Source: Bacteroidota bacterium (GTDB taxonomy: Bacteria; Bacteroidota; Bacteroidia; NS11-12g; UBA955). Taken from it: DNA of 64,000 nucleotides. Below are positions 1-64,000 of the stretch, piece by piece. A program made the translations under genes and the position numbers. Location: assembly GCA_016787485.1 (NCBI GenBank), contig JAEUUL010000009.1, forward strand, positions 1-64,000, read 5' to 3'. Positions within the stretch are counted from its first letter, which is position 1. Every line of letters starts with the position of its first letter. Under the pieces are notes generated by a model. It was not told the origin of the DNA, ran no database searches, and worked only from the letters and a program-made list of their open reading frames with translations.

Positions 1-436
1 TTTGTGCAGTTGATGAAGGCAATTCAGACAGTGTCTTGTGCGCGTTTACCAAGGGTACTCCACCGGTAAACTGCCACATATAATCGCAAAATGACTGATT
101 TGTTTCCACTATTTCTAAAAACGCCTGTGCATTTTTTATTGCGCCGTTGATTTTCATCTTGTTCCGCACGATTCCTTCATTCTGCAACAAATTCAATACA
201 TCTTTTTCACCCATCCCCGCCATTTTTTCAGGCGAAAAATCATGGAATGCCTTTCTGAAATTTTCTCTTTTCTTAAGGATAATATGCCAGCTTAATCCGG
301 CCTGAAATGTTTCAAGAATTAAAAATTCAAACATGCGCAAATCATCATAAACCGGCACACCCCATTCTGTATCATGATAGGATATATACAATTCGTCCTT
401 CAGGCACCAGCCACAGCGGTTTTTTTCCTTACTCAT
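1..436 (-). CDS. tag: DNA-3-methyladenine glycosylase I (3' end cut by window edge)
   Basis: Removes 3-methyladenine from alkylated DNA as the first step of base excision repair in the cytoplasm. Read on the minus strand from 436, the protein begins MSKEKNRCGWC and continues with YHDTEWGVP, the hallmark zinc-binding and active-site region of the Tag family; EFLILETFQAGLSW follows. About 145 of the usual ~190 residues are visible; the C-terminus, with the remaining zinc ligands, lies outside the window. Its ATG overlaps the yicC stop (ATGA, 433-436), so it is probably translated from the yicC message. Family assignment is firm. Confidence 0.93.
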   Translation of the reverse strand, partial: MSKEKNRCGWCLKDELYISYHDTEWGVPVYDDLRMFEFLILETFQAGLSWHIILKKRENFRKAFHDFSPEKMAGMGEKDVLNLLQNEGIVRNKMKINGAIKNAQAFLEIVETNQSFCDYMWQFTGGVPLVNAHKTLSELPSSTAQ

Positions 437-1299
437 ACCAGATTCAGCACCTGTTCTTTGATTTGCTCCAGCTTTTCTTTCATGAGCACCACCGCCTGTT
501 GCATGGCAAAATGGTTGCTTTTTACACCCAGCGTATTCATTTCCCTCCCCATTTCCTGGGCAATAAAATTGAGTTTGCGACCCAGAGGTTCTTTTTCAAG
601 GCACTGATTGAAATAATCCAGATGCTGGGAAAGCCGGGCTTTCTCTTCTGCAATATCCCATTTTTCAAGATACAGCAGCAGTTCCTGCTCAAACCGGGTG
701 GCATCGGCGGTATTCTCTTTCACATGCTCTGCCAGATTGTTGTAAATCCTCTCCCGCAATCCGCTGCGGCGGTTCTCCTCTTCCGCCTCCACTTTACCCA
801 ACTGCTGTCTGATTTCTTCTGCAGCTTCTGCCAGCTTCAGTCTCAGTGCTTCCCCTTCCTGACAGCGGAATTGAACCAGATGATCCGCAGCCTGCATGGC
901 CATGTCCCTGATGAATTTGCGGAGGTTGTCATCTACCCGTTTATCCGGACTGCCGATGATGTCGGGCATACGAATGATCTCGCGAAAACCGTCTTTAAAT
1001 TCCAGGCCGAGGCTTGAACTCAGTTCATTCAGCTTGTTCAGATAGGCCCTGGCCAGGGGTTCGTTCACCGATATTTCTTCGGTGGATTGATTGGCCCGGC
1101 CAAAATCCACATTGAAGATACAGGTAACCGTGCCGCGTTCCAGCTTGTCTGCCAGCAACCTGCGCAGTTCAGGATCCAGTTCATACAGGTATCTGGGAAG
1201 CCGCAAATCGGCCTCGAAATAGCGGCCGTTCAGACTTCTGATTTCTACCGTTACAGCCACACCCTGGCTTTCACCCTCGGCGCGGCCATAGCCGGTCAT
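433..1299 (-). CDS. yicC: YicC family endoribonuclease
   Basis: YicC-like proteins are RNases that cleave structured RNA; E. coli YicC is linked to sRNA turnover. The 288-residue protein begins MTGYGRAEG, the conserved family N-terminus, followed by EIRSLNGRYFE and ending with the DUF1732-type region (LNFIAQEMGREMNTLGVKS). Upstream in-frame codons exist to 1371, but the family start and conservation place the ATG at 1297-1299. It overlaps tag by four bases downstream and is divergent from the M28 peptidase. A TATTTTCG sequence about 32 nt upstream resembles the -7 box with one mismatch. Confidence 0.93.
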   Translation of the reverse strand: MTGYGRAEGESQGVAVTVEIRSLNGRYFEADLRLPRYLYELDPELRRLLADKLERGTVTCIFNVDFGRANQSTEEISVNEPLARAYLNKLNELSSSLGLEFKDGFREIIRMPDIIGSPDKRVDDNLRKFIRDMAMQAADHLVQFRCQEGEALRLKLAEAAEEIRQQLGKVEAEEENRRSGLRERIYNNLAEHVKENTADATRFEQELLLYLEKWDIAEEKARLSQHLDYFNQCLEKEPLGRKLNFIAQEMGREMNTLGVKSNHFAMQQAVVLMKEKLEQIKEQVLNLV

Positions 1300-1382
1300 G
1301 CTTTGAATTCGTGTTGTGCTTGCCAAAGCAGCGAAAATAGCGACAATTTCAGATTGCGAAACCTGCCACACAAGGTTATTCC

Positions 1383-1390
1383 TAAATTTG
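1383..1390 (+). promoter_or_regulatory. -7 box TAAATTTG for the M28 gene
   Basis: Exact match to the Bacteroidota -7 consensus TAnnTTTG. Only seven bases separate it from the ATG at 1398, which predicts a leaderless or nearly leaderless mRNA. No good -33 TTG is at the usual spacing. Confidence 0.6.
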
Positions 1391-1397
1391 CAGTTGG

Positions 1398-2396
1398 ATG
1401 AAGCATTTTATACAGGCTGTATCTGGCATATTAATCCCCCTGATTGCACTGGCCACTGGCTGCACTGGCTGCACCGGAAGCAATGTTGCAGACAGCATTC
1501 CTGCTGAAGAAAAACTGGTAAAAGTGAAAGGGCCGGGTTTTTCACAGGATTCTGCCTTCAACCTCATACAAAAACAGCTGTCATTCGGATTCCGGGTACC
1601 CGGCACCAAAGAGCATAAAAACTGCGCCGACTGGCTGTATGCCGAATTGAAAAAATACTGCGATACCGTCTATTACCAAAAAGGAAACGCCACCACCTAC
1701 GACAAAAAAACCATTCCGGTGTACAACCTCATCGGTTCTTTCCGGCCCGGACATGCGCAGCGCGCTATGCTGGCCTCGCACTGGGACAGCCGGCCCTGGG
1801 GCGATGCTGACACCAAAGACACGGACAAACCCATACCGGCAGCCAACGATGGTGCCAGCGGTGTGGCCGTATTGCTCGAGCTGGCGCGCAATCTAAAGGG
1901 CAACAAGCCGCCCATCGGGGTTGACATTGTGTTTTTCGATGCGGAAGACTATGGTAAAAGCGAAGTGGAAAACAGTTTTTGCCTGGGAAGTCAATATTGG
2001 GCAAAAAACCTGCACAAACCCGGATACAGGGCACAATTTGGCGTGCTGCTGGACATGGTTGGCGGCAACAATGCAAAATTCATGTGGGAAGGGCATAGTG
2101 ACCGCACGGCGAACTGGGTGCTGGTGCACACCTGGGGTATTGCTCAGGAACTGGGTTTTCGAAACTACTTTGTAAGCCAGCGCACCGGAGAAATCATAGA
2201 CGACCACCGGTATGTGAATGAAGCCACCGGCATTCCCATGATAGACATCATCCAGCACGACCCCAGCGGCCGGTTTGCACCGTACTGGCATACCCATGCA
2301 GACAACATGGATGCGGTAGACAAAAACACGCTGTATGCCGTAGGGCATACCATTACTGCACTGGTCTTCAATCCCCCGCTGAATCTGATACAATGA
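1398..2396 (+). CDS. M28-fold glutaminyl-peptide cyclotransferase-like lipoprotein
   Basis: Probable periplasmic glutaminyl cyclase, converting N-terminal glutamine exposed after signal-peptide cleavage to pyroglutamate. The 332-residue protein has an N-terminal hydrophobic segment ending ALATGC (Cys22, borderline lipobox). The catalytic part shows HWDSRPWGDAD, ANDGASGVAVLLELAR, VDIVFFDAEDYG, LLDMVGG and YWHTHADNMD. These match the zinc ligands and layout I recall for the animal-type cyclase of Porphyromonas gingivalis more closely than M28 aminopeptidases. The gene overlaps bshB1 by four bases (ATGA). An aminopeptidase role is the alternative; the SRPWGD and FFDAEDYG signatures favour the cyclase. 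Confidence 0.82.
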   Translation: MKHFIQAVSGILIPLIALATGCTGCTGSNVADSIPAEEKLVKVKGPGFSQDSAFNLIQKQLSFGFRVPGTKEHKNCADWLYAELKKYCDTVYYQKGNATTYDKKTIPVYNLIGSFRPGHAQRAMLASHWDSRPWGDADTKDTDKPIPAANDGASGVAVLLELARNLKGNKPPIGVDIVFFDAEDYGKSEVENSFCLGSQYWAKNLHKPGYRAQFGVLLDMVGGNNAKFMWEGHSDRTANWVLVHTWGIAQELGFRNYFVSQRTGEIIDDHRYVNEATGIPMIDIIQHDPSGRFAPYWHTHADNMDAVDKNTLYAVGHTITALVFNPPLNLIQ

Positions 2397-3109
2397 AAAC
2401 CCATATACTGGCCATAGGCGCACACCCCGACGATGTGGAACTGGCAGCAGGCGGCACGCTGTTGCGGCATATTGCCCTGGGGCATAGTGTTGCCATTGCA
2501 GACCTCACCCGGGGCGAACTGGGCACCCGTGGCTCGGCAGAACTGCGCGATGCAGAGGCTGCAGAGAGTGCGCGTATCATGGGTGTGAAATACCGCGAAA
2601 ACCTGGGTTTGAAAGATGGCTTTTTTGAGCAGGATGAAGCTTCATTGTTGCGTCTTATCACCGTCATCCGCAAGTATCAACCCGAGATTGTGCTTGCCAA
2701 CAGCATTTCAGACCGCCACCCGGACCACGGAAGGGGAGCATCTTTTGCTGCCCGGGCCTGTTTTCTGGCCGGGCTTGTCAAAATTGAAACCCTGTGGGAA
2801 GGCATTCCCCAGGCTCCACACAGGCCGAAAGCAGTTTACCACTACATACAGGACCGCGCCCTGAAACCCGATCTGGTAGTGGATATCAGCCCCTGGTTTG
2901 AAAAGAAAATGGAAGCCATTATGGCTTTTGGCAGTCAGTTTTACAGCGAAGGGGACGAGGGGCCCCAAACCCCTATTTCTTCCAAATCATTCCTGGAGTT
3001 TCTGGAAAGCCGGGCAAGGGATTTCGGCAGATACATCCATGCTGAATACGGCGAAGGATTCACCGTGGAAAGACCAGCAGGGGTGGATGATTTGCTGGAT
3101 CTGAGGTAA
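2393..3109 (+). CDS. bshB1: Bacillithiol biosynthesis deacetylase BshB1
   Basis: Zn-dependent LmbE-family deacetylase that hydrolyses GlcNAc-malate to GlcN-malate in bacillithiol synthesis. The 238-residue protein has the zinc-binding AHPDDVELAAGG near the N-terminus, then LTRGELGTRGS and AAESARIMGV, and a second metal/active-site patch at ISDRHPDHGRGASF. These features separate BshB1 from generic LmbE enzymes. The start overlaps the upstream cyclase stop (ATGA), implying co-translation; no metabolic link between the two is known to me. No terminator is evident before the convergent gene at 3131. Confidence 0.93.
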   Translation: MKTHILAIGAHPDDVELAAGGTLLRHIALGHSVAIADLTRGELGTRGSAELRDAEAAESARIMGVKYRENLGLKDGFFEQDEASLLRLITVIRKYQPEIVLANSISDRHPDHGRGASFAARACFLAGLVKIETLWEGIPQAPHRPKAVYHYIQDRALKPDLVVDISPWFEKKMEAIMAFGSQFYSEGDEGPQTPISSKSFLEFLESRARDFGRYIHAEYGEGFTVERPAGVDDLLDLR

Positions 3110-3130
3110 TATTCTTTTATTCCGCGTTTG

Positions 3131-6100
3131 CTAGCGCAACACATGCAATGTGCCTTTATACTCATTTTTACGGCCCCGCATGGTATAAACCCTGACATAG
3201 TAAGCATATACACCCGGTAATATGTGCGGTTCGGGCCTCCATGGACCTTTGCCCCGATACACTTTCTCGCCCCATTTGTTGTACACCTGTATTTCATCCA
3301 GCACTCCATTTACCACTACCGGCATAAATTCCTTATTGATGCCTGCTGGTACTACACCTGTAGGTATCCAAACTTTCAAATCACCCCACACATAAAAGCG
3401 TTTAACAATACTGTCCACACAGCCTGTGCTGTTCCAAACCGAAAGCCGGATGAAATAAGTGCCACTGTCTTTATAGGTAGTAACAGGTGAGTTTACATTC
3501 GTGCGCACCCCGTTTCCCAGATTCCAGTCATACCGGTTGCCGCCTGCACTCTGATTGTTGAACTGAACCTGAGGAATATGAATATCTGCTACCGGCGGAC
3601 TCCATGTAAAATCTGCCACCGGGTTTGGGGATACAGTTATTTTCCGGCTTGCCTGTAAACAATCTGCACTATCTGAAAAGGTTCGCAATTCAGCGACCCA
3701 ATCACCTGTCCTGTTATATGTATGCACAAATTGGGCATTACTGCCTTTGGCAATATTCTTTTTTGAATATATACTGCCGTCTCCTGTTTTAAATATCCAA
3801 TCAGTTTTTTTGCGGGACACAGGGCTGCTCACTTCAAATGTCCATGGACTGCATACGATGGTGTCTTTCCATGCGGGCATTGCACGCATATCTGGTGAAA
3901 TGCGAACCCACACACTGTCAGTTATCGCAGTACAACCATCTGTAATCTGTGCATGCAGCCAGTGGCTGCTGTCTGCGGTATATTTTCCGCCAAATCCATT
4001 CAGGACTATTCCGGGCGCAATAAACACAGATTTGAGTTTTTGCTGTATGCCACCTTTCAGTTGCCACCCGGGCATAACCGTTGCCGGGCCACAGTCAGGT
4101 ACAGGTGAAACCAACTTTGCAAGAAGCGGTGCGGATACTTGTAAATGAAATCTTGTTGTGTCCGGTGCGCTACACCCATCGCTGAACCATAAAGAATACA
4201 TGCCGGACTTTACCGGTTTCAGTATAAACTCAAACTTGCCATCGACAGTAAAAACGCTGTCAGTTCCTGTGTCATCCTGCAAATAAACCATAGCGGCAGT
4301 AGCCGTGGAAACTGAACCTCGCAGGGTATCCATCACAGCACAAAATGTATCCTTTTGTTCAAGAATCATCCTGCTTCCGTTGCCAAATTCAGGAGCAAGT
4401 ATGGTGTCGATATAACCACAGGCATTCTCCAGCCGGATGAGCATATCTGCTGTGGAATTCAACGTCAGTTGACTTTGCCATTTCCTGCCTCTTCCGCTAT
4501 CCAGCAAGTTGCCATTTTGCCGTATACTCCAAACATAGCGCGAGGTATCTCCTCCGTTTCCTGTAAATAGCCAGGTCTGTTTTTTTCTCCAGCAAAGTGG
4601 TTTGGATATGTCTACCCCCCCCAATTGCAGCGGGCTGCTTTGCCGCACCGTAAACCGCAATGTATCTGGCAAGGAGCATCCGTCTTCCACTGTAGCCATA
4701 ATTTGGGTAAGAGAATCCGTTAGAGTGAATGGGAACACTCCCGCTTTTCCATTCACATACACTTTCACCGGCTGTGCTTTGTATCCACCCACACTGCCCG
4801 TAGCAAAACTGTAACTGCTTCCTGCACATATCAACGTATCCGGGCGGGCCGGAATGCGCAACCGCTGTCTTACAAAAATGATTCTGTAACTGCTGTCTGC
4901 AGGTACGCTGCAACCATCACTCAGAATGGCTGTAAGGCCAAAGCTGCTTTTCATCTGATACGGCAGGGTGATGGGTTTATTGTCTGCCCAAAACCGGAAT
5001 ACCCGGTTTGTGCTGTCGCCTCCGCTGGCTTTCAGGGCAGGATTCAGAACCGACCCGTAACAAACAGTGTCAGGCCATTGAATATGACTTTTCAGGCTGT
5101 CTTTTACCTTGAAAGTCATTTGCTTAAACACCTCATTGCAACCCGCTTTGTTCAAACGGTATTTCAATATGCTGTTGTTTGCCGGATAGGCTTTGATGCT
5201 GCGACATGTATCGCAGGGCAATTTAAAACCAATTGGCACCCATCGGTGAGTGATACTGTAATCCATATTGCTGTACACAAACGGAACTCCGCTGCAGAGC
5301 AAAGTATCCTTAGGCATATATACCTGTATATCAGGGTACACATACACTTGTCTTATCGCAGTATCCCAGGCAAAGCTGTCTGTACAACCTTCATGTTTGT
5401 AAAGAAACAGAGCCATGATATTGTGCCAGCCTGTGTCTTTGGGGGTATAGGTAAGTTTGTTGCCTGTATCTGTTTTATTGCCATTTATATACCACTGTGT
5501 GGCCAGCGACGGATTCCAGAAATGTTCTGCATTGAGGGTAACTGTTGCATTGCGACATAGCCGCAGCACCTCCCCAGCCTCGGGTACTTTGTCGTTGTGG
5601 GTTATCGCAAGCCGCGTTTTTTCATTGCGGTCGAAATTCTCCGGCAACAGACCAAAACTGGTACCTCCGTCCATGGCATCTATCCGTTCAAGAGTGTCGT
5701 AGCTGTAATATCCGTCTGTTTTAAAACGGGATACAAGATAAAAGGCATTGAACGGTTTGCTGCAGGTAACGCGCACAAGGGTGTCCTTGGTGCGGTGAAA
5801 CGTGTAATACGCATTGTTGCCCATAGCAACAGGCAGCTTTACTGGTTTGCCATTAACCCAAACTGTGTCTGTGCCACGGGCAAACAAATGGAGGCCAGTG
5901 GCGGTGTCCATATTGTATTTGCTTTCATGGATGATAATTTTAGGAAATGTGTCAAGCAATTTTAATGCTGGTATACCGGCCCTTCCGGAAATATGAAAAC
6001 CCTGTGGTAAATTTAAATAGGTCGTTGTCCAGGTATACCAGGCATAAATGGGTTTATCTGCCCACACCCGCAGTGGTCGGTTGATAGTATCGGTAATGAA

Positions 6101-7129
6101 AGTATCTTTGGTAACAGATATTTTCTTTCCTTTTACATACACATTGTTCGGCGCCTTGGCCCAGATGCAGATTTGGTTATGACTGTAATTGCGTTTTGTA
6201 AATGGAAAAAAATACTCCATGCCTCCCGATGATGAAGAATACACATTGCTACTCATGCCAAAAGTTGTGTTTCTTGACATGTAATTATCCCAATAATATT
6301 GGCGCCATGTGAATAAAGCATACCTATCATCGTATGAAAGCATGAATGGAACACAATTTTCACTTAGTATTTTACTTCCATTCGGAAGACTGGCAAAAAT
6401 ATTAGACGTTGAAGTTGATTGAGGGACGTGTAATGAATCCGGGAAAATATAAAAACAAAATGTTTGACCTCTTTTTAGAGAAATATTGTAAGGCTTCCCG
6501 TATCGGATACTTGAATACTTATAATTACCTGGATTTACCGAATTGAATTTTGGGTAAATTGTAAGTTTAACTTCCTTGTCCAACGCCCGTATAAAATATG
6601 GTCTGAGAAAATCATATTGAATGTCAATTGAAGTGTTAAAAACATAACTAGTTAATATTTCAGATCGCTTAATAATTTCATATTTACGTAACCAACCATC
6701 AATATTTTCAAACAATGGATCATAAGACCGATATAAGACAGTCAATGGTCTCGAGGAAACCACACAAAAATTCCGGTTGATTGCTTTTTCAAATGAATTG
6801 ACATCCAAACAAACCATAGTGTCTTCCAACGATACTTCTTTGATTATCCTTGCTTTGACTGAAATGGTTTGATTAAAAGATTTAAAATCGGTTAGTAAAA
6901 TAGTTTGATCCTGGTCAGAATATGCTTTAATTCGATAACCCTTAATATACGTCTTCACATTCCTACCTGATGCATAAACAGTTCTGAATGTATCATATTG
7001 CTTTTTACCAAACCGGTACTTTTCTAGTTCGGAGAAACTATATAAAGGATAATAATAAGTACTTTGCGCCTTTACCAGATTTAACGCAAAAAGAAAAAAC
7101 AAAATGATAAATACCCAACGTAGCCTCAT
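3131..7129 (-). CDS. Large secreted protein with PKD domain and T9SS type B sorting domain
   Basis: A 1332-residue cell-surface or secreted protein. It opens with a signal peptide (IILFFLFALNLVKAQ). Residues about 200-450 resemble the IgGFc-binding-type N-terminal domains of Bacteroidota surface proteins (weak call). Several Ig-like repeats with Cys and DGCS motifs follow, then a PKD domain near residues 1165-1245 (FNNQSAGGNRYDWNLGNG). The last ~85 residues are a type B (gliding-motility-associated) sorting domain, with VYNKWGEKVYRGKGPW and GVYAYYVRV. It overlaps the upstream gene by four bases, so both probably form one transcript. The 5' quarter of the gene is clearly AT-richer than the rest. 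Function is unknown; adhesion is a guess. Confidence 0.85.
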   Translation of the reverse strand: MRLRWVFIILFFLFALNLVKAQSTYYYPLYSFSELEKYRFGKKQYDTFRTVYASGRNVKTYIKGYRIKAYSDQDQTILLTDFKSFNQTISVKARIIKEVSLEDTMVCLDVNSFEKAINRNFCVVSSRPLTVLYRSYDPLFENIDGWLRKYEIIKRSEILTSYVFNTSIDIQYDFLRPYFIRALDKEVKLTIYPKFNSVNPGNYKYSSIRYGKPYNISLKRGQTFCFYIFPDSLHVPQSTSTSNIFASLPNGSKILSENCVPFMLSYDDRYALFTWRQYYWDNYMSRNTTFGMSSNVYSSSSGGMEYFFPFTKRNYSHNQICIWAKAPNNVYVKGKKISVTKDTFITDTINRPLRVWADKPIYAWYTWTTTYLNLPQGFHISGRAGIPALKLLDTFPKIIIHESKYNMDTATGLHLFARGTDTVWVNGKPVKLPVAMGNNAYYTFHRTKDTLVRVTCSKPFNAFYLVSRFKTDGYYSYDTLERIDAMDGGTSFGLLPENFDRNEKTRLAITHNDKVPEAGEVLRLCRNATVTLNAEHFWNPSLATQWYINGNKTDTGNKLTYTPKDTGWHNIMALFLYKHEGCTDSFAWDTAIRQVYVYPDIQVYMPKDTLLCSGVPFVYSNMDYSITHRWVPIGFKLPCDTCRSIKAYPANNSILKYRLNKAGCNEVFKQMTFKVKDSLKSHIQWPDTVCYGSVLNPALKASGGDSTNRVFRFWADNKPITLPYQMKSSFGLTAILSDGCSVPADSSYRIIFVRQRLRIPARPDTLICAGSSYSFATGSVGGYKAQPVKVYVNGKAGVFPFTLTDSLTQIMATVEDGCSLPDTLRFTVRQSSPLQLGGVDISKPLCWRKKQTWLFTGNGGDTSRYVWSIRQNGNLLDSGRGRKWQSQLTLNSTADMLIRLENACGYIDTILAPEFGNGSRMILEQKDTFCAVMDTLRGSVSTATAAMVYLQDDTGTDSVFTVDGKFEFILKPVKSGMYSLWFSDGCSAPDTTRFHLQVSAPLLAKLVSPVPDCGPATVMPGWQLKGGIQQKLKSVFIAPGIVLNGFGGKYTADSSHWLHAQITDGCTAITDSVWVRISPDMRAMPAWKDTIVCSPWTFEVSSPVSRKKTDWIFKTGDGSIYSKKNIAKGSNAQFVHTYNRTGDWVAELRTFSDSADCLQASRKITVSPNPVADFTWSPPVADIHIPQVQFNNQSAGGNRYDWNLGNGVRTNVNSPVTTYKDSGTYFIRLSVWNSTGCVDSIVKRFYVWGDLKVWIPTGVVPAGINKEFMPVVVNGVLDEIQVYNKWGEKVYRGKGPWRPEPHILPGVYAYYVRVYTMRGRKNEYKGTLHVLR

Positions 7130-8709
7130 GGCTCAGGGAAGTTGTCGCAGTCCAACTCAGTCAAATTAAATTGATTTTCAACAATGGTACTTATATCATT
7201 TCCTGATGATGATCCTAAATTGAGAACAGGAAATACAACTTCTTGGGGTGGTTCAATCTCATCCAGTACAAAGTCACTATAGTCAACATACATGCAGTTA
7301 CTGGCATTCTCATTGGTTACAAACCATGTTTTATGGCATTCCGTTGATCCAGGCCATACAAAAGGTGTATTTGCATCAAAAGTCAATGTCACGAATTCAC
7401 TTTCTGATTCTAAATCCTCAACTGTGTTCTTAGCAGTATAAATAGGTTGATAAATTGTTGTAATATTACAACCTATATAACTGGTATAATTAAATGGACC
7501 GTTTCCTGGAAAGCTCTGCTCAGTCAAATACAGCGTTTCGTTACTAAAAACCAACCCCGTTGCCGTGATTTCCACACGCGCTGACCATATCATTTCACTG
7601 AACATTGTGTCAAAAGGCACAGTATTAAATTGTACATCAATTAGCTTTCCGGTAATCAAAACATTGGTGCTGTCAATTCTAAGAATTGACTGTACAAATG
7701 GAATATGTGTATTAATCTGTCCCTGATTTGTGGTAGTCGGACTCGGTGATTCAAATCGAACAGTATAAATATAAGTACCATTATAAAGATTAAGACAGGC
7801 CAGTACCGGTGCGCCAGACTCACGTTCATTCACCGCTGCCAAAAGATTGTCGCCACAAATTTCTATTGCTCCACCTGTAAATGAGTTTTCTGATAACCCA
7901 ATATTCTGAGGAATAGTCCAAGACACAAACCCAGTTGCAATTGATACATTTGATATTGTAAATTCCAGCTTCACCACGTAAGATCTTGATATATTTTTTG
8001 TGGATGTACACGTATCAGATGCTGTAGCAATAATATATCCATAAATCACACCTGCAGAATCTCTCATAACGATATCATTTATACAGTCCACATAATTACT
8101 CGCCGACGGATTAAGGCCTGACAATGAGAGTGTTTTATAGCCTGCATTTGCACCAGTGTTTCGGTAAATTATCCGAATAGTACTTTTTCTCGATCCGCTA
8201 ATCCAGTCAACGTTGTTTGTTTCTGTACCAACTAGTACAACACGTTTATCAGAACCGATTGTAAAGAAATCCATATCCAGTGGTATACCATTCCATGTGT
8301 ACTTCTTGGCATATTGCAGTGTAAAACTTGTATTGTATTTAAGCAGAAAAGGGTATGGCACGGTCGAACCCACCTCAATCATATACCCGCATATGTAGTA
8401 GGCCGTATCAGCATACTTCACACAGGTAGAATACAAATGATAACCTTGTGCTTCTATTCTCAGCTTGGTTTGTGCATTGTATCCTTTGTCTATTTCAACC
8501 ACCTTTAGTTTAGAAACCTGTCCTAAAATAGGGTTGTTGCTCGTTTCCAACACAGAAGATACCCCGACATATCTTTCATCCAGGGTATTGGCACACAGTG
8601 AATAATCTTTGGTCACCTCCGGGTCGTTCGCACCGTTGTTTTCTTCCAGGCGCATATCCACCTGAGCAAAGGATATAAGCGGCCAAATTGTACACCCCGT
8701 GAGCAACAT
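7126..8709 (-). CDS. Secreted protein of unknown function
   Basis: I do not recognise this 527-residue protein. The chosen ATG at 8707-8709 gives MLLTGCTIWPLISFAQ, a short signal peptide; a longer reading frame extends to 8784 and would add a basic stretch, so the start is uncertain. The body looks beta-rich, with many Thr/Ser/Asn residues and recurring short hydrophobic strands (KVVLVGTETNN, LLKYNTSFTLQYAKKYTW), as in propeller-like surface proteins. There is no sorting domain, yet it overlaps the T9SS-exported protein downstream (ATGA), which suggests a partner role. Base composition is markedly AT-rich compared with the housekeeping neighbours. Confidence 0.7.
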   Translation of the reverse strand: MLLTGCTIWPLISFAQVDMRLEENNGANDPEVTKDYSLCANTLDERYVGVSSVLETSNNPILGQVSKLKVVEIDKGYNAQTKLRIEAQGYHLYSTCVKYADTAYYICGYMIEVGSTVPYPFLLKYNTSFTLQYAKKYTWNGIPLDMDFFTIGSDKRVVLVGTETNNVDWISGSRKSTIRIIYRNTGANAGYKTLSLSGLNPSASNYVDCINDIVMRDSAGVIYGYIIATASDTCTSTKNISRSYVVKLEFTISNVSIATGFVSWTIPQNIGLSENSFTGGAIEICGDNLLAAVNERESGAPVLACLNLYNGTYIYTVRFESPSPTTTNQGQINTHIPFVQSILRIDSTNVLITGKLIDVQFNTVPFDTMFSEMIWSARVEITATGLVFSNETLYLTEQSFPGNGPFNYTSYIGCNITTIYQPIYTAKNTVEDLESESEFVTLTFDANTPFVWPGSTECHKTWFVTNENASNCMYVDYSDFVLDEIEPPQEVVFPVLNLGSSSGNDISTIVENQFNLTELDCDNFPEP

Positions 8710-8908
8710 AAATCGTAAAAAGCCTTTTTTACAATCTGCAATACGCGCGACTACCCCCCCGCAAAAACCGTGCCTCAACAACACTGGAATGGGGGATTTT
8801 GTAAGAATGAATAAGTGTTTTCATAAGTTTGTTGTTTTTGGTAAAGCAAGTATAGGAAAACAATGTTGGATAAACTAAATTTTAATGTGAAAATTTAAAA
8901 ATATGACA

Positions 8909-8954
8909 TTGTATTGCCACATTACAGTGCCTGTTTATTAAGTAGGCAATACAA
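8909..8954. promoter_or_regulatory. 10-bp perfect inverted repeat, possible operator
   Basis: TTGTATTGCC at 8909-8918 is repeated in inverted orientation as GGCAATACAA at 8945-8954, with 26 bases between. It lies in the 322-base gap between two divergent genes, about 30 bases upstream of the -7 box at 8986. A dimeric regulator site or a hairpin are both possible; nothing else is seen in this gap. Confidence 0.4.
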
Positions 8955-8985
8955 ATAGTTGCTACCCATGATTGCCCATAATTAT

Positions 8986-8993
8986 TACTTTTG
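8986..8993 (+). promoter_or_regulatory. -7 box TACTTTTG for the vWA-like gene
   Basis: Matches TAnnTTTG. It makes an ATG at 8972 impossible as a start and leaves ATG 9002 (8 nt away) or ATG 9032 as candidates. Confidence 0.5.
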
Positions 8994-9031
8994 AAATATT
9001 GATGTCCTGTTCTGAAAATCCTGTTCCTACT

Positions 9032-10459
9032 ATGTCTACCAATTCAAATTCTGTATTACCCGCAACATTTGGCACAATAACTGCGTTACAGAAGGTGTTC
9101 TTGAGAAATACAGGAATCTATATTGCCATTTGTCTGTTTTGCATTCTGAGCCCGTTGAAAGGACAGGAAAAATCCATTGACGAACTGATGAAACTGCGCC
9201 CCACAGGCACAGGCACCTTCAGCAACAAACCTTACCCGGGTGTCATTTATCTGCCCATGCCTTTCAGCAAAGCTGAGTTCACTGATGTAACCGGTCTGAA
9301 ACTCATTCCGGATTCCGGCCGCATTTACATGGTGGCCCTGGTGTATACCCGCTACCATGAGGCAGACACTTTCAATCAGCCCGAACTGAACCGGGAACGG
9401 TTTGCCCGCCTGAAAGAAATCTATCCCGGTGCATTTCTCAATCCGGCCATTGAATGGAAAGTACTTGAACAACGCGACGCCACAGAACGGGAACCCGCAT
9501 CCAAATGCTTCCACGGCTTTGCGATCTATCTGCGAAACGACCCGCCCCCTTCCCTCATCGAACGCGATATCAAAACCATTACCCGTGTGCTGGACAGCTA
9601 CCACGATACACTGATCTGGATTCCGGAGAAAATTGAATACAAAATAAAAAAGGTAAAAATTGAAACCGGCAAATACCTGCCCAACAGCAAAGCCAAACGC
9701 AGGGGCGGCATGAAGTACGACGGGCCCGGCATCTGGTTCAGGGAAAAGGAGTACAAAATCCGCCGCGACAGTACGGTACGTAAACGCAGTGGCGGCTATT
9801 ATTCAAAAATCTACGGTTTCGATTCCTCCATGTTCAAAAGCACATGGGAGTTTCATGCTCTCACCAGGCGCAAATGGAGCAAAAACATGTGCGTGGTGAC
9901 CGATGTAACCGGAAGCATGAGCCCCTATGCTGCCGAGTTTATGCTGTGGCTCAAATACAGTCCGCACATTCTGCAACAGGGCCGCTTTGTGTTCTTCAAC
10001 GACGGCGATGCCAAACCTGACATCCTGAAACGGACCGGAAACACAGGAGGCATTCATTTTGCGGCAACCAACAACTACGATTCTGTGCTGGCGGTGATGA
10101 CCCAAACCATGCGCATGGGTACCGGCGGGGATTTGCCCGAGAACAACATCGAGGCCAGCCTGGCCGCCCTGAAAACCTGGCCCGATACCGATACGGTGCT
10201 GCTGATAGCCGACAACAATGCCGCAGTGAAAGACCTGATTCTGCTGAAAGACCTGAAAAAACCAGTATCTGTGATGCTGTGCGGGGTGGTGAACAAAATC
10301 CACCCCGATTATATCAGCCTTACATCTGCCACCGGCGGGCGGCTGTTCGTGATGGACCAGGAACTGGAAGAGCTGAAGAAAACCAAAAACGGTGACAAAA
10401 AGGTCATTGGTGGCCGGGAATGGGAATTCCGCAACGGCACGTACTCAATAAAACCCTGA
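9032..10459 (+). CDS. Secreted von Willebrand factor A-like protein of unknown function
   Basis: A 475-residue protein from the ATG at 9032; ATG 9002, closer to the -7 box, would add ten residues. A hydrophobic segment (IYIAICLFCILSPLKGQ) serves as signal peptide or anchor. The second half carries a vWA-like fold: CVVTDVTGSMSPYAAEF contains a MIDAS-like DxxGS metal-binding motif. It is followed by GGDLPENNIEASLAALK, where TGG-D fits the third MIDAS segment, and by TVLLIADNNAAVKD. The N-terminal half (residues 40-290) is unfamiliar. Protein-protein interaction through a metal-dependent adhesion site is the likely activity. It stands alone between a divergent secreted gene and the reductase. 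Confidence 0.72.
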   Translation: MSTNSNSVLPATFGTITALQKVFLRNTGIYIAICLFCILSPLKGQEKSIDELMKLRPTGTGTFSNKPYPGVIYLPMPFSKAEFTDVTGLKLIPDSGRIYMVALVYTRYHEADTFNQPELNRERFARLKEIYPGAFLNPAIEWKVLEQRDATEREPASKCFHGFAIYLRNDPPPSLIERDIKTITRVLDSYHDTLIWIPEKIEYKIKKVKIETGKYLPNSKAKRRGGMKYDGPGIWFREKEYKIRRDSTVRKRSGGYYSKIYGFDSSMFKSTWEFHALTRRKWSKNMCVVTDVTGSMSPYAAEFMLWLKYSPHILQQGRFVFFNDGDAKPDILKRTGNTGGIHFAATNNYDSVLAVMTQTMRMGTGGDLPENNIEASLAALKTWPDTDTVLLIADNNAAVKDLILLKDLKKPVSVMLCGVVNKIHPDYISLTSATGGRLFVMDQELEELKKTKNGDKKVIGGREWEFRNGTYSIKP

Positions 10460-10497
10460 CCGTAACTTCAGTTACTGAAATGGTGGGGCCTGCATTG

Positions 10498-10505
10498 TAA
10501 ATTTG
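10498..10505 (+). promoter_or_regulatory. -7 box TAAATTTG for the reductase gene
   Basis: Exact TAnnTTTG match eleven bases before the ATG at 10517. It predicts a very short leader. Confidence 0.55.
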
Positions 10506-10516
10506 CGGCTCCATTC

Positions 10517-11518
10517 ATGATTGAAACCGATATCATCATCATTGGCGCCGGGCCGGTGGGTTTGTTCACCGTTTTTGAAGCCGGCCTGCTGAAGCTGCGC
10601 TGCCACCTCATAGACGTACTTGCCCAGCCGGGCGGACAACTCACCGAAATTTACCCCAAAAAGCCCATTTACGACATACCCGGTTTTCCCGAGGTATTGG
10701 CCGGTGACCTGATTGACAACCTTTTGAAGCAGATAGAACCCTTCAAACCCGGCTTTACCCTGGGTGAAAGGGCAGAACGCATAGAAAAAACAGAAGACGG
10801 CAAATTCATTGTCACCACAGACAAGGGCACGGTTCACACAGCCCCGAACATAGCCATCGCCGGCGGGCTGGGCTGCTTTGAGCCCCGCAAGCCCCCCATC
10901 GGCAACCTGGCAGACTATGAAGACAAAGGGGTGGATTATATCATCAAAGACCCGGAAAAATTCCGGAACCAACGGGTGGTGGTGGCCGGGGGCGGCGACA
11001 GCGCACTGGACTGGGCCATTTTCCTGGCAGATGTGGCCTCGGAGGTTAGCCTGGTGCACCGCCGTACGGAATTCCGCGGGCATCCGGACAGTGTGCAGAA
11101 AGCCATGGACCTGGCTGCCGCCGGAAAAATTCAACTGCTCACCAACGCTGAAGTGATTGGACTATGCGGTGAGGGGCATTTGCAGGCGGTGGAACTGGAG
11201 CAAAACGGGGCGCATACGGTAAAGGAAACGGACTACTTCCTGCCTCTGTTCGGCCTTTCGCCCAAGCTGGGACCCATTGCAGACTGGGGGCTGAACATCA
11301 CCAAAAACGCCATCGATGTAAATACCGTGGACTACAGCACCAATGTGCCCGGCATTTATGCCATCGGCGACATCAACAACTACGAAGGCAAACTGAAACT
11401 GATTCTGTGCGGATTTCACGAGGCCACCCTCATGGTGCAGTCCGCCTTCAAACGCATTTACCCCAATAAAAACCTGGTGCTGAAATACACCACAGTAAAC
11501 GGGGTGCAGGGGTTCTGA
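10517..11518 (+). CDS. Ferredoxin/flavodoxin-NADP+ reductase, thioredoxin-reductase-like type
   Basis: Cytoplasmic FAD enzyme moving electrons between NADPH and ferredoxin or flavodoxin. The 333-residue protein has the FAD-binding IIIIGAGPVGLF at the N-terminus, QPGGQL, the NADPH-binding VVVAGGGDSALDWA near residue 160, and the C-terminal FAD motif YAIGDINNYEGKLKLI. The redox CxxC of thioredoxin reductases is absent (that segment reads GGDSALDW), which places it in the YumC-type FNR family. An 81-bp near-copy of its 3' end occurs at 12976-13056. A [2Fe-2S] ferredoxin gene lies elsewhere in the window (43137). Confidence 0.9.
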   Translation: MIETDIIIIGAGPVGLFTVFEAGLLKLRCHLIDVLAQPGGQLTEIYPKKPIYDIPGFPEVLAGDLIDNLLKQIEPFKPGFTLGERAERIEKTEDGKFIVTTDKGTVHTAPNIAIAGGLGCFEPRKPPIGNLADYEDKGVDYIIKDPEKFRNQRVVVAGGGDSALDWAIFLADVASEVSLVHRRTEFRGHPDSVQKAMDLAAAGKIQLLTNAEVIGLCGEGHLQAVELEQNGAHTVKETDYFLPLFGLSPKLGPIADWGLNITKNAIDVNTVDYSTNVPGIYAIGDINNYEGKLKLILCGFHEATLMVQSAFKRIYPNKNLVLKYTTVNGVQGF

Positions 11519-12093
11519 AGACCCAGGCCAGTAATTATTTTTATCATACGATTAGGAAGGTTGAATAAACTATATTTCTATTAGTGATTATCCACTTTTG
11601 GCTTCCCGACGTTCCACTTCGCTTCAGTCAGGGACAAGTGAACCAAAAGTGGAGCAAAAAGTCAAGACTGCAAGGCTTGAAGTCCGAATGTTTGCAACCC
11701 GTCGAATTTCTGCGGTGATCTCCTCGGTTCCTCGGAGCTACCTTGAAATTTCGCGACGGCTTGCGGCACTTATCAGTTTTCATTCCCTGAGGCCGGGCCG
11801 GCAAATCAGCTTTTCCGGCGGCTTTTAATTACGCTGAACACTCCTAACCCGCTTTGCGTCCCGGTTAGACGGCCCCGCAGCGCGAGGAGGGCAGCGCAGC
11901 CCGCAACGAAGTGGAGGGCGGAAGCCGGCAAGCTGCCCGGGCAGGCCTGTGAAAGGGAAAGCGCCTTGGGCCGTCTGCCTTTTTGGCTCCACCTTTTTTG
12001 GCGAAAAAAGGTGGTAATAACCAGAATTTAAAACCAGACATATTAAGTGTGAGTGTTGACCGGGCATTGCAAGAGTTACACATTTCTCGTGGC
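11519..12093. other. Gene-free stretch of 575 bases after the reductase gene
   Basis: No convincing gene; the open frames here have no family features. The first ~15 bases after the reductase stop resemble those after the fragment copy at 13057. Most of the rest is the structured GC-rich element described separately (11592-12014). Confidence 0.6.
11592..12014. repeat. GC-rich structured non-coding element with nested inverted repeats
   Basis: Visible inverted repeats: CCACTTTTGG (11592-11601) with CCAAAAGTGG (11643-11652); CCGTCGAATTTC (11699-11710) with the complementary arm at 11745-11759, one 3-nt bulge; CTAACC (11844-11849) with GGTTAG (11863-11868); AGACGGCCC (11867-11875) with GGGCCGTCT (11968-11976); and a perfect 11-bp hairpin with GGCG loop at 11989-12014. 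The stretch is GC-richer than its surroundings. It appears inserted in the spacer between the reductase gene and the first cassette, since the second cassette has only 49 bases there. A dispersed MITE/REP-type repeat is the likely nature; only one copy is in this window. Confidence 0.5.
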
Positions 12094-12100
12094 ATTTGCT

Positions 12101-12108
12101 TATGTTTG
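12101..12108 (+). promoter_or_regulatory. -7 box TATGTTTG of cassette copy 1
   Basis: TAnnTTTG match only four bases before the ATG at 12113, predicting a leaderless message. The same box and spacing recur in copy 2. Confidence 0.55.
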
Positions 12109-12112
12109 AGGT

Positions 12113-12412
12113 ATGCTACAGCCGGCCTGTGACATACAGCCTTATGGCGCCGGGGAATTTGACTGCCAGACCCTATGGGTGCTGGATGCAGAGCCCCACT
12201 GTGGCACAGCTCCCTACAGCTATTACTGGAATGTGAGTTATGACGGAATAAATTATACCGTACTTTCCACACAAAAAAGGGTGTTCCCTTATACCATTCC
12301 AAAACCGCCCGGCAACCAGAAGTTTGGTACGGTTTACCTCAAACTGAACATAATGGACAGCCAGGGGAAATGGGTTTACTTGAAAAAAGCTATTTCATTT
12401 TCTTGTATGTGA
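12113..12412 (+). CDS. Small PKD/SprB-like 99-aa protein, cassette copy 1
   Basis: Not assigned to a family. The protein has no signal peptide and an in-frame stop lies just upstream, so the ATG at 12113 is fixed. The core LDAEPHCGTAPYSYYWNVSY resembles the PKD/SprB-type repeats (GxxPYxYxW) seen in secreted Bacteroidota proteins. It ends KKAISFSCM. Against copy 2, codons 24-99 differ by 11 synonymous changes and one amino-acid change, so the reading frame is under constraint. Residues 4-18 differ mostly by replacements. The stop overlaps the next start (TGATG). Confidence 0.65.
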   Translation: MLQPACDIQPYGAGEFDCQTLWVLDAEPHCGTAPYSYYWNVSYDGINYTVLSTQKRVFPYTIPKPPGNQKFGTVYLKLNIMDSQGKWVYLKKAISFSCM

Positions 12413-12924
12413 TGGTTATGAAATTTCATTATCAATACATTATTATATACTCCACAATTTTAAGTTTGTCACCAAGCTGCAGAGACAACAAATTGAAAGA
12501 AGGTGAGTTGATTTTACAAACTAAAAACACAACACTAAAGTTCAACCTTTCTAATACACACATTTCCAATTTTAATGATAAATATATTGACTTTGATTTC
12601 AATTATTATGAAAACAATATACTCAAAGAAAATATTTATTTGTCCGGATTACTTCTTGTGACATCATTTGATACAATCACTTCTGAAACTACAAAACCTG
12701 CCGGATTAAATTGGATTAATTTGAATGATGACATTCTTGAAGGCAGTATACGAGTAGATACTAACAATAGGGATTCCAACCTACTCACCATAGACTATGT
12801 AAACAAGAAGAAAAACAGTATAAGGGGGCATTTCAAGGCCATGATGAAGGTAACCGAAGGCACCCGCTGGGGAGATACCGGTACCCGGTTTATGGTGTAT
12901 GGGAATTTCAATGCGCACCGGTAA
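12412..12924 (+). CDS. Putative lipoprotein, cassette copy 1
   Basis: A 170-residue protein of unknown function. The ATG at 12412 overlaps the upstream stop; an ATG at 12418 is the alternative. A hydrophobic N-terminus (YIIIYSTILSLSPSC) ends in a poor lipobox. The middle is AT-rich and Asn/Ile-rich. The last 50 residues (VNKKKNSIRGHFKAMMKV, MVYGNFNAHR) are nearly identical to copy 2 and have the strand-turn-strand look of the C-termini of DUF6252-like Bacteroidota lipoproteins (weak resemblance). Middle parts of the two copies still align in places (KPAGLNWINL against NTLILDWYNS), so they are true paralogues with conserved ends. Confidence 0.65.
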   Translation: MVMKFHYQYIIIYSTILSLSPSCRDNKLKEGELILQTKNTTLKFNLSNTHISNFNDKYIDFDFNYYENNILKENIYLSGLLLVTSFDTITSETTKPAGLNWINLNDDILEGSIRVDTNNRDSNLLTIDYVNKKKNSIRGHFKAMMKVTEGTRWGDTGTRFMVYGNFNAHR

Positions 12925-12975
12925 GGTATAAGATTCGAATAAACTTTGGCACGTTGAATTGAATCACAGGATATT

Positions 12976-13056
12976 CAGTCCGCCTTCAAACGTATTTACC
13001 CCAATAAAAACCTGGTGCTGAAATACACCACTGTGAACGGGGTGCAGGGGTTCTGA
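12976..13056 (+). pseudogene. Copy of the 3' end of the ferredoxin-NADP reductase gene
   Basis: These 81 bases match 11438-11518, the last 27 codons of the reductase including the stop, with three differences by eye. All three are synonymous (CGC/CGT, ACA/ACT, GTA/GTG). Homology begins sharply at a CAG codon; the 51 bases before it (12925-12975) do not match the reductase. The fragment has no start codon and cannot make the enzyme. It marks the left junction of the second cassette. Confidence 0.88.
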
Positions 13057-13093
13057 TAACCCAAAACCTATTTGCAATTCACGAATATTTGCT

Positions 13094-13101
13094 TATGTTT
13101 G
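13094..13101 (+). promoter_or_regulatory. -7 box TATGTTTG of cassette copy 2
   Basis: Same box and four-base spacing to the ATG (13106) as in copy 1. Confidence 0.55.
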
Positions 13102-13105
13102 AGGT

Positions 13106-13405
13106 ATGCTACAGCAGGCCTGTGACATACAATCGCATGGCGATGGGGAATTTAACTACCAGACCCTATGGGTGCTGGATGCAGAGCCCCACTGTGGCAC
13201 AGCTCCCTACAGCTATTACTGGAATGTGAGCTATGACGGAATAAACTATACCGTACTTTCCACACAAAAAAGAGTGTTCCCTTATACCATTCCAAAACCG
13301 CCCGGCAACCAGAAGTTTGGCACAGTGTACCTCAAACTGAACATAGTGGACAGCCAGGGAAAATGGGTGTACCTGAAAAAAGCAATTTCCTTTTCTTGTA
13401 TGTAA
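13106..13405 (+). CDS. Small PKD/SprB-like 99-aa protein, cassette copy 2
   Basis: Paralogue of the protein at 12113. From residue 24 onward only one residue differs (Val for Met in the segment LNIVDSQGKW), while the first 18 residues carry several replacements (QSHGDGEFNYQ against QPYGAGEFDCQ). It has no signal peptide, so either it acts in the cytoplasm or it is the remnant of a larger exported protein. The stop overlaps the next start (TAATG), as in copy 1. Confidence 0.65.
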   Translation: MLQQACDIQSHGDGEFNYQTLWVLDAEPHCGTAPYSYYWNVSYDGINYTVLSTQKRVFPYTIPKPPGNQKFGTVYLKLNIVDSQGKWVYLKKAISFSCM

Positions 13406-13920
13406 TGGATAGGATATTTTATATAATATTTCTAATTTACACTTTATTTGTCCTAGGTTGCAATAAAAAGATTCCGGATAAGGGCGATTTGGAAATCACA
13501 TTCAATACCAGCAGGAATTTGAGTTTCAGACTAGGCAGAAATGTGCAATCTGCGAATTCAGGAAATTTGCGTGATTTGGTTTTTTATTCATACAATAACA
13601 ATAGCACAACGGATTACATTCTGGAAACTTTTTATATTCTAAATGCAAATTGCAGTTCCAGTGGATCCTATCTTATTACAGGGAAAACCAATACGTTGAT
13701 TCTGGACTGGTATAACTCTGAAGCAGATGTTCAGAAAGGACATATCCAATTGGATTCAAATTTTACTGATTCCAACCTACTCACCATAGACTATGTAAAC
13801 AAGAAGAAAAACAGTGTGCGGGGCCATTTCAAGGCCATGATGAAGGTAACCGAAGGCAACCGCTGGGGAGATACCGGCACCCGGTTTATGGTGTATGGGA
13901 ATTTCAATATGCACCGGTAA
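13405..13920 (+). CDS. Putative lipoprotein, cassette copy 2
   Basis: A 171-residue paralogue of the protein at 12412. It has a better lipoprotein signal (IIFLIYTLFVLGC), then a diverged middle rich in Asn and Ser (FYSYNNNSTTDYILETFY), then the shared 50-residue C-terminus (VNKKKNSVRGHFKAMMKV). The recognisable lipobox suggests both copies are, or were, outer-envelope lipoproteins. The function is unknown. Confidence 0.7.
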   Translation: MDRIFYIIFLIYTLFVLGCNKKIPDKGDLEITFNTSRNLSFRLGRNVQSANSGNLRDLVFYSYNNNSTTDYILETFYILNANCSSSGSYLITGKTNTLILDWYNSEADVQKGHIQLDSNFTDSNLLTIDYVNKKKNSVRGHFKAMMKVTEGNRWGDTGTRFMVYGNFNMHR

Positions 13921-14077
13921 GTTCCATTGCCCAATACCACCAACTCTACCTCAGGTTCTATATCATTTGTCCCCGAAGCCCTGTCTGTCATTTCCGCGTC
14001 AGTTCTGTTCAGGATTTCCCTGAAAAAGTTGGAAATACGAGTCCAATTGTGTAAACTTGTATTGCGGTATGTATGGA

Positions 14078-14689
14078 ATGCCACTATATCGGTGTGTTTC
14101 AGTTTACAGCACCCTTTGCCTGGGTCTGCTGCTGGGCATGGCCGGTTGCCGCAAATCCACCCCAGCCAACACACCTGCCCCGGCCCCTGTAATAAGCACC
14201 TCCTGGTTCAGCGCCGGCTCTGAGGGCTGCACACAGTGGAAAGACGAATACACCGGATTCAGCCATGTGCTCTACATGGAAAAATCTGCGCCAGAAATTA
14301 CCGAAGACGTTCTTGCCAACTCCGTGATACTGGTCTATGCCAAACTGGGTGGGTACAACCCGCAGGTATGGCCCGCAGAACAGGTGGGTCTACTTCACAT
14401 GGAACTGGAATACAACTATGGCAGCCAGAAAGCCCGCGACCGCTGGGGCAGTTCGGCTCAGGCCAAGGTGCTGCGCATTCAGTTCAGCAACTCCCTGGAC
14501 CTGTTTACCGCCAAAGACCTGAGTCCCGACCATATTTTCCGTTACGTAATTATTCCCCGCAACGGACAACGGGCAACGGGCAATGCGGTTGAAATCAAAA
14601 ACGGCGGTATCATGGCTCAATACAGCGAAAGCGACCTGCGCACCATGAGTTACAGCCAACTCTGCAAACTCACCGGATTGCGACCCTGA
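14078..14689 (+). CDS. Lipoprotein of unknown function
   Basis: The 203-residue protein from the ATG at 14078 begins with a lipoprotein signal ([14 protein letters not shown]). In-frame ATGs at 14057 and 14069 are alternatives. A Pro/Thr/Ala-rich linker follows the cysteine, then a domain of about 150 residues with no family I recognise ([36 protein letters not shown]). It sits between the mosaic cassettes and mtgA. The C-terminal Ser-Tyr-Leu-Cys pattern is common in small Bacteroidota lipoproteins, but no function can be inferred. Confidence 0.68.
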
Positions 14690-14722
14690 AAAGGGCAGTT
14701 TTACAGTACCCTTAAATTTTCG

Positions 14723-14730
14723 TAGGTTTG
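14723..14730 (+). promoter_or_regulatory. -7 box TAGGTTTG for mtgA
   Basis: TAnnTTTG match five bases before a GTG at 14736, predicting a leaderless mRNA with a GTG start. Confidence 0.5.
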
Positions 14731-14735
14731 AACCC

Positions 14736-15437
14736 GTGGCGACAGTTTGGTTCCGGCATCCGCTTTGGAAAAAATTCAAACGCTGGACATTGCGGCTGGT
14801 ATTGGCTTTTATAGGCATTTCCCTTTTTTGGGTTCTGCTGATGAAATGGGTAAACCCCACCACCACCCCATTGATGCTGAGCCGCAAATGGAGTGCCGCA
14901 GAGGGTTTCGAAATACAGAAGTCCTGGGTACCCATCGAAAACATCTCCAAAAACATGCAGCTGGCCGTTATCTGCGGCGAGGACCAGAATTTCTGTCAGC
15001 ACCACGGCTTTGATTTTGATGCCATCAGCAAAGCCCTAGAGAACAATGCAGCCGGCGGGCCCAAACGGGGTGCCAGCACCATCAGCCAGCAAACGGCAAA
15101 AAATGTATTCTTGTGGGAAGGCCGCAGTTGGTTGCGCAAAGGGCTGGAAGTGTGGTTTACCGGACTCATCGAACTTATCTGGGGTAAAAAACGCATCATG
15201 GAAGTGTACCTCAATGTGATTGAAACCGGAAACGGTTGCTTTGGGGTGGAAGCCGCATCCAAACGCTATTTCAAAACCCATGCATCCAAACTGGGTCTGA
15301 TGCAAAGCGCCCGCATCGCCAGTATCCTGCCCTGTCCGCGTTCCTGTGGTCTGAAAAGCTATTTCTCCAATGCCCGCACCAGTGTGATTCAGTATTGCAT
15401 GACCCGGTATGGCATACAACTGGAGTACCTGCAATAA
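14736..15437 (+). CDS. mtgA: Monofunctional peptidoglycan transglycosylase
   Basis: Polymerises lipid II into glycan strands at the inner membrane (family GT51). The 233-residue protein has one N-terminal membrane segment ([16 protein letters not shown]). GT51 motifs follow in order: [17 protein letters not shown] with the catalytic Glu, [25 protein letters not shown] and [15 protein letters not shown]. No transpeptidase domain follows, and length is normal for MtgA. The start is GTG at 14736, which matches the -7 box just upstream. Confidence 0.94.
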
Positions 15438-15455
15438 GCGGATTGGGCAGAGCAA

Positions 15456-15488
15456 TTTGGGCCTTCTGCCTGAATTTTACTACCTTTG
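15456..15488 (+). promoter_or_regulatory. Promoter of efp (TTTG, 21 bp, TACCTTTG)
   Basis: A -33 TTTG (15456-15459) is separated by 21 bases from a -7 TACCTTTG (15481-15488). The ATG is at 15503. Confidence 0.6.
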
Positions 15489-15502
15489 TTCCTTCATTTT
15501 TT

Positions 15503-16066
15503 ATGGCTACCACACAGGATGTAAGCAACGGCATGTTTATCCGGTTTAACGGAGAATTATGCCAGATTATCGAATGGCAACACCGCACTCCCGGCAATCT
15601 CCGCGCTTTTTATCAGGCCAAGATGCGCAGGGTAAAAGACGGCAAACAATCAGAAAACCGCTTCCGCAGCGGTGAAACGGTAGAAATTGTGCGTGTGGAA
15701 GTGCATGAACTTGCCTATCTCTATGAAGAAGGGGACAGTTTTGTGTGTATGAACCAGGAATCGTATGATCAGCTTCCCATTCCCAAATTCATGTTTGGCG
15801 AAGGGGCCAAATTCATGAAAGAGGGCGATATCGTGATGGTTTCATTTGAAGGCGAATTGCCCATAGGCGCCCAGGCCCCGCAAAATGTTGTACTCGAGGT
15901 AACATACAGCGAACCCGGCGTGCGCGGCGATACGGCCACCAATACCCTGAAACCGGCTACAGTTGAAGGCGGTGCCACTGTGATGGTGCCCCTTTTCGTG
16001 AATACCGGCGAGAAAATAAAAATTGATACCCGCACCGGGGAATATCTGGAACGGGTAAAAGGCTGA
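15503..16066 (+). CDS. efp: Elongation factor P
   Basis: Binds stalled ribosomes and stimulates peptide-bond formation at proline runs. The 187-residue protein, starting MATTQDVSNGMF, has the KOW-like domain I, then two OB domains ending DTRTGEYLERV. The loop that enters the peptidyl-transferase centre reads TPGNLRAF at residues 29-36. The position equal to the lysylated Lys34 of E. coli is therefore Asn32, which can be neither lysylated nor rhamnosylated. Agmatinase follows 12 bases downstream. The open frame continues far upstream of 15503, but the promoter and family start fix the ATG. Confidence 0.96.
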   Translation: MATTQDVSNGMFIRFNGELCQIIEWQHRTPGNLRAFYQAKMRRVKDGKQSENRFRSGETVEIVRVEVHELAYLYEEGDSFVCMNQESYDQLPIPKFMFGEGAKFMKEGDIVMVSFEGELPIGAQAPQNVVLEVTYSEPGVRGDTATNTLKPATVEGGATVMVPLFVNTGEKIKIDTRTGEYLERVKG

Positions 16067-16078
16067 TTTCCGCACCCC

Positions 16079-16975
16079 ATGTTCAACACACTGCCTGCAG
16101 ATGAAGGCTTTCTGGCATTGCCGGAGGCTGATTTGGCCAGCTTTGAAAAAGCACGGGTTGCCATTCAGCAAGTCCCATACGAGCATACCAGTTCCTACAT
16201 CAGCGGTTCGGATAAAGGACCAGCGGCCATTGTCAGCGCCAGCCACTTCGTGGAGTTTTACGATGAAGAACTGGACCAGGAAACCTATAAAGATCTGGGG
16301 ATTTGCACGCTTGCCCCAATCGATTTCACCGGCAAGGTGGATGAAGCGGCTGTGAAGGCCATAGAAGAACAAACCCGCGCCCTGCTCAATGCTGGCAAGT
16401 ACGTGGTTTCTCTGGGTGCCGAACACACCGTTACCCTGGGTTTTGTCCGCGCCTTCCGCGAGAAATACCCGGATTTGTCTGTGATACAGATAGATGCCCA
16501 CAGCGACCTGCGCCTGAGTTACCATGACAACCCCTACAGCCACGCCAGTGTAATGGCCCGTGTACACGACCTGGGGGTGAATCTGGTGCAGGTAGGTATT
16601 CGTGCCCAGTGTGTGGAAGAAAGTCAGCTCATCAAATCATCAGACAACATTCACACCTGGTATGCGCACCAGTTGTGGAACAACGATGCATGGATAGATG
16701 CATCCATAGACAAACTGGGCGATCATGTGTACCTCACTATAGATGCAGACGGATTCGACCCCTCGGTCTGTCCTGCGGTGGGCACTGCCGAACCCGGCGG
16801 ACTCACCTGGATACAGGGATGCAAACTGTTGCGCCGTCTGGCCGAACGCAAAAAAGTTGTGGGCTTTGACATTGTGGAGATTGCCCCGAGAGAAACCGAC
16901 ATCATCACCGAATTCAGCATGGCCAAACTCTGTTACAAAATCCTTGGCTACCTGCACATAAACCAACGTATCTGA
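16079..16975 (+). CDS. speB: Agmatinase family protein
   Basis: Ureohydrolase expected to split agmatine into putrescine and urea with two Mn ions. The 298-residue protein carries the metal-ligand motifs in order: GAEHTVTLG, IQIDAHSDLR, YSHASVMAR and TIDADGFDPSVCPAVGTAEPGG. The normal GGxH is GAEH here, as I would expect for Bacteroidota members. Arginase or another guanidinohydrolase cannot be excluded from sequence alone. It is tightly spaced after efp and three bases before the cysteine desulfurase gene. Confidence 0.88.
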   Translation: MFNTLPADEGFLALPEADLASFEKARVAIQQVPYEHTSSYISGSDKGPAAIVSASHFVEFYDEELDQETYKDLGICTLAPIDFTGKVDEAAVKAIEEQTRALLNAGKYVVSLGAEHTVTLGFVRAFREKYPDLSVIQIDAHSDLRLSYHDNPYSHASVMARVHDLGVNLVQVGIRAQCVEESQLIKSSDNIHTWYAHQLWNNDAWIDASIDKLGDHVYLTIDADGFDPSVCPAVGTAEPGGLTWIQGCKLLRRLAERKKVVGFDIVEIAPRETDIITEFSMAKLCYKILGYLHINQRI

Positions 16976-16977
16976 CC

Positions 16978-18132
16978 ATGAAAGACCGCATTTACCTGGA
17001 CAATGCCGCCACTACCCCGCTGGACCCGGAGGTATTTGAAGCCATGATTCCCGTAATGCGGGAATTTTACGGAAACCCCAGCAGCAGCCATGCCCATGGG
17101 CGCAAGGTGAAAGCAATGATGGAGGAAGCACGCAGTAGCATTGCCAAACTGTTGAAATGCTCGCCGTCCGAAATTTTCTTCACCAGCGGGGGTACGGAAG
17201 CAGACAACCTGGCTTTGCGCAGTTGTGTGAAAAGCCTTGGGGTGAAACACATCATCACCTCGCCCATAGAGCACCATGCCGTGTTGCATACCGCTGAGGA
17301 ACTGCACCACAAGGGATTGGCCCAAATGCACCTGGTAAACCTGGATGAAACCGGGCATGTGGATCTGAACCACCTGCAACAATTGCTGTCAGAATGCGGT
17401 CCCAATACCCTTGTATCGCTGATGCATGCCAACAATGAAATAGGCAATTTGCTGGATTTGGAACAGGTTGGCCAGATGGCGCATGCCGCAGGCGCACTTT
17501 TCCATTGCGATACGGTACAAACCATGGGACATTATCCTTTCGATCTCAGTCTGGGTCATGTTGACTTTCTGGCGGCTGCCGCGCACAAATTCAACGGACC
17601 CAAAGGTGTTGGCTTTATCTATATCAACAAAAAAAGAAGATTGCACCCTGAAATAACCGGGGGTGCTCAGGAACGCGAAATACGCGGTGGAACCGAAAAT
17701 GTGTATGGCATCATCGGACTGGCCAAAGCCCTGGAAATCTGCTACCGCGATATGGAGAAAAAGCACACCCATATCAGCGAATTGCGCAATTACATGAAAG
17801 ACCTGCTGAATGCGTCCATTCCCGGTGTGGAATTCAACGGCGACGCCGACGGCAAATGCTTATATACGGTTCTCAGCGTATCATTCCCGGCCAGTGAAAC
17901 CGGCAACATGTTGTTGTTCAATCTGGACATCAATGGCATTTCTGCCAGCAGTGGCAGTGCATGCAGCAGCGGCAGCAATGTGGGAAGCCATGTCATTCAG
18001 GCCCTGAAACGCCCGGCAGACCGCACCACCATCCGGTTCAGTTTTGGCAAATTCAATACACGGGAAGATGTGGAAGCCTGCGTAGAAAAGCTGAAACAAT
18101 GGTATCCCGCCGAGGTTCCGGCCAATTCATGA
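16978..18132 (+). CDS. Cysteine desulfurase, IscS/NifS type
   Basis: PLP enzyme that mobilises sulfur from cysteine for Fe-S clusters and thiolated tRNA. The 384-residue protein begins IYLDNAATTPLDPEV, shows FTSGGTEADNLAL and HANNEIG, and has the PLP lysine in AAAAHKFNGPKGVGF. The active-site cysteine lies in a long loop (SSGSACSSGS), typical of class I enzymes. No iscU or iscR is beside it, so it may serve tRNA thiolation rather than a dedicated isc operon. The stop overlaps the next lipoprotein start (ATGA). Confidence 0.93.
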   Translation: MKDRIYLDNAATTPLDPEVFEAMIPVMREFYGNPSSSHAHGRKVKAMMEEARSSIAKLLKCSPSEIFFTSGGTEADNLALRSCVKSLGVKHIITSPIEHHAVLHTAEELHHKGLAQMHLVNLDETGHVDLNHLQQLLSECGPNTLVSLMHANNEIGNLLDLEQVGQMAHAAGALFHCDTVQTMGHYPFDLSLGHVDFLAAAAHKFNGPKGVGFIYINKKRRLHPEITGGAQEREIRGGTENVYGIIGLAKALEICYRDMEKKHTHISELRNYMKDLLNASIPGVEFNGDADGKCLYTVLSVSFPASETGNMLLFNLDINGISASSGSACSSGSNVGSHVIQALKRPADRTTIRFSFGKFNTREDVEACVEKLKQWYPAEVPANS

Positions 18133-18509
18133 AGTTCGCAGGGTCTTTTTTCCTCCTCTTAACCACTTTCACATTCTCGGGCTGCGCACTGATGATTACC
18201 GGCCTGCACCAGCGCATACCGGTTGTAAGTTCCGTACCTGGCAGTGAGGTGCGGGTAAACGGTGAAATACAGGACACAACCCCTTGTGTTATCAAAGTGA
18301 AACGCACATGGGATGCACCTCCTACCCTTGAAATCGCCAAAGCGGGGTACCGGACACAGACCATCACCCTTCAGCGCCGTTTTAATGAAATCACCACACT
18401 CAATGCCTTTTTTCCCTGGGGCTGGATCACGGATTTGAGCACCGCTGCTTCTGTCCGGTACAAGAATCCGGATACGGTGATGCTACAGCCAAAAGGAAAA
18501 AGGCCCTAA
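18129..18509 (+). CDS. PEGA-like lipoprotein
   Basis: The 126-residue protein from the ATG at 18129 has a clear lipoprotein signal (LLLTTFTFSGC). The rest resembles a PEGA-type domain: VVSSVPGSEVRVNGEIQDTT, KVKRTWDAPPTLEIAKAGY and TQTITLQRRF. It ends with a short hydrophobic stretch (FFPWGWITDL), a layout common in small Bacteroidota envelope proteins. It overlaps the cysteine desulfurase stop by four bases. The role is unknown. Confidence 0.75.
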   Translation: MKFAGSFFLLLTTFTFSGCALMITGLHQRIPVVSSVPGSEVRVNGEIQDTTPCVIKVKRTWDAPPTLEIAKAGYRTQTITLQRRFNEITTLNAFFPWGWITDLSTAASVRYKNPDTVMLQPKGKRP

Positions 18510-18514
18510 CTTTG
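18507..18514 (+). promoter_or_regulatory. -7 box TAACTTTG for queD
   Basis: Exact match overlapping the end of the previous gene; the queD ATG is eight bases downstream. Confidence 0.5.
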
Positions 18515-18522
18515 CACCGCCC

Positions 18523-18939
18523 ATGCCTGTATTGCATCTTACACGTAAGGAACACTTCAATGCTGCCCACCGGCTCTGGAACCCGAATTGGTCCGACGAG
18601 AAAAATCTCGAAGAATTCGGCATTTGTGCAAACCCGCATTTCCACGGACATAATTTCGACCTGTACGTAACGGTAAAAGGCAGTCCGGATCCGAATACCG
18701 GTTGCATCATCAACCTGAAAGTGCTGAAACAGATTATCCGCACAGAGATTACCGACGAACTGGACCACCGCAACCTCAACCTGGATGTGCCCTGGCTCAG
18801 CCATTGCATTCCCAGCATTGAAAATATGGCTGTGGAAATCTGGAAACGGTTGTCAGCAGCCCTGCCTGCGGGTGCCACCCTCAGCAAAATCACCCTTTGG
18901 GAAACGGCCAATAACTTTGTAGAGTATTACGGAGAATAA
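18523..18939 (+). CDS. queD: 6-carboxytetrahydropterin synthase (QueD/PTPS family)
   Basis: Converts dihydroneopterin triphosphate to 6-carboxytetrahydropterin, an early step of queuosine synthesis. The 138-residue protein has FNAAHRL and CANPHFHGHNF, which supply the zinc histidines and catalytic Cys. It also has ELDHRNLNLDVPW, PSIENMAVEIW and the C-terminal Glu in LWETANNFVEYYG. A role in tetrahydropterin synthesis (PTPS proper) is the alternative. The gene has its own -7 box. Confidence 0.9.
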   Translation: MPVLHLTRKEHFNAAHRLWNPNWSDEKNLEEFGICANPHFHGHNFDLYVTVKGSPDPNTGCIINLKVLKQIIRTEITDELDHRNLNLDVPWLSHCIPSIENMAVEIWKRLSAALPAGATLSKITLWETANNFVEYYGE

Positions 18940-18942
18940 GCC

Positions 18943-20172
18943 CTAGCGGTTTTCCGTTTTCTGATTGCTTTTGTATGAAACCATCCACGAAATGGCCGGT
19001 TCCAGGCTGAAATCCGCATGCTGCCGAACTCCAAAAAAACCACCATACACCAGCATGGGAAATTGCCCTACCTCATATCGGTTCCCTTCTTCCGCTGACA
19101 ATTGATTGTCCCACAGCACAGGGACTTTTGATATACCCGACGGAAATTCATACTCTACCATGTTCAGATAGCCTGGCGGATTTTTACCGAACATAGGATT
19201 GGGTTCATACCTTTCTGTGCGCGTCCAGTTTGTGCTGTCTGTATGCAGGTCCCATACTTTCAGGTAGGGGAAGAAACGGGTAACCCAGCCATTTACATCA
19301 TATTGCAGGTAGTCTTCCCGTTTTTTATACATGTTATCCCAGAATTTGCGGTCCACATTTCCCCGGCTGGCTTCTGCAAATGCATGCAAAACCGGCCGGA
19401 GGGAATCGGCCCAATAACCCAGACCATATTCACGCAGGAACTCCACCCGCCTCTCTATGTCTTGCCAATCGCGGGTATTTCCTTTCAGTACAATTTCCGG
19501 AATGCCACAGCCGGTGCCACCGGTAAATTCAAAGGCTTTTTGCACGGTTTCCAACAGGGTTATCTGGTATACCGTTGTCTCTGTTTTGCCGGTGGTACTG
19601 AATGAGGGAATCATGCTCCGTCGCAGGTCAGTGGTAAATCGTTTATCAGCCTCATTGCTGAAAGAATCCATGAGTTGGGCCCAGGCCAGGTCCGGGTCTA
19701 TGGCCAGTGTATCAATGCGCACATAAATCTGTTCTGTTCCCTTAAAATTCAGCAATCGGTCGCGGTATTTTTCAAAATTCTCGTTGATATGCAATGAAAA
19801 TCCCTGGCAAATGAGTAACCAAATGGCATCCGGACTCAATACCAATGGCAAATGCTGATCATAAGCTGTGTGTACAGCCTGCATCCATCCATGCATCCGG
19901 GCCGGGAACAGGCTGTCTGCAACCTTTCTGCCGGCAAACCAGGTGTTGCCTGCACGTTCCTCTGCTGCCTCCTGATAGGGCATTTTATCCAGCCATGTCT
20001 TTGAATTGGGTGAGTCACATACCGTAAATGTAAATGTTTCCAATTGTACCGGTTCCGGGTTGGGCAAGGCACTTAACGGAGGATATACGGTCCACCCTTC
20101 TTTGGCCGGCCTGAACAAACCGCATCCGGTCAAAACCAGTAACAGCAGGGTACCCAATTTCAAGATGTGCAT
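18943..20172 (-). CDS. DUF4419 domain lipoprotein
   Basis: The 409-residue protein from the ATG at 20172 starts with a lipoprotein signal (LKLGTLLLLVLTGC). The body matches DUF4419 as I know it: LPLVLSPDAIWLLICQGFSLHI, then FSTTGKTETTVYQITLLE, GGTGCGIPEIVLKGNTRDW and a C-terminal WVTRFFPYLKVW. DUF4419 occurs in bacteria and fungi without an assigned function. The gene follows the M14 peptidase on the same strand after 35 bases. A reading frame open to 20211 is disfavoured because it would place residues before the signal. Confidence 0.83.
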   Translation of the reverse strand: MHILKLGTLLLLVLTGCGLFRPAKEGWTVYPPLSALPNPEPVQLETFTFTVCDSPNSKTWLDKMPYQEAAEERAGNTWFAGRKVADSLFPARMHGWMQAVHTAYDQHLPLVLSPDAIWLLICQGFSLHINENFEKYRDRLLNFKGTEQIYVRIDTLAIDPDLAWAQLMDSFSNEADKRFTTDLRRSMIPSFSTTGKTETTVYQITLLETVQKAFEFTGGTGCGIPEIVLKGNTRDWQDIERRVEFLREYGLGYWADSLRPVLHAFAEASRGNVDRKFWDNMYKKREDYLQYDVNGWVTRFFPYLKVWDLHTDSTNWTRTERYEPNPMFGKNPPGYLNMVEYEFPSGISKVPVLWDNQLSAEEGNRYEVGQFPMLVYGGFFGVRQHADFSLEPAISWMVSYKSNQKTENR

Positions 20173-20207
20173 CCCCCGCAAATTACGAAGAAATGAATGA
20201 TCAATCC

Positions 20208-21929
20208 TCAATCCAGGCGATATATGGGATACAGATTATGAGTAGCCTCATAATAGGCTGAGTTCCGGTATATCCACACCAGTTGGGCCCGTGCGTCGGC
20301 GGCAAAGGCCGCATCGGAGGCTCTTTTACCATCAAATTCCTTTTTCAGTGCCGGGTCTTTTTGCAGCAATTCCTCTGCCTTATCCACCCAAACATAATCA
20401 CTGAACCATTCCTTCTGCTGCAGCACTGCATCGAAAAATCCCCAGGCAAAATAGCTGTCAGGGGCGCGGGGTTCCAGCACTGAACTCAGAAACCGGTAGT
20501 TTTCTGCATTCACTGTAACGATATAGTCCCCTTTATAGACGGGCCTGTATAACAGAGTATCCCGTGTGGTTACGCCATGGTGTACAAAATGTCCCTCATA
20601 GGGGGATTTTCCGGCTTCCGCGCGGGTTATATAACTCACCCGCAACCGGGTAAGACTGTCAAACGGTACCATTTTCACCGGCATTCCATTCCATTGCAAC
20701 CGTTCTGCCACTTCTTTCCATGCAAAAGGAATGATGTAATACCTCGGGAGGCGCACACTATCTGTTGGTGTGTAATAATGATAATACTTAACGTTTCCAC
20801 TCCAGGGCTTGCTGCGGTCATAATACAGCCGGCTTTGCCCGGTAAGGGAACTTATTTTATGCGTATGTTCAAACCCCAGAAATGGAATCGTATCCCAGCG
20901 TGTGGGATCCTGTTGCCAGTTGAGCACTGCATATTCTGGCCCGGGATTACGGCCTTTTCCTTCCAATGATTTTTTTGCCAAAAGGTAGGCCGGTGCCTGT
21001 GCCCTGATTTCACGCAGCCATTCCAGCATAAATCCATAAGTAGCTTCTACCCTGTTTTTAAACGGTTTCAGCATATGGGTTTCTACGGTAAAACCCAGGC
21101 AGTGATGCAAGGCAGCATATCCCGTGGCATAGCGGCCGGTTTCCCAGAATGCATTGATGCCACTGTCCGGAATATCCCGCCGGGTTTCTACATAGGGCGC
21201 AGTGGGCCAACCGGCTTTCTCCAGCCGGCTTTTCAGCGTTTTGTCCATTCCTGTAAGAAATGACCCCAGTGCGGTTTCCAGTTTTTCGGGTCTTGTGTGG
21301 AAATAGGTAAGCACATACTGGTAGTCCGCACCATCACTGGTGTGATTGTCCACCATGAAATCGAATTTTTGTTTGCTGAAGTATTTCACAAAAGCCTGCG
21401 CATTGCGGCTGTCGCACTTGATAAAATCGCGGTTCAGATCCAGGTTGCGGCCGTTGCCGCGAAAACCCAGTTCAGGTGGTCCGTCCTGGTTGGCGCGGGT
21501 GCAGCAACTGCGGTTGAGGGTGCCATCCACATTGTACTGGCAGATGATGTGCAAATCAACAGCACCTGCAAGTTCTTTCAGTTCAGGCTTTGTCAGCAGG
21601 TCACGTGCAAGCATCATACTGGCATCGGTTCCTTCCGGCTCTCCGGGGTGAATGTTGTTGTTCACCAGCACCTTTATCCTTTTCAGAGGACCCGCCCCTG
21701 CCCGGATGCGAAACACCCAAATCAGGCGGGGCACATCGCCGTATCCGATGGAATCCAGTGTGGTTTCTGCCGGATAGGCCGCATGCAACTGCCGGTACCA
21801 TTGCACACATTCTTCATAAGTGGCAGTAGCCGTCTGTCCGCTTTTCTCGCAGGGTGTTGGCAACACTTTCTGACCAAAGGCAACGCAGGCACTGAACGCG
21901 ATGGTCAGAAACAGAATCCGTATCATCAT
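20208..21929 (-). CDS. M14 family zinc carboxypeptidase, secreted
   Basis: The 573-residue exported metallopeptidase has a signal peptide (ILFLTIAFSACVAFG). The M14 zinc site is visible as NNNIHPGEPEGTDA (HxxE) and VDNHTSDGADYQY (His). The catalytic Glu lies in FTVETHMLKPF. Arg-containing GNGRNLDLNRDF fits the substrate-binding Asn-Arg of M14. The C-terminal ~250 residues have no family I recognise. Start codons at 21929 and 21926 are equally possible. It is followed by the DUF4419 lipoprotein, perhaps as an envelope operon. Confidence 0.87.
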   Translation of the reverse strand: MMIRILFLTIAFSACVAFGQKVLPTPCEKSGQTATATYEECVQWYRQLHAAYPAETTLDSIGYGDVPRLIWVFRIRAGAGPLKRIKVLVNNNIHPGEPEGTDASMMLARDLLTKPELKELAGAVDLHIICQYNVDGTLNRSCCTRANQDGPPELGFRGNGRNLDLNRDFIKCDSRNAQAFVKYFSKQKFDFMVDNHTSDGADYQYVLTYFHTRPEKLETALGSFLTGMDKTLKSRLEKAGWPTAPYVETRRDIPDSGINAFWETGRYATGYAALHHCLGFTVETHMLKPFKNRVEATYGFMLEWLREIRAQAPAYLLAKKSLEGKGRNPGPEYAVLNWQQDPTRWDTIPFLGFEHTHKISSLTGQSRLYYDRSKPWSGNVKYYHYYTPTDSVRLPRYYIIPFAWKEVAERLQWNGMPVKMVPFDSLTRLRVSYITRAEAGKSPYEGHFVHHGVTTRDTLLYRPVYKGDYIVTVNAENYRFLSSVLEPRAPDSYFAWGFFDAVLQQKEWFSDYVWVDKAEELLQKDPALKKEFDGKRASDAAFAADARAQLVWIYRNSAYYEATHNLYPIYRLD

Positions 21930-21944
21930 GTGTCAGCGCAGAAA

Positions 21945-22412
21945 TCAGCGGATGCGGTCCATGCCTTCCAGCAGCTTTTCATCGCTGCGGATACCCCACC
22001 AGGCCATCCATCCCAGTACCACACAGGCGATGGGCCAGATGAGATGCAAACCAGGATAGCCGGAAGATTGGCCACTCACTTCAAACAGGCGCAATACCAT
22101 AAGAACTAGCAAAGCGGCAGCTGCCAGGGTAAGATAAATGCAGATTTTGCGCTGTCGCACTGTATTGCGAAAAAGGAAAACGGTAACCAGCGCACCCAGG
22201 CCAACCGCAATCACCAGCACCACATTCAGCGGTTCTAGGGTACTGATGGGCTGGGCACCGCCTGCCTTGGTGCTTGTTGTGGTTTTTACGGCTCCCAGTT
22301 TTACCAGCAACTGGCTGTTTTCAAAACGGGCATAGGTGGGATTCCCGAAAAACATGAGATTGCAGATGAGAAAAATCAATAGCAGGTACAGGGACTGTAT
22401 GCGCTGAATCAT
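21945..22412 (-). CDS. DUF4293 family membrane protein
   Basis: The 155-residue inner-membrane protein begins MIQRIQSLYLLL, the signature start of DUF4293, a family restricted to Bacteroidota. Four membrane segments are visible: LLLIFLICNLMFF, VVLVIAVGLGALVTVFLF, IYLTLAAAALLVLMVL and LIWPIACVVLGWMAWW. The frame is open to 22457, but the family start is at 22412. The function is not known. Confidence 0.9.
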   Translation of the reverse strand: MIQRIQSLYLLLIFLICNLMFFGNPTYARFENSQLLVKLGAVKTTTSTKAGGAQPISTLEPLNVVLVIAVGLGALVTVFLFRNTVRQRKICIYLTLAAAALLVLMVLRLFEVSGQSSGYPGLHLIWPIACVVLGWMAWWGIRSDEKLLEGMDRIR

Positions 22413-22470
22413 ACGGCGAAGATAACAGATAGGCGGAAGGAAATAAACAGCTTTCATCAGGCTGTTTCCT

Positions 22471-22478
22471 TAACATTG
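22471..22478 (+). promoter_or_regulatory. -7 box variant TAACATTG before the TfoX-like gene
   Basis: One mismatch from TAnnTTTG. The ATG follows after four bases, as in the leaderless cases in this window. Confidence 0.35.
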
Positions 22479-22482
22479 CAGC

Positions 22483-22821
22483 ATGGCTTATAACGAACAA
22501 CTGGCAGACCGGGTGCGGAACATGCTTCGTGCTTTAACCCCTTTTGAAGAGAAATTCATGTTTGGGGGAATTGCCTTTATGGTGGATGAAAAAATGTGTG
22601 TGGGAATTGTAAAGGATGAACTCATGTGCCGCATTCACCCGGAAAAAGAGACGGAGGCCCTGAAACAATCAGGTGCCAAACCCATGATTTTCACAGGAAA
22701 ACCCATGAAAGGTTACCTCTTTGTAGAAGAAAGCGGCTACAACACAGACCGGGAATTGCAATACTGGTTGCAACTGTGTCTGGAATTTAATCCACTGGCC
22801 AAAAAATCGGGGAAGAAATAA
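22483..22821 (+). CDS. TfoX/Sxy N-terminal domain protein
   Basis: The 112-residue cytoplasmic protein matches the TfoX N-terminal domain: MAYNEQLADRVRNML, FEEKFMFGGIAFMVDEKM, VKDELMCRI, and a C-terminal YWLQLCLEFN. The helix-hairpin-helix C-terminal half of true Sxy/TfoX competence regulators is missing, as in the common short form. The role of the short form is unclear, so a competence function should not be assumed. It is convergent with the sensor kinase one base away, with no terminator between. Confidence 0.88.
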   Translation: MAYNEQLADRVRNMLRALTPFEEKFMFGGIAFMVDEKMCVGIVKDELMCRIHPEKETEALKQSGAKPMIFTGKPMKGYLFVEESGYNTDRELQYWLQLCLEFNPLAKKSGKK

Positions 22822-22822
22822 A

Positions 22823-23974
22823 TCAGTCCACTTCATTCAGCACCATGCGGATGGTGGTGCGGATAAAAGGTACAGATTCCTTCACAAAAATTTCACCCTT
22901 GTGGTAATCGTGAATGATGCGCCGGGCCAGGGAAAGCCCCAAACCCCAACCGCGCTTTTTGGTGGTAAATCCCGGTTTGAAAATGGTTTTAAATCTGTTC
23001 CGTGGCACACCTTTTCCATTGTCCGTTACATCCACATAAATCCGGTCATTTTTTCTAAGCACACTGTAAATCAGCTTGCCCTTTCCTTCCATGGCATCAA
23101 TGGAATTTTTGGTCAGGTTTTCTATCACCCAGTCAAACAAATTGATGTTCAATTCGATGTAAATGGGTGAGGGAAACAACTTCATTTCGAATTCCACCTG
23201 TTTGCCGCTGCGCATTTGCATATATTCCACTGCATGCCGTATGGTTTCATTCAGTTCCACCCTTTTCAGCACGGGCTCTGAGCCTATTTTACTGAATCGT
23301 TCTGTGATGATGTTCAGGCGGCGGATATCCTTGCGCATTTCTTCTGCGGCATTGTCCGGTAATTCACCCATTTCCAGCACATCTATCCAGCCCATGAGAC
23401 TGCTGATGGGAGTACCCAGCTGGTGGGCGGTTTCTTTCGCCAGCCCCACCCATACCTGGTTCTGCTCTGCCCTGCGGCTGAAGTTGAAAGCAAAATAAGA
23501 AACCAGCATAAACAAACTAACAGCAGCAAGGCCCACAAACGGATAGTAGCGCAATTGCCTCAGCACACTGCTCTCGCCATAATATACTTTTTGGTATTCT
23601 CCTGCGTCCTGCGGAATAAGAATGGGTTCGTGTTCCGTTTTAAATTCTTCCAGCTTGCCCGCCAGCCATTGCGCATTCCGGCTCCGGTTGCTGTCCAGAT
23701 TGATAAATTGTACAATCTTCCCTTTTTCATTCACCAATATGGCGGGAATGGTGGAATTGTCCTGCACAATATTCAGGTGAAAACTCAAATCCCCTTCGCT
23801 GTCCGGATCACTGAGAATTTCCTCTGCCAGGGCCCAGGTTTTTATCTTTTTTTCTTCTTCCAGCGCAATTTTACGCACCAGACGCTGACTGAAAAACAAG
23901 GCTGCTGCACCAATAAACATGGCCAGAAGCAGCAAAATCAGTTTCAGGTATTTTTTTAATTCGTAGCTATTCAC
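22823..23974 (-). CDS. Membrane-bound sensor histidine kinase
   Basis: The 383-residue kinase has two membrane segments (LKLILLLLAMFIGAAALFF near residue 10; FVGLAAVSLFMLVSYFAF near 150) around a ~110-residue periplasmic sensor domain. The phosphoacceptor is in AKETAHQLGTPISSLMGW. The ATPase domain follows with ENLTKNSIDAM (N box), DVTDNGKGVPRNRF (G1) and KRGWGLGLSLA (G2). No response regulator is adjacent, so it is an orphan here. It lacks a HAMP domain and has a short dimerisation helix, typical of a Bacteroidota family. Confidence 0.9.
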   Translation of the reverse strand: MNSYELKKYLKLILLLLAMFIGAAALFFSQRLVRKIALEEEKKIKTWALAEEILSDPDSEGDLSFHLNIVQDNSTIPAILVNEKGKIVQFINLDSNRSRNAQWLAGKLEEFKTEHEPILIPQDAGEYQKVYYGESSVLRQLRYYPFVGLAAVSLFMLVSYFAFNFSRRAEQNQVWVGLAKETAHQLGTPISSLMGWIDVLEMGELPDNAAEEMRKDIRRLNIITERFSKIGSEPVLKRVELNETIRHAVEYMQMRSGKQVEFEMKLFPSPIYIELNINLFDWVIENLTKNSIDAMEGKGKLIYSVLRKNDRIYVDVTDNGKGVPRNRFKTIFKPGFTTKKRGWGLGLSLARRIIHDYHKGEIFVKESVPFIRTTIRMVLNEVD

Positions 23975-24001
23975 CAGGGGGCAGCGGACTGCAATATAAC
24001 G

Positions 24002-25936
24002 CTAATTTTTGCGAAACCATTTGCGCCAGAGCACCATCCAGTCTCTGTGGAGGTTATAGTCCCGGGCATAGGCTGTGTGTATTTCCGGTTCCAGTTCGGG
24101 CCGGGTAAAAGCCTCGGCAGGAAACCACAAACCCGGCTTCAGTGCCGGCAAATGCCCACTTGCCGGCCTGCCCTGGTAACTCACCCAGGTATGCGAACCC
24201 AACAGCACCCTGCCACTGTAAGCCAGCATTTTGCGGGCAGCTGAAATACAAAGGGATACCGGCAGCAAAAGCCATATGAGCAGCAGGACACCCAAATCAA
24301 AGATGCGCTTTTTGCGCTTCACCTCGGGCTGGGTAATGCTAAACCGGACCTCAACTGTAAACAGTTCCCCCGGGGTATTGCGCGAGCTGCTCCCAATAAT
24401 AAACCGGCTGTTTTCCTGTACAATTTTAAAGTGCAGATTCTGGGGCGCATACCTGCTCATCACCCCCATCATCTGCTGCGATGGTACATCCCTGGCACTG
24501 AAAATAACCATGGAAACATTGTAAATCGAAATAACCTCATCCAACTGATCCAGGTTTCCGGTAAATCCTTCCGGCTTCTCATTTCCGGGGTGCAGAAAAC
24601 CCAGCCAGGCATATTGCACGAAACCACCGCTGAGCAATTCACGGATGCGTTGTGCTTCTTCCGGTCCTGCCACCACAAGTATTCTGCGGGCAGCAGCATC
24701 AAGCGATTCTCCACCACCACGCAGCCATTGCCACAGGTAGCGAAGCAGAACCGGAGCCACAACGGCCCAGGCACAACCCAAAGCCAGAATGGCGCGGCTG
24801 AACTGCATATCTTTTGGCAGAAAGGCGTAAATGGCAAACAAGCCCAGTGCCCCGGCCACAGACCCACGAACCAGCCGCCTTACAGAAAATGGCCGGTCGT
24901 ACCCACCCGAGAGATACGCCACAAAAAGAACAAGCAGGATGTAGACTGGTATGTGCAGATAGAAATACGATGGCGGATAAAAATCCCGGACATATTTATT
25001 GTAAAGCTCCCAATACCGCGCAATACCGAAGTATCCGGCGTAAATCACGGCAAAATCGAGCAGGGGAAGTGTAATGGCAGAAACAAAGCGCCAGAGCAAT
25101 GCCAGCAACGCGCGCAAATAAATGGCGGCCTGAATGAATGTATTCAGGCGTCCGGCTGTTTTGCCGGAATAATGCTTGCGGGCAAACAGCACCATGGCAT
25201 TGTAAAACACTTTTACATAATTGGCACTGCGTTTTTTGGTACTCTCCCCCTTGTAATGAATGATGGTGGTATCGGGAAAATAATAATTGCGGTAACCCGC
25301 TTTGGTAATCCGGTAGCTGAGGTCAATGTCCTCGCCGTACATGAAAAAATCCTCATCCAGCAGTCCGGTTTTTTCCAGGCATTCGCTGCGCAGCATCATA
25401 TAGGCCCCCGAAAGCACATCCACCACGTGCGTTTCATGTTCCGGCAGAAATTTCAGGTGGTACTGACCAAAGAGACGACTTTTGGGAAAGATGGCACTCA
25501 GACCGGTCATTTTGTAAAAAGCCACGGCGGGAGTGGGCAATCCGCGCTTGCTCTCCGGCAGAAACTTCCCCTTTCCGTCTATCATCCGCACACCCAGGCC
25601 GCCACAGTCCGGGTGTTCGTCCATAAAGTTCACGCATTTGTGCAATGTGTCTTCCTGCAGCACGGTATCCGGATTCAACAGCAATACATATTTCGAACGG
25701 CTTTCACGGATGGCCTGATTATTGGCCCGTGAAAAGCCTGTATTTTCTTTATTGGCAATGCACTTCACCCATGGAAATTTGTCTCTCACCATATCCACAC
25801 TGCCATCCACGCTGTTGTTGTCCACCACCCAAACTTCCGTATCCAAACCCTGAATGGCCTTTTGCACGCTAATGAGTGCCTGTTCCAGAAAAGGCTTTAC
25901 ATTGTAGTTTACGATGACAACAGACAGAGTGTGCAT
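24002..25936 (-). CDS. GT2 glycosyltransferase fused to a degenerate polyprenyl phosphoglycosyltransferase
   Basis: The 644-residue membrane protein has two parts. Residues 1-230 are a family 2 glycosyltransferase of rhamnosyltransferase type: VVIVNYNVKPFLEQAL, VDNNSVDGSVDMV, LLLNPDTVLQ, SGAYMMLRSE and MYGEDIDLSYR. A multi-helix membrane region follows (about 270-420), then a Rossmann-like segment (RRILVVAGPEEAQRIREL). The end keeps the start of a PGT domain (KRKKRIFDLGVLLLIWLLLP) and scraps of its end (YQGRP, LKPGL, YNLHRDWMVLWRKW). The RxGxxG, KFRTM and DE-containing catalytic core is missing. It is probably an envelope-polysaccharide glycosyltransferase with a non-catalytic membrane module. 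Confidence 0.82.
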   Translation of the reverse strand: MHTLSVVIVNYNVKPFLEQALISVQKAIQGLDTEVWVVDNNSVDGSVDMVRDKFPWVKCIANKENTGFSRANNQAIRESRSKYVLLLNPDTVLQEDTLHKCVNFMDEHPDCGGLGVRMIDGKGKFLPESKRGLPTPAVAFYKMTGLSAIFPKSRLFGQYHLKFLPEHETHVVDVLSGAYMMLRSECLEKTGLLDEDFFMYGEDIDLSYRITKAGYRNYYFPDTTIIHYKGESTKKRSANYVKVFYNAMVLFARKHYSGKTAGRLNTFIQAAIYLRALLALLWRFVSAITLPLLDFAVIYAGYFGIARYWELYNKYVRDFYPPSYFYLHIPVYILLVLFVAYLSGGYDRPFSVRRLVRGSVAGALGLFAIYAFLPKDMQFSRAILALGCAWAVVAPVLLRYLWQWLRGGGESLDAAARRILVVAGPEEAQRIRELLSGGFVQYAWLGFLHPGNEKPEGFTGNLDQLDEVISIYNVSMVIFSARDVPSQQMMGVMSRYAPQNLHFKIVQENSRFIIGSSSRNTPGELFTVEVRFSITQPEVKRKKRIFDLGVLLLIWLLLPVSLCISAARKMLAYSGRVLLGSHTWVSYQGRPASGHLPALKPGLWFPAEAFTRPELEPEIHTAYARDYNLHRDWMVLWRKWFRKN

Positions 25937-25940
25937 GGTT

Positions 25941-26546
25941 TTACACTTTGTATTCGGTTCGGTTTGCCAGACTGCGCCCCAGGGTTATTTCATCTGCATA
26001 TTCAATTTCACCACCCACAGAAATTCCCCGTGAAATACAGGTAATTTTCACAGGCATATCCCGGAGTTTTCGTGCCAGATAGAACATGGTCGTATCTCCT
26101 TCCACAGTGGCACTGAAAGCCATGATGATTTCGTCTGTTCCCTCCTGCGCAGCCCTGCTGATGAGTGTGGAAATATTCAGTTCTTCAGGCCCCACACCGT
26201 CCATGGGTGAAATCAACCCACCGAGCACATGGTACACACCTCCGTACTGAGAAGTGGCTTCAATGGCCATCTGGTCGCTGAAATCTTCCACCACACAGAT
26301 TTGCTTCTGGTTTCGCATGGGGTTGGCACACACTGTACATAACCCGGAATCACTCACATTGCCGCAAATACTGCACAGCTGCAGTTCGGTTTTCAGTTTC
26401 AGCACAGCATCGGCCAGCCGGACCACTTCAGCCTCCGGCCGGTTCATGAGGTGCATAACCAGGCGCAGCGCTGTTCTGCGACCTATTCCCGGAAACCCGG
26501 AAAGGGCATCCACTGCATTCTCCACTATGGCTGATGTAAACTGCAA
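25941..26546 (-). CDS. recR: Recombination protein RecR
   Basis: Works with RecF/RecO to load RecA at gaps. Family features are all present: the helix-hairpin-helix LSGFPGIGRRTALRL, a zinc finger (CSICGNVSDSGLCTVC), and a Toprim domain (ICVVEDFSDQMAIE, YHVLGGLISPMDGVGPE). No ATG is available near the family start; a TTG at 26544-26546 gives MQFTSAIVENAVDAL and a 201-residue protein of the usual length. The frame remains open to 26657. A TATTTTCG box-like sequence lies seven bases before the TTG. The gene is divergent from panD. Confidence 0.92.
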   Translation of the reverse strand: MQFTSAIVENAVDALSGFPGIGRRTALRLVMHLMNRPEAEVVRLADAVLKLKTELQLCSICGNVSDSGLCTVCANPMRNQKQICVVEDFSDQMAIEATSQYGGVYHVLGGLISPMDGVGPEELNISTLISRAAQEGTDEIIMAFSATVEGDTTMFYLARKLRDMPVKITCISRGISVGGEIEYADEITLGRSLANRTEYKV

Positions 26547-26591
26547 ACGTGTGCGAAAATACAGCGAAACAAGGTTCTGATGCCTTTGTTC

Positions 26592-26623
26592 TTGGCGGTA
26601 TGGCCTGTATGGGCCTAAATTTG
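26592..26623 (+). promoter_or_regulatory. Promoter of panD (TTG, 21 bp, TAAATTTG)
   Basis: TTG at 26592-26594 and TAAATTTG at 26616-26623 are 21 bases apart. The ATG follows after eight bases, so the leader is minimal. Confidence 0.6.
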
Positions 26624-26631
26624 CACCGAAA

Positions 26632-26979
26632 ATGCTGATAGAGGTACTGCAGGCCAAGATCCATAATGTGCGGATTACCCAAACCGAACTGAATTACACG
26701 GGGAGTATTACCATCGACCAGGACCTCGTGGATGCCGCCGGTTTGCTCCCAAACCAGAAGGTGCTGATTGTGAACAACAACAATGGCGAACGATTCGAAA
26801 CCTACATCATTTCCGGAGAAAGGGGCACAGGTATCATCGGACTGAACGGAGCAGCGGCACGCCGCGGTCAGGTTGGCGACGAACTCATTATCATGACCTT
26901 TGGCCTGATGGAGTATGAAGCTGCACGCATTCATGAGCCGCGAAACATATTCCCCGACCGCAACAACAGGCTGGTGTGA
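26632..26979 (+). CDS. panD: Aspartate 1-decarboxylase
   Basis: Makes beta-alanine for pantothenate and CoA synthesis. The 115-residue pro-enzyme shows Lys9 (LQAKIHNVRITQ) and the self-cleavage site Gly24-Ser25 in YTGSITID, where Ser25 becomes the pyruvoyl group. NGAAARRGQVGDELIIM is also characteristic. The stop overlaps the GTG start of the next gene (GTGA). No panB or panC is adjacent. Confidence 0.96.
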   Translation: MLIEVLQAKIHNVRITQTELNYTGSITIDQDLVDAAGLLPNQKVLIVNNNNGERFETYIISGERGTGIIGLNGAAARRGQVGDELIIMTFGLMEYEAARIHEPRNIFPDRNNRLV

Positions 26980-27971
26980 AACTCTCCCGAAAAAAACTGA
27001 CCAACTGGCTCCTGCTGCTGTTAGCCGCAGGAGTTTTTATTTTGGTGGGAATACGAACTGACTGGGCCCAAACCTGGCAATCGGTGAAACTGGCAAATCC
27101 GCTTTGGCTTGCCCTGGCATTTTGTGCCACATTGGGAGCCCATTGGTTGCGGGGAGCCCGCTGGAGTATGCTTACCACACCTGCAGGATATACCCTCAAT
27201 ACCAGGCGTTCCTTTTACGCAGTAATGACGGGTTATCTGGTAAACGTGGCCACCAGCCGCGGAGGCGAGGTGGTACGTTGTGCAGTGGCATCACGCAGTG
27301 AAAAAGCGCCGGTGGAATTACTCATAGGCACAGTGGTTACCGAAAGGCTGGTAGACCTGATTATGATGGCCAGCTTTGCCATGCTCTGCCTGGCTGTGCA
27401 GTTTCAGGAAATCTACGGGTTTTTTGACACCTATGTGTTTCACCCGCTGGCACACGCCGCCACACCCACCAATATCAGTATACTCATCATGCTCCTTTTT
27501 GCAGGAATACTGGTTCTGTTTATGTTCCGCCGCCGCAAAAAAGCCCGCCAACAAACCGGAGAGGGCGCCGTACAGGGCATATTGGGCCGATTTGCCGAAG
27601 GGATGAAATCGGTATTCAACCTGCGCAACCCCTGGTTGTTCATCGCCATGTCTGCCGGCATCTGGACTTTGTATCTGCTCAGCGGATGGTGTATGTTGCA
27701 CAGCCTGCCCTTTACCGCGCATTTTACCCTGGGCAATGCCCTGGGAGTGATGATATTTTCTGCCATCGGCATTGCCATTCCCCTTCCCGCCGGTGCAGGC
27801 GTTTGGGGCACAGTTTCATTCGGACTGAGCACAGTTTACGGACTCAGCACGGCACAGGCTGAAACCTTTGGCATTTACAATGTCGCCTTGTCCAACCTCA
27901 TTTCCATTTTCCCGGGGGCCATTTGCTATCTGCTCCTGTATCTGGAAATGCAAAAGCAGAAAAATGGCTGA
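26976..27971 (+). CDS. Flippase-like membrane protein, LPG-synthase TM-domain family (first)
   Basis: The 331-residue integral membrane protein belongs to the family of the transmembrane part of lysylphosphatidylglycerol synthase (flippase-like, UPF0104). Typical signatures are LANPLWLALAFCATLGAHWLRGARW, GYLVNVATSRGGEVVRC, ERLVDLIMM and AIPLPAGAGVWGTVSFGL. About eight hydrophobic segments are visible. It starts with GTG overlapping the panD stop. The substrate is unknown; lipid or lipid-linked sugar transport is the usual inference. Its end overlaps rfaE2 by eight bases. Confidence 0.85.
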   Translation: MKLSRKKLTNWLLLLLAAGVFILVGIRTDWAQTWQSVKLANPLWLALAFCATLGAHWLRGARWSMLTTPAGYTLNTRRSFYAVMTGYLVNVATSRGGEVVRCAVASRSEKAPVELLIGTVVTERLVDLIMMASFAMLCLAVQFQEIYGFFDTYVFHPLAHAATPTNISILIMLLFAGILVLFMFRRRKKARQQTGEGAVQGILGRFAEGMKSVFNLRNPWLFIAMSAGIWTLYLLSGWCMLHSLPFTAHFTLGNALGVMIFSAIGIAIPLPAGAGVWGTVSFGLSTVYGLSTAQAETFGIYNVALSNLISIFPGAICYLLLYLEMQKQKNG

Positions 27972-28467
27972 TCCGTTTGCATCCAAAATCTGGACCTGGG
28001 AAGAAGTAGCGGCCCATGCGCGCGCCATCCGTGAATCGGGTAAAAAAATCGTTTTCACCAATGGGGTCTTCGATCTGCTGCACGCAGGGCACGTAACCTA
28101 CCTGGCAGAAGCAGCGGCTTTGGGCGATTTCCTCATTGTGGGTCTCAACAGTGACAGCAGTGTGCAACGCCTGGGCAAAAGTCCGGCACGGCCGCTGCAA
28201 AACGAATTTTCCAGGAGCAGGGTATTGGCCGCACTCACCAGCACCGGTGCTGTGGTGGTCTTTGACCAGGATACACCTGCTGAAATCATACGGCTTACCG
28301 AACCGGATGTGCTGGTTAAGGGGGCCGATTATGCCATAGAAAACATCGTAGGGGCCGATTTTGTACTCGCCAGGGGTGGCTCTGTGCAAACCATACCCTT
28401 CATTGATGGATACAGTACCACTGCCATCGAAAAAAAGATTCTGCTGGCACATCAACCCCATCCATGA
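27964..28467 (+). CDS. rfaE2: D-glycero-beta-D-manno-heptose 1-phosphate adenylyltransferase
   Basis: Activates heptose-1-phosphate with ATP to ADP-heptose, the precursor of the LPS inner core. The 167-residue protein is the adenylyltransferase half of HldE only. It has FTNGVFDLLHAGHVTYL (the HxGH nucleotidyltransferase site), IVGLNSDSSVQRLG, PDVLVKGADY and a C-terminal GYSTTAIEKKIL. The ATG at 27964 lies inside the previous gene (8-base overlap), and the stop overlaps the next start. It sits between two flippase-like genes. Confidence 0.93.
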   Translation: MADPFASKIWTWEEVAAHARAIRESGKKIVFTNGVFDLLHAGHVTYLAEAAALGDFLIVGLNSDSSVQRLGKSPARPLQNEFSRSRVLAALTSTGAVVVFDQDTPAEIIRLTEPDVLVKGADYAIENIVGADFVLARGGSVQTIPFIDGYSTTAIEKKILLAHQPHP

Positions 28468-29405
28468 AAACTCAGCTGATCAGGGCAGCCAAAATCCTGG
28501 TTTCTGCAGGCCTGGTCTGGGTCATTTTCCGCTATTTCTGGCACATTCAACATCCGGAAAAAATCCTTGCTGTATTTCTAAACCTGTCTCCATGGGTATG
28601 GATTTCCGCACTGTTTGCCTGCATGCTCAACTGGTACCTTGAATCGGTAAAATGGCGCTGGCTGGTTGCCGGATTGCAACCCCTCAGTGCCAAAGATGCA
28701 TTTCGCAGCACACTGGCCGGGGCAGCAGTGAGCAACATCCTGCCCTTCCGGGTGGGTGAGTACCTGGGCCGTATCATGTACCTGCACCCTGATAACCGGA
28801 TTCCTGCCGCATTCAATTCTGTTTTTGGCAGTATGATGCAAATGTCGGTAACCATATTATTCGGCGTGCCCGCGGCACTTACGGTGCTCAATGCCACTTA
28901 TCTGGCTTCGGTATATAAAGCGTTGCTGATTCTTGCCATTGTCATCATCCTTTTCACCCTGCTTTTTCTCCTGCTGAGACGAAAAAACAAACTCAACTGG
29001 CCCTGGTTGCGCAGACTGCAGGAAGATGTGAAGCAATTCAGCCTGGGATTAATCCTGCGCGTATTTCTCATTTCAGTGCTCCGGTATTGGGTATTTGCCC
29101 TTTTCTATGTTTGGCTGTTGTCCGTTTGCGGTGCCCTGCAAATGAGCAAGCCCTGCATATTCTGCACAGATTATTCCGGAGGCATTCATGGCGTGCAGGT
29201 TATCTATCTGCTGCAAAGCTTTACCCCCGGTATGGCCATTACCGATGCCGGCCTGCGCACCACCCTGCCGCTGCTGGTCTTCAGGCAACCCGACATTCAG
29301 GCACAGGTTGTGGCAGCAGCAGTGATTAATTATGCATCCAATCTTATTCTACCTTCGCTGATGGGACTGGTATTCATCCTGTTTAAAAAAGCCAAAGAAG
29401 TGTAA
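28464..29405 (+). CDS. Flippase-like membrane protein, LPG-synthase TM-domain family (second)
   Basis: A second, distant relative of the protein at 26976. It has 313 residues with about eight membrane segments; signatures are WISALFACMLNWYLESVKWRW, AGAAVSNILPFRVGEYLGR and a C-terminal VINYASNLILPSLMGLVFIL. A cysteine-containing loop (KPCIFCTDYSGG) precedes the QSFTPGMAITDAGLR motif that corresponds to the GAGVWG region of the first protein. It overlaps rfaE2 by four bases. The substrate is unknown; the context suggests envelope lipid or sugar transport. Confidence 0.82.
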   Translation: MKTQLIRAAKILVSAGLVWVIFRYFWHIQHPEKILAVFLNLSPWVWISALFACMLNWYLESVKWRWLVAGLQPLSAKDAFRSTLAGAAVSNILPFRVGEYLGRIMYLHPDNRIPAAFNSVFGSMMQMSVTILFGVPAALTVLNATYLASVYKALLILAIVIILFTLLFLLLRRKNKLNWPWLRRLQEDVKQFSLGLILRVFLISVLRYWVFALFYVWLLSVCGALQMSKPCIFCTDYSGGIHGVQVIYLLQSFTPGMAITDAGLRTTLPLLVFRQPDIQAQVVAAAVINYASNLILPSLMGLVFILFKKAKEV

Positions 29406-29432
29406 ATCCCCTAAAACCATTTGAAATAAAAC

Positions 29433-30557
29433 ATGCCCTTTTTCTGGATCTGGATATTCATTGGAATGCTGCTCTATGGAACAGGGTTGTTTTTGATTGC
29501 ATATGCATTCAACAGGCCGAACAAACGTTCTAGTTATTTACTACAAACCACAACCGGTTTTTCTGTCATCATTCCATTCAGAAATGAAAAACGCAATTTA
29601 CCGGGTATTCTTGCGTCCATAAAGGATTTGAATTATCCGCCGGAATGTGTGGAATTCATTTTTTGCAATGACCACAGTACAGACGAAAGCGACGGATTAC
29701 CGAACATTTATTCGGCTAAATTCAACACGCATATTCTGCATTTACCGGAAGGCAAAACCGGCAAAAAAAATGCCCTTGAAATGGGCATTGCATGTGCTAA
29801 ATTCCCATATGTGATCACCACCGATGCCGATTGTGTTTTTCCACCCGGTTGGTTAAATGGATTTGATGAAGAAATACAGCGAACGCAGGCCGTGTTGCTG
29901 ACCGGACCAGTGGTTTACACGGTGCAAAGCAAACAGTGGGTGCAATCTTACCAGCAACTGGAAAACGCAGCATTGATAACAATTGGTGCATTTCTGTTGC
30001 AAAAAGGCATTCCTGCCATGGCCAATGGTGCAAATCTGTGTTTCAGCCGGCAGGCTTTTATTGACTGCAATGGCTATGAGGGAAACCGTCACATCGCTAG
30101 CGGAGATGATGCTTTTTTGCTGGAAAAAATGCATGAAAAATATCCGGGAAAGGTGCATTTTTTGCACAATCAGGCATCCATGGTGAGCACCCCTGTGCAG
30201 CAAAACTGGTCAGCATTTATACAGCAGCGCCGGCGATGGGCTGCCAAAGTCCGTTTTCAGGCAAACAACAGTGCATTTCTGGGGCAGCTCATTTTCCTGC
30301 ATTATTGTTTGCTGATGGTATTTCTGTTTTTCTGGTATGCCCTTCATTTGAAACTACACATGGCAGCCATGATTCTGGGTATGAAGGTGACTTCGGACCT
30401 GCTGTTCTTTGCTTTGATATTGCCCTTCTTCCGATTGCAGTTTTCCTGGGTGATGATCTTGCGTGCTTCCCTGCTGCAACCGATTCTTGTCCCTCTCATT
30501 GCGGTGCTTTCACTGGCCGGCAAATTTGAGTGGAAAGACCGGAAATACCGGCGATGA
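29433..30557 (+). CDS. Membrane glycosyltransferase, family 2
   Basis: The 374-residue GT2 enzyme has an N-terminal membrane anchor (WIWIFIGMLLYGTGLFLIAY), the nucleotide-sugar-binding FSVIIPFRNEKRNLPGIL, the metal-binding TTDADCVFP, the acceptor-side SGDDAFLLEKM and the QQRRRWAAK motif of processive or inverting GT2 enzymes. Three membrane helices end the protein. It follows the flippase-like genes after 27 bases and may add a sugar to the lipid they handle, which is inference. Confidence 0.88.
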   Translation: MPFFWIWIFIGMLLYGTGLFLIAYAFNRPNKRSSYLLQTTTGFSVIIPFRNEKRNLPGILASIKDLNYPPECVEFIFCNDHSTDESDGLPNIYSAKFNTHILHLPEGKTGKKNALEMGIACAKFPYVITTDADCVFPPGWLNGFDEEIQRTQAVLLTGPVVYTVQSKQWVQSYQQLENAALITIGAFLLQKGIPAMANGANLCFSRQAFIDCNGYEGNRHIASGDDAFLLEKMHEKYPGKVHFLHNQASMVSTPVQQNWSAFIQQRRRWAAKVRFQANNSAFLGQLIFLHYCLLMVFLFFWYALHLKLHMAAMILGMKVTSDLLFFALILPFFRLQFSWVMILRASLLQPILVPLIAVLSLAGKFEWKDRKYRR

Positions 30558-30702
30558 TAAGTGGTTTATCCTGAATACATTTAACACAAAGGAAACGATG
30601 AAATATCCGTGAGTTTCTCCGTATTGAGTGCATTGCCCCCGCATTGAACACAGTCATTTGTATCGCCCATTTCATTTCTGTTTCACTAAATCTTCACTTT
30701 CA

Positions 30703-30735
30703 TTTGTTTATTCCATCTCCTTATAAATATATTCG
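30703..30735 (+). promoter_or_regulatory. Promoter of the lamin-tail gene (TTTG, 21 bp, TATATTCG)
   Basis: A -33 TTTG (30703-30706) is 21 bases from TATATTCG (30728-30735), a one-base variant of the -7 box. The ATG at 30740 is four bases further. It supports 30740 rather than 30644 as the start. Confidence 0.45.
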
Positions 30736-30739
30736 CCAT

Positions 30740-33313
30740 ATGAGGAGGGCAATGGCATGGCTGCTGTTTTGCAGTGCAATGGTTTTGCATGCCCAGTTCA
30801 CTGATAGTTTCACAGACAACGACCTGAATCAGAATCCACCCTGGGTATATACAGCAGGAGATTTCACAAACAGTTCCGGTGTATTAAAAACCAGCAACAC
30901 CCAGACAGGCCCGTTAAAATTCGGCATCTCCACCAAATCCGGACCTGTTGTTTGCGAGCAGTATTCCTTTGAATTCAATATGGGATTTAATCCCTCCAGT
31001 CAAAATTATTTCGATTATTTTCTATTCAGCGACACACATGTCCAGTTAGCCAAAAACGGATATTTTGTGCGCGCAGGAAACACGAAAGATGAAATCAGTT
31101 TGTACGTGTTGCAAAACGGAGTGGCAAAAGAACTGATCAGTGGTGCGGACGGCGAACTGAACAAAAGCAGCAACCATTATGAAGTGCGGGTGTTGCGAAC
31201 AATTACAGGAGAATGGACGTTGATGCGCAAAAACATGAACGGGGGCAACTTTGTCACCGAAGGAACCGCCACCGACACCTCGTATAAAAGCGCTGCATGG
31301 ACCGGAATCCTGGTCAACCAATACGGCACATCAGCCCAGGGCAAAATCCAGTTTGACAATGTGTACAGCGGACCAGAAATAAAAGACCGCGCCGCACCGG
31401 TTATGACCAGTTTACGTATTCGATTCCCGGATCAATGTGTGGTCCGTTTCAATGAACCGGTTTACAACATTCTGCCTTCACAATTTCTTTTGAACAACGC
31501 AGTGGTTCCTGTCATTGCAGAACCCGATGCCACAGATCCGCAGCAGGCCATTCTCACCTTTGCATCATTGCCAAAAAACAGTCTTTGCACACTATACAAT
31601 GAAGGCACGGCAGACATCTGGGGCAATCTGTCATCAAGGCATTTTCTCTCCGTATTTTCCAACTGGGCAGATACACCGGGGACAGGAGAGCTCATCATCA
31701 CAGAAATCATGGCCAATCCGCCCGGTGGCGGAATCCTGCCTGCCATAGAATATACCGAAATACAAAACAGGGGATCCCGGAAAATCAATTTGGGTGGTTG
31801 TACGTTTTCCGACGTCGGAACTACAGCAACCCTCCCGGATACCCTTCTCAATCCCGGAGAATATATCATTCTCACTTCCACAGCCGGTTCAGCACTTTCA
31901 GCATATGGCAAATGCCTTGCCCTTACCCGTTTTCCGGGACTGAACAATGACGGTGATGAATTGGTTCTGCGCAATCCCGCAGGATTGTTGTTGCATGCTG
32001 TGCATTACACGAGCCAGTGGCACTCGGAACCATTCAAAAAAAATGGTGGATGGAGTCTGGAATTAAAAGATTCAGCAACCTACTGTATTGATGTGGGAAA
32101 TTGGGGCAGCAATGGCACCCATGGCGGAACTCCGGGAACGAGGAACAGCCTTTACGGAACCAAAACTGAATTCAAAAAGCCGCGAATTGTGCGTGCGTTT
32201 ATGCGCACAGAACACATACTCGAGCTGGATGCCAATCAGCCACTGGACTCTGTGTGGGCAGCAGACAGTGCAAAATACCTTATTGCAGAAACCGGGGAAA
32301 GAGCATCTGCATTTTTAGGAATGAATGCCACGCACACCCGACTGAGTCTCTATTTCCAGTCGTCATTTCCGCAAAACTCCGCGTTCCATCTTCATCCGCT
32401 GATATTGCGCACTTGTGACGGACGACTCCTTACCGGAAATATTCCTGCATTTGGTCTTCCCGAAATGAGTATGACGAAAGGAGAAATCCATATCAATGAA
32501 ATTCTCTTTAATCCCAAAGGCCATGACCACGATTACCTTGAAATTGTCAATTCCGGCAACCATATTCTGGACATGGCCCAATTGCGCTTAGCCAATACCG
32601 ATGATTCAGGAAAAATAAAAGATTTCGTCTCACCTGCCCCGGATGGTTATTCCCTGTTGCCAGGTGAATACATGGTATGGACTACAGATGAGGATAAAAT
32701 TAAAGTCAGTTATCCCAAACACAACGCTGAGGCCATTTTCACGTTGCCGGCCTTGCCGGGATTTCCCAACGACAGGGGAACCTCAATTCTGGCTCTGCCT
32801 TCTGGCTTCATCCTGGATTCGTTTTCATATTCGGAAAAAATGCATGCAGAAATCCTGTCGGATGTTGAAGGTGTAAGTCTGGAAAAACTGTGGCCTGCGG
32901 CAGCATCCGGCGTAGCGGAAAACTGGACCAGTGCTGCTTCAGTTGCAGGCTTTGGCACGCCTGGCCTACCCAATTCCCAAATGCAGACTTTCCATCAGAC
33001 CCGTTACATTTTCCGAACAGAATCACGCACGTTTTCACCAGACAATGACGGGATAGATGATGTATGCATTATCCACTACTCTCTGGACAAACCAGGATAT
33101 ATTGCAACTATACGCATCTTTGCAGAAAATGGTGCAGAAGTGGCTACACCCTGGAAACAGGTTCAATTGGAATCATCCGGCACATTGGTCTGGAATGGAA
33201 CCAGCGAAAACGGAACATTGCCGGCAGGAAATTATATGATCTCTGCAGAAGCGTTTCACACTTCGGGTGACCACAAACGGATGAAATGCACAATAACCTT
33301 ATTGAGCAGATAA
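30740..33313 (+). CDS. Secreted protein with two lamin-tail domains and FlgD-like C-terminus
   Basis: The 857-residue exported protein has a signal peptide (AMAWLLFCSAMVLHAQ). After an N-terminal lectin-like part, a lamin-tail domain begins at GELIITEIMANPPGGG and includes NLGGCTFSDVGT. A second lamin-tail domain begins GEIHINEILFNPKGHDHDYL. The last ~90 residues (FSPDNDGIDDVCIIHYSL, GTLVWNGTSENGTLPAGNY) form a FlgD/Ig-like module typical of Bacteroidota surface proteins, possibly a T9SS cargo signal of unusual form. Lamin-tail domains often accompany secreted nucleases or surface proteins; no catalytic domain is seen. Its stop overlaps the prmC start (TAATG). Confidence 0.82.
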   Translation: MRRAMAWLLFCSAMVLHAQFTDSFTDNDLNQNPPWVYTAGDFTNSSGVLKTSNTQTGPLKFGISTKSGPVVCEQYSFEFNMGFNPSSQNYFDYFLFSDTHVQLAKNGYFVRAGNTKDEISLYVLQNGVAKELISGADGELNKSSNHYEVRVLRTITGEWTLMRKNMNGGNFVTEGTATDTSYKSAAWTGILVNQYGTSAQGKIQFDNVYSGPEIKDRAAPVMTSLRIRFPDQCVVRFNEPVYNILPSQFLLNNAVVPVIAEPDATDPQQAILTFASLPKNSLCTLYNEGTADIWGNLSSRHFLSVFSNWADTPGTGELIITEIMANPPGGGILPAIEYTEIQNRGSRKINLGGCTFSDVGTTATLPDTLLNPGEYIILTSTAGSALSAYGKCLALTRFPGLNNDGDELVLRNPAGLLLHAVHYTSQWHSEPFKKNGGWSLELKDSATYCIDVGNWGSNGTHGGTPGTRNSLYGTKTEFKKPRIVRAFMRTEHILELDANQPLDSVWAADSAKYLIAETGERASAFLGMNATHTRLSLYFQSSFPQNSAFHLHPLILRTCDGRLLTGNIPAFGLPEMSMTKGEIHINEILFNPKGHDHDYLEIVNSGNHILDMAQLRLANTDDSGKIKDFVSPAPDGYSLLPGEYMVWTTDEDKIKVSYPKHNAEAIFTLPALPGFPNDRGTSILALPSGFILDSFSYSEKMHAEILSDVEGVSLEKLWPAAASGVAENWTSAASVAGFGTPGLPNSQMQTFHQTRYIFRTESRTFSPDNDGIDDVCIIHYSLDKPGYIATIRIFAENGAEVATPWKQVQLESSGTLVWNGTSENGTLPAGNYMISAEAFHTSGDHKRMKCTITLLSR

Positions 33314-34140
33314 TGGAAGCGTCCGACATTCAATCCCGGCTTATACAGTCATTGGAAACCATCTATTCTGCCGATGAAATAAAGGCCATCGCACGCTGGG
33401 TATCGGATGAATTACCAGCAGACAAAATCAAAACAGAATCCTGGCTGAATGAAGTTATAAACAGACTAAAAACACATGAACCATTTCAGTACATATTGGG
33501 ATACACCTGGTTTTACAACCGCAAAATAAAGGTAAGCCCATCCACCCTGATTCCCAGACCGGAAACCGAGGAAATGTGCTGGCATATTCTGCAAAGAAGA
33601 CGTAAATTCCATTCCATTGCTGATGTGTGTACCGGCTCTGGCTGCATAGCCACAACCCTTGCATGTGAAATTCCAGGGGCGAGGATTATTGCTTCGGATA
33701 TATCGGCCGAAGCCCTGCATACAGCCCTTGAAAATATTCAACAATACTCATTGAATGAACGGGTTGAATGCTTACAGACCGACTTTTTAAAGGATCCTTA
33801 TCCGGAAGAAAAATTCGACCTGATTGTTTCCAATCCTCCCTATGTGGGCCATGATGAAGCCTGCGAAATGGAAAAGAATGTACTGGACTGGGAACCTCAT
33901 ATCGCCTTATTTCCGGCCGGAATGGATGATATCCTATTTTATCGGCGGTTGTGCGGACTGCTGCAGTTGCAATTAGCGGGAACTGAGCTTTGGGCAGAAA
34001 TAAATCCGCAGCGGGCATCTGCACTTCTGGAACTGTTTTCAGGTCTGGGTGTGGCAACAATTATTCCTGACAGCAGCGGAAAAGACCGGTTTTTACATGT
34101 GACAAGACACACCGCACCTGCGGAGAGTGGTACAGATTGA
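33313..34140 (+). CDS. prmC: Release factor glutamine methyltransferase
   Basis: Methylates the GGQ glutamine of RF1/RF2. The 275-residue protein shows the N-terminal helical domain, LIPRPETEEMCW, the SAM-binding IADVCTGSGCIATTLA, and the substrate-binding LIVSNPPYVGHDE (NPPY). Its ATG shares one base with the lamin-tail protein stop, so the two are co-transcribed although functionally unrelated. A frame open to 33286 is inside the upstream gene and unlikely to be used. Confidence 0.94.
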   Translation: MEASDIQSRLIQSLETIYSADEIKAIARWVSDELPADKIKTESWLNEVINRLKTHEPFQYILGYTWFYNRKIKVSPSTLIPRPETEEMCWHILQRRRKFHSIADVCTGSGCIATTLACEIPGARIIASDISAEALHTALENIQQYSLNERVECLQTDFLKDPYPEEKFDLIVSNPPYVGHDEACEMEKNVLDWEPHIALFPAGMDDILFYRRLCGLLQLQLAGTELWAEINPQRASALLELFSGLGVATIIPDSSGKDRFLHVTRHTAPAESGTD

Positions 34141-34149
34141 ACAGGGCAT

Positions 34150-34177
34150 AAAAAAAGGGACCTGAGTCCCTTTTTTA
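34150..34177. terminator. Bidirectional terminator between prmC and the H1-like gene
   Basis: AAAAAAGGGAC, loop CTGA, GTCCCTTTTTT: an 11-bp perfect stem with U-tracts on both strands, placed between two convergent genes. Confidence 0.85.
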
Positions 34178-34193
34178 AATGAGGCATTGAATA

Positions 34194-34835
34194 TTATTCT
34201 GGTTTCGCCGGTGCTGCTGCAGGTGTTGCTGCAGCTTCTTTGGCGGCCGGTTTTTTAGCTGCTGCTTTCTTTTTGGGAGCAGCTTTTTTCACAACGGCTT
34301 TCTTAGGAGCAGCAGCCTTTTTAGGAGCAGCGGCTTTCTTCACAACTGCTTTTTTCACTGCAGCTTTTTTCACGATGGCTTTCTTGGCAGCTTTGGCTAC
34401 TTTTTTAGGAGCAGCTTTGGCAGCAGCATTGCCCTTCTTTATTACCGGCTTGATTTTTTTCAGCAAAGAGGGGCGGCCGCGTTTGGCGCCGGTTTTGGCC
34501 GGACGATCGGGTTTACGTTTTGATCTTGCTTTGGCTTTCAGGATGGCAACTTCTGCTTTTTCCTGCGCTTTTGCGATGGCTTTACCGGCACGTGCATCCG
34601 CTTTTGCCAGATCTTTGGCTGCGGCAATCTTCGCTTTGGTAATAGCAACGGCCAGAGTTTTCAACTGGTTTTCCAGTGCAGTGAATGCATTGGAATTTGC
34701 GGCTTTACGCCCGCGTTTCTTTCCGGTGGTTTTGTTCTTGGAACCGGGTTTTCTTCCGCGCTTCTTGGGCGCTGTTGCTGCACTCACTGCGGGTTTCGCA
34801 GCGGAACTGGCAGATGCTTTAGGTTTACGTGGCAT
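34194..34835 (-). CDS. Histone H1-like Lys/Ala-rich DNA-binding protein with AT-hooks
   Basis: The 213-residue, very basic protein resembles eukaryotic histone H1 tails and AlgP-type bacterial proteins. AT-hook-like cores are seen at KKRGRKPGSK, KKRGRKA and AKRGRPS. A central Ala/Lys helix (LKTLAVAITKAKIAAAKDL) may form a coiled coil. The C-terminal half is built of KKAA/APKK repeats. It probably binds the minor groove of AT-rich DNA and compacts the nucleoid. The ATG at 34835 lies five bases after a -7-like box; a frame open to 34871 is not needed. Confidence 0.88.
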   Translation of the reverse strand: MPRKPKASASSAAKPAVSAATAPKKRGRKPGSKNKTTGKKRGRKAANSNAFTALENQLKTLAVAITKAKIAAAKDLAKADARAGKAIAKAQEKAEVAILKAKARSKRKPDRPAKTGAKRGRPSLLKKIKPVIKKGNAAAKAAPKKVAKAAKKAIVKKAAVKKAVVKKAAAPKKAAAPKKAVVKKAAPKKKAAAKKPAAKEAAATPAAAPAKPE

Positions 34836-34840
34836 GTTTC

Positions 34841-34872
34841 TAAAGTTAGGTTTTGTATCAGCAAATTTCAAA
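34841..34872 (-). promoter_or_regulatory. Promoter of the H1-like gene (TTTG, 20 bp, TAACTTTA)
   Basis: On the minus strand TTTG (34869-34872) is 20 bases from TAACTTTA (34841-34848), one mismatch from the -7 box; the ATG follows after five bases. Confidence 0.4.
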
Positions 34873-35189
34873 ATAATTTTTTATTTTATAATCATTACCA
34901 AAATATTTTGTAATTTATATTGGTCATATTTTCGTCCAAAATGACGGCAAACCCTTATCAAATAAAGAATTCTGAAATTGAAAATATTTTGAAATAAATC
35001 CGAATCCACATAGTTATGCACATGCATTCACCTGAAATGAGCCCATTTTGGCACGTGTATTCCGCTAAATAAATCGAATTCCTGCACTAAATCACCTGAA
35101 ATATGTTCCGGATTTTCAAAATTTCATACAATCATTCACCCTTCATTCAAATTTAGGGCCGGCCATTCCAAATCCTTTGTGGTTCGCAT
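34873..35189. other. AT-rich intergenic region with short repeats
   Basis: A gene-free stretch between the divergent H1-like and dxs genes. It contains the palindrome CAAAATATTTTG (34899-34910), AAAATATTTT again at 34981-34990, and an 11-bp direct repeat TCACCTGAAAT at 35028-35038 and 35092-35102. These could be binding sites for the H1-like protein or another regulator. No ORF or RNA gene was recognised. Confidence 0.4.
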
Positions 35190-35197
35190 TAGATTTG
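35190..35197 (+). promoter_or_regulatory. -7 box TAGATTTG for dxs
   Basis: Match to TAnnTTTG. It lies downstream of the longest possible GTG start (35179), so translation must begin later; GTG 35215 is the next candidate. Confidence 0.5.
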
Positions 35198-35214
35198 CAA
35201 CTACAATCCGCACG

Positions 35215-36978
35215 GTGAATCCACATTTTCCATATACCCATCCTGAACAATTAAAATCCCTGACCATACAGGAGTTGCAGGATCTGGCCGGAGAATTAAG
35301 GGCGTATCTGGTGAGTACCATATTGCATTCCGGCGGGCATTTTGCAGGGAATCTGGGCGTGGTTGAACTCACACTCGCACTGTTGTCTGAATATAATTTG
35401 CCTTATGATTCAGTCATCTGGGACGTAGGACACCAGTCGTATATCCATAAAATCCTTACCGGACGGTATGCCGATTTGCCAGGCATACGCAGTTTAAACG
35501 GCATCAGTGGTTTCCCCAAAATGGAAGAATCGGTTTTCGATGCATTTGGCACAGGGCACAGCAGCACTTCTGTTTCTGCAGGACTGGGAATGGCCGTGGC
35601 TGCAAGATTGCAGGGAGAAACGGAAAAAAGAATTGCCGTGGTTGTGGGTGACGGTGCACTTACGGGCGGTATGGCATTTGAAGCGTTGAACAATCTCGCT
35701 GCATCACAGGCCAATTTATTGGTGATTGTAAACGACAACCATATGGGTATTGACCCCAATACGGGTGCTATGGACAGGCATTTGCAGCACATTTCTGAAT
35801 CTGCAGAAAATATTTTTCAAAACCTGGGACTCGACTATTTCGGGCCTGTGGATGGGCATGATTTAAATACCATCAAGCCACTGATCCGATCGCTGCGCAA
35901 AAAAGAAGGCCCGCAGGTACTGCACATCAGAACCACAAAAGGAAAAGGATATGCGCCGGCCGAGGCAGAGCAGACTTTGTGGCACAGTGCACCGCAATTC
36001 GTAAAAATAAATCCCGGTGAAAATCCTGCCAGAAAATGGCAGGATGCCTTTGGTGATTGCCTGATGAACATTGCAGACCTGGATGAAAAAGTGGTGGGCA
36101 TCACCCCTGCAATGCCAAGTGGAAGCGGTATGGTAAAATTGATGGAAAAATATCCTCATCGCTTTTTTGATGTGGGGATAGCAGAACAACACGCAGTAAC
36201 ATTTGCTGCCGGATTGGCTGCCGGAGGAAACAAACCCTTTTTAAATATCTATTCCACATTTCTGCAACGCGGGTACGACCAGCTGATCCACGATGTGGCA
36301 TTGCAAAAATTGCCTGTTGTTTTTTGCATTGACCGTGCAGGCCTGGTGGGTGAAGACGGACCTACGCATCATGGATCATTTGACATTGCATTTCTGCAGT
36401 GTATACCCAATATGCTGATTGCTGCACCCGCCGATGAACCTGAATTGCAGCAGCTGATGAAACTGGCACCGGAAGTGAACCTTCCCTTTGCCATCCGTTA
36501 CCCAAAAGGTAGCATACCAGCCGCGCTGCACTCAAATGCATTGCAATTCGGAAAAGGAATTTGTTTGCAAAAAGGCAGTCACACTGCCATTATAAGTACC
36601 GGACTTGCAAGCCAGTTTTGCCACCAGGCATTGAACGCCTGCGAAGGAACTCCGTCCCATTATCATTTTCCGTTTATCAAGCCCCTGGATACAGATTTGC
36701 TGGATTCCATTTTCAGTACACATTCCCATATAATTACAGCAGAAGATGGCTGTATTTCCGGCGGCTTTGGAATGGCGCTGGCCGATTATTCCGCACAAAA
36801 CAAATACATGTTACAATTTACCCATGCCGGCATACCGGATGAATTTATTTCACATGGAAACAACAATGAATTGTATGAAATGTGCGGTTATTCTCCGCAA
36901 AGGATTGTACAAATGATTCACCAGATTATGAAAGGGTATTTACCCAATTCTGAATCAGAAACTGACCCTGAGGCGTAA
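35215..36978 (+). CDS. dxs: 1-deoxy-D-xylulose-5-phosphate synthase
   Basis: TPP enzyme of the MEP isoprenoid pathway. It joins pyruvate and glyceraldehyde-3-phosphate. From the GTG at 35215 it has 587 residues, shorter than the ~620 of E. coli. Key motifs: SGGHFAGNLGVVELTLAL (catalytic His), GHSSTSVSAGLGMA, the TPP motif GDGALTGGMAFEALNN through VNDNHMGID, and DVGIAEQHAVTFAAGLA (catalytic Glu). The C-terminal transketolase domain is present. Its last 53 bases overlap the convergent pabA/trpG gene. Confidence 0.94.
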   Translation: MNPHFPYTHPEQLKSLTIQELQDLAGELRAYLVSTILHSGGHFAGNLGVVELTLALLSEYNLPYDSVIWDVGHQSYIHKILTGRYADLPGIRSLNGISGFPKMEESVFDAFGTGHSSTSVSAGLGMAVAARLQGETEKRIAVVVGDGALTGGMAFEALNNLAASQANLLVIVNDNHMGIDPNTGAMDRHLQHISESAENIFQNLGLDYFGPVDGHDLNTIKPLIRSLRKKEGPQVLHIRTTKGKGYAPAEAEQTLWHSAPQFVKINPGENPARKWQDAFGDCLMNIADLDEKVVGITPAMPSGSGMVKLMEKYPHRFFDVGIAEQHAVTFAAGLAAGGNKPFLNIYSTFLQRGYDQLIHDVALQKLPVVFCIDRAGLVGEDGPTHHGSFDIAFLQCIPNMLIAAPADEPELQQLMKLAPEVNLPFAIRYPKGSIPAALHSNALQFGKGICLQKGSHTAIISTGLASQFCHQALNACEGTPSHYHFPFIKPLDTDLLDSIFSTHSHIITAEDGCISGGFGMALADYSAQNKYMLQFTHAGIPDEFISHGNNNELYEMCGYSPQRIVQMIHQIMKGYLPNSESETDPEA

Positions 36979-37492
36979 GTATACTTTCCGGGTGGAACTG
37001 CACTCCCCAAACAGGAAAGGTTTCATGTTCAAATGCCATAATCTCATTGTCGCAGGTACCTGTAACCTTCAGAGGAGAATTTTCAACAGGGGTTACAATT
37101 AAAGAATGATAACGACCAATTTGCATGGGATTGGGCAATCCGTAAAACAAACCTGTACCGGAATGCTGCATCCAGGATTCCTTACCATGCATGGGTTTAG
37201 CGGCCCTTTCAAGCCGCCAGCCAAAATGCAGGCCCAATGCCTGATGCCCCAGACAAACACCCAAAACCGGAATCTGACCAACCCATTTCTCCAGAGCAGG
37301 CATCAAACAACCGGCATCGGCAGGTGTGCACGGACCGGGACTTAAAACCACCGCGTCCCACTCTGATACAGAACTTGTCAATACCGCTGAATCATCATTG
37401 CGTAAAACAGTCACTTCCGCGCCTGCGTTTTGCAAATAATGCACCAGATTCCATGTAAAACTGTCGTAATTGTCCAGCAACAGAATTTTCAC
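36926..37492 (-). CDS. Glutamine amidotransferase of anthranilate/aminodeoxychorismate synthase
   Basis: Supplies ammonia from glutamine to a chorismate enzyme. The 188-residue class I amidotransferase shows LLDNYDSFTWNLVHYL, VLSPGPCTPADAG, GVCLGHQALGLHFG (nucleophile Cys) and GVQFHPESILTPQG (His/Glu). TrpG and PabA cannot be separated by sequence; no trp genes are adjacent, and the nearest chorismate enzyme (41048) is isochorismate-synthase-like and needs no amidotransferase, so PabA is a little more likely. Its start overlaps the tsaB stop (ATGA). Confidence 0.9.
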   Translation of the reverse strand: MKILLLDNYDSFTWNLVHYLQNAGAEVTVLRNDDSAVLTSSVSEWDAVVLSPGPCTPADAGCLMPALEKWVGQIPVLGVCLGHQALGLHFGWRLERAAKPMHGKESWMQHSGTGLFYGLPNPMQIGRYHSLIVTPVENSPLKVTGTCDNEIMAFEHETFPVWGVQFHPESILTPQGQFLIQNWVNTLS

Positions 37493-38160
37493 AATGCAAA
37501 TTTTTTGGGAATACCCGGGATAAAATCTTTCAGGTAATAAGGCTCAAAGTAGGCGACATCTGCAAACCGCCCGCCGGCAAACAATTGCGCAGCCTGCTTG
37601 CAGGCATATTCCGCCGAGGGTTGCATTTCCAGAAAAACATCATCCGATCTCAGATCAATTAATTCACGCACTTTTTCTGTGCAATTGCCGGCAAATACCC
37701 TGGGACTTTTCAATTCCGACCAAACCTGAGAATCCGGAATGAGGGGAAACACCTGCTCATCCCTGTCTGCACCTGATTCGAAAACCGATACATAAATTTC
37801 ATTTCTCCGTGCATCGGTAAATGCAATATAAGTAGAAGCAGAACAGTGCGATGCTGCATGGGCAGCCATGGCCTTGTATGCATTTACGGGCACAAGGGGC
37901 ACTGAAAGGGCATAACAGAGACCCTTGGCCAGGCTCACGCCTATGCGTAGTCCGGTATAACTGCCTGGTCCCTGACTCACTGCAATGGCGCTGAGTTTTC
38001 CGTACCCTCCGTGTGCAAGAATGCAGTTGTTCGCCATTTCGGCAAGCAGTTCTGCATGGCTGTTGGGAGTTAGCGATTGCTCTGAGCAGAGCAGTTCGCC
38101 CTTCTGGTTGCAAATGGCCACAGAAACCAGCGGCCCGGAAGTTTCCAATATCAGAATCAC
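37489..38160 (-). CDS. tsaB: tRNA threonylcarbamoyladenosine biosynthesis protein TsaB
   Basis: Partner of TsaD in making t6A37 on ANN-decoding tRNAs. The 223-residue protein begins ILILETSGPLVSVAI (ASKHA fold), then NSHAELLAEM and the signature SQGPGSYTGLRIGVSLAKGL, and has FTDARRNEIYVSVFE. It overlaps both neighbours by four bases (LON-domain gene upstream, pabA/trpG downstream), so all three are probably co-translated. Confidence 0.94.
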   Translation of the reverse strand: MILILETSGPLVSVAICNQKGELLCSEQSLTPNSHAELLAEMANNCILAHGGYGKLSAIAVSQGPGSYTGLRIGVSLAKGLCYALSVPLVPVNAYKAMAAHAASHCSASTYIAFTDARRNEIYVSVFESGADRDEQVFPLIPDSQVWSELKSPRVFAGNCTEKVRELIDLRSDDVFLEMQPSAEYACKQAAQLFAGGRFADVAYFEPYYLKDFIPGIPKKFAL

Positions 38161-38786
38161 AGGGATTGGCTCAGTTTTTTAAAGTGTCCGTTTTTACGAA
38201 TCAATTCATTCATGCTGCGCACATTCTGCAAAGTTGCAACTGTTTTCTTCAGGTGATTGATTAAATACAATTGTCGTTCTGAAAAACTCTGCAAAGCGGC
38301 CAATTCCAGTTCTTCCTGCAAGCTGAGACCGCATTTGTGCACCCATTCCAGCAAATCATAATCATCTCTGAGTTCAGGGACTGTTTCAGTTTGAGCCAAC
38401 CTGTACAATTCGTTCATCAAATCGAGAATGCGCAACCGGTACTCCTTCTCCTCGTCCTGCTCAAAAGGCAATATCTGCACCAGGGCAGAAGCATAATCGG
38501 GCGGACTGGCAGGATACATTTCCAGTATATTGAACCGGCTGATGACTCTGCATTCGATATCCATTTCCCCTGATGCGTATTCCTTTCTCAAAGCGGTGAT
38601 GCGCAATTCTGCACCTGTAAACATGACTTGCCCGTCCAGCACAGCAGGCAATCCGAACCCGGAAGAAGTGGAAAGACAGTGGTGAATGAGCTTTTTGTAC
38701 CGCGATTCGAAAATATGCAAGCGCAACGTTTCATCCTCCAGCGGAACGAGAGGCAGGGGAAACACCGGAAGGCATACAGCAGACAT
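38157..38786 (-). CDS. LON substrate-binding domain protein
   Basis: The 209-residue cytoplasmic protein matches the N-terminal domain of Lon protease without AAA or protease parts: VCLPVFPLPLVPLEDETLRLHIFESRY, then RVISRFNILEM and a helical C-terminal half. Free-standing LON-domain proteins are widespread and of unclear function. The ATG at 38786 is four bases after a perfect -7 box, which argues against the open frame extending to 38885. First gene of the LON-tsaB-pabA/trpG group. Confidence 0.87.
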   Translation of the reverse strand: MSAVCLPVFPLPLVPLEDETLRLHIFESRYKKLIHHCLSTSSGFGLPAVLDGQVMFTGAELRITALRKEYASGEMDIECRVISRFNILEMYPASPPDYASALVQILPFEQDEEKEYRLRILDLMNELYRLAQTETVPELRDDYDLLEWVHKCGLSLQEELELAALQSFSERQLYLINHLKKTVATLQNVRSMNELIRKNGHFKKLSQSL

Positions 38787-38790
38787 GTTG

Positions 38791-38798
38791 CAAAAGTA
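38791..38798 (-). promoter_or_regulatory. -7 box TACTTTTG for the LON-tsaB operon
   Basis: Perfect match on the minus strand, four bases from the ATG at 38786: a leaderless pattern. Confidence 0.55.
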
Positions 38799-38869
38799 AC
38801 GGATTTTGTATGCTTGGTATGGCTTCCGGAAAAAGCAACCGGGGCACCTGAATCCTGCTTTCAATTGCC

Positions 38870-38877
38870 TATTTTTG
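38870..38877 (+). promoter_or_regulatory. -7 box TATTTTTG for the thiolase gene
   Basis: Match to TAnnTTTG 18 bases before the ATG at 38896. Confidence 0.45.
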
Positions 38878-38895
38878 CGGCTCAATTTTCAAACA

Positions 38896-40071
38896 ATGCA
38901 AGACGTATATATCGTAGCCGCAGTGCGCACCCCTATGGGCAGTTTTAACGGATCACTCTCCACCGTAAGTGCCACCCGTCTGGGGGCTGTTGCCATACAG
39001 GGCGCACTTGAAAAAAGCGGGCTGCAAGCCACAGATATTCAGGAAGTTTACATGGGTTGCGTGTTGCAAGCCGCACTCGGGCAGGCGCCGGCAAGACAAG
39101 CTGCGAAATTTGCGGGCATTCCGGACAATGTACCTGCCACAACCGTGAATAAAGTATGTGCAAGTGGAATGAAAGCTGTAGCACTGGCTGCGCAGAGCAT
39201 TATGCTGGGCCACAATGAAGTTGTGGTAGCTGGTGGTATGGAAAATATGAGTCTTGTGCCCCACTATCTGCCGAATTCACGTACAGGTACCAAATATGGC
39301 AATATTACCATGCTGGACGGGTTGCAATACGATGGACTCACAGATGTATACAGCAATGACCTGATGGGTGTGTGCGCTGAATTGTGTGCCTCTGAATACA
39401 AAATCACCCGTGAGGAGCAGGATGCCTTTGCCATTCAGAGTTATACCCGCGCCGCGAATGCCTGGGCTGCCGGCAAATTCAGCAGCGAGGTAGTGCCCGT
39501 AACTGTAAGCACCCGCAAGGGTGATGTGGTCATCGCAGAAGATGAAGAATACCGCAATGTGAATTTCGACAAAATACCCGGGCTGAAACCCGTGTTTAAA
39601 AAAGAAGGAACCGTAACTGCTGCCAATGCCAGTACCATGAATGACGGAGCTGCTGCGCTGGTATTGGTAAGCAAAGCAAAAATGGAAGCCCTGGGATTGA
39701 AACCACTTGCAAAAATTGCAGGGTTTGCAGATGCAGAACAGGCTCCGGAATGGTTCACAACCACTCCCAGCAAGGCACTTCCATTGGCCGCCAAAAGGGC
39801 CGGTGTGGAAGTTTCTGATATTGATTATTTCGAATTCAATGAAGCATTCAGTGTTGTGGGGCTGGCTAATAACAAAATCCTGAACCTTAACCCCGAAAAG
39901 GTGAATGTAAACGGTGGTGCAGTGGCTCTGGGCCATCCGCTGGGTGCTTCAGGAGCCCGTATTCTGGTTACCCTTATCCATGTGCTTAAACAAAATGAAG
40001 GCAAACTGGGTGGAGCAGCCATATGCAACGGTGGTGGCGGTGCCAGTGCCATGGTGATTGAAAATTGCTGA
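38896..40071 (+). CDS. Acetyl-CoA C-acetyltransferase (thiolase)
   Basis: Condenses or cleaves acetoacetyl-CoA type substrates. The 391-residue enzyme has the nucleophile in TTVNKVCASGMKAV, the His-containing FNEAFSVVGLAN and GHPLGASGARILVTL, and the second Cys in AICNGGGGASA. The methionine-rich loop of biosynthetic thiolases is seen at VAGGMENMSLVPHYL. The start MQDVYIVAAVRTPMG is the family start; a frame open to 38806 is disfavoured by the -7 box. Role in fatty-acid, ketone or branched-chain breakdown is not decided by context. Confidence 0.93.
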   Translation: MQDVYIVAAVRTPMGSFNGSLSTVSATRLGAVAIQGALEKSGLQATDIQEVYMGCVLQAALGQAPARQAAKFAGIPDNVPATTVNKVCASGMKAVALAAQSIMLGHNEVVVAGGMENMSLVPHYLPNSRTGTKYGNITMLDGLQYDGLTDVYSNDLMGVCAELCASEYKITREEQDAFAIQSYTRAANAWAAGKFSSEVVPVTVSTRKGDVVIAEDEEYRNVNFDKIPGLKPVFKKEGTVTAANASTMNDGAAALVLVSKAKMEALGLKPLAKIAGFADAEQAPEWFTTTPSKALPLAAKRAGVEVSDIDYFEFNEAFSVVGLANNKILNLNPEKVNVNGGAVALGHPLGASGARILVTLIHVLKQNEGKLGGAAICNGGGGASAMVIENC

Positions 40072-40126
40072 TTCGGAAAAATCCTCTGCGAACAATAAAT
40101 GGCAGGGATTTTGGGTTGATTAGGTA

Positions 40127-41047
40127 ATGCACAGGTTTTCCATTTTTTTATTGACTTCAATATGCACCTTTGGCGCACAGGCCCGGCATAGGGATACTGC
40201 GGCATTGGGGGTATTGGTAAGGGCTGAAAACAACCTGAAAAATATTGCCCCGGATATATTAGGTGCAGAAACAGACAGCCAGCGGATAGCCGCAGTATGG
40301 CAGCTCTACCGTTCACTTGACACCTTGCTCGCCCTGCCGGCTTCGTGGAATTACCCTTTCGATTCGCTTCGCACACGCACAGTATCCATCCTACAGTCAC
40401 CCGATAAAAAATTCAGGTTATTCACTTTCAATCTGGTTCTTAAAAACGGCGATTTTAAAAACTTCGGATTTATACAGGAAAAAGGAAAACGTGAACCCCG
40501 TGTAACCCCTTTGCTGGACACGAGCAAACGCATACCAGACAAGGAAATCACAGATGTTGAACTGGACCCGGCTGATTGGATGGGAGCTTTGTATTACAGT
40601 ATCGTCCCTTTTAAAAAGAAAGGCAAAACAAAATACCTTCTGATGGGATTTGACGGTAGTTCTGCCCATAGCAACCGCAGTTATCTCGAGGTATTGTGGT
40701 TTGATAAAACCGGCCCCAGATTTGGGGTTCCTGCTTTCCGCCAAAGCGAAAATGACCCGAGTGCTGAATACAGGGTATTGTTTGAATCGCACAACGAAAC
40801 GCGAATGCTTTTGCGATACGAACCGGAATACAAAATAGTGGTTCTGGATAAACTTACCCCAGCCTTTCCGGAAGCTACAGGCGATTTCAGGTACTATATT
40901 CCCAGCGGCGATTACGATTACTACAAACTGAACAAGAAGGGAACCTGGGTTAGGGATGACCTTAAGAATTTTAAACTTCTGGGCAAAGATGATGTGATGG
41001 GCCCGGTAGAAAGGCCCCATCCGGAGCCTGAACCCGAAAACAAATAA
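40127..41047 (+). CDS. Secreted protein of unknown function
   Basis: The 306-residue protein has a signal peptide (FSIFLLTSICTFGAQA) and a globular body with no family I can name. Features visible: a region ILQSPDKKFRLFTFNLVLKN that looks like a strand-rich fold, LLMGFDGSSAHSNRSYLEVL, and an acidic/Pro C-terminal tail (GPVERPHPEPEPENK). Similar exported proteins that read DGSSxxSNRSYLEVL are, in my memory, common in this phylum. It abuts the convergent menF-like gene with no gap and no terminator. Confidence 0.72.
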   Translation: MHRFSIFLLTSICTFGAQARHRDTAALGVLVRAENNLKNIAPDILGAETDSQRIAAVWQLYRSLDTLLALPASWNYPFDSLRTRTVSILQSPDKKFRLFTFNLVLKNGDFKNFGFIQEKGKREPRVTPLLDTSKRIPDKEITDVELDPADWMGALYYSIVPFKKKGKTKYLLMGFDGSSAHSNRSYLEVLWFDKTGPRFGVPAFRQSENDPSAEYRVLFESHNETRMLLRYEPEYKIVVLDKLTPAFPEATGDFRYYIPSGDYDYYKLNKKGTWVRDDLKNFKLLGKDDVMGPVERPHPEPEPENK

Positions 41048-42034
41048 TTACCTGAGGCAGCTACCTATCACCTGCATCTTGGCCTCGGTCTCGAGCCATT
41101 CACTCTCTGCGTCACTCTGCGCATTGATTCCACAACCGGCATAATACACTCTGGCATCACTGTAAATAGCTGCACAGCGCAAATTCACAAAAATATCCGC
41201 CCGATCGCCACGAACGGGTCCTAACCAACCAGAAAAAAAAGACCGGTCCAGTTTTTCATGATTGCCAATCCAGTTGCAGGCCGCAGCTATAGGATATCCG
41301 GATACCGCAGGAGTTGGATGCAACTTAGCAGTTAGCTCATGCCAGGTGGCTTCCGATCTGAATTCAATCAGATTGAGCAAATGGGCTACTGGTCCGGCTT
41401 GTATGGTCTCTCTTGCTGAGATCGAAATCCCGGTAGCACCGGAAGCAATAAGTGTTTCATTTAAAAACTGAGTAATGATGGCCTGTTCCGACCTTTCCTT
41501 TTCCGTCCAGTTCTGGTCCGGAGTACGCAAAGTACCTGCCAATGCCATTGTGGACCAACTTCCGTTTCCACCTTTCAGCAAGACCTCAGGCGTGGCCCCA
41601 ATCCAGGTGATGATTCCCGGAATATGTACGAGACTCACAAAGGCTGCGGGGTAGCGGCGACAGGTCTCTTCAAAAGATTCCCAAAGACGCGTTGATCCGG
41701 GTTCTGTTTTGCACCGGCTAGTAACCACTTTCTGAAATTCTCCCTGTGAAATACAATCTACAGCCATACCAACAAACTGCTTAAACTCCCCGTGATCCAT
41801 ACATTGTGCACCGGGAAAAGGAGACTGCCGGATCCGGGTAACCCATTCGCGCAATTCTGCAGGGTTACTGCAGCTCTCTCCGGAAATGAACAATGGTTCT
41901 GAAACCGAATCCCAGGGTTGCAAATAAAAACATTCGGCTTGCAAACCAGATGCGTAGCCCGACCGCGCCTGCCCCCTGAGGCCGCTAACCATTTCCTGAG
42001 ATGGCAACCGGTATATGGCTATCGCCTCAGCCAC
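41048..42034 (-). CDS. menF: Isochorismate synthase
   Basis: Converts chorismate to isochorismate, the entry step to menaquinone, the main respiratory quinone of Bacteroidota. The 328-residue chorismate-binding domain shows FQKVVTSRCK, ITWIGATPEVLLKG, MALAGTLRTPD, HLLNLIEFRSEATWHELTAKLHPTPAVSGYP and YYAGCGINAQSDAESEWLETEAKM. This places it with MenF/EntC rather than TrpE/PabB. It starts with GTG inside the thioesterase-like gene (8-base overlap). Confidence 0.88.
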   Translation of the reverse strand: MAEAIAIYRLPSQEMVSGLRGQARSGYASGLQAECFYLQPWDSVSEPLFISGESCSNPAELREWVTRIRQSPFPGAQCMDHGEFKQFVGMAVDCISQGEFQKVVTSRCKTEPGSTRLWESFEETCRRYPAAFVSLVHIPGIITWIGATPEVLLKGGNGSWSTMALAGTLRTPDQNWTEKERSEQAIITQFLNETLIASGATGISISARETIQAGPVAHLLNLIEFRSEATWHELTAKLHPTPAVSGYPIAAACNWIGNHEKLDRSFFSGWLGPVRGDRADIFVNLRCAAIYSDARVYYAGCGINAQSDAESEWLETEAKMQVIGSCLR

Positions 42035-42440
42035 GCAGTCTGACTTTATTTACCACTGCCATGGTAATTGAACCCTTGCATACCCTCCTGCCCTGTTCAT
42101 CAGAAATTTCTACCTCCCACACCTGAGTGGTTGACCCTATATGAACCGGCCTGGACTTAGCAAAAACACTTGCTCCTTTAAAAACCGGCCGCAAATGATT
42201 ACAGGCAACAGACTGTCCCACAGCGATATGCGTGGCAGGATTGAGGGTGAGATTCGCGGCCATGCTGCCCAGGGTTTCAATCAACCCAAGACTTGCTCCG
42301 CCATTCAGAACACCCGCCGGCTGTATGGTTCTCTCATCCACCGGCATTTCCGCGCACAGATAATCTGCTCCCAATTCTGTATACCGGATACCCAGTGCGG
42401 TATTCATGGTTCCTTCACAGCGAAGGTTCAGGTCCTCCAC
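42027..42440 (-). CDS. Hotdog-fold thioesterase, probable 1,4-dihydroxy-2-naphthoyl-CoA hydrolase
   Basis: The PaaI-type hotdog protein has the active-site helix QPAGVLNGGASLGLIETLGSM and AVGQSVACNHLRPVFKGAS. The overlap with menF makes it a good candidate for MenI, which removes CoA from DHNA-CoA; that assignment is from context. A GTG at 42440 gives 137 residues; an ATG at 42407 would give 126. The frame extends to 42524 but would collide with the divergent phosphatase gene. Confidence 0.8.
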   Translation of the reverse strand: MEDLNLRCEGTMNTALGIRYTELGADYLCAEMPVDERTIQPAGVLNGGASLGLIETLGSMAANLTLNPATHIAVGQSVACNHLRPVFKGASVFAKSRPVHIGSTTQVWEVEISDEQGRRVCKGSITMAVVNKVRLRG

Positions 42441-42443
42441 ACG

Positions 42444-42451
42444 TATATTTG
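42444..42451 (+). promoter_or_regulatory. -7 box TATATTTG for the histidine phosphatase gene
   Basis: Match to TAnnTTTG 26 bases before the proposed GTG at 42478, in the gap between two divergent genes. Confidence 0.4.
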
Positions 42452-42477
42452 CAGCCTCAAAAAAGACGGAATTCAAA

Positions 42478-43131
42478 GTGCTGCAAAATAGAAGCCCCAA
42501 AGGCATAAAAACAATATATCTCATCCGTCACGGGCAAACAGACTACAATAAGCGAGGAATCATCCAGGGTGCAGGCGTGGATACCAACCTGAATGAACAT
42601 GGCGAACTGCAGGCTATTCAATTTTTCAGGCAATACAAAGAGGTCCCCTTTCAGCGCATTTACGCAAGTATGCTTAAACGCACCCACCAAACCATAGCCC
42701 CTTTCAGGGAGCTGAATATCCCTGTGGAGTTTATGCCAGAGCTGAATGAGATCAACTGGGGAATCATGGAGGGTGCTGTGCCCACTGAAGAAACCACAGC
42801 AGAATTCGTTGCCATACTGAAAGAATGGCGGAACGGAAATCTGGACACATGCGTACAAAACGGCGAAACCCCGCTTGCACTCTTTGCCAGGCAACAAAAA
42901 GCGCTGAGCAGATTGCTGTCCGATTCAGAAAGCCCGGTACTGGTCTGTATGCACGGCAGGGCAATGCGCAGTTTTCTCTGTTTGCTCACTGGACACCCTC
43001 TGAAGGATATGGACGATTTTGAACATGGAAATGTGTGCCTTTACATTCTTGAGCAAATACCGGATACGGATACATTCCGGATTCTGGTAAGAAACTCCAG
43101 GGCGCATCTGCACGATAAGGACATTATGTAA
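42478..43131 (+). CDS. Histidine phosphatase family protein (phosphoglycerate mutase-like)
   Basis: The ~217-residue cytoplasmic protein has the catalytic TIYLIRHGQTDYNKRGIIQG (RHG motif), then YASMLKRTHQTIAPF, ELNEINWGIMEG and the second histidine in LVCMHGRAMRSFLCLL. Substrate specificity cannot be read from the sequence. The start is uncertain: GTG 42478 is chosen because a -7 box lies just upstream, while the frame is open to 42406. Five bases separate it from the ferredoxin gene. Confidence 0.86.
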   Translation: MLQNRSPKGIKTIYLIRHGQTDYNKRGIIQGAGVDTNLNEHGELQAIQFFRQYKEVPFQRIYASMLKRTHQTIAPFRELNIPVEFMPELNEINWGIMEGAVPTEETTAEFVAILKEWRNGNLDTCVQNGETPLALFARQQKALSRLLSDSESPVLVCMHGRAMRSFLCLLTGHPLKDMDDFEHGNVCLYILEQIPDTDTFRILVRNSRAHLHDKDIM

Positions 43132-43136
43132 AAAGG

Positions 43137-43463
43137 ATGGAGAACGAAATCAAGCTGACCATTATAGACCGGGAAGGAAACAATCATGAACTTACCGCAC
43201 CCACAGATATGAACCTGAATCTGATGGAAGTATGCAAACTTTATGAACTGCCTGTAAAGGGCGAATGCGGGGGAATGGCCATGTGCGCTACCTGCCAGGT
43301 ATATGTGGAAAGCGACCACGTGCTTCCTGCCCAGTCTGATGCGGAACTGGATATGCTGGACCAGGCATTTTTCGTCAAATCAAACTCAAGGTTGGGATGC
43401 CAGTTGCACATACAGCCTGCGCTGGACGGGTTGATAGCGAGGCTGGCGCCTGAACAGGATTAA
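43137..43463 (+). CDS. [2Fe-2S] ferredoxin, adrenodoxin type
   Basis: The 108-residue electron carrier has cluster cysteines in GECGGMAMCATCQVYV and SRLGCQLHI, the Cx5CxxC...C pattern of vertebrate-type ferredoxins. It begins KLTIIDREGNNHELTAP and has the NLMEVCKLYELPVKG loop. It may be a partner of Fe-S assembly or of the reductase at 10517, although the genes are far apart. It directly follows the phosphatase gene. Confidence 0.92.
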   Translation: MENEIKLTIIDREGNNHELTAPTDMNLNLMEVCKLYELPVKGECGGMAMCATCQVYVESDHVLPAQSDAELDMLDQAFFVKSNSRLGCQLHIQPALDGLIARLAPEQD

Positions 43464-43479
43464 TTTTTTCAACTACCTG

Positions 43480-43510
43480 TTGGTAAACTTGCTACTTATG
43501 CTTACTTTTG
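43480..43510 (+). promoter_or_regulatory. Promoter of rpsT (TTG, 20 bp, TACTTTTG)
   Basis: TTG at 43480-43482 and TACTTTTG at 43503-43510, 20 bases apart; the ATG is at 43532. Confidence 0.6.
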
Positions 43511-43531
43511 CAGTCCTTTTTTAAGCGCGCA

Positions 43532-43786
43532 ATGGCAAACCATAAGTCATCTATCAAGAGAATCCGCAGCAATGATGCAAAACGGGAACGCAACCGTTAT
43601 CAGCATAAAAGTACCCGCACAGTAGTGAAAGCTATCCGCAAGGCCCACAAAAAATCTGAGGCTGAAGGACTTTTAAAATCTGCGTTTAGCATGCTGGACA
43701 AATTGGCTAAAACCAATGTAATCCACTTCAACAAAGCCGGCAACCTGAAAAGCAGCCTGCAGAAGCATGTGAATGGATTAAACTGA
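43532..43786 (+). CDS. rpsT: 30S ribosomal protein S20
   Basis: Binds the 16S rRNA 5' domain. The 84-residue basic protein begins MANHKSSIKRIRSNDAKRER and ends NLKSSLQKHVNGLN, the normal length and pattern of S20. The gene is monocistronic, with its own promoter and an intrinsic terminator at 43812. Confidence 0.96.
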   Translation: MANHKSSIKRIRSNDAKRERNRYQHKSTRTVVKAIRKAHKKSEAEGLLKSAFSMLDKLAKTNVIHFNKAGNLKSSLQKHVNGLN

Positions 43787-43811
43787 TTATTAAAATATTA
43801 CTGTATAGAGA

Positions 43812-43837
43812 AGCCCGGAAATACCGGGCTTTTTTTA
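43812..43837 (+). terminator. Intrinsic terminator of rpsT
   Basis: AGCCCGG, loop AAATA, CCGGGCT followed by seven T residues, 25 bases after the rpsT stop. Confidence 0.85.
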
Positions 43838-44120
43838 TGGCTTGTTCTTTTGTAACAAGCGGGTGCCCATGGAAAAATTCCCAGTAAAACCCAGGCAATT
43901 GCAGCATCCAATGGATGAATACAGGAACAGGGGATTATCAAAAGCCGGCGCACGGTATTTCTCTGTATCCTCAATACCATTCTGCACCCAGGCTCTGCGG
44001 GGACCCAGCAGGTCAATCCACAAAACACATGAGAAAAGTCCGTGATTTTGCTGGTCTGGCAATGAATATGCAGGAAAACACAAATGGATTTCCTTGCAGG
44101 CTCTCAGCACAGGGTCATAT
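43838..44120. other. Gap between rpsT terminator and pyrH; possible broken minus-strand ORF
   Basis: No supported gene. On the minus strand a frame from a GTG at 44110 to 43835 reads in part WIDLLGPRRAWVQNGIEDTE and KYRAPAFDNPLFLYS, which looks coding. It then becomes Cys-rich while another minus frame gives a hydrophobic helix (AAIAWVLLGIFPW). This is what a frameshifted remnant of a small membrane protein would look like, ten bases after the pyrH stop. I cannot name a family. Confidence 0.25.
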
Positions 44121-44885
<765 letters not shown>

Positions 44886-44893
44886 TTAGAAAT

Positions 44894-44923
44894 AAAAAAG
44901 CCGTCTGCTGTGCAGACGGCTTT
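44894..44923 (-). terminator. Terminator or attenuating hairpin between tsf and pyrH
   Basis: On the minus strand AAAGCCGTCTGC, loop ACA, GCAGACGGCTTT with a T-run of six. It lies between tsf and pyrH, so pyrH would need read-through or its own promoter. Confidence 0.8.
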
Positions 44924-44943
44924 ACGGTAGGTGTTTTCAGGAA

Positions 44944-45780
44944 TTAACCCAATTGTACCCGGCGAAAACTTTTTACAGTAAGACCTGGTTCTGTGTCAGC
45001 CAACATCTTAGCGACAGTTTTAGAACCATCCTTAACAAACTCCTGATTCAACAGGGTAGACTCTTTATAGAATTTCTCCAGTTTACCCTGAGCAATGCGG
45101 TCCAGCATGGCTTCGGGCTTACCTTCGGCTTTGGCCTGTTCGCGGCCAATTTCCATTTCACGTTCGATGGTGGCAGTATCTACGTCACCTTTATCTACAG
45201 CTACAGGGTTCATAGCGGCTATCTGCATAGCCACATCTTTACCAGCGGCGATATTGCTGTCACTGGGCGCATTGCTCAGCTCCACCAGCACACCTATGCG
45301 GTTTGAACCGTGGATATAGGCCACAATGTTTTCACCTTTCAGCAATTCGTAGCTGGTAACATCGATTTTCTCACCAATTTTAGCTACTTCATCCAGAAGA
45401 CGGGCAGCAACGGTACCACCAGAAATGCTCAGCTCTTTCAGTGCATCGAGGTTGGCAGGTTCATTCGCCAGGGCAGCTTCTGCAATTTCGCGGGCAAAAG
45501 CCACGAAAGCATCATTCTTACCTACAAAATCGGTCTCGCAGGTCAGTTTAATCACCGCACCTTTTTTGCCATCAGCACTGGTTACAGCGATAACTGCACC
45601 TTCAGAGGCGTCGCGGTCTGCACGGTTGGCAGAGATTTTGGCTCCTTTTTTACGAAGGAAGTCTACGGCTTTTTCAAAATCACCACCGGTTTCTGCCAGG
45701 GCTTTTTTGCAATCCATCAATCCTGCTCCTGTCATTTGGCGCAGTTTATTTACATCAGCAGCACTAATGCTCATAGTCAT
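44944..45780 (-). CDS. tsf: Elongation factor Ts
   Basis: Guanine-nucleotide exchange factor for EF-Tu. The 278-residue protein shows ISAADVNKLRQMTGAGLMDC, KKALAETGGDFEKAVDFLRKKG and KLTCETDFVGKNDAFVAFA, the EF-Ts signatures. Starts at 45780 (ATG ACT ATG) and 45774 are equally plausible. Part of the rplM-rpsI-rpsB-tsf transcript. Confidence 0.96.
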   Translation of the reverse strand: MTMSISAADVNKLRQMTGAGLMDCKKALAETGGDFEKAVDFLRKKGAKISANRADRDASEGAVIAVTSADGKKGAVIKLTCETDFVGKNDAFVAFAREIAEAALANEPANLDALKELSISGGTVAARLLDEVAKIGEKIDVTSYELLKGENIVAYIHGSNRIGVLVELSNAPSDSNIAAGKDVAMQIAAMNPVAVDKGDVDTATIEREMEIGREQAKAEGKPEAMLDRIAQGKLEKFYKESTLLNQEFVKDGSKTVAKMLADTEPGLTVKSFRRVQLG

Positions 45781-45833
45781 TTTTATTAAGGTTTTTAAAA
45801 TAATGGGTTCCGAACGGGTTTTATCCGTTCCAA

Positions 45834-46580
45834 TCAGGCGTTTACAGCCTCTTTGTTTTCTGTTTCGGCAGCAGCTTCCTCTTCAGGTTTTTCCTTGCGG
45901 CGTTCCTGCTGACCTTCGATAATGGCATCGGCCAATTCCGAAGCAATCAGATGAATGCTTTTGCTGGCGTCATCGTTACCCGGGATCGGGAAATCCACTG
46001 CACTGGGGTCAGAATTGGTATCCACCAGGGCAAAAGTAGGAATGCCCAGACGAACAGCCTCGGCCACAGCGATGTGTTCGCGTTTTACATCCACCAGGAA
46101 AATAGCTCCGGGCAGCTTGCTCATATCTTCGATACCACCCAGAACACGTGCCAGATTCGCTTTTTCGCGGTCCAGCATAAGACGTTCCTTTTTGTTGATA
46201 CGTTCAAATGTACCATCGGTGTGCATACGATCGATAATCTGCATGCGCTTGATGCTGCGACGTACAGTCTGGAAATTGGTAAGCATACCACCCAGCCAGC
46301 GTTCTGTAACGAAAGGCATATTGGCACGCTTGGCTTGTTCTGCCACAATTTCCTTGGCTTGCTTTTTGGTTGCTACAAACAGCACCTTGCGGCCGCCTTT
46401 GGAAATATTGCGGATGGCAGATTTCGCCTCTTCCAGTTTCGCTTCGGTTTTCTTGAGGTCTATGATGTGAATACCATTCTGCTCCATGAAAATATATGGA
46501 GCCATTTTTGGATTCCACTTGCGGGTAAGGTGGCCGAAGTGTACACCGGCATCCAGCAGATCTTGTTGAGTATAAGCCAT
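45834..46580 (-). CDS. rpsB: 30S ribosomal protein S2
   Basis: The 248-residue protein begins [20 protein letters not shown] and contains [32 protein letters not shown] and [20 protein letters not shown] Glu/Ala-rich C-terminal tail ([19 protein letters not shown]) extends past the conserved domain. It lies between rpsI and tsf. Confidence 0.97.
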
Positions 46581-46589
46581 TTTCGGATA

Positions 46590-46970
46590 TTAACGCTTAG
46601 AGAATTGGAACCTTTTACGAGCTTTTTTCTGACCGGGCTTTTTCCGTTCTACCACACGACTGTCGCGGGTAAGCAAGCCGGCATGGCGCAGTGTGCTTTT
46701 CTGATCACCATTGATGTCTACCAGTGCTTTGGCTATTCCCAAACGAACAGCTTCGGCCTGACCGGATTGGCCACCGCCCCGCACATTCACTACGATGTCG
46801 TACTTGCCCTCATTCTCTGTAACAGAGAGGGGGGAAGTGATGCTGGTACGGTGCCAGGGAAGTGGGAAGTATACTTCAAATTCACGGTTGTTTACAGTGA
46901 TTTTACCGTTGCCTTCCTTCACATATACACGGGCCACAGCGGCCTTTCTTCTTCCTGAGTTGTTGATCAT
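46590..46970 (-). CDS. rpsI: 30S ribosomal protein S9
   Basis: The 126-residue protein from the ATG at 46970 begins MINNSGRRKAAVARVYV and ends in the basic tail KKPGQKKARKRFQFSKR, whose final Ser-Lys-Arg contacts P-site tRNA. A frame open to 46994 would overlap rplM and add eight residues not expected in the family. rplM-rpsI order is universal. Confidence 0.96.
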   Translation of the reverse strand: MINNSGRRKAAVARVYVKEGNGKITVNNREFEVYFPLPWHRTSITSPLSVTENEGKYDIVVNVRGGGQSGQAEAVRLGIAKALVDINGDQKSTLRHAGLLTRDSRVVERKKPGQKKARKRFQFSKR

Positions 46971-46983
46971 ATTCTGTGTTTTC

Positions 46984-47427
46984 TCAGAGTTCAAATTTCA
47001 TTTCCTGTGGTTGCTGAGCAGCATGCGGATGCTCGCTGCCTTCATACACAAACAGATTGGTGAATACTGCACGACCCAAACGGTTCTTGGGAAGCATACC
47101 ACGTACAGCTTCTTCAATCAGCCGGGTAGGCTTCATGTTTTTAGCCAGGGTGCTGCGCTGTCCGCCGGGGTAACCGGTATGACGGAGGTATTCCCGGTTT
47201 TCCATCTTGGCTCCGGTCAATACTACCTTCTCGGCATTGATTACAATCACGTTGTCACCACAGTCTACATGCGGGGTGAAATCGGGCTTGTTTTTACCTC
47301 TCATTACAAATGCAATGCGGCTGGCCATGCGGCCCAGGGTCTGTCCTTCTGCGTCTACCACGTACCACCGTTTGTTCACGGTAGCCTTGTTTGCAGATAC
47401 GGTTTTATACGTTCTCAGCGGATTCAC
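46984..47427 (-). CDS. rplM: 50S ribosomal protein L13
   Basis: The 147-residue protein starts with GTG at 47427 (MNPLRTYKTVSANK). It has RWYVVDAEGQTLGRMAS, GDNVIVINAEKVVLTG and MLPKNRLGRAV. First gene of the ribosomal operon; its promoter is visible 30 bases upstream. Confidence 0.96.
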   Translation of the reverse strand: MNPLRTYKTVSANKATVNKRWYVVDAEGQTLGRMASRIAFVMRGKNKPDFTPHVDCGDNVIVINAEKVVLTGAKMENREYLRHTGYPGGQRSTLAKNMKPTRLIEEAVRGMLPKNRLGRAVFTNLFVYEGSEHPHAAQQPQEMKFEL

Positions 47428-47457
47428 GGTCTTGTCGCTTCTTTAAATTTGGGGTTG

Positions 47458-47488
47458 CAAAAGTAGCCAATTTTTTTGGCGTTTGCAA
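47458..47488 (-). promoter_or_regulatory. Promoter of the rplM-rpsI-rpsB-tsf operon (TTG, 20 bp, TACTTTTG)
   Basis: On the minus strand TTG (47486-47488) is exactly 20 bases from TACTTTTG (47458-47465), the best two-part match in the window. Confidence 0.65.
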
Positions 47489-47571
47489 GATATCCACAAC
47501 TTTTTTTGCCTGCCAACCCCAAACTACAATTTTATTATTCCCCGGGTGCGGTACACTTTCCCCTGAATAAG

Positions 47572-47599
47572 AAAAAACCCCGTTTTCACGGGGTTCTTT
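47572..47599 (-). terminator. Intrinsic terminator after the DUF4468-like gene
   Basis: On the minus strand AACCCCGT, loop GAAA, ACGGGGTT followed by a T-run, 15-20 bases after the stop at 47615. Confidence 0.8.
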
Positions 47600-47614
47600 A
47601 AATCGTTTCCTGTT

Positions 47615-48328
47615 TTACCAGTCGTCCTCGTCCGGGTGATAAGGCTCTCTCAGGGATTTCTTCAGTCCGGTCACAATGTCCTTCACCTCGGCATCTGCCG
47701 CCATCAGAAACTTATCCGTCACCTGAAATCCTTTCTTCACACGCATGTAATACTCATGGTATGTGCGCACTGGCTTGGGATTCAGGCCAGGAGGCACATC
47801 CACATGCACAAAGTTTCCAAACTGGTATTTGTACCTCCCGTCCTTAAAACGCAGGGTGAGCCGGTATTCAAGTTGTCCATATGTACCTTTCACATACTTG
47901 CCGTACGTGGTATTCATAGGCACGTTCACCTTCAGAAGCATCTTGTCTGCTTTCTTGTCCTCCACAATCCACTTCTTTATATTTTCCTTGCCATACCGCT
48001 GGGTAAGATACTTGCGTGCCCTCCAATACAAACTGTCGGCTCCGCAGGTTTCACAATTCTCATCTTCTATCACACCTTCATAGAAAATAATCTCTCTTAG
48101 AGAATCATACGGAGGAACGAAACGCTTGTACGGGGTGCGCACCGGCATATATTCCTCTTTTTTGTTCTCTTCCATACCCCAGCCCCCTTCGGATACCGCA
48201 GGTGAGGCCGAATCTTTGCTGGCCGTATCTGTCTCGGTACCCCAGCCGTCCAACTGTGCATGCAACCGGGTGGCTCCCAGGAGTGTAAAACAGGCTACTA
48301 TCAGCCTTAAACGCGTGTTTGCTTTCAT
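47615..48328 (-). CDS. Secreted DUF4468-like protein
   Basis: The 237-residue exported protein from the ATG at 48328 has a signal peptide (LRLIVACFTLLGATRLHAQ). The body reads DSLREIIFYEGVIEDEN, LYWRARKYLTQRYG and LTLRFKDGRYKYQFGNFVHV, the layout of DUF4468, a TBP-like fold common in Bacteroidota. A low-complexity Gly/Trp/Glu segment (GWGMEENKKEEY) links signal and domain. The function is unknown. The frame is open to 48373, but the signal peptide supports the later start. Confidence 0.75.
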   Translation of the reverse strand: MKANTRLRLIVACFTLLGATRLHAQLDGWGTETDTASKDSASPAVSEGGWGMEENKKEEYMPVRTPYKRFVPPYDSLREIIFYEGVIEDENCETCGADSLYWRARKYLTQRYGKENIKKWIVEDKKADKMLLKVNVPMNTTYGKYVKGTYGQLEYRLTLRFKDGRYKYQFGNFVHVDVPPGLNPKPVRTYHEYYMRVKKGFQVTDKFLMAADAEVKDIVTGLKKSLREPYHPDEDDW

Positions 48329-48486
48329 CAATGGGTTAACTATTCCGTATATTGATTTCAAAAAGTTTGCCAAAAAGTGGCGCGAATATAATTGATGGCT
48401 CCGGAGCTATACAGAATTGAAAGGGTAAGGTTATTCTTCATTGTCAGTTTTGTGCAATAAAAGCTACAAACGGATAATGCTCCTTT

Positions 48487-49503
48487 TTATTGTGCGGGAT
48501 TCAATCTTCCCTTGGAAAAAATTTTCCCGGGGCGTCTGCCTTTCCGCAACCGGATCTGATCCTCTACCGGCAAGTGAATGATATCCTTACACTTACCACT
48601 ACAACAGCCGTCGTATTTTGCCGCACACGCCTCACATTGTATAAATAAGGTGTGGCAGCCGGTATTGGCACAATTCACATGTGTGTCTGCCGGCTCCCCG
48701 CATTGATGGCATTTGGCAAGTATTTCTTCGGTTACCCTTTCATGCAGGCGCTGGTCAAATACAAAATTCACACCGTGAAAGCGCAGAGGCAGCTTCTGCT
48801 GTCTGGCCTGGTTCACATAATTAATAATGCCCCCCTCCAGATGATACACCTCGTGAAACCCGTTGTGCTTCATCCAGGCACTGGCCTTTTCGCACCGTAT
48901 ACCGCCGGTACAATACATCAGAATCCGCTGGTTGCGGTTTTCGGCAAACTCATCAATCACTTCCTGCAATTCTTCCCTGAAAGTGTCCACATCAGGGCAA
49001 CGGGCGCCTTCGAACCTGCCTACTTCACTCTCATAATGATTGCGCATATCAATTACCACAGTCTCCGGGGTGTCCAGCATTTCATTCCACTCCGCCGCAT
49101 TCAGATACTTACCGGTATCGGCAGGGTTGAAATCCGGGTCGTCTATTCCATCGGCCACAATTTTACTGCGGACCTTGATATCCAGCTTAATAAAAGATTT
49201 CTGTTGCTCTTCTATGGCTGTATTCAACCGTATACCGTTGAGCCAGGAAATGCTGTAAAGCAACTCCTTAAAAGCCTCAAAATGTACGGATGGCAATGCT
49301 ATTTGTGCATTGATACCTTCCGGTGCAACATAGGTGCGGCCTACCACCTCCAACTCCCGCCACAGGCGATAAAGTTCGTCTCTGAAACCCGGTACATCGG
49401 GTATTGAATAATACTTGTAGAAGGAGATTGTGGTGTATGGGCGGTTGTCCGCCTCCATGCGCCGTTTTAGCTCCTCCCGGTTCACTCTGTTGTGCAATAA
49501 CAT
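48487..49503 (-). CDS. trhO: tRNA uridine(34) hydroxylase TrhO, rhodanese family
   Basis: Hydroxylates U34 of tRNAs in the first step of cmo5U or mo5U formation. The 338-residue protein has the N-terminal acylphosphatase-like domain (YYSIPDVPGFRDELYR, VAPEGINAQIALP), a rhodanese domain with catalytic Cys in MYCTGGIRCEKASAW, and a C-terminal Cys-rich zinc region (CHQCGEPADTHVNCANTGC). This is the YceA/TrhO arrangement. A -7 box just upstream rules out the longer frame to 49530. Confidence 0.93.
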   Translation of the reverse strand: MLLHNRVNREELKRRMEADNRPYTTISFYKYYSIPDVPGFRDELYRLWRELEVVGRTYVAPEGINAQIALPSVHFEAFKELLYSISWLNGIRLNTAIEEQQKSFIKLDIKVRSKIVADGIDDPDFNPADTGKYLNAAEWNEMLDTPETVVIDMRNHYESEVGRFEGARCPDVDTFREELQEVIDEFAENRNQRILMYCTGGIRCEKASAWMKHNGFHEVYHLEGGIINYVNQARQQKLPLRFHGVNFVFDQRLHERVTEEILAKCHQCGEPADTHVNCANTGCHTLFIQCEACAAKYDGCCSGKCKDIIHLPVEDQIRLRKGRRPGKIFSKGRLNPAQ

Positions 49504-49527
49504 GGTCGGGGAAGTTGAATAGCACTG

Positions 49528-49535
49528 CAAAGATA
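49528..49535 (-). promoter_or_regulatory. -7 box TATCTTTG for trhO
   Basis: TAnnTTTG match on the minus strand, 24 bases before the ATG at 49503. Confidence 0.45.
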
Positions 49536-49689
49536 AAACAATTTATGGCCATGGCAGGGCTCTAAGAGGTGTAAGCCGGATAATCAGCCAAAGGAACCAA
49601 ACACCCGAATTCTGCTCCCAAAAAATCATTAACCCTCTTCCCTATATCTTATAAAGTGCAATTTCGGTGGCAGAAATCATCTTCATCCA

Positions 49690-51576
49690 ATGAAAAAATA
49701 CAGCCTTTTCCTCCTCTCGGCCTGCCTGACTGGTGCTGCTCTGTCTCAAAATCTGGGAGACAAAACCTTGTTTCACGCACCTCTTGGAACCAATTATGCC
49801 GATTATGGACCAGCATACCTCACGGGTACTGCTTCCGGAAACCCGGGCAATGCGGCAGACGCACGTGCCAATGCTTCACAGGCTCTTTCCCTCAACGGCA
49901 CCGATGACTATGTAAGTTTCGGTTCACCGTCTTCTTATCAGCATGCTCTCCCATTGTCTTTCTCTGTATGGGTTTACCTGAACAACACCACCGGCAACTA
50001 CCCTGTATTCTGCACAGACAACACCGGTGATGCTTATGCAGGAATTTTCCTTCAGATTGCCAATGGCATCGTCTATATGAGTTATGGTGATGGCAACAAT
50101 TACGGATCTGAAAACCGGGTTTCCTATCAAAGCTCCACTGTGCTTACCTCCGGTAAGTGGTTTCATATTGCCGGGGTATTCCGCGGATACCGCGATTTTG
50201 ACATGTATATCGACGGAGTCAAAGAAACAGGTGGCAACTATTCAGGAGGAAGCAGTTTTCGCGCACTGGGCTATAAAGGTGCTAACATGGGAATAGGCAC
50301 CCTCGCTGGCAAGGGTGGTGGGGCTGCTCAGTATTTTCCCGGCCGTATCGATGATCTGCACATTTGGAACCGTACACTTTCGCAGGCGGAAGTATTGCAA
50401 AAAAAGAATGCCCTGCTGGTATACTCATTTATTCCTGGCGGACAACTTGAAGACAGCGGACCTGGGGGCATTCAGGGCTCTAATACCGGTTGTGCCAGTG
50501 CCCATGACCGCTACGGCCGGAACGGCCAGTCCATTTATCTGGATGGCAGCAGTTCAAAAGTTGGTTTGCCCTTTTCCACGGTTTACAGACAATCCTTTCC
50601 ACTTACCCTCACTGCATGGGTGAACATTACCACACAGAAAACATTTCAGCCCATCATTACCACCAGTGACCACTCTGCAAACAAATACACAGGTGTAACC
50701 CTTTACCTCGAAAACGGGAAGCCGGCCATTACATGTGGAGACAATACAGGAGCAGGAATGCAGTTCCGGCGCAGCCTGGTTGCACCAGACTCACTGAAAA
50801 CACGGAAATGGTATCAGGTAACTGCTGTTTGCAGCAGCCTTACTTCCTGGAAAATCTATGTAAATGGTGTTGAAATAACCGGAGCCACCGCCTCGGGAAC
50901 CGGAACCACCATGGCCCATGGAACCGGATCAGGTTATATGGGTTTCCTTACAGATGCTTTCAGTACAGGTGACCGGTATTTTCATGGCCATCTTGATGAA
51001 GTGATGGTATTCGGAAATGCATTTACCGGTTCGGAAGTTGCCAGCCTTTACAGGGCGGGTTTGCTCATTCAACACGTTTCTGACGATACCGCCGTACAGG
51101 CATCCACCGCATTCAACCTGAAAGTAACCGCAACTGCTGAAGAACCCATTTCATACCTGTGGCAGAAAAAAAATGCCGGCATCTGGCAAAACATCAGCAC
51201 AGCAACGAAAAAAGACCTTCAGGTAGCATCCACCACTGACAACGACACAGGCTGGTACCGCTGTATTGTGTCTGTAACCAATTACAGTGACACCACTGCT
51301 CCTGCCCACGTAACTTTTATACCGGTAAATAAAACCGGCGGGGGACATGTAAAAGAAATCATACTCTCTCCCAATCCGGTGCAGGGAATTTTATATCTAA
51401 AAGGAATGGAAGGCACATTCAAAGCAGAACTGCTGGACAGCAGAGGCAACCGGATCATGAAAACACAAATGCACGATAACGGTCAGATGGACCTAAGCAG
51501 CGCATCACCGGGTATATATCTGCTGGTCTTGAGTAAAGGCAATGCAACTATAACCCATAAAATCATTGTACAATAA
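49690..51576 (+). CDS. Secreted LamG-domain protein with T9SS type A sorting domain
   Basis: The 628-residue protein has a signal peptide (YSLFLLSACLTGAALSQ), two concanavalin/LamG-type jelly-roll domains (about residues 50-240 and 270-450, each with ALSLNGTDDYVSFG-like and GRIDDLHIWNRTLS-like motifs), an Ig-like domain (EEPISYLWQKKNAGIWQN) and a C-terminal type A sorting domain (LSPNPVQGILYLKGM, GIYLLVLSKGNATITHKIIVQ). It is probably an adhesin or glycan-binding surface protein anchored through T9SS. Its stop shares a base with the open frame of the next gene. Confidence 0.87.
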   Translation: MKKYSLFLLSACLTGAALSQNLGDKTLFHAPLGTNYADYGPAYLTGTASGNPGNAADARANASQALSLNGTDDYVSFGSPSSYQHALPLSFSVWVYLNNTTGNYPVFCTDNTGDAYAGIFLQIANGIVYMSYGDGNNYGSENRVSYQSSTVLTSGKWFHIAGVFRGYRDFDMYIDGVKETGGNYSGGSSFRALGYKGANMGIGTLAGKGGGAAQYFPGRIDDLHIWNRTLSQAEVLQKKNALLVYSFIPGGQLEDSGPGGIQGSNTGCASAHDRYGRNGQSIYLDGSSSKVGLPFSTVYRQSFPLTLTAWVNITTQKTFQPIITTSDHSANKYTGVTLYLENGKPAITCGDNTGAGMQFRRSLVAPDSLKTRKWYQVTAVCSSLTSWKIYVNGVEITGATASGTGTTMAHGTGSGYMGFLTDAFSTGDRYFHGHLDEVMVFGNAFTGSEVASLYRAGLLIQHVSDDTAVQASTAFNLKVTATAEEPISYLWQKKNAGIWQNISTATKKDLQVASTTDNDTGWYRCIVSVTNYSDTTAPAHVTFIPVNKTGGGHVKEIILSPNPVQGILYLKGMEGTFKAELLDSRGNRIMKTQMHDNGQMDLSSASPGIYLLVLSKGNATITHKIIVQ

Positions 51577-51656
51577 TGGCAATGAAATCCATTTCCATCT
51601 TTAAAACTGCCGGCTTCCGGGTCGCGCAGTTTTTGTGCATATATTGCACCGGTCGC

Positions 51657-53723
51657 ATGATGAAATGGATTTATACAGCCCTGGGAATACTTGTTTTCTT
51701 ATTTTCCGGACAGGTTAACGGTCAGGACAAAGGTCAGAATCCGCAACTGGACAGATACTATGACAAATGCCGTAAATTCATCAAGGCCAATCAGCTGGAC
51801 AGCGCGCGGTATTATGCGGGTCTCGCATTACAGATGGCCAAAGCGGAAAACCGCAGCAAAGACGAAGCACGGAGTCTGTTATATCTGGCACAAAGCAGTT
51901 ACACCATTGCTCCCAGGGAAGGATTATATATTTATTTGTCTGCGCGAAACAGCGGACTGCAAAGCGGAGAAAAAGCCGTTGTATTCAGGGCATCTCTTAC
52001 CATTGGTGCTATCTACCGCCGCGAATCAAAATTTGATTCTACCCGCTTTCACTATAACGAATGTATAAAAATCGCCAATGAGTTGATTACCGAAAACCGT
52101 ACACCGGAAAACCTGAAAAGGCTGGGCATGGTTTACAACAATTACGGTGCATATTATACAGACGTGGGTGAATTCAGCAAGGCCGCCTGGTATCTGGTGG
52201 AAACAGAAAAAGTAGGAAGGGAACTGAAAGATACCGGCATGATGTTGCGCGCTGCAATAAACGTTGGTGCCATTTATTCCGAACTGGGCAGTCCCGAAAA
52301 TAAACTCAGCACGGGATATACGGCCAAAATGTTTCTGCAGAAAGCCAAAAGCTATTACTTCCTTGCCCGCGAACTGATAAGACCGGAAGATGAAAGAAAC
52401 CGTCCGCATGTGCTGAACAACATTGGTGTCGTTTATCAGAATCTGGGCAAGTACGACAGTGCCATTTATTTCCTTAGTCAGGCTCTGGAATTGTATAAAA
52501 AAACAGGAAATATTCCCAGTGAATGTTCGTGCAATTACAGCCTGGGTTCTGCCATTTATAAAACTGGCAAACTCGATGTTGCCGCGGCTCACTTTGACCA
52601 GGCAATAGCCATTGCAGAAAAAAACGACCTCAAAACCTGCCTGATGTCTGCCCTGAGCAACAAAGGGCAATATCTTACTGAAACCAACCGGCTGGATGAG
52701 GCAGAAAAGGTTTTGAAAAGAGCCATGGATATAAAAAACTCCATGGGCAATTTCAAAGAGAATTATTTGTTGTACGAAAAATTTTATATCCTGTATGAAA
52801 AAAAACAGGATTATAAAAAAGCATTTGAATATTACAAAAAATTCGTCTATGCACGGGACAGTGTTGCCAGTGTGGAGCATCTGAATATTCTGGAGGATCT
52901 GGAAGTCAGATACGAATCGGAGAAAAAAGACGAGAAAATCAGCGAACTGGGTCTGGAAAAACAATTGTTGCTGGAAAAAACACGGGTGCGAGATGCCCAA
53001 TTGCGGCTGCGCAATTTTCTCATATCGGGATTGTTGCTTTTCCTTGCCATGGGTGCTGCGCTGGTTTGGTTTTGGATACAGAGAAACCGCATGCGTCAGC
53101 AGCAGAAAGCCAGCGACCTCGAACACCGCTTGCTCAGGGCACGCATGAATCCGCATTTCCTGTTCAATGGATTAAATACCATACAGAAACATTATGAAGA
53201 GGGTGACACTGAAAGTGCCGGTAAATTCATGGCAGATTTCAGCAAATTCCTGCGTTTGATTTTGCTCAAAACCGGTGAAACCAAGCATTCACTGGCCGAT
53301 GAAATTGAGTTTACCCAACTCTACGCTTCTCTCGAACAACGCAAATACCCGGACAGGATTTTCTTCGAAACACGCATAGCACCGGAAGTGGAAACCGACA
53401 CCTGGACCATCCCCTCCCTGCTATTGCAACCTTTGGTGGAAAATGCCATCTGGCACGGAATTCTGCCCACAAACAGGCCCGGGCATATTGTGCTGGATGT
53501 ACGCGAAGATGACAAACAGCATTTGCTCATCACACTTACCGATGATGGTGTCGGATTTAAAAACAGCTTAATCCAGAAAAAAGCCGGACATGTGTCAAAA
53601 GCGCTGGAAATGGTACATTTGCGTCTTGGCAAATCAGGCAAGGTTGCTATAGATACCCTGAACCCGCAAACCGATGGCAGCACCGGAACCCGCATAACAC
53701 TCTTACTCACAGACGAAATATGA
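51657..53723 (+). CDS. TPR-containing LytS-type sensor histidine kinase
   Basis: The 688-residue kinase has a signal or membrane segment at its start (WIYTALGILVFLFSGQ), about seven tetratricopeptide repeats outside the cytoplasm (NNIGVVYQNLGKYDSAIYFL), a coiled-coil stretch (ISELGLEKQLLLEKTRVR), one membrane helix (FLISGLLLFLAMGAALVWFW), and a LytS-type catalytic part with RMNPHFLFNGLNTIQKHYEE (phospho-His), LLLQPLVENAIWHG and TLTDDGVGF. The start at 51657 gives the shortest signal; the frame is open to 51576. The response regulator gene overlaps by four bases. Confidence 0.9.
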   Translation: MMKWIYTALGILVFLFSGQVNGQDKGQNPQLDRYYDKCRKFIKANQLDSARYYAGLALQMAKAENRSKDEARSLLYLAQSSYTIAPREGLYIYLSARNSGLQSGEKAVVFRASLTIGAIYRRESKFDSTRFHYNECIKIANELITENRTPENLKRLGMVYNNYGAYYTDVGEFSKAAWYLVETEKVGRELKDTGMMLRAAINVGAIYSELGSPENKLSTGYTAKMFLQKAKSYYFLARELIRPEDERNRPHVLNNIGVVYQNLGKYDSAIYFLSQALELYKKTGNIPSECSCNYSLGSAIYKTGKLDVAAAHFDQAIAIAEKNDLKTCLMSALSNKGQYLTETNRLDEAEKVLKRAMDIKNSMGNFKENYLLYEKFYILYEKKQDYKKAFEYYKKFVYARDSVASVEHLNILEDLEVRYESEKKDEKISELGLEKQLLLEKTRVRDAQLRLRNFLISGLLLFLAMGAALVWFWIQRNRMRQQQKASDLEHRLLRARMNPHFLFNGLNTIQKHYEEGDTESAGKFMADFSKFLRLILLKTGETKHSLADEIEFTQLYASLEQRKYPDRIFFETRIAPEVETDTWTIPSLLLQPLVENAIWHGILPTNRPGHIVLDVREDDKQHLLITLTDDGVGFKNSLIQKKAGHVSKALEMVHLRLGKSGKVAIDTLNPQTDGSTGTRITLLLTDEI

Positions 53724-54448
53724 AAATTCTGCTGGTGGATGACGAGGAAAGCGCGCGCAAATCCATGCGCAACAAACTTGCCCGATACAACGGGCAGGTA
53801 AGGAGCATTGATGAAGCGGATGGGGTTCAGTCTGCCCTGCTGCAAATAAATAACCAGGATTACGACCTTATTTTTTTAGACATTCAGATGCCGGATGGAA
53901 CCGGTTTCGACTTGCTCGAAAAAATGGGAGATCATACATCCATGGTTGCATTCACTACCGCCTATGATGATTTTGCACTGAAAGCATTTGAATTCGCTGC
54001 CATTGGTTATCTGTTGAAACCGGTTGACACGGATAAGCTGGATATGGTGATGCAGCACGCAGGGCAATTGCGAAGCAACCGCAGTTCACAATACAAACTG
54101 CTGGTGGACAGCTACCGGGAAAAGAAAATACGCAAACTGGTTATTCCCAATTCAGAAGGATTTCTGATCACTGAACTCAGCGATATTCTGTTTATTCAAA
54201 GTGATGTAAATTATTCTGTTTTTCATTTTGTGCAGAGTCCGAAAACCCTTGTTTCAAGCAAAACTTTGAAGGAATACACACAGATACTTGAGCCGGAAGG
54301 TTTTTTCCGGGTACACCAGAGCTACCTCATCAATCTGAGCTACGCGAGAGAATACAAAAAGAACTACAGCGAAGTTGTGCTTACCGATGGCACACACGTG
54401 CCGGTGGCACGACAAAAGAAAATGGCTTTTCAGGCCCTTTTTGCTTAG
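53720..54448 (+). CDS. LytTR-family response regulator
   Basis: The 242-residue regulator has a receiver domain (ILLVDDEESARKSM, phosphoacceptor Asp in LIFLDIQMPDGTGFDLL, TTAYDDFALKAFEFAAIGYLLKPV) and a LytTR DNA-binding domain (SDVNYSVFHF, EGFFRVHQSYLINLSYAREY, VLTDGTHVPVARQKKM). It is the partner of the TPR kinase with which it overlaps (ATGA). Targets are unknown; the LamG gene upstream may be co-transcribed. Confidence 0.94.
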   Translation: MKILLVDDEESARKSMRNKLARYNGQVRSIDEADGVQSALLQINNQDYDLIFLDIQMPDGTGFDLLEKMGDHTSMVAFTTAYDDFALKAFEFAAIGYLLKPVDTDKLDMVMQHAGQLRSNRSSQYKLLVDSYREKKIRKLVIPNSEGFLITELSDILFIQSDVNYSVFHFVQSPKTLVSSKTLKEYTQILEPEGFFRVHQSYLINLSYAREYKKNYSEVVLTDGTHVPVARQKKMAFQALFA

Positions 54449-54741
54449 AAGCCATCTCAAAATTCCTTCTGGCCAATTCATTTCTTTTGGCTTATACTGA
54501 ACGAAAATTCGCCTTTTTGCGCAATCCTGCGTCACTTCCTTTGTCCAGGCCGCCAGCCTGAACAGCAATAAGTTCCTTGTATTTCACCAAAAACCCCGAA
54601 ATTGGCTCAAAACTCATTTTTGAGATCGCTTCCGGGCTGGATATTTTTCCAATTGGTTCATTGCAGGGATTGAATCTCAGGGGTTCAATTTCATTTCGTT
54701 TTGCTCCCACTTTGAAATTTGTTGCCGGAATATTCAGAAAC
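54449..54741. other. Gap with a short minus-strand ORF of doubtful reality
   Basis: No firm gene in this ~290-base stretch. A minus-strand frame from a TTG at 54743 to 54492 encodes 83 residues (SKMSFEPISGFLVKYKELIA, then VQAGGLDKGSDAGLRKKA). There is no signal peptide and no family I recognise. Hairpins CTCAAAA/TTTTGAG (54606-54624) and CAGGC/GCCTG (54546-54560) are present. It may be a degenerate repeat or remnant. Confidence 0.3.
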
Positions 54742-54774
54742 AAAAAAGCCGTCCCGCATTTCTGCAGAACGGCT
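54742..54774 (-). terminator. Intrinsic terminator after the T9SS protein at 54799
   Basis: On the minus strand AGCCGT, an inner CTGCAG...GCG region and ACGGCT, followed by a T-run. Confidence 0.7.
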
Positions 54775-54798
54775 CAAGAACGTGTTGGAGGGGATATC

Positions 54799-56253
54799 TT
54801 ACTTCACCCATAACCGCTGCACCAGCGGCCTTTGGGTGCCATTCTGCTGCAGTACCTGCACCAGATACAATCCTGGTGCTATTCCCTGTAAATCTATCTG
54901 TACCATTTGTTCAGTTCCGTCTGCAGCTGGTTGCACATCAAATTGCTTCAACTGCCTGCCCGACATATCGGTCAATTGAACCCGGCTGCTCTCCTTTATG
55001 GTTAGCACAGCATAAACCACACCTTCTGCGGGGTTCGGATAAATTTCCAGCTTGTCCTCTGCAACCGCATTTACAGCAGGCATAAAGGGCAAACTACCGC
55101 AGGCTCCGATGGTTGCGCCGCGGCTGGTATAATATGTAAGGTTGCTGCTGCTCACACACTTTGTTCTGCCCTGATAACACACATTGATGTTGGCAAGGTT
55201 TTTTCCGCAACGCACATCTTTTACCGCAACCTGAACCATATCCGTGTCCTTGCAACCGTATCCATCGGTCACAATCAGGTTGTAATTTGTGGTGTTGCCG
55301 GGACAAACTGAAGTGCTTGCCGTGGTTGGACCATGGCTCCATTTGTAGGCATAAGTGCCATATCCTCCGCTGGCAGAACCAGCCAGGGTGGCACAGTTGG
55401 ATCCATAGCCTATGGTGATCAGCTTGTCGCTGCCTGCGTTGGCTGTAAGGCTGCTGCGTGCACAACTGGTCACAACGGTTGCGGATGATGTTCCGGCACA
55501 ACCATTTGCATCTGTAACAGTTAAGGTATACACCGTGTTAACTGTGGGACAAACCGTGATGGAAGAGGTTGTTGCACCGGTATTCCATTTATAGGAATAG
55601 GAACCGTTACCGCCGGTAGCAGCACCATTCAATGTAGCGCAGTTCGGAGTGCCACTCAGATAAACCGTTTGGTTGCCACCTGTACTTACAGCAGGACTAA
55701 TACCAAAACATCTCGGGAAAACACGCAGATTGGTGCAACCACCCAGTGTATTTCCAGCAGCTTCCATGCCGCGGCACCAAACTGTATCCGGCAAACCGAT
55801 GGTATAAATACTAATGCTCCTGCAAACAGAGCTTACACCTCCGCAGGTGCTTTGTATGCAGGTCCATACTCCGTAGTCGTCGTCCGGAATGTAAAACAAT
55901 GCCTGTGCATTGTAAGGCACAGACAAATAGGAATTGTCCACCATTCTGTACCCTCTGAAAACATCACCCGTTACCGGACTGCGCAATGTGTCGTGCGACC
56001 ATGTGTCCAGCTGCGAATTGTTGGAAAGATAGAACGAGAAATACGTGGTTCCCTGGTCTGCACCATACCGGTTGTTGTTGCGTCCGTTGCCGGCGCAAAA
56101 TGTCACATCCAGCTTGTACTTGTTGTTTCCCAGACTGCTCACATTGTTCAGCGTGAAACCCGATAAGTCGCAACTTTTTCCGGGCAAAGCCTGCATAAAA
56201 ACCAGCCCCGTGCAAAGGACCAGTTTCATGTACTTGAATTTGATTGTTTTCAT
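54799..56253 (-). CDS. Secreted protein with two SprB/PKD-like repeats and T9SS type A sorting domain
   Basis: The 484-residue protein from the ATG at 56253 has a signal peptide (LVLCTGLVFMQALPGKS). An N-terminal domain with many Cys follows, then two repeats of about 85 residues beginning CATLNGAATGGNGSYSYKW and CATLAGSASGGYGTYAYKW, each ending VTDxxGC. The C-terminus is a type A sorting domain (LEIYPNPAEGVVYAVLTI, GIAPGLYLVQVLQQNG). It is surface-exposed and probably adhesive. Other starts at 56229 and 56328 are possible. Confidence 0.85.
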   Translation of the reverse strand: MKTIKFKYMKLVLCTGLVFMQALPGKSCDLSGFTLNNVSSLGNNKYKLDVTFCAGNGRNNNRYGADQGTTYFSFYLSNNSQLDTWSHDTLRSPVTGDVFRGYRMVDNSYLSVPYNAQALFYIPDDDYGVWTCIQSTCGGVSSVCRSISIYTIGLPDTVWCRGMEAAGNTLGGCTNLRVFPRCFGISPAVSTGGNQTVYLSGTPNCATLNGAATGGNGSYSYKWNTGATTSSITVCPTVNTVYTLTVTDANGCAGTSSATVVTSCARSSLTANAGSDKLITIGYGSNCATLAGSASGGYGTYAYKWSHGPTTASTSVCPGNTTNYNLIVTDGYGCKDTDMVQVAVKDVRCGKNLANINVCYQGRTKCVSSSNLTYYTSRGATIGACGSLPFMPAVNAVAEDKLEIYPNPAEGVVYAVLTIKESSRVQLTDMSGRQLKQFDVQPAADGTEQMVQIDLQGIAPGLYLVQVLQQNGTQRPLVQRLWVK

Positions 56254-56420
56254 TTGTTTTGCTATTAATGGGTACAAATCAAATGGCAGGTCTGACTGAT
56301 TGAATGGCCCATTGATTATCCGGTACATTTATGGAGAATTACAATACACTGCTTTGATTATCCGGCAAAATCCCTGAAGGAATCTTAACAGCACTATCCG
56401 CTTAATTCCTTCATATCCAT

Positions 56421-56428
56421 TATGTTTG
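56421..56428 (+). promoter_or_regulatory. -7 box TATGTTTG for the patatin gene
   Basis: TAnnTTTG match 18 bases before the ATG at 56447. Confidence 0.45.
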
Positions 56429-56446
56429 TTTCACTAAATCAGGGTT

Positions 56447-59257
56447 ATGGTACCAAAATTACTGGCAAAACTTGCCCAATTCCGTCAGTGGATGGTGTGG
56501 TCCCTCATCGGACTATCAACACTTCTTTTTGCCATCAGTTCCGGATATGACGAAAAAAGTCATACCCCGGTTTTTCAACGAAGCATAAACAGTGTAGGCC
56601 TGAAAATGAATGCAACGGATTTGCCCGTTTGGCAAAAACAACTTGACGTCAAAAACATCCTCATTGATTCGGGTTGGAACGATTCTACCGGGCAATTTGG
56701 CATTTTACCGGAACAAATCAGTAAAAAAACACCCCGAGAGTATGGCAGACAGGCATTGAGCTGGGACATCCTTTTCATCCTCTTCTTTACGGTCCTGCTG
56801 ATGCTCTGGATTCAAAAACTTGACACAAAAAAAGCAGAACTCAAGGTCAATTATTCTTCACATAAAGTAACGCGAAATGCAGGACTTGCCATTGCCGGAA
56901 TGTGTTTCGATATTGTGGAAAATGGCATGGGGCTGGGATTGCTTGCGGGCAGCGGTAGCCACTGGTTTCTGAATATGATGTTCCTGGTTTCTGTGTTCAA
57001 GTGGTTGTGTTATTTGCGGATTATCGCGTCGTACCTGGTTGTTATTACTGAATTCGTTCGTGGCTTTTTGGCGGTTTTACGTGAAAATATCGTTCAAACC
57101 GTAGCCATAGTACTGCTCTATGGAGTATTCTTTCTTTCGGACCAGGGACAAAACCTGCTCATCAATCTCAATGAATACGACCTTTCGGTTGTTATATTCT
57201 GCTTTGTGGTTTCATTTTTTGCCATCTTTAACTGGCATTTCAGCAAATTCTCACAAAACAAAGAAATCGCAACCACAGGGCCACTCAGCAATTTTTATTC
57301 CGATTTCAACTGGAGCAATCCGGGTTTGCAAAAACGGATGGTTGGCGCCAGTTACACGCAGTTTTACATCGCCATTCCCCGCATGTTTGGTGTGCTCACT
57401 TTTCTTATTCCTGCCTGTGCTCTACTCAATGTTACCGCCATCACGCATCCGGGCACACCTTTTGCCAAATTCTTTGACCCACAGCTTATGCTCCTGCTCA
57501 TCTCGGGAATCTATTTTTACCTGTTTCAAAACGATGTATTCAATCAGATTGTACGACGAATTCCACAGTGGGCAAGCAATCTTTTTCTCGGATTTTTGGT
57601 ATTCATTCTGCTGGCAATGTACCTGCTCAATGATGGCAGCATATACAGTATCAAATGGTTTGCCATTGCACTGATTGACCTTTCCCTGTTTTTTGCCTTT
57701 TTCACCTCTGTGCGCAATGAATCTGCAAGAAATTCAGACAAACCCATCCGGTTCCTGGGAATTGATCTGTCCAGAGAAAAAGTAAACAAGCCTGTATTCT
57801 ATGCCAGTTTGGTTTTTGCTTTACTCGGAGTTGTTATATTGATTCTTAATTTCACTCTCGCCATCAACTACTGCCAGTATCTGCTTCCCGTTTTGTCTAT
57901 GATTTTCGTGCTGTATGAAATTGTTCTGTCTGCTTTAATTATTGCCGGATGGCGCACCGGCGCAAATTATGTGGTGATACTGTTTGTCTTTGTTGCTGTA
58001 TTCTATTCCCTCATAGACAACAATACCTACCGTTTGCGAGAAGGATCGGAAAAATGCAAAACCACTCAGGTTCCGGAAATGGAAACCTACATGAATCAGT
58101 GGCTGAATGCCAGAAAAAATGAAATAGAAAAAAAGAAAAATTACGACGTTTATTTTATCAATGGTCATGGAGGTGGTATACGTGCATCGGCCTATTTCTA
58201 TTTTACCCTGAGAGAGCTTGATGGTGAATATCAGAAATTGCACAAAGAGTCAATCATCCCTCACGTTTTCAGCATGAGTACCGCCTCTGGCAGCAGCCTT
58301 GGCGCCGTTTGCGCCGTAAGTGATTTGCAGAAAACAGGCAAACTGCGGAGCACCGATGAGATTTACCAGTTGATGCGAAAAGATTACCTCAGTCCGGTGC
58401 TGCTGGGACTGGTGGCCGGAGATTTCATCTCCATGTTTAATGACAACTGGAATGACCGCGATATTTTGCAGGAAAAAAACTGGGAAAAATATGCTCCCGG
58501 ACTTACCCGCAATTATTTTAATATTTATAGTGAAGACAATAAAAGACAATTGCCAGCCTTACTGTTCAATACCTCTGAAAGTCAGTCCGGACAGTCTGCA
58601 CTGATAGCTCCGTTCCGTTTCAAACCTGCTGATCTCGAGGGCCGGATGAATGCCACAGAACAAGCAGGAACCATGCATTTCAATTTAAGTACTGCAGCCA
58701 TTTTAACAGCTCGTTTTCCCCTGATAAGTCCTGCAGCCCGAACCAAAACCAATGCGTATTTTCACGATGGAGGCATGACAGAAAATTCAGGCATCCGCAG
58801 CAGTATGGAAGTTTGTCATGCCCTGCAAAAAATCATTGAAGACAGATTGAAATCAAATCCTGCAGATTCTTCCTGGCTGAATCATATCCGGTTCCGTTAT
58901 ATTTCCATAGCCAATTCCATGACAGCCCATGATGTAAAAGCCTATGAAAAACTGGGACAAAACGGTTCACTCATGAAAATGATTGCCGGCGCGGGATTAA
59001 ACGGAAATACCGGAGCATTCCTGCAGAAGGCCAAAGCTGAAACCCTGAATAACCCTGCCCTTTTTTACGAATTCATTGTAAATAAAAACGGGATGAAAAC
59101 TCAGCGGCCACCTTTGATAAGCACCATTGCCGGAAGCAAATCTTTTTATATTGGAACCATATTGCCTCTGGGCTGGCAACTAAGCGGACAGGCCACAGAC
59201 AAACTCATGTCCAGTGCAAATGAAGAGGTAAAAAAACACCCCGAAATATTGAAATAG
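56447..59257 (+). CDS. Patatin-like phospholipase with large N-terminal membrane domain
   Basis: The 936-residue protein has a long membrane domain, about residues 20-540, with roughly a dozen hydrophobic helices (LFILFFTVLLMLWIQ, FYASLVFALLGVVILIL). The patatin catalytic domain follows: oxyanion hole GHGGGIRASAYF, nucleophile serine in STASGSSLGAVCAVS (GxSxG), and the catalytic Asp in YFHDGGMTENSG (DGG). It probably hydrolyses phospholipids or other acyl lipids at the inner membrane. The membrane domain does not match a family I know. The stop overlaps the GTG of the S4 gene (TAGTG). Confidence 0.84.
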   Translation: MVPKLLAKLAQFRQWMVWSLIGLSTLLFAISSGYDEKSHTPVFQRSINSVGLKMNATDLPVWQKQLDVKNILIDSGWNDSTGQFGILPEQISKKTPREYGRQALSWDILFILFFTVLLMLWIQKLDTKKAELKVNYSSHKVTRNAGLAIAGMCFDIVENGMGLGLLAGSGSHWFLNMMFLVSVFKWLCYLRIIASYLVVITEFVRGFLAVLRENIVQTVAIVLLYGVFFLSDQGQNLLINLNEYDLSVVIFCFVVSFFAIFNWHFSKFSQNKEIATTGPLSNFYSDFNWSNPGLQKRMVGASYTQFYIAIPRMFGVLTFLIPACALLNVTAITHPGTPFAKFFDPQLMLLLISGIYFYLFQNDVFNQIVRRIPQWASNLFLGFLVFILLAMYLLNDGSIYSIKWFAIALIDLSLFFAFFTSVRNESARNSDKPIRFLGIDLSREKVNKPVFYASLVFALLGVVILILNFTLAINYCQYLLPVLSMIFVLYEIVLSALIIAGWRTGANYVVILFVFVAVFYSLIDNNTYRLREGSEKCKTTQVPEMETYMNQWLNARKNEIEKKKNYDVYFINGHGGGIRASAYFYFTLRELDGEYQKLHKESIIPHVFSMSTASGSSLGAVCAVSDLQKTGKLRSTDEIYQLMRKDYLSPVLLGLVAGDFISMFNDNWNDRDILQEKNWEKYAPGLTRNYFNIYSEDNKRQLPALLFNTSESQSGQSALIAPFRFKPADLEGRMNATEQAGTMHFNLSTAAILTARFPLISPAARTKTNAYFHDGGMTENSGIRSSMEVCHALQKIIEDRLKSNPADSSWLNHIRFRYISIANSMTAHDVKAYEKLGQNGSLMKMIAGAGLNGNTGAFLQKAKAETLNNPALFYEFIVNKNGMKTQRPPLISTIAGSKSFYIGTILPLGWQLSGQATDKLMSSANEEVKKHPEILK

Positions 59258-59481
59258 TGCAGGAAATAGCCATACATACAGAATATATCCAATTGAACCA
59301 ACTGATCAAACTTGCCGGGTGGGTGGAAAACGGTTCAGAAGCAAATGCCTGCATTGAAGAAGGACTAGTGCAGGTAAACGGGCAAACGGAATTGCGGAAA
59401 AGAAACAAAATTTACCCGGGCATGCAGGTAAGCATAGAATCGGAAGATTTAGCGCTTACGGTACTTGCCGAACTGAAATAA
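59257..59481 (+). CDS. Small S4-domain RNA-binding protein
   Basis: The 74-residue protein starts with GTG at 59257, overlapping the patatin stop. It is an S4 domain of the YaaA/RqcP-like short type: YIQLNQLIKLAGWVENGSEANACI, EEGLVQVNGQTELRKRNKIYPG. It binds RNA, probably at the ribosome. Coupling to a lipase gene is unexpected and may be only positional. Confidence 0.87.
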   Translation: MQEIAIHTEYIQLNQLIKLAGWVENGSEANACIEEGLVQVNGQTELRKRNKIYPGMQVSIESEDLALTVLAELK

Positions 59482-59482
59482 A

Positions 59483-60472
59483 TCAGACCGTTGCAGGGTC
59501 ATATACGTCTTTCACTTCAGCAAGAATTTGTCTGATTTCATCGGGGTCACGCACCGTTACCAACCGGGTCCGGTACGGTTTAAAATCCTGCAGTCCGCGA
59601 AAATAATGGGCATAATGCCTGCGCATTTCCACCACCCCCACAATTGGGCCTTTCCATTGCAGGCTTTTTTCAAAATGCGCCAGGCATGCGTCAAGTCTTT
59701 CTTCCAGTGTTGGGCCGGGAAGAATCTCACCCGTTTGCAAAAAATGTTTGATTTCACGGAATATCCAGGGATAACCGATGGCTGCCCGACCAATCATGAT
59801 GCCATCTACCCCATACCGGTTTTTGTATTCCAGCGCCTTGTGCGGACTGTCAATATCCCCGTTCCCGAATATGGGAATCTGAATCCGCGGATTGTTCTTA
59901 ACTGCGGCAATCAGGGTCCAGTCCGCCTCACCCTTGTATAACTGGGCTCTGGTGCGGCCATGAATGGTCAGCGCTTTGATACCTACATCCTGCAGCCTTT
60001 CAGCCACTTCCATGATGTTTTTGCTGCTGTCGTCCCAGCCCAGACGGGTTTTAACGGTCACCGGCAGGGTTGTACTTTTTACCACAGCACGGGTCAGTCT
60101 TTCCATCAGGTCTATATCCTTCAGCACACCCGCACCGGCCCCTTTGCACACCACCTTGCTCACAGGACAACCGTAGTTGATGTCCAGCAAATCGGGCTGT
60201 GTTGCCTCTACAATGCGGGCTGAAAGAGCCATGGCTTCTTCATCACCCCCGAATATCTGAATGCCAATGGGGCGTTCATAGTCGAAAATATCCAGTTTCT
60301 GCCGGCTCTTGATGGCATCGCGGATGAGACCTTCGGAGCTGATGAACTCTGTATACATCAGATCCGCACCATGCTGCTTGCACACAAAACGAAAAGGAGG
60401 GTCACTTACATCCTCCATGGGAGCAAGCAACAGAGGGAATTCTCCCAGTTCTATGTCGGCTATCCGGACCAT
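59483..60472 (-). CDS. dus: tRNA-dihydrouridine synthase
   Basis: FMN enzyme reducing uridines in tRNA. The 329-residue protein begins MVRIADIELGEFPLLLAPME and has VSDPPFRFVCKQHGADLMYTE, LLDINYGCPVSKVVCKGAG with the catalytic Cys, KTRLGWDD, TIHGRTRAQLYKGEADW and PIFGNGDIDSP. It is DusB-like. A -7 box 11 bases upstream of the ATG (60472) excludes a GTG at 60481. Confidence 0.95.
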   Translation of the reverse strand: MVRIADIELGEFPLLLAPMEDVSDPPFRFVCKQHGADLMYTEFISSEGLIRDAIKSRQKLDIFDYERPIGIQIFGGDEEAMALSARIVEATQPDLLDINYGCPVSKVVCKGAGAGVLKDIDLMERLTRAVVKSTTLPVTVKTRLGWDDSSKNIMEVAERLQDVGIKALTIHGRTRAQLYKGEADWTLIAAVKNNPRIQIPIFGNGDIDSPHKALEYKNRYGVDGIMIGRAAIGYPWIFREIKHFLQTGEILPGPTLEERLDACLAHFEKSLQWKGPIVGVVEMRRHYAHYFRGLQDFKPYRTRLVTVRDPDEIRQILAEVKDVYDPATV

Positions 60473-60483
60473 GAATTGCACGG

Positions 60484-60491
60484 CAAAGTTA
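60484..60491 (-). promoter_or_regulatory. -7 box TAACTTTG for dus
   Basis: TAnnTTTG match on the minus strand, 11 bases before the ATG. Confidence 0.5.
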
Positions 60492-60542
60492 GTCCATTGT
60501 ATGCATGCGGCAGGATTTGGATATCCCTTCCGATATTTCCCT

Positions 60543-60550
60543 TAGGTTTG
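60543..60550 (+). promoter_or_regulatory. -7 box TAGGTTTG for the CPBP protease gene
   Basis: TAnnTTTG match; the ATG at 60561 is ten bases away. A TTTG lies 23 bases upstream. Confidence 0.5.
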
Positions 60551-60560
60551 CAGTCCGGTA

Positions 60561-61508
60561 ATGGAGGATAAACAGAATCTGCGTCTCTTCTCCCAGGGTG
60601 CGTTTTACAACCTCTGGGGGCTGGCATTTGTGCTCATTTTTATATTTCTGTTCCAGATTGTATTTTCTTACCTCTCACTGGCTATCAGTGCCCTCGTTTA
60701 CGGACAAAGCCTGGCCGAAGTAAGACAGCTTATCAATGCTCCGGATGGCTCAGCACTGTCGATTAACATTTACCGGCTCAGCAACTTTATCGCATTTACC
60801 GGCAGTATGTTGTTGCCCGCCCTGCTGTTTGCTTTCATCAATAAAATACCGGCAAGTCAGATTGCAGGCTGGAACAAGCCTGTGCGCCTGTCGCAAATCC
60901 TGCAGGCATTGGCCATGGTTGTCCTGTCCATTGTATGCGTAAACTGGCTTACAGATTGGTTCAGGCATATTCACTGGCCACAAACCCTTCATTATCTGGC
61001 AGAGAAGCTGGACAGTGGCCGGCAAGATACCATGGGCACACTGCTGGATATGCAAACCCCCGGAGAATTGATGCTCTGCCTTTTCCTTGCAGGACTGCTT
61101 CCAGCCTTTACAGAAGAATTGTTGTTCAGGGGTATCCTGCAACGTATTTTTTTTCGCATCACCGGCAAAGCCGGCACATCCATCTTCCTGCAGGCCACGG
61201 TTTTTGCCCTGCTGCATCTGAGCTTTTATGAGCTGCCGGCCATTTTCCTCATGGGTATCATGTTCGGAATCGTTACCTATGCAACAGGAACAACCTGGTA
61301 TTCGGTCATCATGCATTTTTTGTTCAATGCCACTTCCATCGTGCTCCACTATTTCAGTTTGCGTCATTTCGAAAAAACAGGAATAACCGGCGCATACGAC
61401 GACTTCATACTTCCTGGTTTCTATGCTGCGTTCTGTGCCATTCCACTGTTTTGGTTGCTGCTGAACTGGCTGAGAATACGGGCTAAAAACAATACAAGCC
61501 ATGAGTAA
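60561..61508 (+). CDS. CPBP family intramembrane metalloprotease
   Basis: The 315-residue membrane protein has about eight helices and the CPBP (Abi/CAAX-type) motifs: TEELLFRGILQRIFF (EExxxR), ALLHLSFYELPA (His) and VIMHFLFNATS (HxxxN). It could process prenylated or small membrane peptides or act in immunity to bacteriocins; the specific substrate is unknown. It overlaps cdsA by eight bases. Confidence 0.9.
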   Translation: MEDKQNLRLFSQGAFYNLWGLAFVLIFIFLFQIVFSYLSLAISALVYGQSLAEVRQLINAPDGSALSINIYRLSNFIAFTGSMLLPALLFAFINKIPASQIAGWNKPVRLSQILQALAMVVLSIVCVNWLTDWFRHIHWPQTLHYLAEKLDSGRQDTMGTLLDMQTPGELMLCLFLAGLLPAFTEELLFRGILQRIFFRITGKAGTSIFLQATVFALLHLSFYELPAIFLMGIMFGIVTYATGTTWYSVIMHFLFNATSIVLHYFSLRHFEKTGITGAYDDFILPGFYAAFCAIPLFWLLLNWLRIRAKNNTSHE

Positions 61509-62337
61509 TTTCTGGGTAAGGGCCATCTGGGGTGCTGTGTATGTGGCTGTGGTGGTTTTCTCCCTGCTGGCTGGCTTCAAAGGCCAATTTGCACTTACTG
61601 CCGTTATCAGCTCACTGTGTGTGCTGGAATTTCTGCGCATGCAGAAAGCCGGCGGCTGGCTCAGCACAACCATCGCTTTGACATTGAATTTCATGGTGCT
61701 GGCCATGCACCCGCATGTACCGGAATTCCTGCACTTCCATTCCGGTTCCGTTCCCTGGGAAACCCTGCTCATCAGCACTGCAGGGCTGCTGCTCATTCTG
61801 TTTTTCTGCCTGCACCTCTTCCGGTCCGGCATTGAAATCCTCACCCAGGTTTCGCCCATGGCCTTCGGATTACTCTACATATCGGTGCCATGCCTGCTTT
61901 TCCTCAAAACAGGGGAAGGCGTATATAACTGGCAACTGCCCATGATGGTTTTTATCCTTACCTGGAGCAGCGATACCTTTGCCTATCTGGTGGGCAGGGC
62001 GGTGGGAAAACGCAAACTGTATGAAGCATTGAGCCCTAAAAAAACCCTGGAAGGATTTATGGGTGGGGTGCTGCTTACCGCTGCCGCAGGAGCACTGCTC
62101 GGGTACATCTGGGAATTCGGACTCATCAGCGGACTGGTGCTGGGCATGCTGGTGAGTGTGGCCGGTACCGCAGGAGACCTTTTTGAAAGCGCCCTGAAAC
62201 GCAAGGCTGGAATCAAGGACAGCGGCAACGTAATACCCGGACATGGAGGGGCCCTGGACCGCTTTGATGCATTTCTTTTTGCCGTGGTGGTGGTATATGC
62301 CTGGTTCTCGGTGAATCAATATCTCTTTCCGGATTAA
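61501..62337 (+). CDS. cdsA: Phosphatidate cytidylyltransferase
   Basis: Makes CDP-diacylglycerol from phosphatidate and CTP for phospholipid synthesis. The 278-residue integral membrane protein has the family signature near its C-terminus (KRKAGIKDSGNVIPGHGGAL with the DxxD-like DRFDAFLFA) and WSSDTFAYLVGRAVGK, SPKKTLEGFMGG before it. Both neighbours overlap it (8 bases upstream, 1 base downstream). Confidence 0.94.
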   Translation: MSNFWVRAIWGAVYVAVVVFSLLAGFKGQFALTAVISSLCVLEFLRMQKAGGWLSTTIALTLNFMVLAMHPHVPEFLHFHSGSVPWETLLISTAGLLLILFFCLHLFRSGIEILTQVSPMAFGLLYISVPCLLFLKTGEGVYNWQLPMMVFILTWSSDTFAYLVGRAVGKRKLYEALSPKKTLEGFMGGVLLTAAAGALLGYIWEFGLISGLVLGMLVSVAGTAGDLFESALKRKAGIKDSGNVIPGHGGALDRFDAFLFAVVVVYAWFSVNQYLFPD

Positions 62338-63119
62338 TGCATATATTGAAATCTCAGCTATTTTTCGTGATGCTGATTTGTGTTTTTACCAAGGCACAGA
62401 GTCAGAAGCAACGAACTCTAAGATGGAAGTCCGACACCTTAAACAGCCACTACACAGAAAAGTTTGATGACTCAACCTTGTTGAATTGCCAGTTTCACAA
62501 GCAATTCATTTGGTGTACCAACCGGGGCAAAGCTGCACTTAAAATCAACCAGCATCTTGCAGAAATCAGCACTGGCATAGCTTATAGCGATGCTGACAGT
62601 TTCCGCGATGAAATCAAAAACCAAAACCTTGCATTCCGGCAAGCCTGGCAGCAGGATGCTGTCAATCCAAGCCGCACCGACAGCTTTTACAGCAGCACAA
62701 ACAACTGGTATTCAATATCTGATATGAAAGTAATTTTCGAAGACCGGTGCTGGCTTACAATACAAATCGACAATGAATCTTATGTGGGGGGCGAAACGGT
62801 TCACTACAAAACCCAACTTGCAACATTTTTTAAACACAAGGGTACAAGGATTTGCCGGTGGCAGGAATTGGTAACCGACACATTGGCTCTGCTGCGTTTG
62901 GCAGAAGCCCGTTTTCGCACAGAAAAAAATATACCGGACGAAGAGCATCCATTCGAACGATGGTTTAACGGTGGCCCTTTCCAATTGTGCCAGAATTTTG
63001 GTTTCACCACGGAGGGTTTGCTTTTCATTTACAACAACTGTGAGATAGCTTCCTGCTCAGAAGGCGGCACCGATCTGCTGATTCCGCGGAAGCACCTTAA
63101 CAAGTATTTAAAAAAGTAA
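62337..63119 (+). CDS. Secreted DUF3298-like protein
   Basis: The 260-residue protein starts at an ATG sharing one base with the cdsA stop. It has a signal peptide (SQLFFVMLICVFTKAQS). The C-terminal part resembles DUF3298 (RsiV-type): WLTIQIDNESYVGGETVHY, then NFGFTTEGLLFIYNNCEI and ASCSEGGTDLLIP. In other bacteria this domain is found in anti-sigma factors and lysozyme sensors, but no membrane segment or sigma gene is present here. The function is unknown. Confidence 0.72.
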   Translation: MHILKSQLFFVMLICVFTKAQSQKQRTLRWKSDTLNSHYTEKFDDSTLLNCQFHKQFIWCTNRGKAALKINQHLAEISTGIAYSDADSFRDEIKNQNLAFRQAWQQDAVNPSRTDSFYSSTNNWYSISDMKVIFEDRCWLTIQIDNESYVGGETVHYKTQLATFFKHKGTRICRWQELVTDTLALLRLAEARFRTEKNIPDEEHPFERWFNGGPFQLCQNFGFTTEGLLFIYNNCEIASCSEGGTDLLIPRKHLNKYLKK

Positions 63120-63221
63120 TCCGGCCCAAACAGGCGTATTTGATTTTCACCCTAATCCCGGGGTTAGATTTCTCCCTTTTCAACTCACCGAAAAATCCAT
63201 AGGGATGCAGCAATCATTCAC

Positions 63222-63229
63222 TAATTTTG
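63222..63229 (+). promoter_or_regulatory. -7 box TAATTTTG for sucA
   Basis: TAnnTTTG match 16 bases before the ATG at 63246. Confidence 0.5.
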
Positions 63230-63245
63230 CGGCCCGATTCAACAC

Positions 63246-64000
63246 ATGTCTCATCCTGACCCTACATACCTGCTCAACGCCGACCCGGCAGCCCTTGAAA
63301 ACCTGTACCAGCAATACACAGCCGACAAGGAATCGGTAGATTTTGGCTGGCGAAAATTCTTTGAAGGATTTGACCTGGGCGCCCACAAGTTTGAAACCAG
63401 CGGTGGGGTCAGTGAAAATGCCCAGAAGGAGATCAGCGTTCTGAACCTGATCAATGCCTACCGGCAGCGTGGCCACCTTTTTGCCAAAACCAACCCCCTG
63501 AGGGAACGCCGGCAGTATACGCCCACCCTGGATATTGAAAACTTTGGATTGCAGACTGCTGATCTGGAAACGGTATTTCAGGCCGGCACGCAGGTCGGAC
63601 TCGGCCCTGCCACACTCAAAGACATCGTGGCCTTGTTGCAACAAACCTATTGCCAGAGCATTGGTTGTGAGTTCAGCTACATCCGCGACCCCAGAAGAAG
63701 GGAATGGCTGCAGACCCGGTTTGAAAAAACCCGCAACAACCCGGACCTCACCGTGGATGAAAAACGCCATTTCCTGAAGAAACTGAACCAGGCTACGGTG
63801 TTTGAAAACTTCATCCATACCAAATACATCGGGCAAAAACGATTCTCTGTAGAAGGCCTGGAGTGCCTGATTCCCGCGCTGGACGCCGTGATTCAGTACG
63901 GTGCCGGACTGGGTGTGGAAGAGTTTGTGATGGGCATGGCCCACCGCGGACGTCTGAATGTGCTGGCCAATGTGTTCAACAAGAAATACAGCGACATTTT
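63246..64000 (+). CDS. sucA: 2-oxoglutarate dehydrogenase E1 component (5' part; runs off the window)
   Basis: TPP-dependent decarboxylase of the TCA cycle. The first ~251 of about 920 residues are visible. The N-terminal E2-binding segment is seen (MSHPDPTYLLNADPAALENL), with SVDFGWRKFFEGF, then LINAYRQRGHLFAKTNPL, FENFIHTKYIGQKRFSVEGLE and the TPP-domain start FVMGMAHRGRLNVLANV. The assignment is firm. The next gene is expected to be sucB. Confidence 0.95.
   Translation, partial: MSHPDPTYLLNADPAALENLYQQYTADKESVDFGWRKFFEGFDLGAHKFETSGGVSENAQKEISVLNLINAYRQRGHLFAKTNPLRERRQYTPTLDIENFGLQTADLETVFQAGTQVGLGPATLKDIVALLQQTYCQSIGCEFSYIRDPRRREWLQTRFEKTRNNPDLTVDEKRHFLKKLNQATVFENFIHTKYIGQKRFSVEGLECLIPALDAVIQYGAGLGVEEFVMGMAHRGRLNVLANVFNKKYSDI

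Follow-up and report, generated by a model that had tools for sequence, protein, structure and literature searches.

Tandem putative lipoprotein cassettes with near-identical ends, a diverged core and a reductase gene relic in a Bacteroidota genome

Two cassettes, each consisting of a promoter motif, a 99-aa gene and an overlapping, probable lipoprotein gene, were found in tandem (12094-12925 and 13087-13921) by comparison against itself of a 64-kb window (the whole stretch of Bacteroidota DNA that was analysed, 64,000 nucleotides), and the core of the cassette and its ends have different histories. We favour, with a probability of roughly 0.6, additive recombinational capture of a divergent allele, the core of which had previously been swapped, and which came to be stacked beside the resident copy. 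The features of the locus are as follows (window coordinates).

10517..11518, + strand: intact thioredoxin-reductase-like FAD oxidoreductase gene (named fnr here), the anchor; TIGR01292-like match, below the model cut-off
11438..11525, + strand: fnr 3' end from which the duplicated anchor derives; 94% identical to 12976-13063
11591..12016, no strand: dispersed repeat separating fnr from cassette 1 and carrying a hairpin at either end; borders from a 7-copy alignment
12094..12412, + strand: 5' conserved block, copy 1; -7 motif TAnnTTTG and 99-aa gene; 93% identical to copy 2
12113..12412, + strand: 99-aa gene, copy 1; predicted to be a PKD/SprB-like (Ig-like) domain standing alone; signal peptide not evident
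12412..12924, + strand: putative lipoprotein A; signal-peptide-like N-terminus, Cys at LSPSC
12418..12771, + strand: core of lipoprotein A; GC 28%
12772..12925, + strand: 3' conserved block, copy 1, encoding the last 50 aa of lipoprotein A; 94.8% identical to copy 2
12926..12975, no strand: unique junction from cassette 1 to the fnr relic; 50 nt with no other match in the window or genome
12976..13063, + strand: relic of the fnr 3' end, made up of 26 codons, the stop and 7 nt; the duplication footprint
13070..13101, + strand: promoter-like TTTG-N20-TATGTTTG, copy 2 (sequence and motif scan)
13087..13405, + strand: 5' conserved block, copy 2 (window self-comparison)
13106..13405, + strand: 99-aa gene, copy 2; 93% amino-acid identity to copy 1
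13405..13920, + strand: putative lipoprotein B; TAATG overlap, Cys at FVLGC
13408..13767, + strand: core of lipoprotein B; GC 33%
13768..13921, + strand: 3' conserved block, copy 2 (window self-comparison)
14069..14689, + strand: unrelated lipoprotein with a 34% identical homologue in L026, where it lies directly after fnr, without a cassette, in sister genus g12 (G011)

Layout of the tandem cassettes

In self-BLASTN of the window, 12094-12429 matched 13087-13422 at 92.3% identity, and 12772-12925 matched 13768-13921 at 94.8% (8 mismatches in 154 nt). Altogether three homologous pairs were located at the cassettes, and elsewhere in the 64 kb one other short repeat pair was seen. The ends had a GC content of 47-49%, compared to 47% for the contig and to 28% and 33% for cores A and B, respectively, and mismatch density differed strongly between ends and core (Fisher p ~1e-60). 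The core, about 355 bases per copy, could be aligned at the protein level only (28 of 116 residues identical (24%), with 42% codon-aligned nucleotide identity), but the two core proteins are homologous, as none of 2000 shuffles matched their alignment score, whether the signal peptide was included or removed. A first-pass annotation of this DNA had described tandem copies with nearly identical ends, eight mismatches in the 3' block and an AT-rich core in which scattered residues align, and all of this was borne out. Its further claim of an abrupt change in divergence at both borders held for the 3' border, where about half of the sites differ up to 12771 and are followed by 48 identical bases, and less well for the 5' border, which is softer, mismatches growing denser across the final ~45 nt of the 99-aa gene. 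Given this soft border and a fast-evolving N-terminus, the 5' block may itself be composite.

Each 99-aa gene overlaps the start of the following lipoprotein gene by one base at its stop codon (TGATG at 12412 and TAATG at 13405), and the lipoprotein is probably co-translated with the small Ig-like protein. In both copies TATGTTTG, which is the TAnnTTTG -7 motif of the phylum, is situated 4 nt upstream of the ATG, and the motif scan also placed TAnnTTTG upstream of other genes in the window. The leaderless promoter proposed earlier is thus plausible as far as the -7 motif is concerned, but a -33-like TTTG at the proper spacing precedes copy 2 only; copy 1 (12068-12106) keeps the TAnnTTTG half alone and, without a -33-like motif, may be weakly expressed or silent.

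No third copy of the cassette was present in this genome, and a search of the genome and its relatives gave two core variants, both in this genome. Self-comparison of the window revealed no inverted repeats at the core borders. Programmed antigenic variation or switching was considered and rejected, there being only two copies, both with the -7 motif, no recombinase and no border repeats.

The segment between fnr and cassette 1 holds a dispersed repeat of ~430 nt (11591-12016), to which the first-pass annotation made no reference. It has 21 matches in this genome (73-100% identity), its hairpins being CCACTTTTGG...CCAAAAGTGG and CCACCTTTTTTGGCGAAAAAAGGTGG, and no coding function was seen in it. 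In sister genus g12 (L026:1000-1495), degenerate 'GCTATCCTTGCTAACTGCCATCCTTGC'-type repeats occur between the reductase and the lipoprotein.

Synonymous divergence of ends and core

Synonymous divergence (dS) was 0.27 for the 99-aa gene, 0.12 for the 3' block and 0.18 for the fnr relic, and was saturated in the core. Correspondingly, where the residues of the two copies were identical, the same codon was used in 80 of 92 cases (87%) at the 5' end and 44 of 47 (94%) at the 3' end, relative to 11 of 28 (39%) in the core. As synonymous sites are unsaturated in the ends and saturated in the core, constraint on the encoded protein cannot explain the likeness of the ends, and the codon sharing together with the dS contrast leaves recombination as what separated the core from the ends. 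The pattern is that of mosaic alleles: at synonymous sites the ends have been shared recently and the core is of ancient divergence. A combination of strong constraint on the ends and fast positive selection on the core, with no recombination, might be suggested by the purifying selection seen on the 99-aa gene, but it is contradicted by the synonymous contrast (dS 0.12-0.27 in the ends) and by an unconstrained relic as alike as the ends, and we give it practically no weight.

For codons 19-99 of the 99-aa gene, 12 codons differed between the copies, 11 synonymously and 1 nonsynonymously (dN 0.005, dS 0.25), while codons 1-18 were more diverged (6 nonsynonymous, 1 synonymous). Change in codons 19-99 being almost exclusively synonymous, the 99-aa product is a real, constrained protein, and the gene is, on this codon evidence, under purifying selection. 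Our best guess is that it is an Ig-like domain with no evident signal peptide. The Pfam SprB model matched it at E 0.028 and 14.5 bits, which is below the gathering score (cut-off 28), and one domain of a T9SS-type metalloprotease in L018, a protein that ends in a type IX sorting tail, showed 37% identity to it over 51 aa. The second gene of each cassette probably encodes a lipoprotein, as called by eye, the lipobox FVLGC of B being good and LSPSC of A weaker. Its N-terminal two thirds are variable and its last 50 residues fixed, and it is probably a variable exported protein. Structure models of the 99-aa protein and the lipoprotein had pLDDT values of 45 and 35, respectively, too poor for structure searching.

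Searches of 38 relatives, 108 genomes of the order, 395 genomes of the phylum and a larger genome collection (two scans) gave no convincing relative of the cassette. For the lipoprotein there was likewise no relative in these sets, nor in two viral scans, phages (by tblastn), PDB, Pfam, NCBIfam or PADLOC, and the 99-aa protein matched PKD/SprB-like stretches only, in the same genome sets, the viral scans, plasmids (by tblastn), PDB, Pfam, NCBIfam and PADLOC. One match in G104 (E 0.001) was dismissed as chance, as it crosses two stop codons and covers two unrelated parts. Rfam reported no RNA family in the window.

The reductase relic and the origin of the tandem

Upstream of cassette 2 lies an 88-nt copy of the 3' end of fnr, which had also gone without mention in the first-pass annotation. 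It differs from the resident gene at 5 of 88 positions, and the three coding differences are all synonymous, a pattern of p ~0.026 were the fragment unconstrained, the counts being small. These three differences fall at sites that are also variable among the reductase genes of other genera; the relic is nearer to the resident fnr than is the gene of any relative, and its dS is on a par with that of the cassette ends. Judged from its sequence, the relic is a useless, non-functional fragment that marks the duplication. That the coding differences of such a fragment should all be synonymous argues that it diverged where the reductase was still intact, in another lineage, and was joined later. The simplest reading of these sequences would be that the relic and its cassette diverged in another lineage, both lineages having working single copies, and were then added to the resident locus in one genome.

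Best matches to fnr, ~70-82% identical, are found in most genomes of the family, typically adjoining mtgA, and where the locus could be read, mtgA and then efp followed directly after the reductase in most genomes. In sister genus g12 (G011) the order was fnr, the homologue of the lipoprotein at 14069, and mtgA, with no cassette. Since fnr and mtgA are neighbours in most family members and G011 is free of the cassette, the locus was gained in this genus, to which the cassette appears to be restricted as far as sampled. The absence from sister genera leaves little time for cores to diverge in place, and as the cores (24% amino-acid identity) differ more than fnr does between genera (~70-82%), it is implausible, as a matter of rate, that they diverged in place once the locus had been gained.

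By such a capture, the tandem would have arisen in two steps. The lipoprotein core would have been exchanged in the population by homologous recombination within conserved flanks, as the abrupt change in synonymous divergence suggests, and a fragment comprising the fnr 3' end and a cassette would then have been added, from a sister lineage, beside the resident copy. The join, with homology on one side and illegitimate on the other, would account for the fnr relic and the 50-nt junction; relic and junction are there to be read in the DNA, and the direction of the addition and its donor are what we infer from them. Allele exchange is suggested here by a single cassette pair from the one genome carrying the cassette. 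The dispersed repeat between fnr and copy 1 would be an insertion. Keeping two lipoprotein variants might widen the range of surface interactions (immunity, receptor or adhesion).

Several other histories could produce parts of this picture. A recent duplication within the genome, after which one core was replaced by conversion with a transferred third divergent allele, would give the same mosaic and relic, and the AT-richness of both cores would allow a foreign origin; redundant copies should, however, show relaxed selection, whereas codons 19-99 and the useless relic differ almost only synonymously, so that we regard this course of events as rather unlikely. Gene conversion homogenising the ends of an old tandem duplication while the cores diverged, one of two explanations offered in the first-pass annotation, would likewise yield tandem copies with similar ends and a diverged core. 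It is very improbable, because the functionless fnr relic, which lies outside the cassette, has the same low divergence, and because sister genera are without the locus although core divergence exceeds that between genera. The other explanation offered there, exchange of a variable core while the flanks stay fixed, gains support from the difference in synonymous divergence between ends and core.

An artefact is also conceivable, in which the assembler put together, head to tail, alleles that belong to two co-occurring populations. The genome (41 contigs, 95.8% complete) may have been assembled from a metagenome, and synonymous-only differences at several loci would fit orthologues of two populations. 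Estimated contamination is nonetheless low (0.29%), there are no Ns, the 50-nt junction is unique, no word is shared at the join, and the genes inserted between anchors vary by locus; a chimera is accordingly regarded as quite unlikely, and even a chimeric join would leave the two-allele mosaic standing.

Similar footprints and comparison with known systems

As a control for the frequency of such a footprint, nearby direct repeats were scanned over ~1.1 Mb of the 3.4 Mb genome. Three further loci showed a duplicated anchor with mostly synonymous differences and extra genes beside the copies, and the scan otherwise gave repeats inside adhesin genes, copies of the dispersed repeat, and short or noncoding repeats. 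At C34:95.7-96.6 kb (G000:C34:95096-96600; L074:15096-16598) the gene for a 52-aa membrane protein, of which every relative with a match has a single copy, is doubled, with 12 synonymous codon differences and 1 nonsynonymous. Behind each copy stands an exported orphan gene, a different one in each case, that the loci of the relatives do not have; these two passengers are only marginally similar to each other (16 of 1000 shuffles). At C37:30.1-32.0 kb (G000:C37:30148-31960; L099:10148-11960) a truncated and a full yegP (DUF1508), 95% identical (6 synonymous and 2 nonsynonymous differences), enclose an orphan lipoprotein gene on the opposite strand; the occurrence of yegP in the family is sporadic. 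At C34:205.6-207.0 kb, within a polymorphic toxin locus (L120:508-7897; G000:C34:200508-207897), the pre-toxin segment of a 1894-aa protein recurs (94%) and heads an orphan TNT toxin module, followed by a 128-aa gene that is probably its immunity gene. This locus is laid out as an orphan toxin module and is a positive control for the footprint. What the recurring loci have in common is their layout, and their histories are not identical.

Tandem modules with a repeated conserved anchor and divergent cargo are likewise a feature of polymorphic toxin, Rhs and CDI orphan modules and of T6SS immunity arrays, and the model published for additive insertion in the T6SS and Rhs cases is homology-facilitated illegitimate recombination (PMC5361080). 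The TNT module of this same genome shares the layout of those toxin modules. The cassettes depart from them in three respects: the anchor is the 3' end of a housekeeping reductase, no toxin or immunity domain was detected, and the variable part sits inside a lipoprotein with a fixed C-terminus. The link to toxin/immunity loci raised in the first-pass annotation received no direct support, as neither gene had a Pfam, NCBIfam or PADLOC match to a toxin or immunity family, which is weak evidence, the families being orphan. A repeated anchor ahead of divergent modules does exist here, in the form of the fnr relic, though that anchor belongs to no secreted toxin.

Allelic exchange is known from Porphyromonas gingivalis surface proteins, the RagA/RagB lipoprotein pair among them (PMC5266723), and is the precedent for the earlier core exchange proposed here. 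These, too, are Bacteroidota surface proteins that exist in divergent allelic forms and owe their diversity to recombination and transfer. RagAB is, unlike the cassette, a large transporter pair, and the likeness drawn here is one of pattern. In the archaeal VARTIG modules of Thermococcales, which are hypervariable through recombination (PMC8416519), a gene for an Ig-like protein is followed by variable genes, as in the cassette; there the Ig protein is large and hypervariable, whereas here the 99-aa Ig-like protein is conserved and the downstream lipoprotein is variable. Tandem duplications also arise in transformation merodiploids, from uptake of DNA that is partly repeated in the chromosome (PMC3784515), but these involve 100-900 kb of the recipient's own DNA and not, as here, a divergent allele of ~1 kb.

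The mechanism that we favour is an ordinary one, a known diversifier of surface and toxin genes, and the gene family is previously undescribed. It is unlikely that the locus represents both a genome-wide, toxin-independent capture of orphan modules, with divergent exported orphan genes stacked beside short duplicated housekeeping anchors, and, in the 99-aa protein and core-variable lipoprotein, a new recognition or immunity pair. With the relic, what was a vague diverged duplicate becomes a dated event, by which one genome would come to have two divergent alleles of an exported protein, and the footprint of the join carries almost only synonymous differences. Its occurrence at three other loci in the part of the genome sampled suggests a simple scan, for a duplicated anchor, synonymous-biased differences and an extra orphan gene, which could reveal surface, toxin or immunity genes of recent capture that have no homology to known ones.
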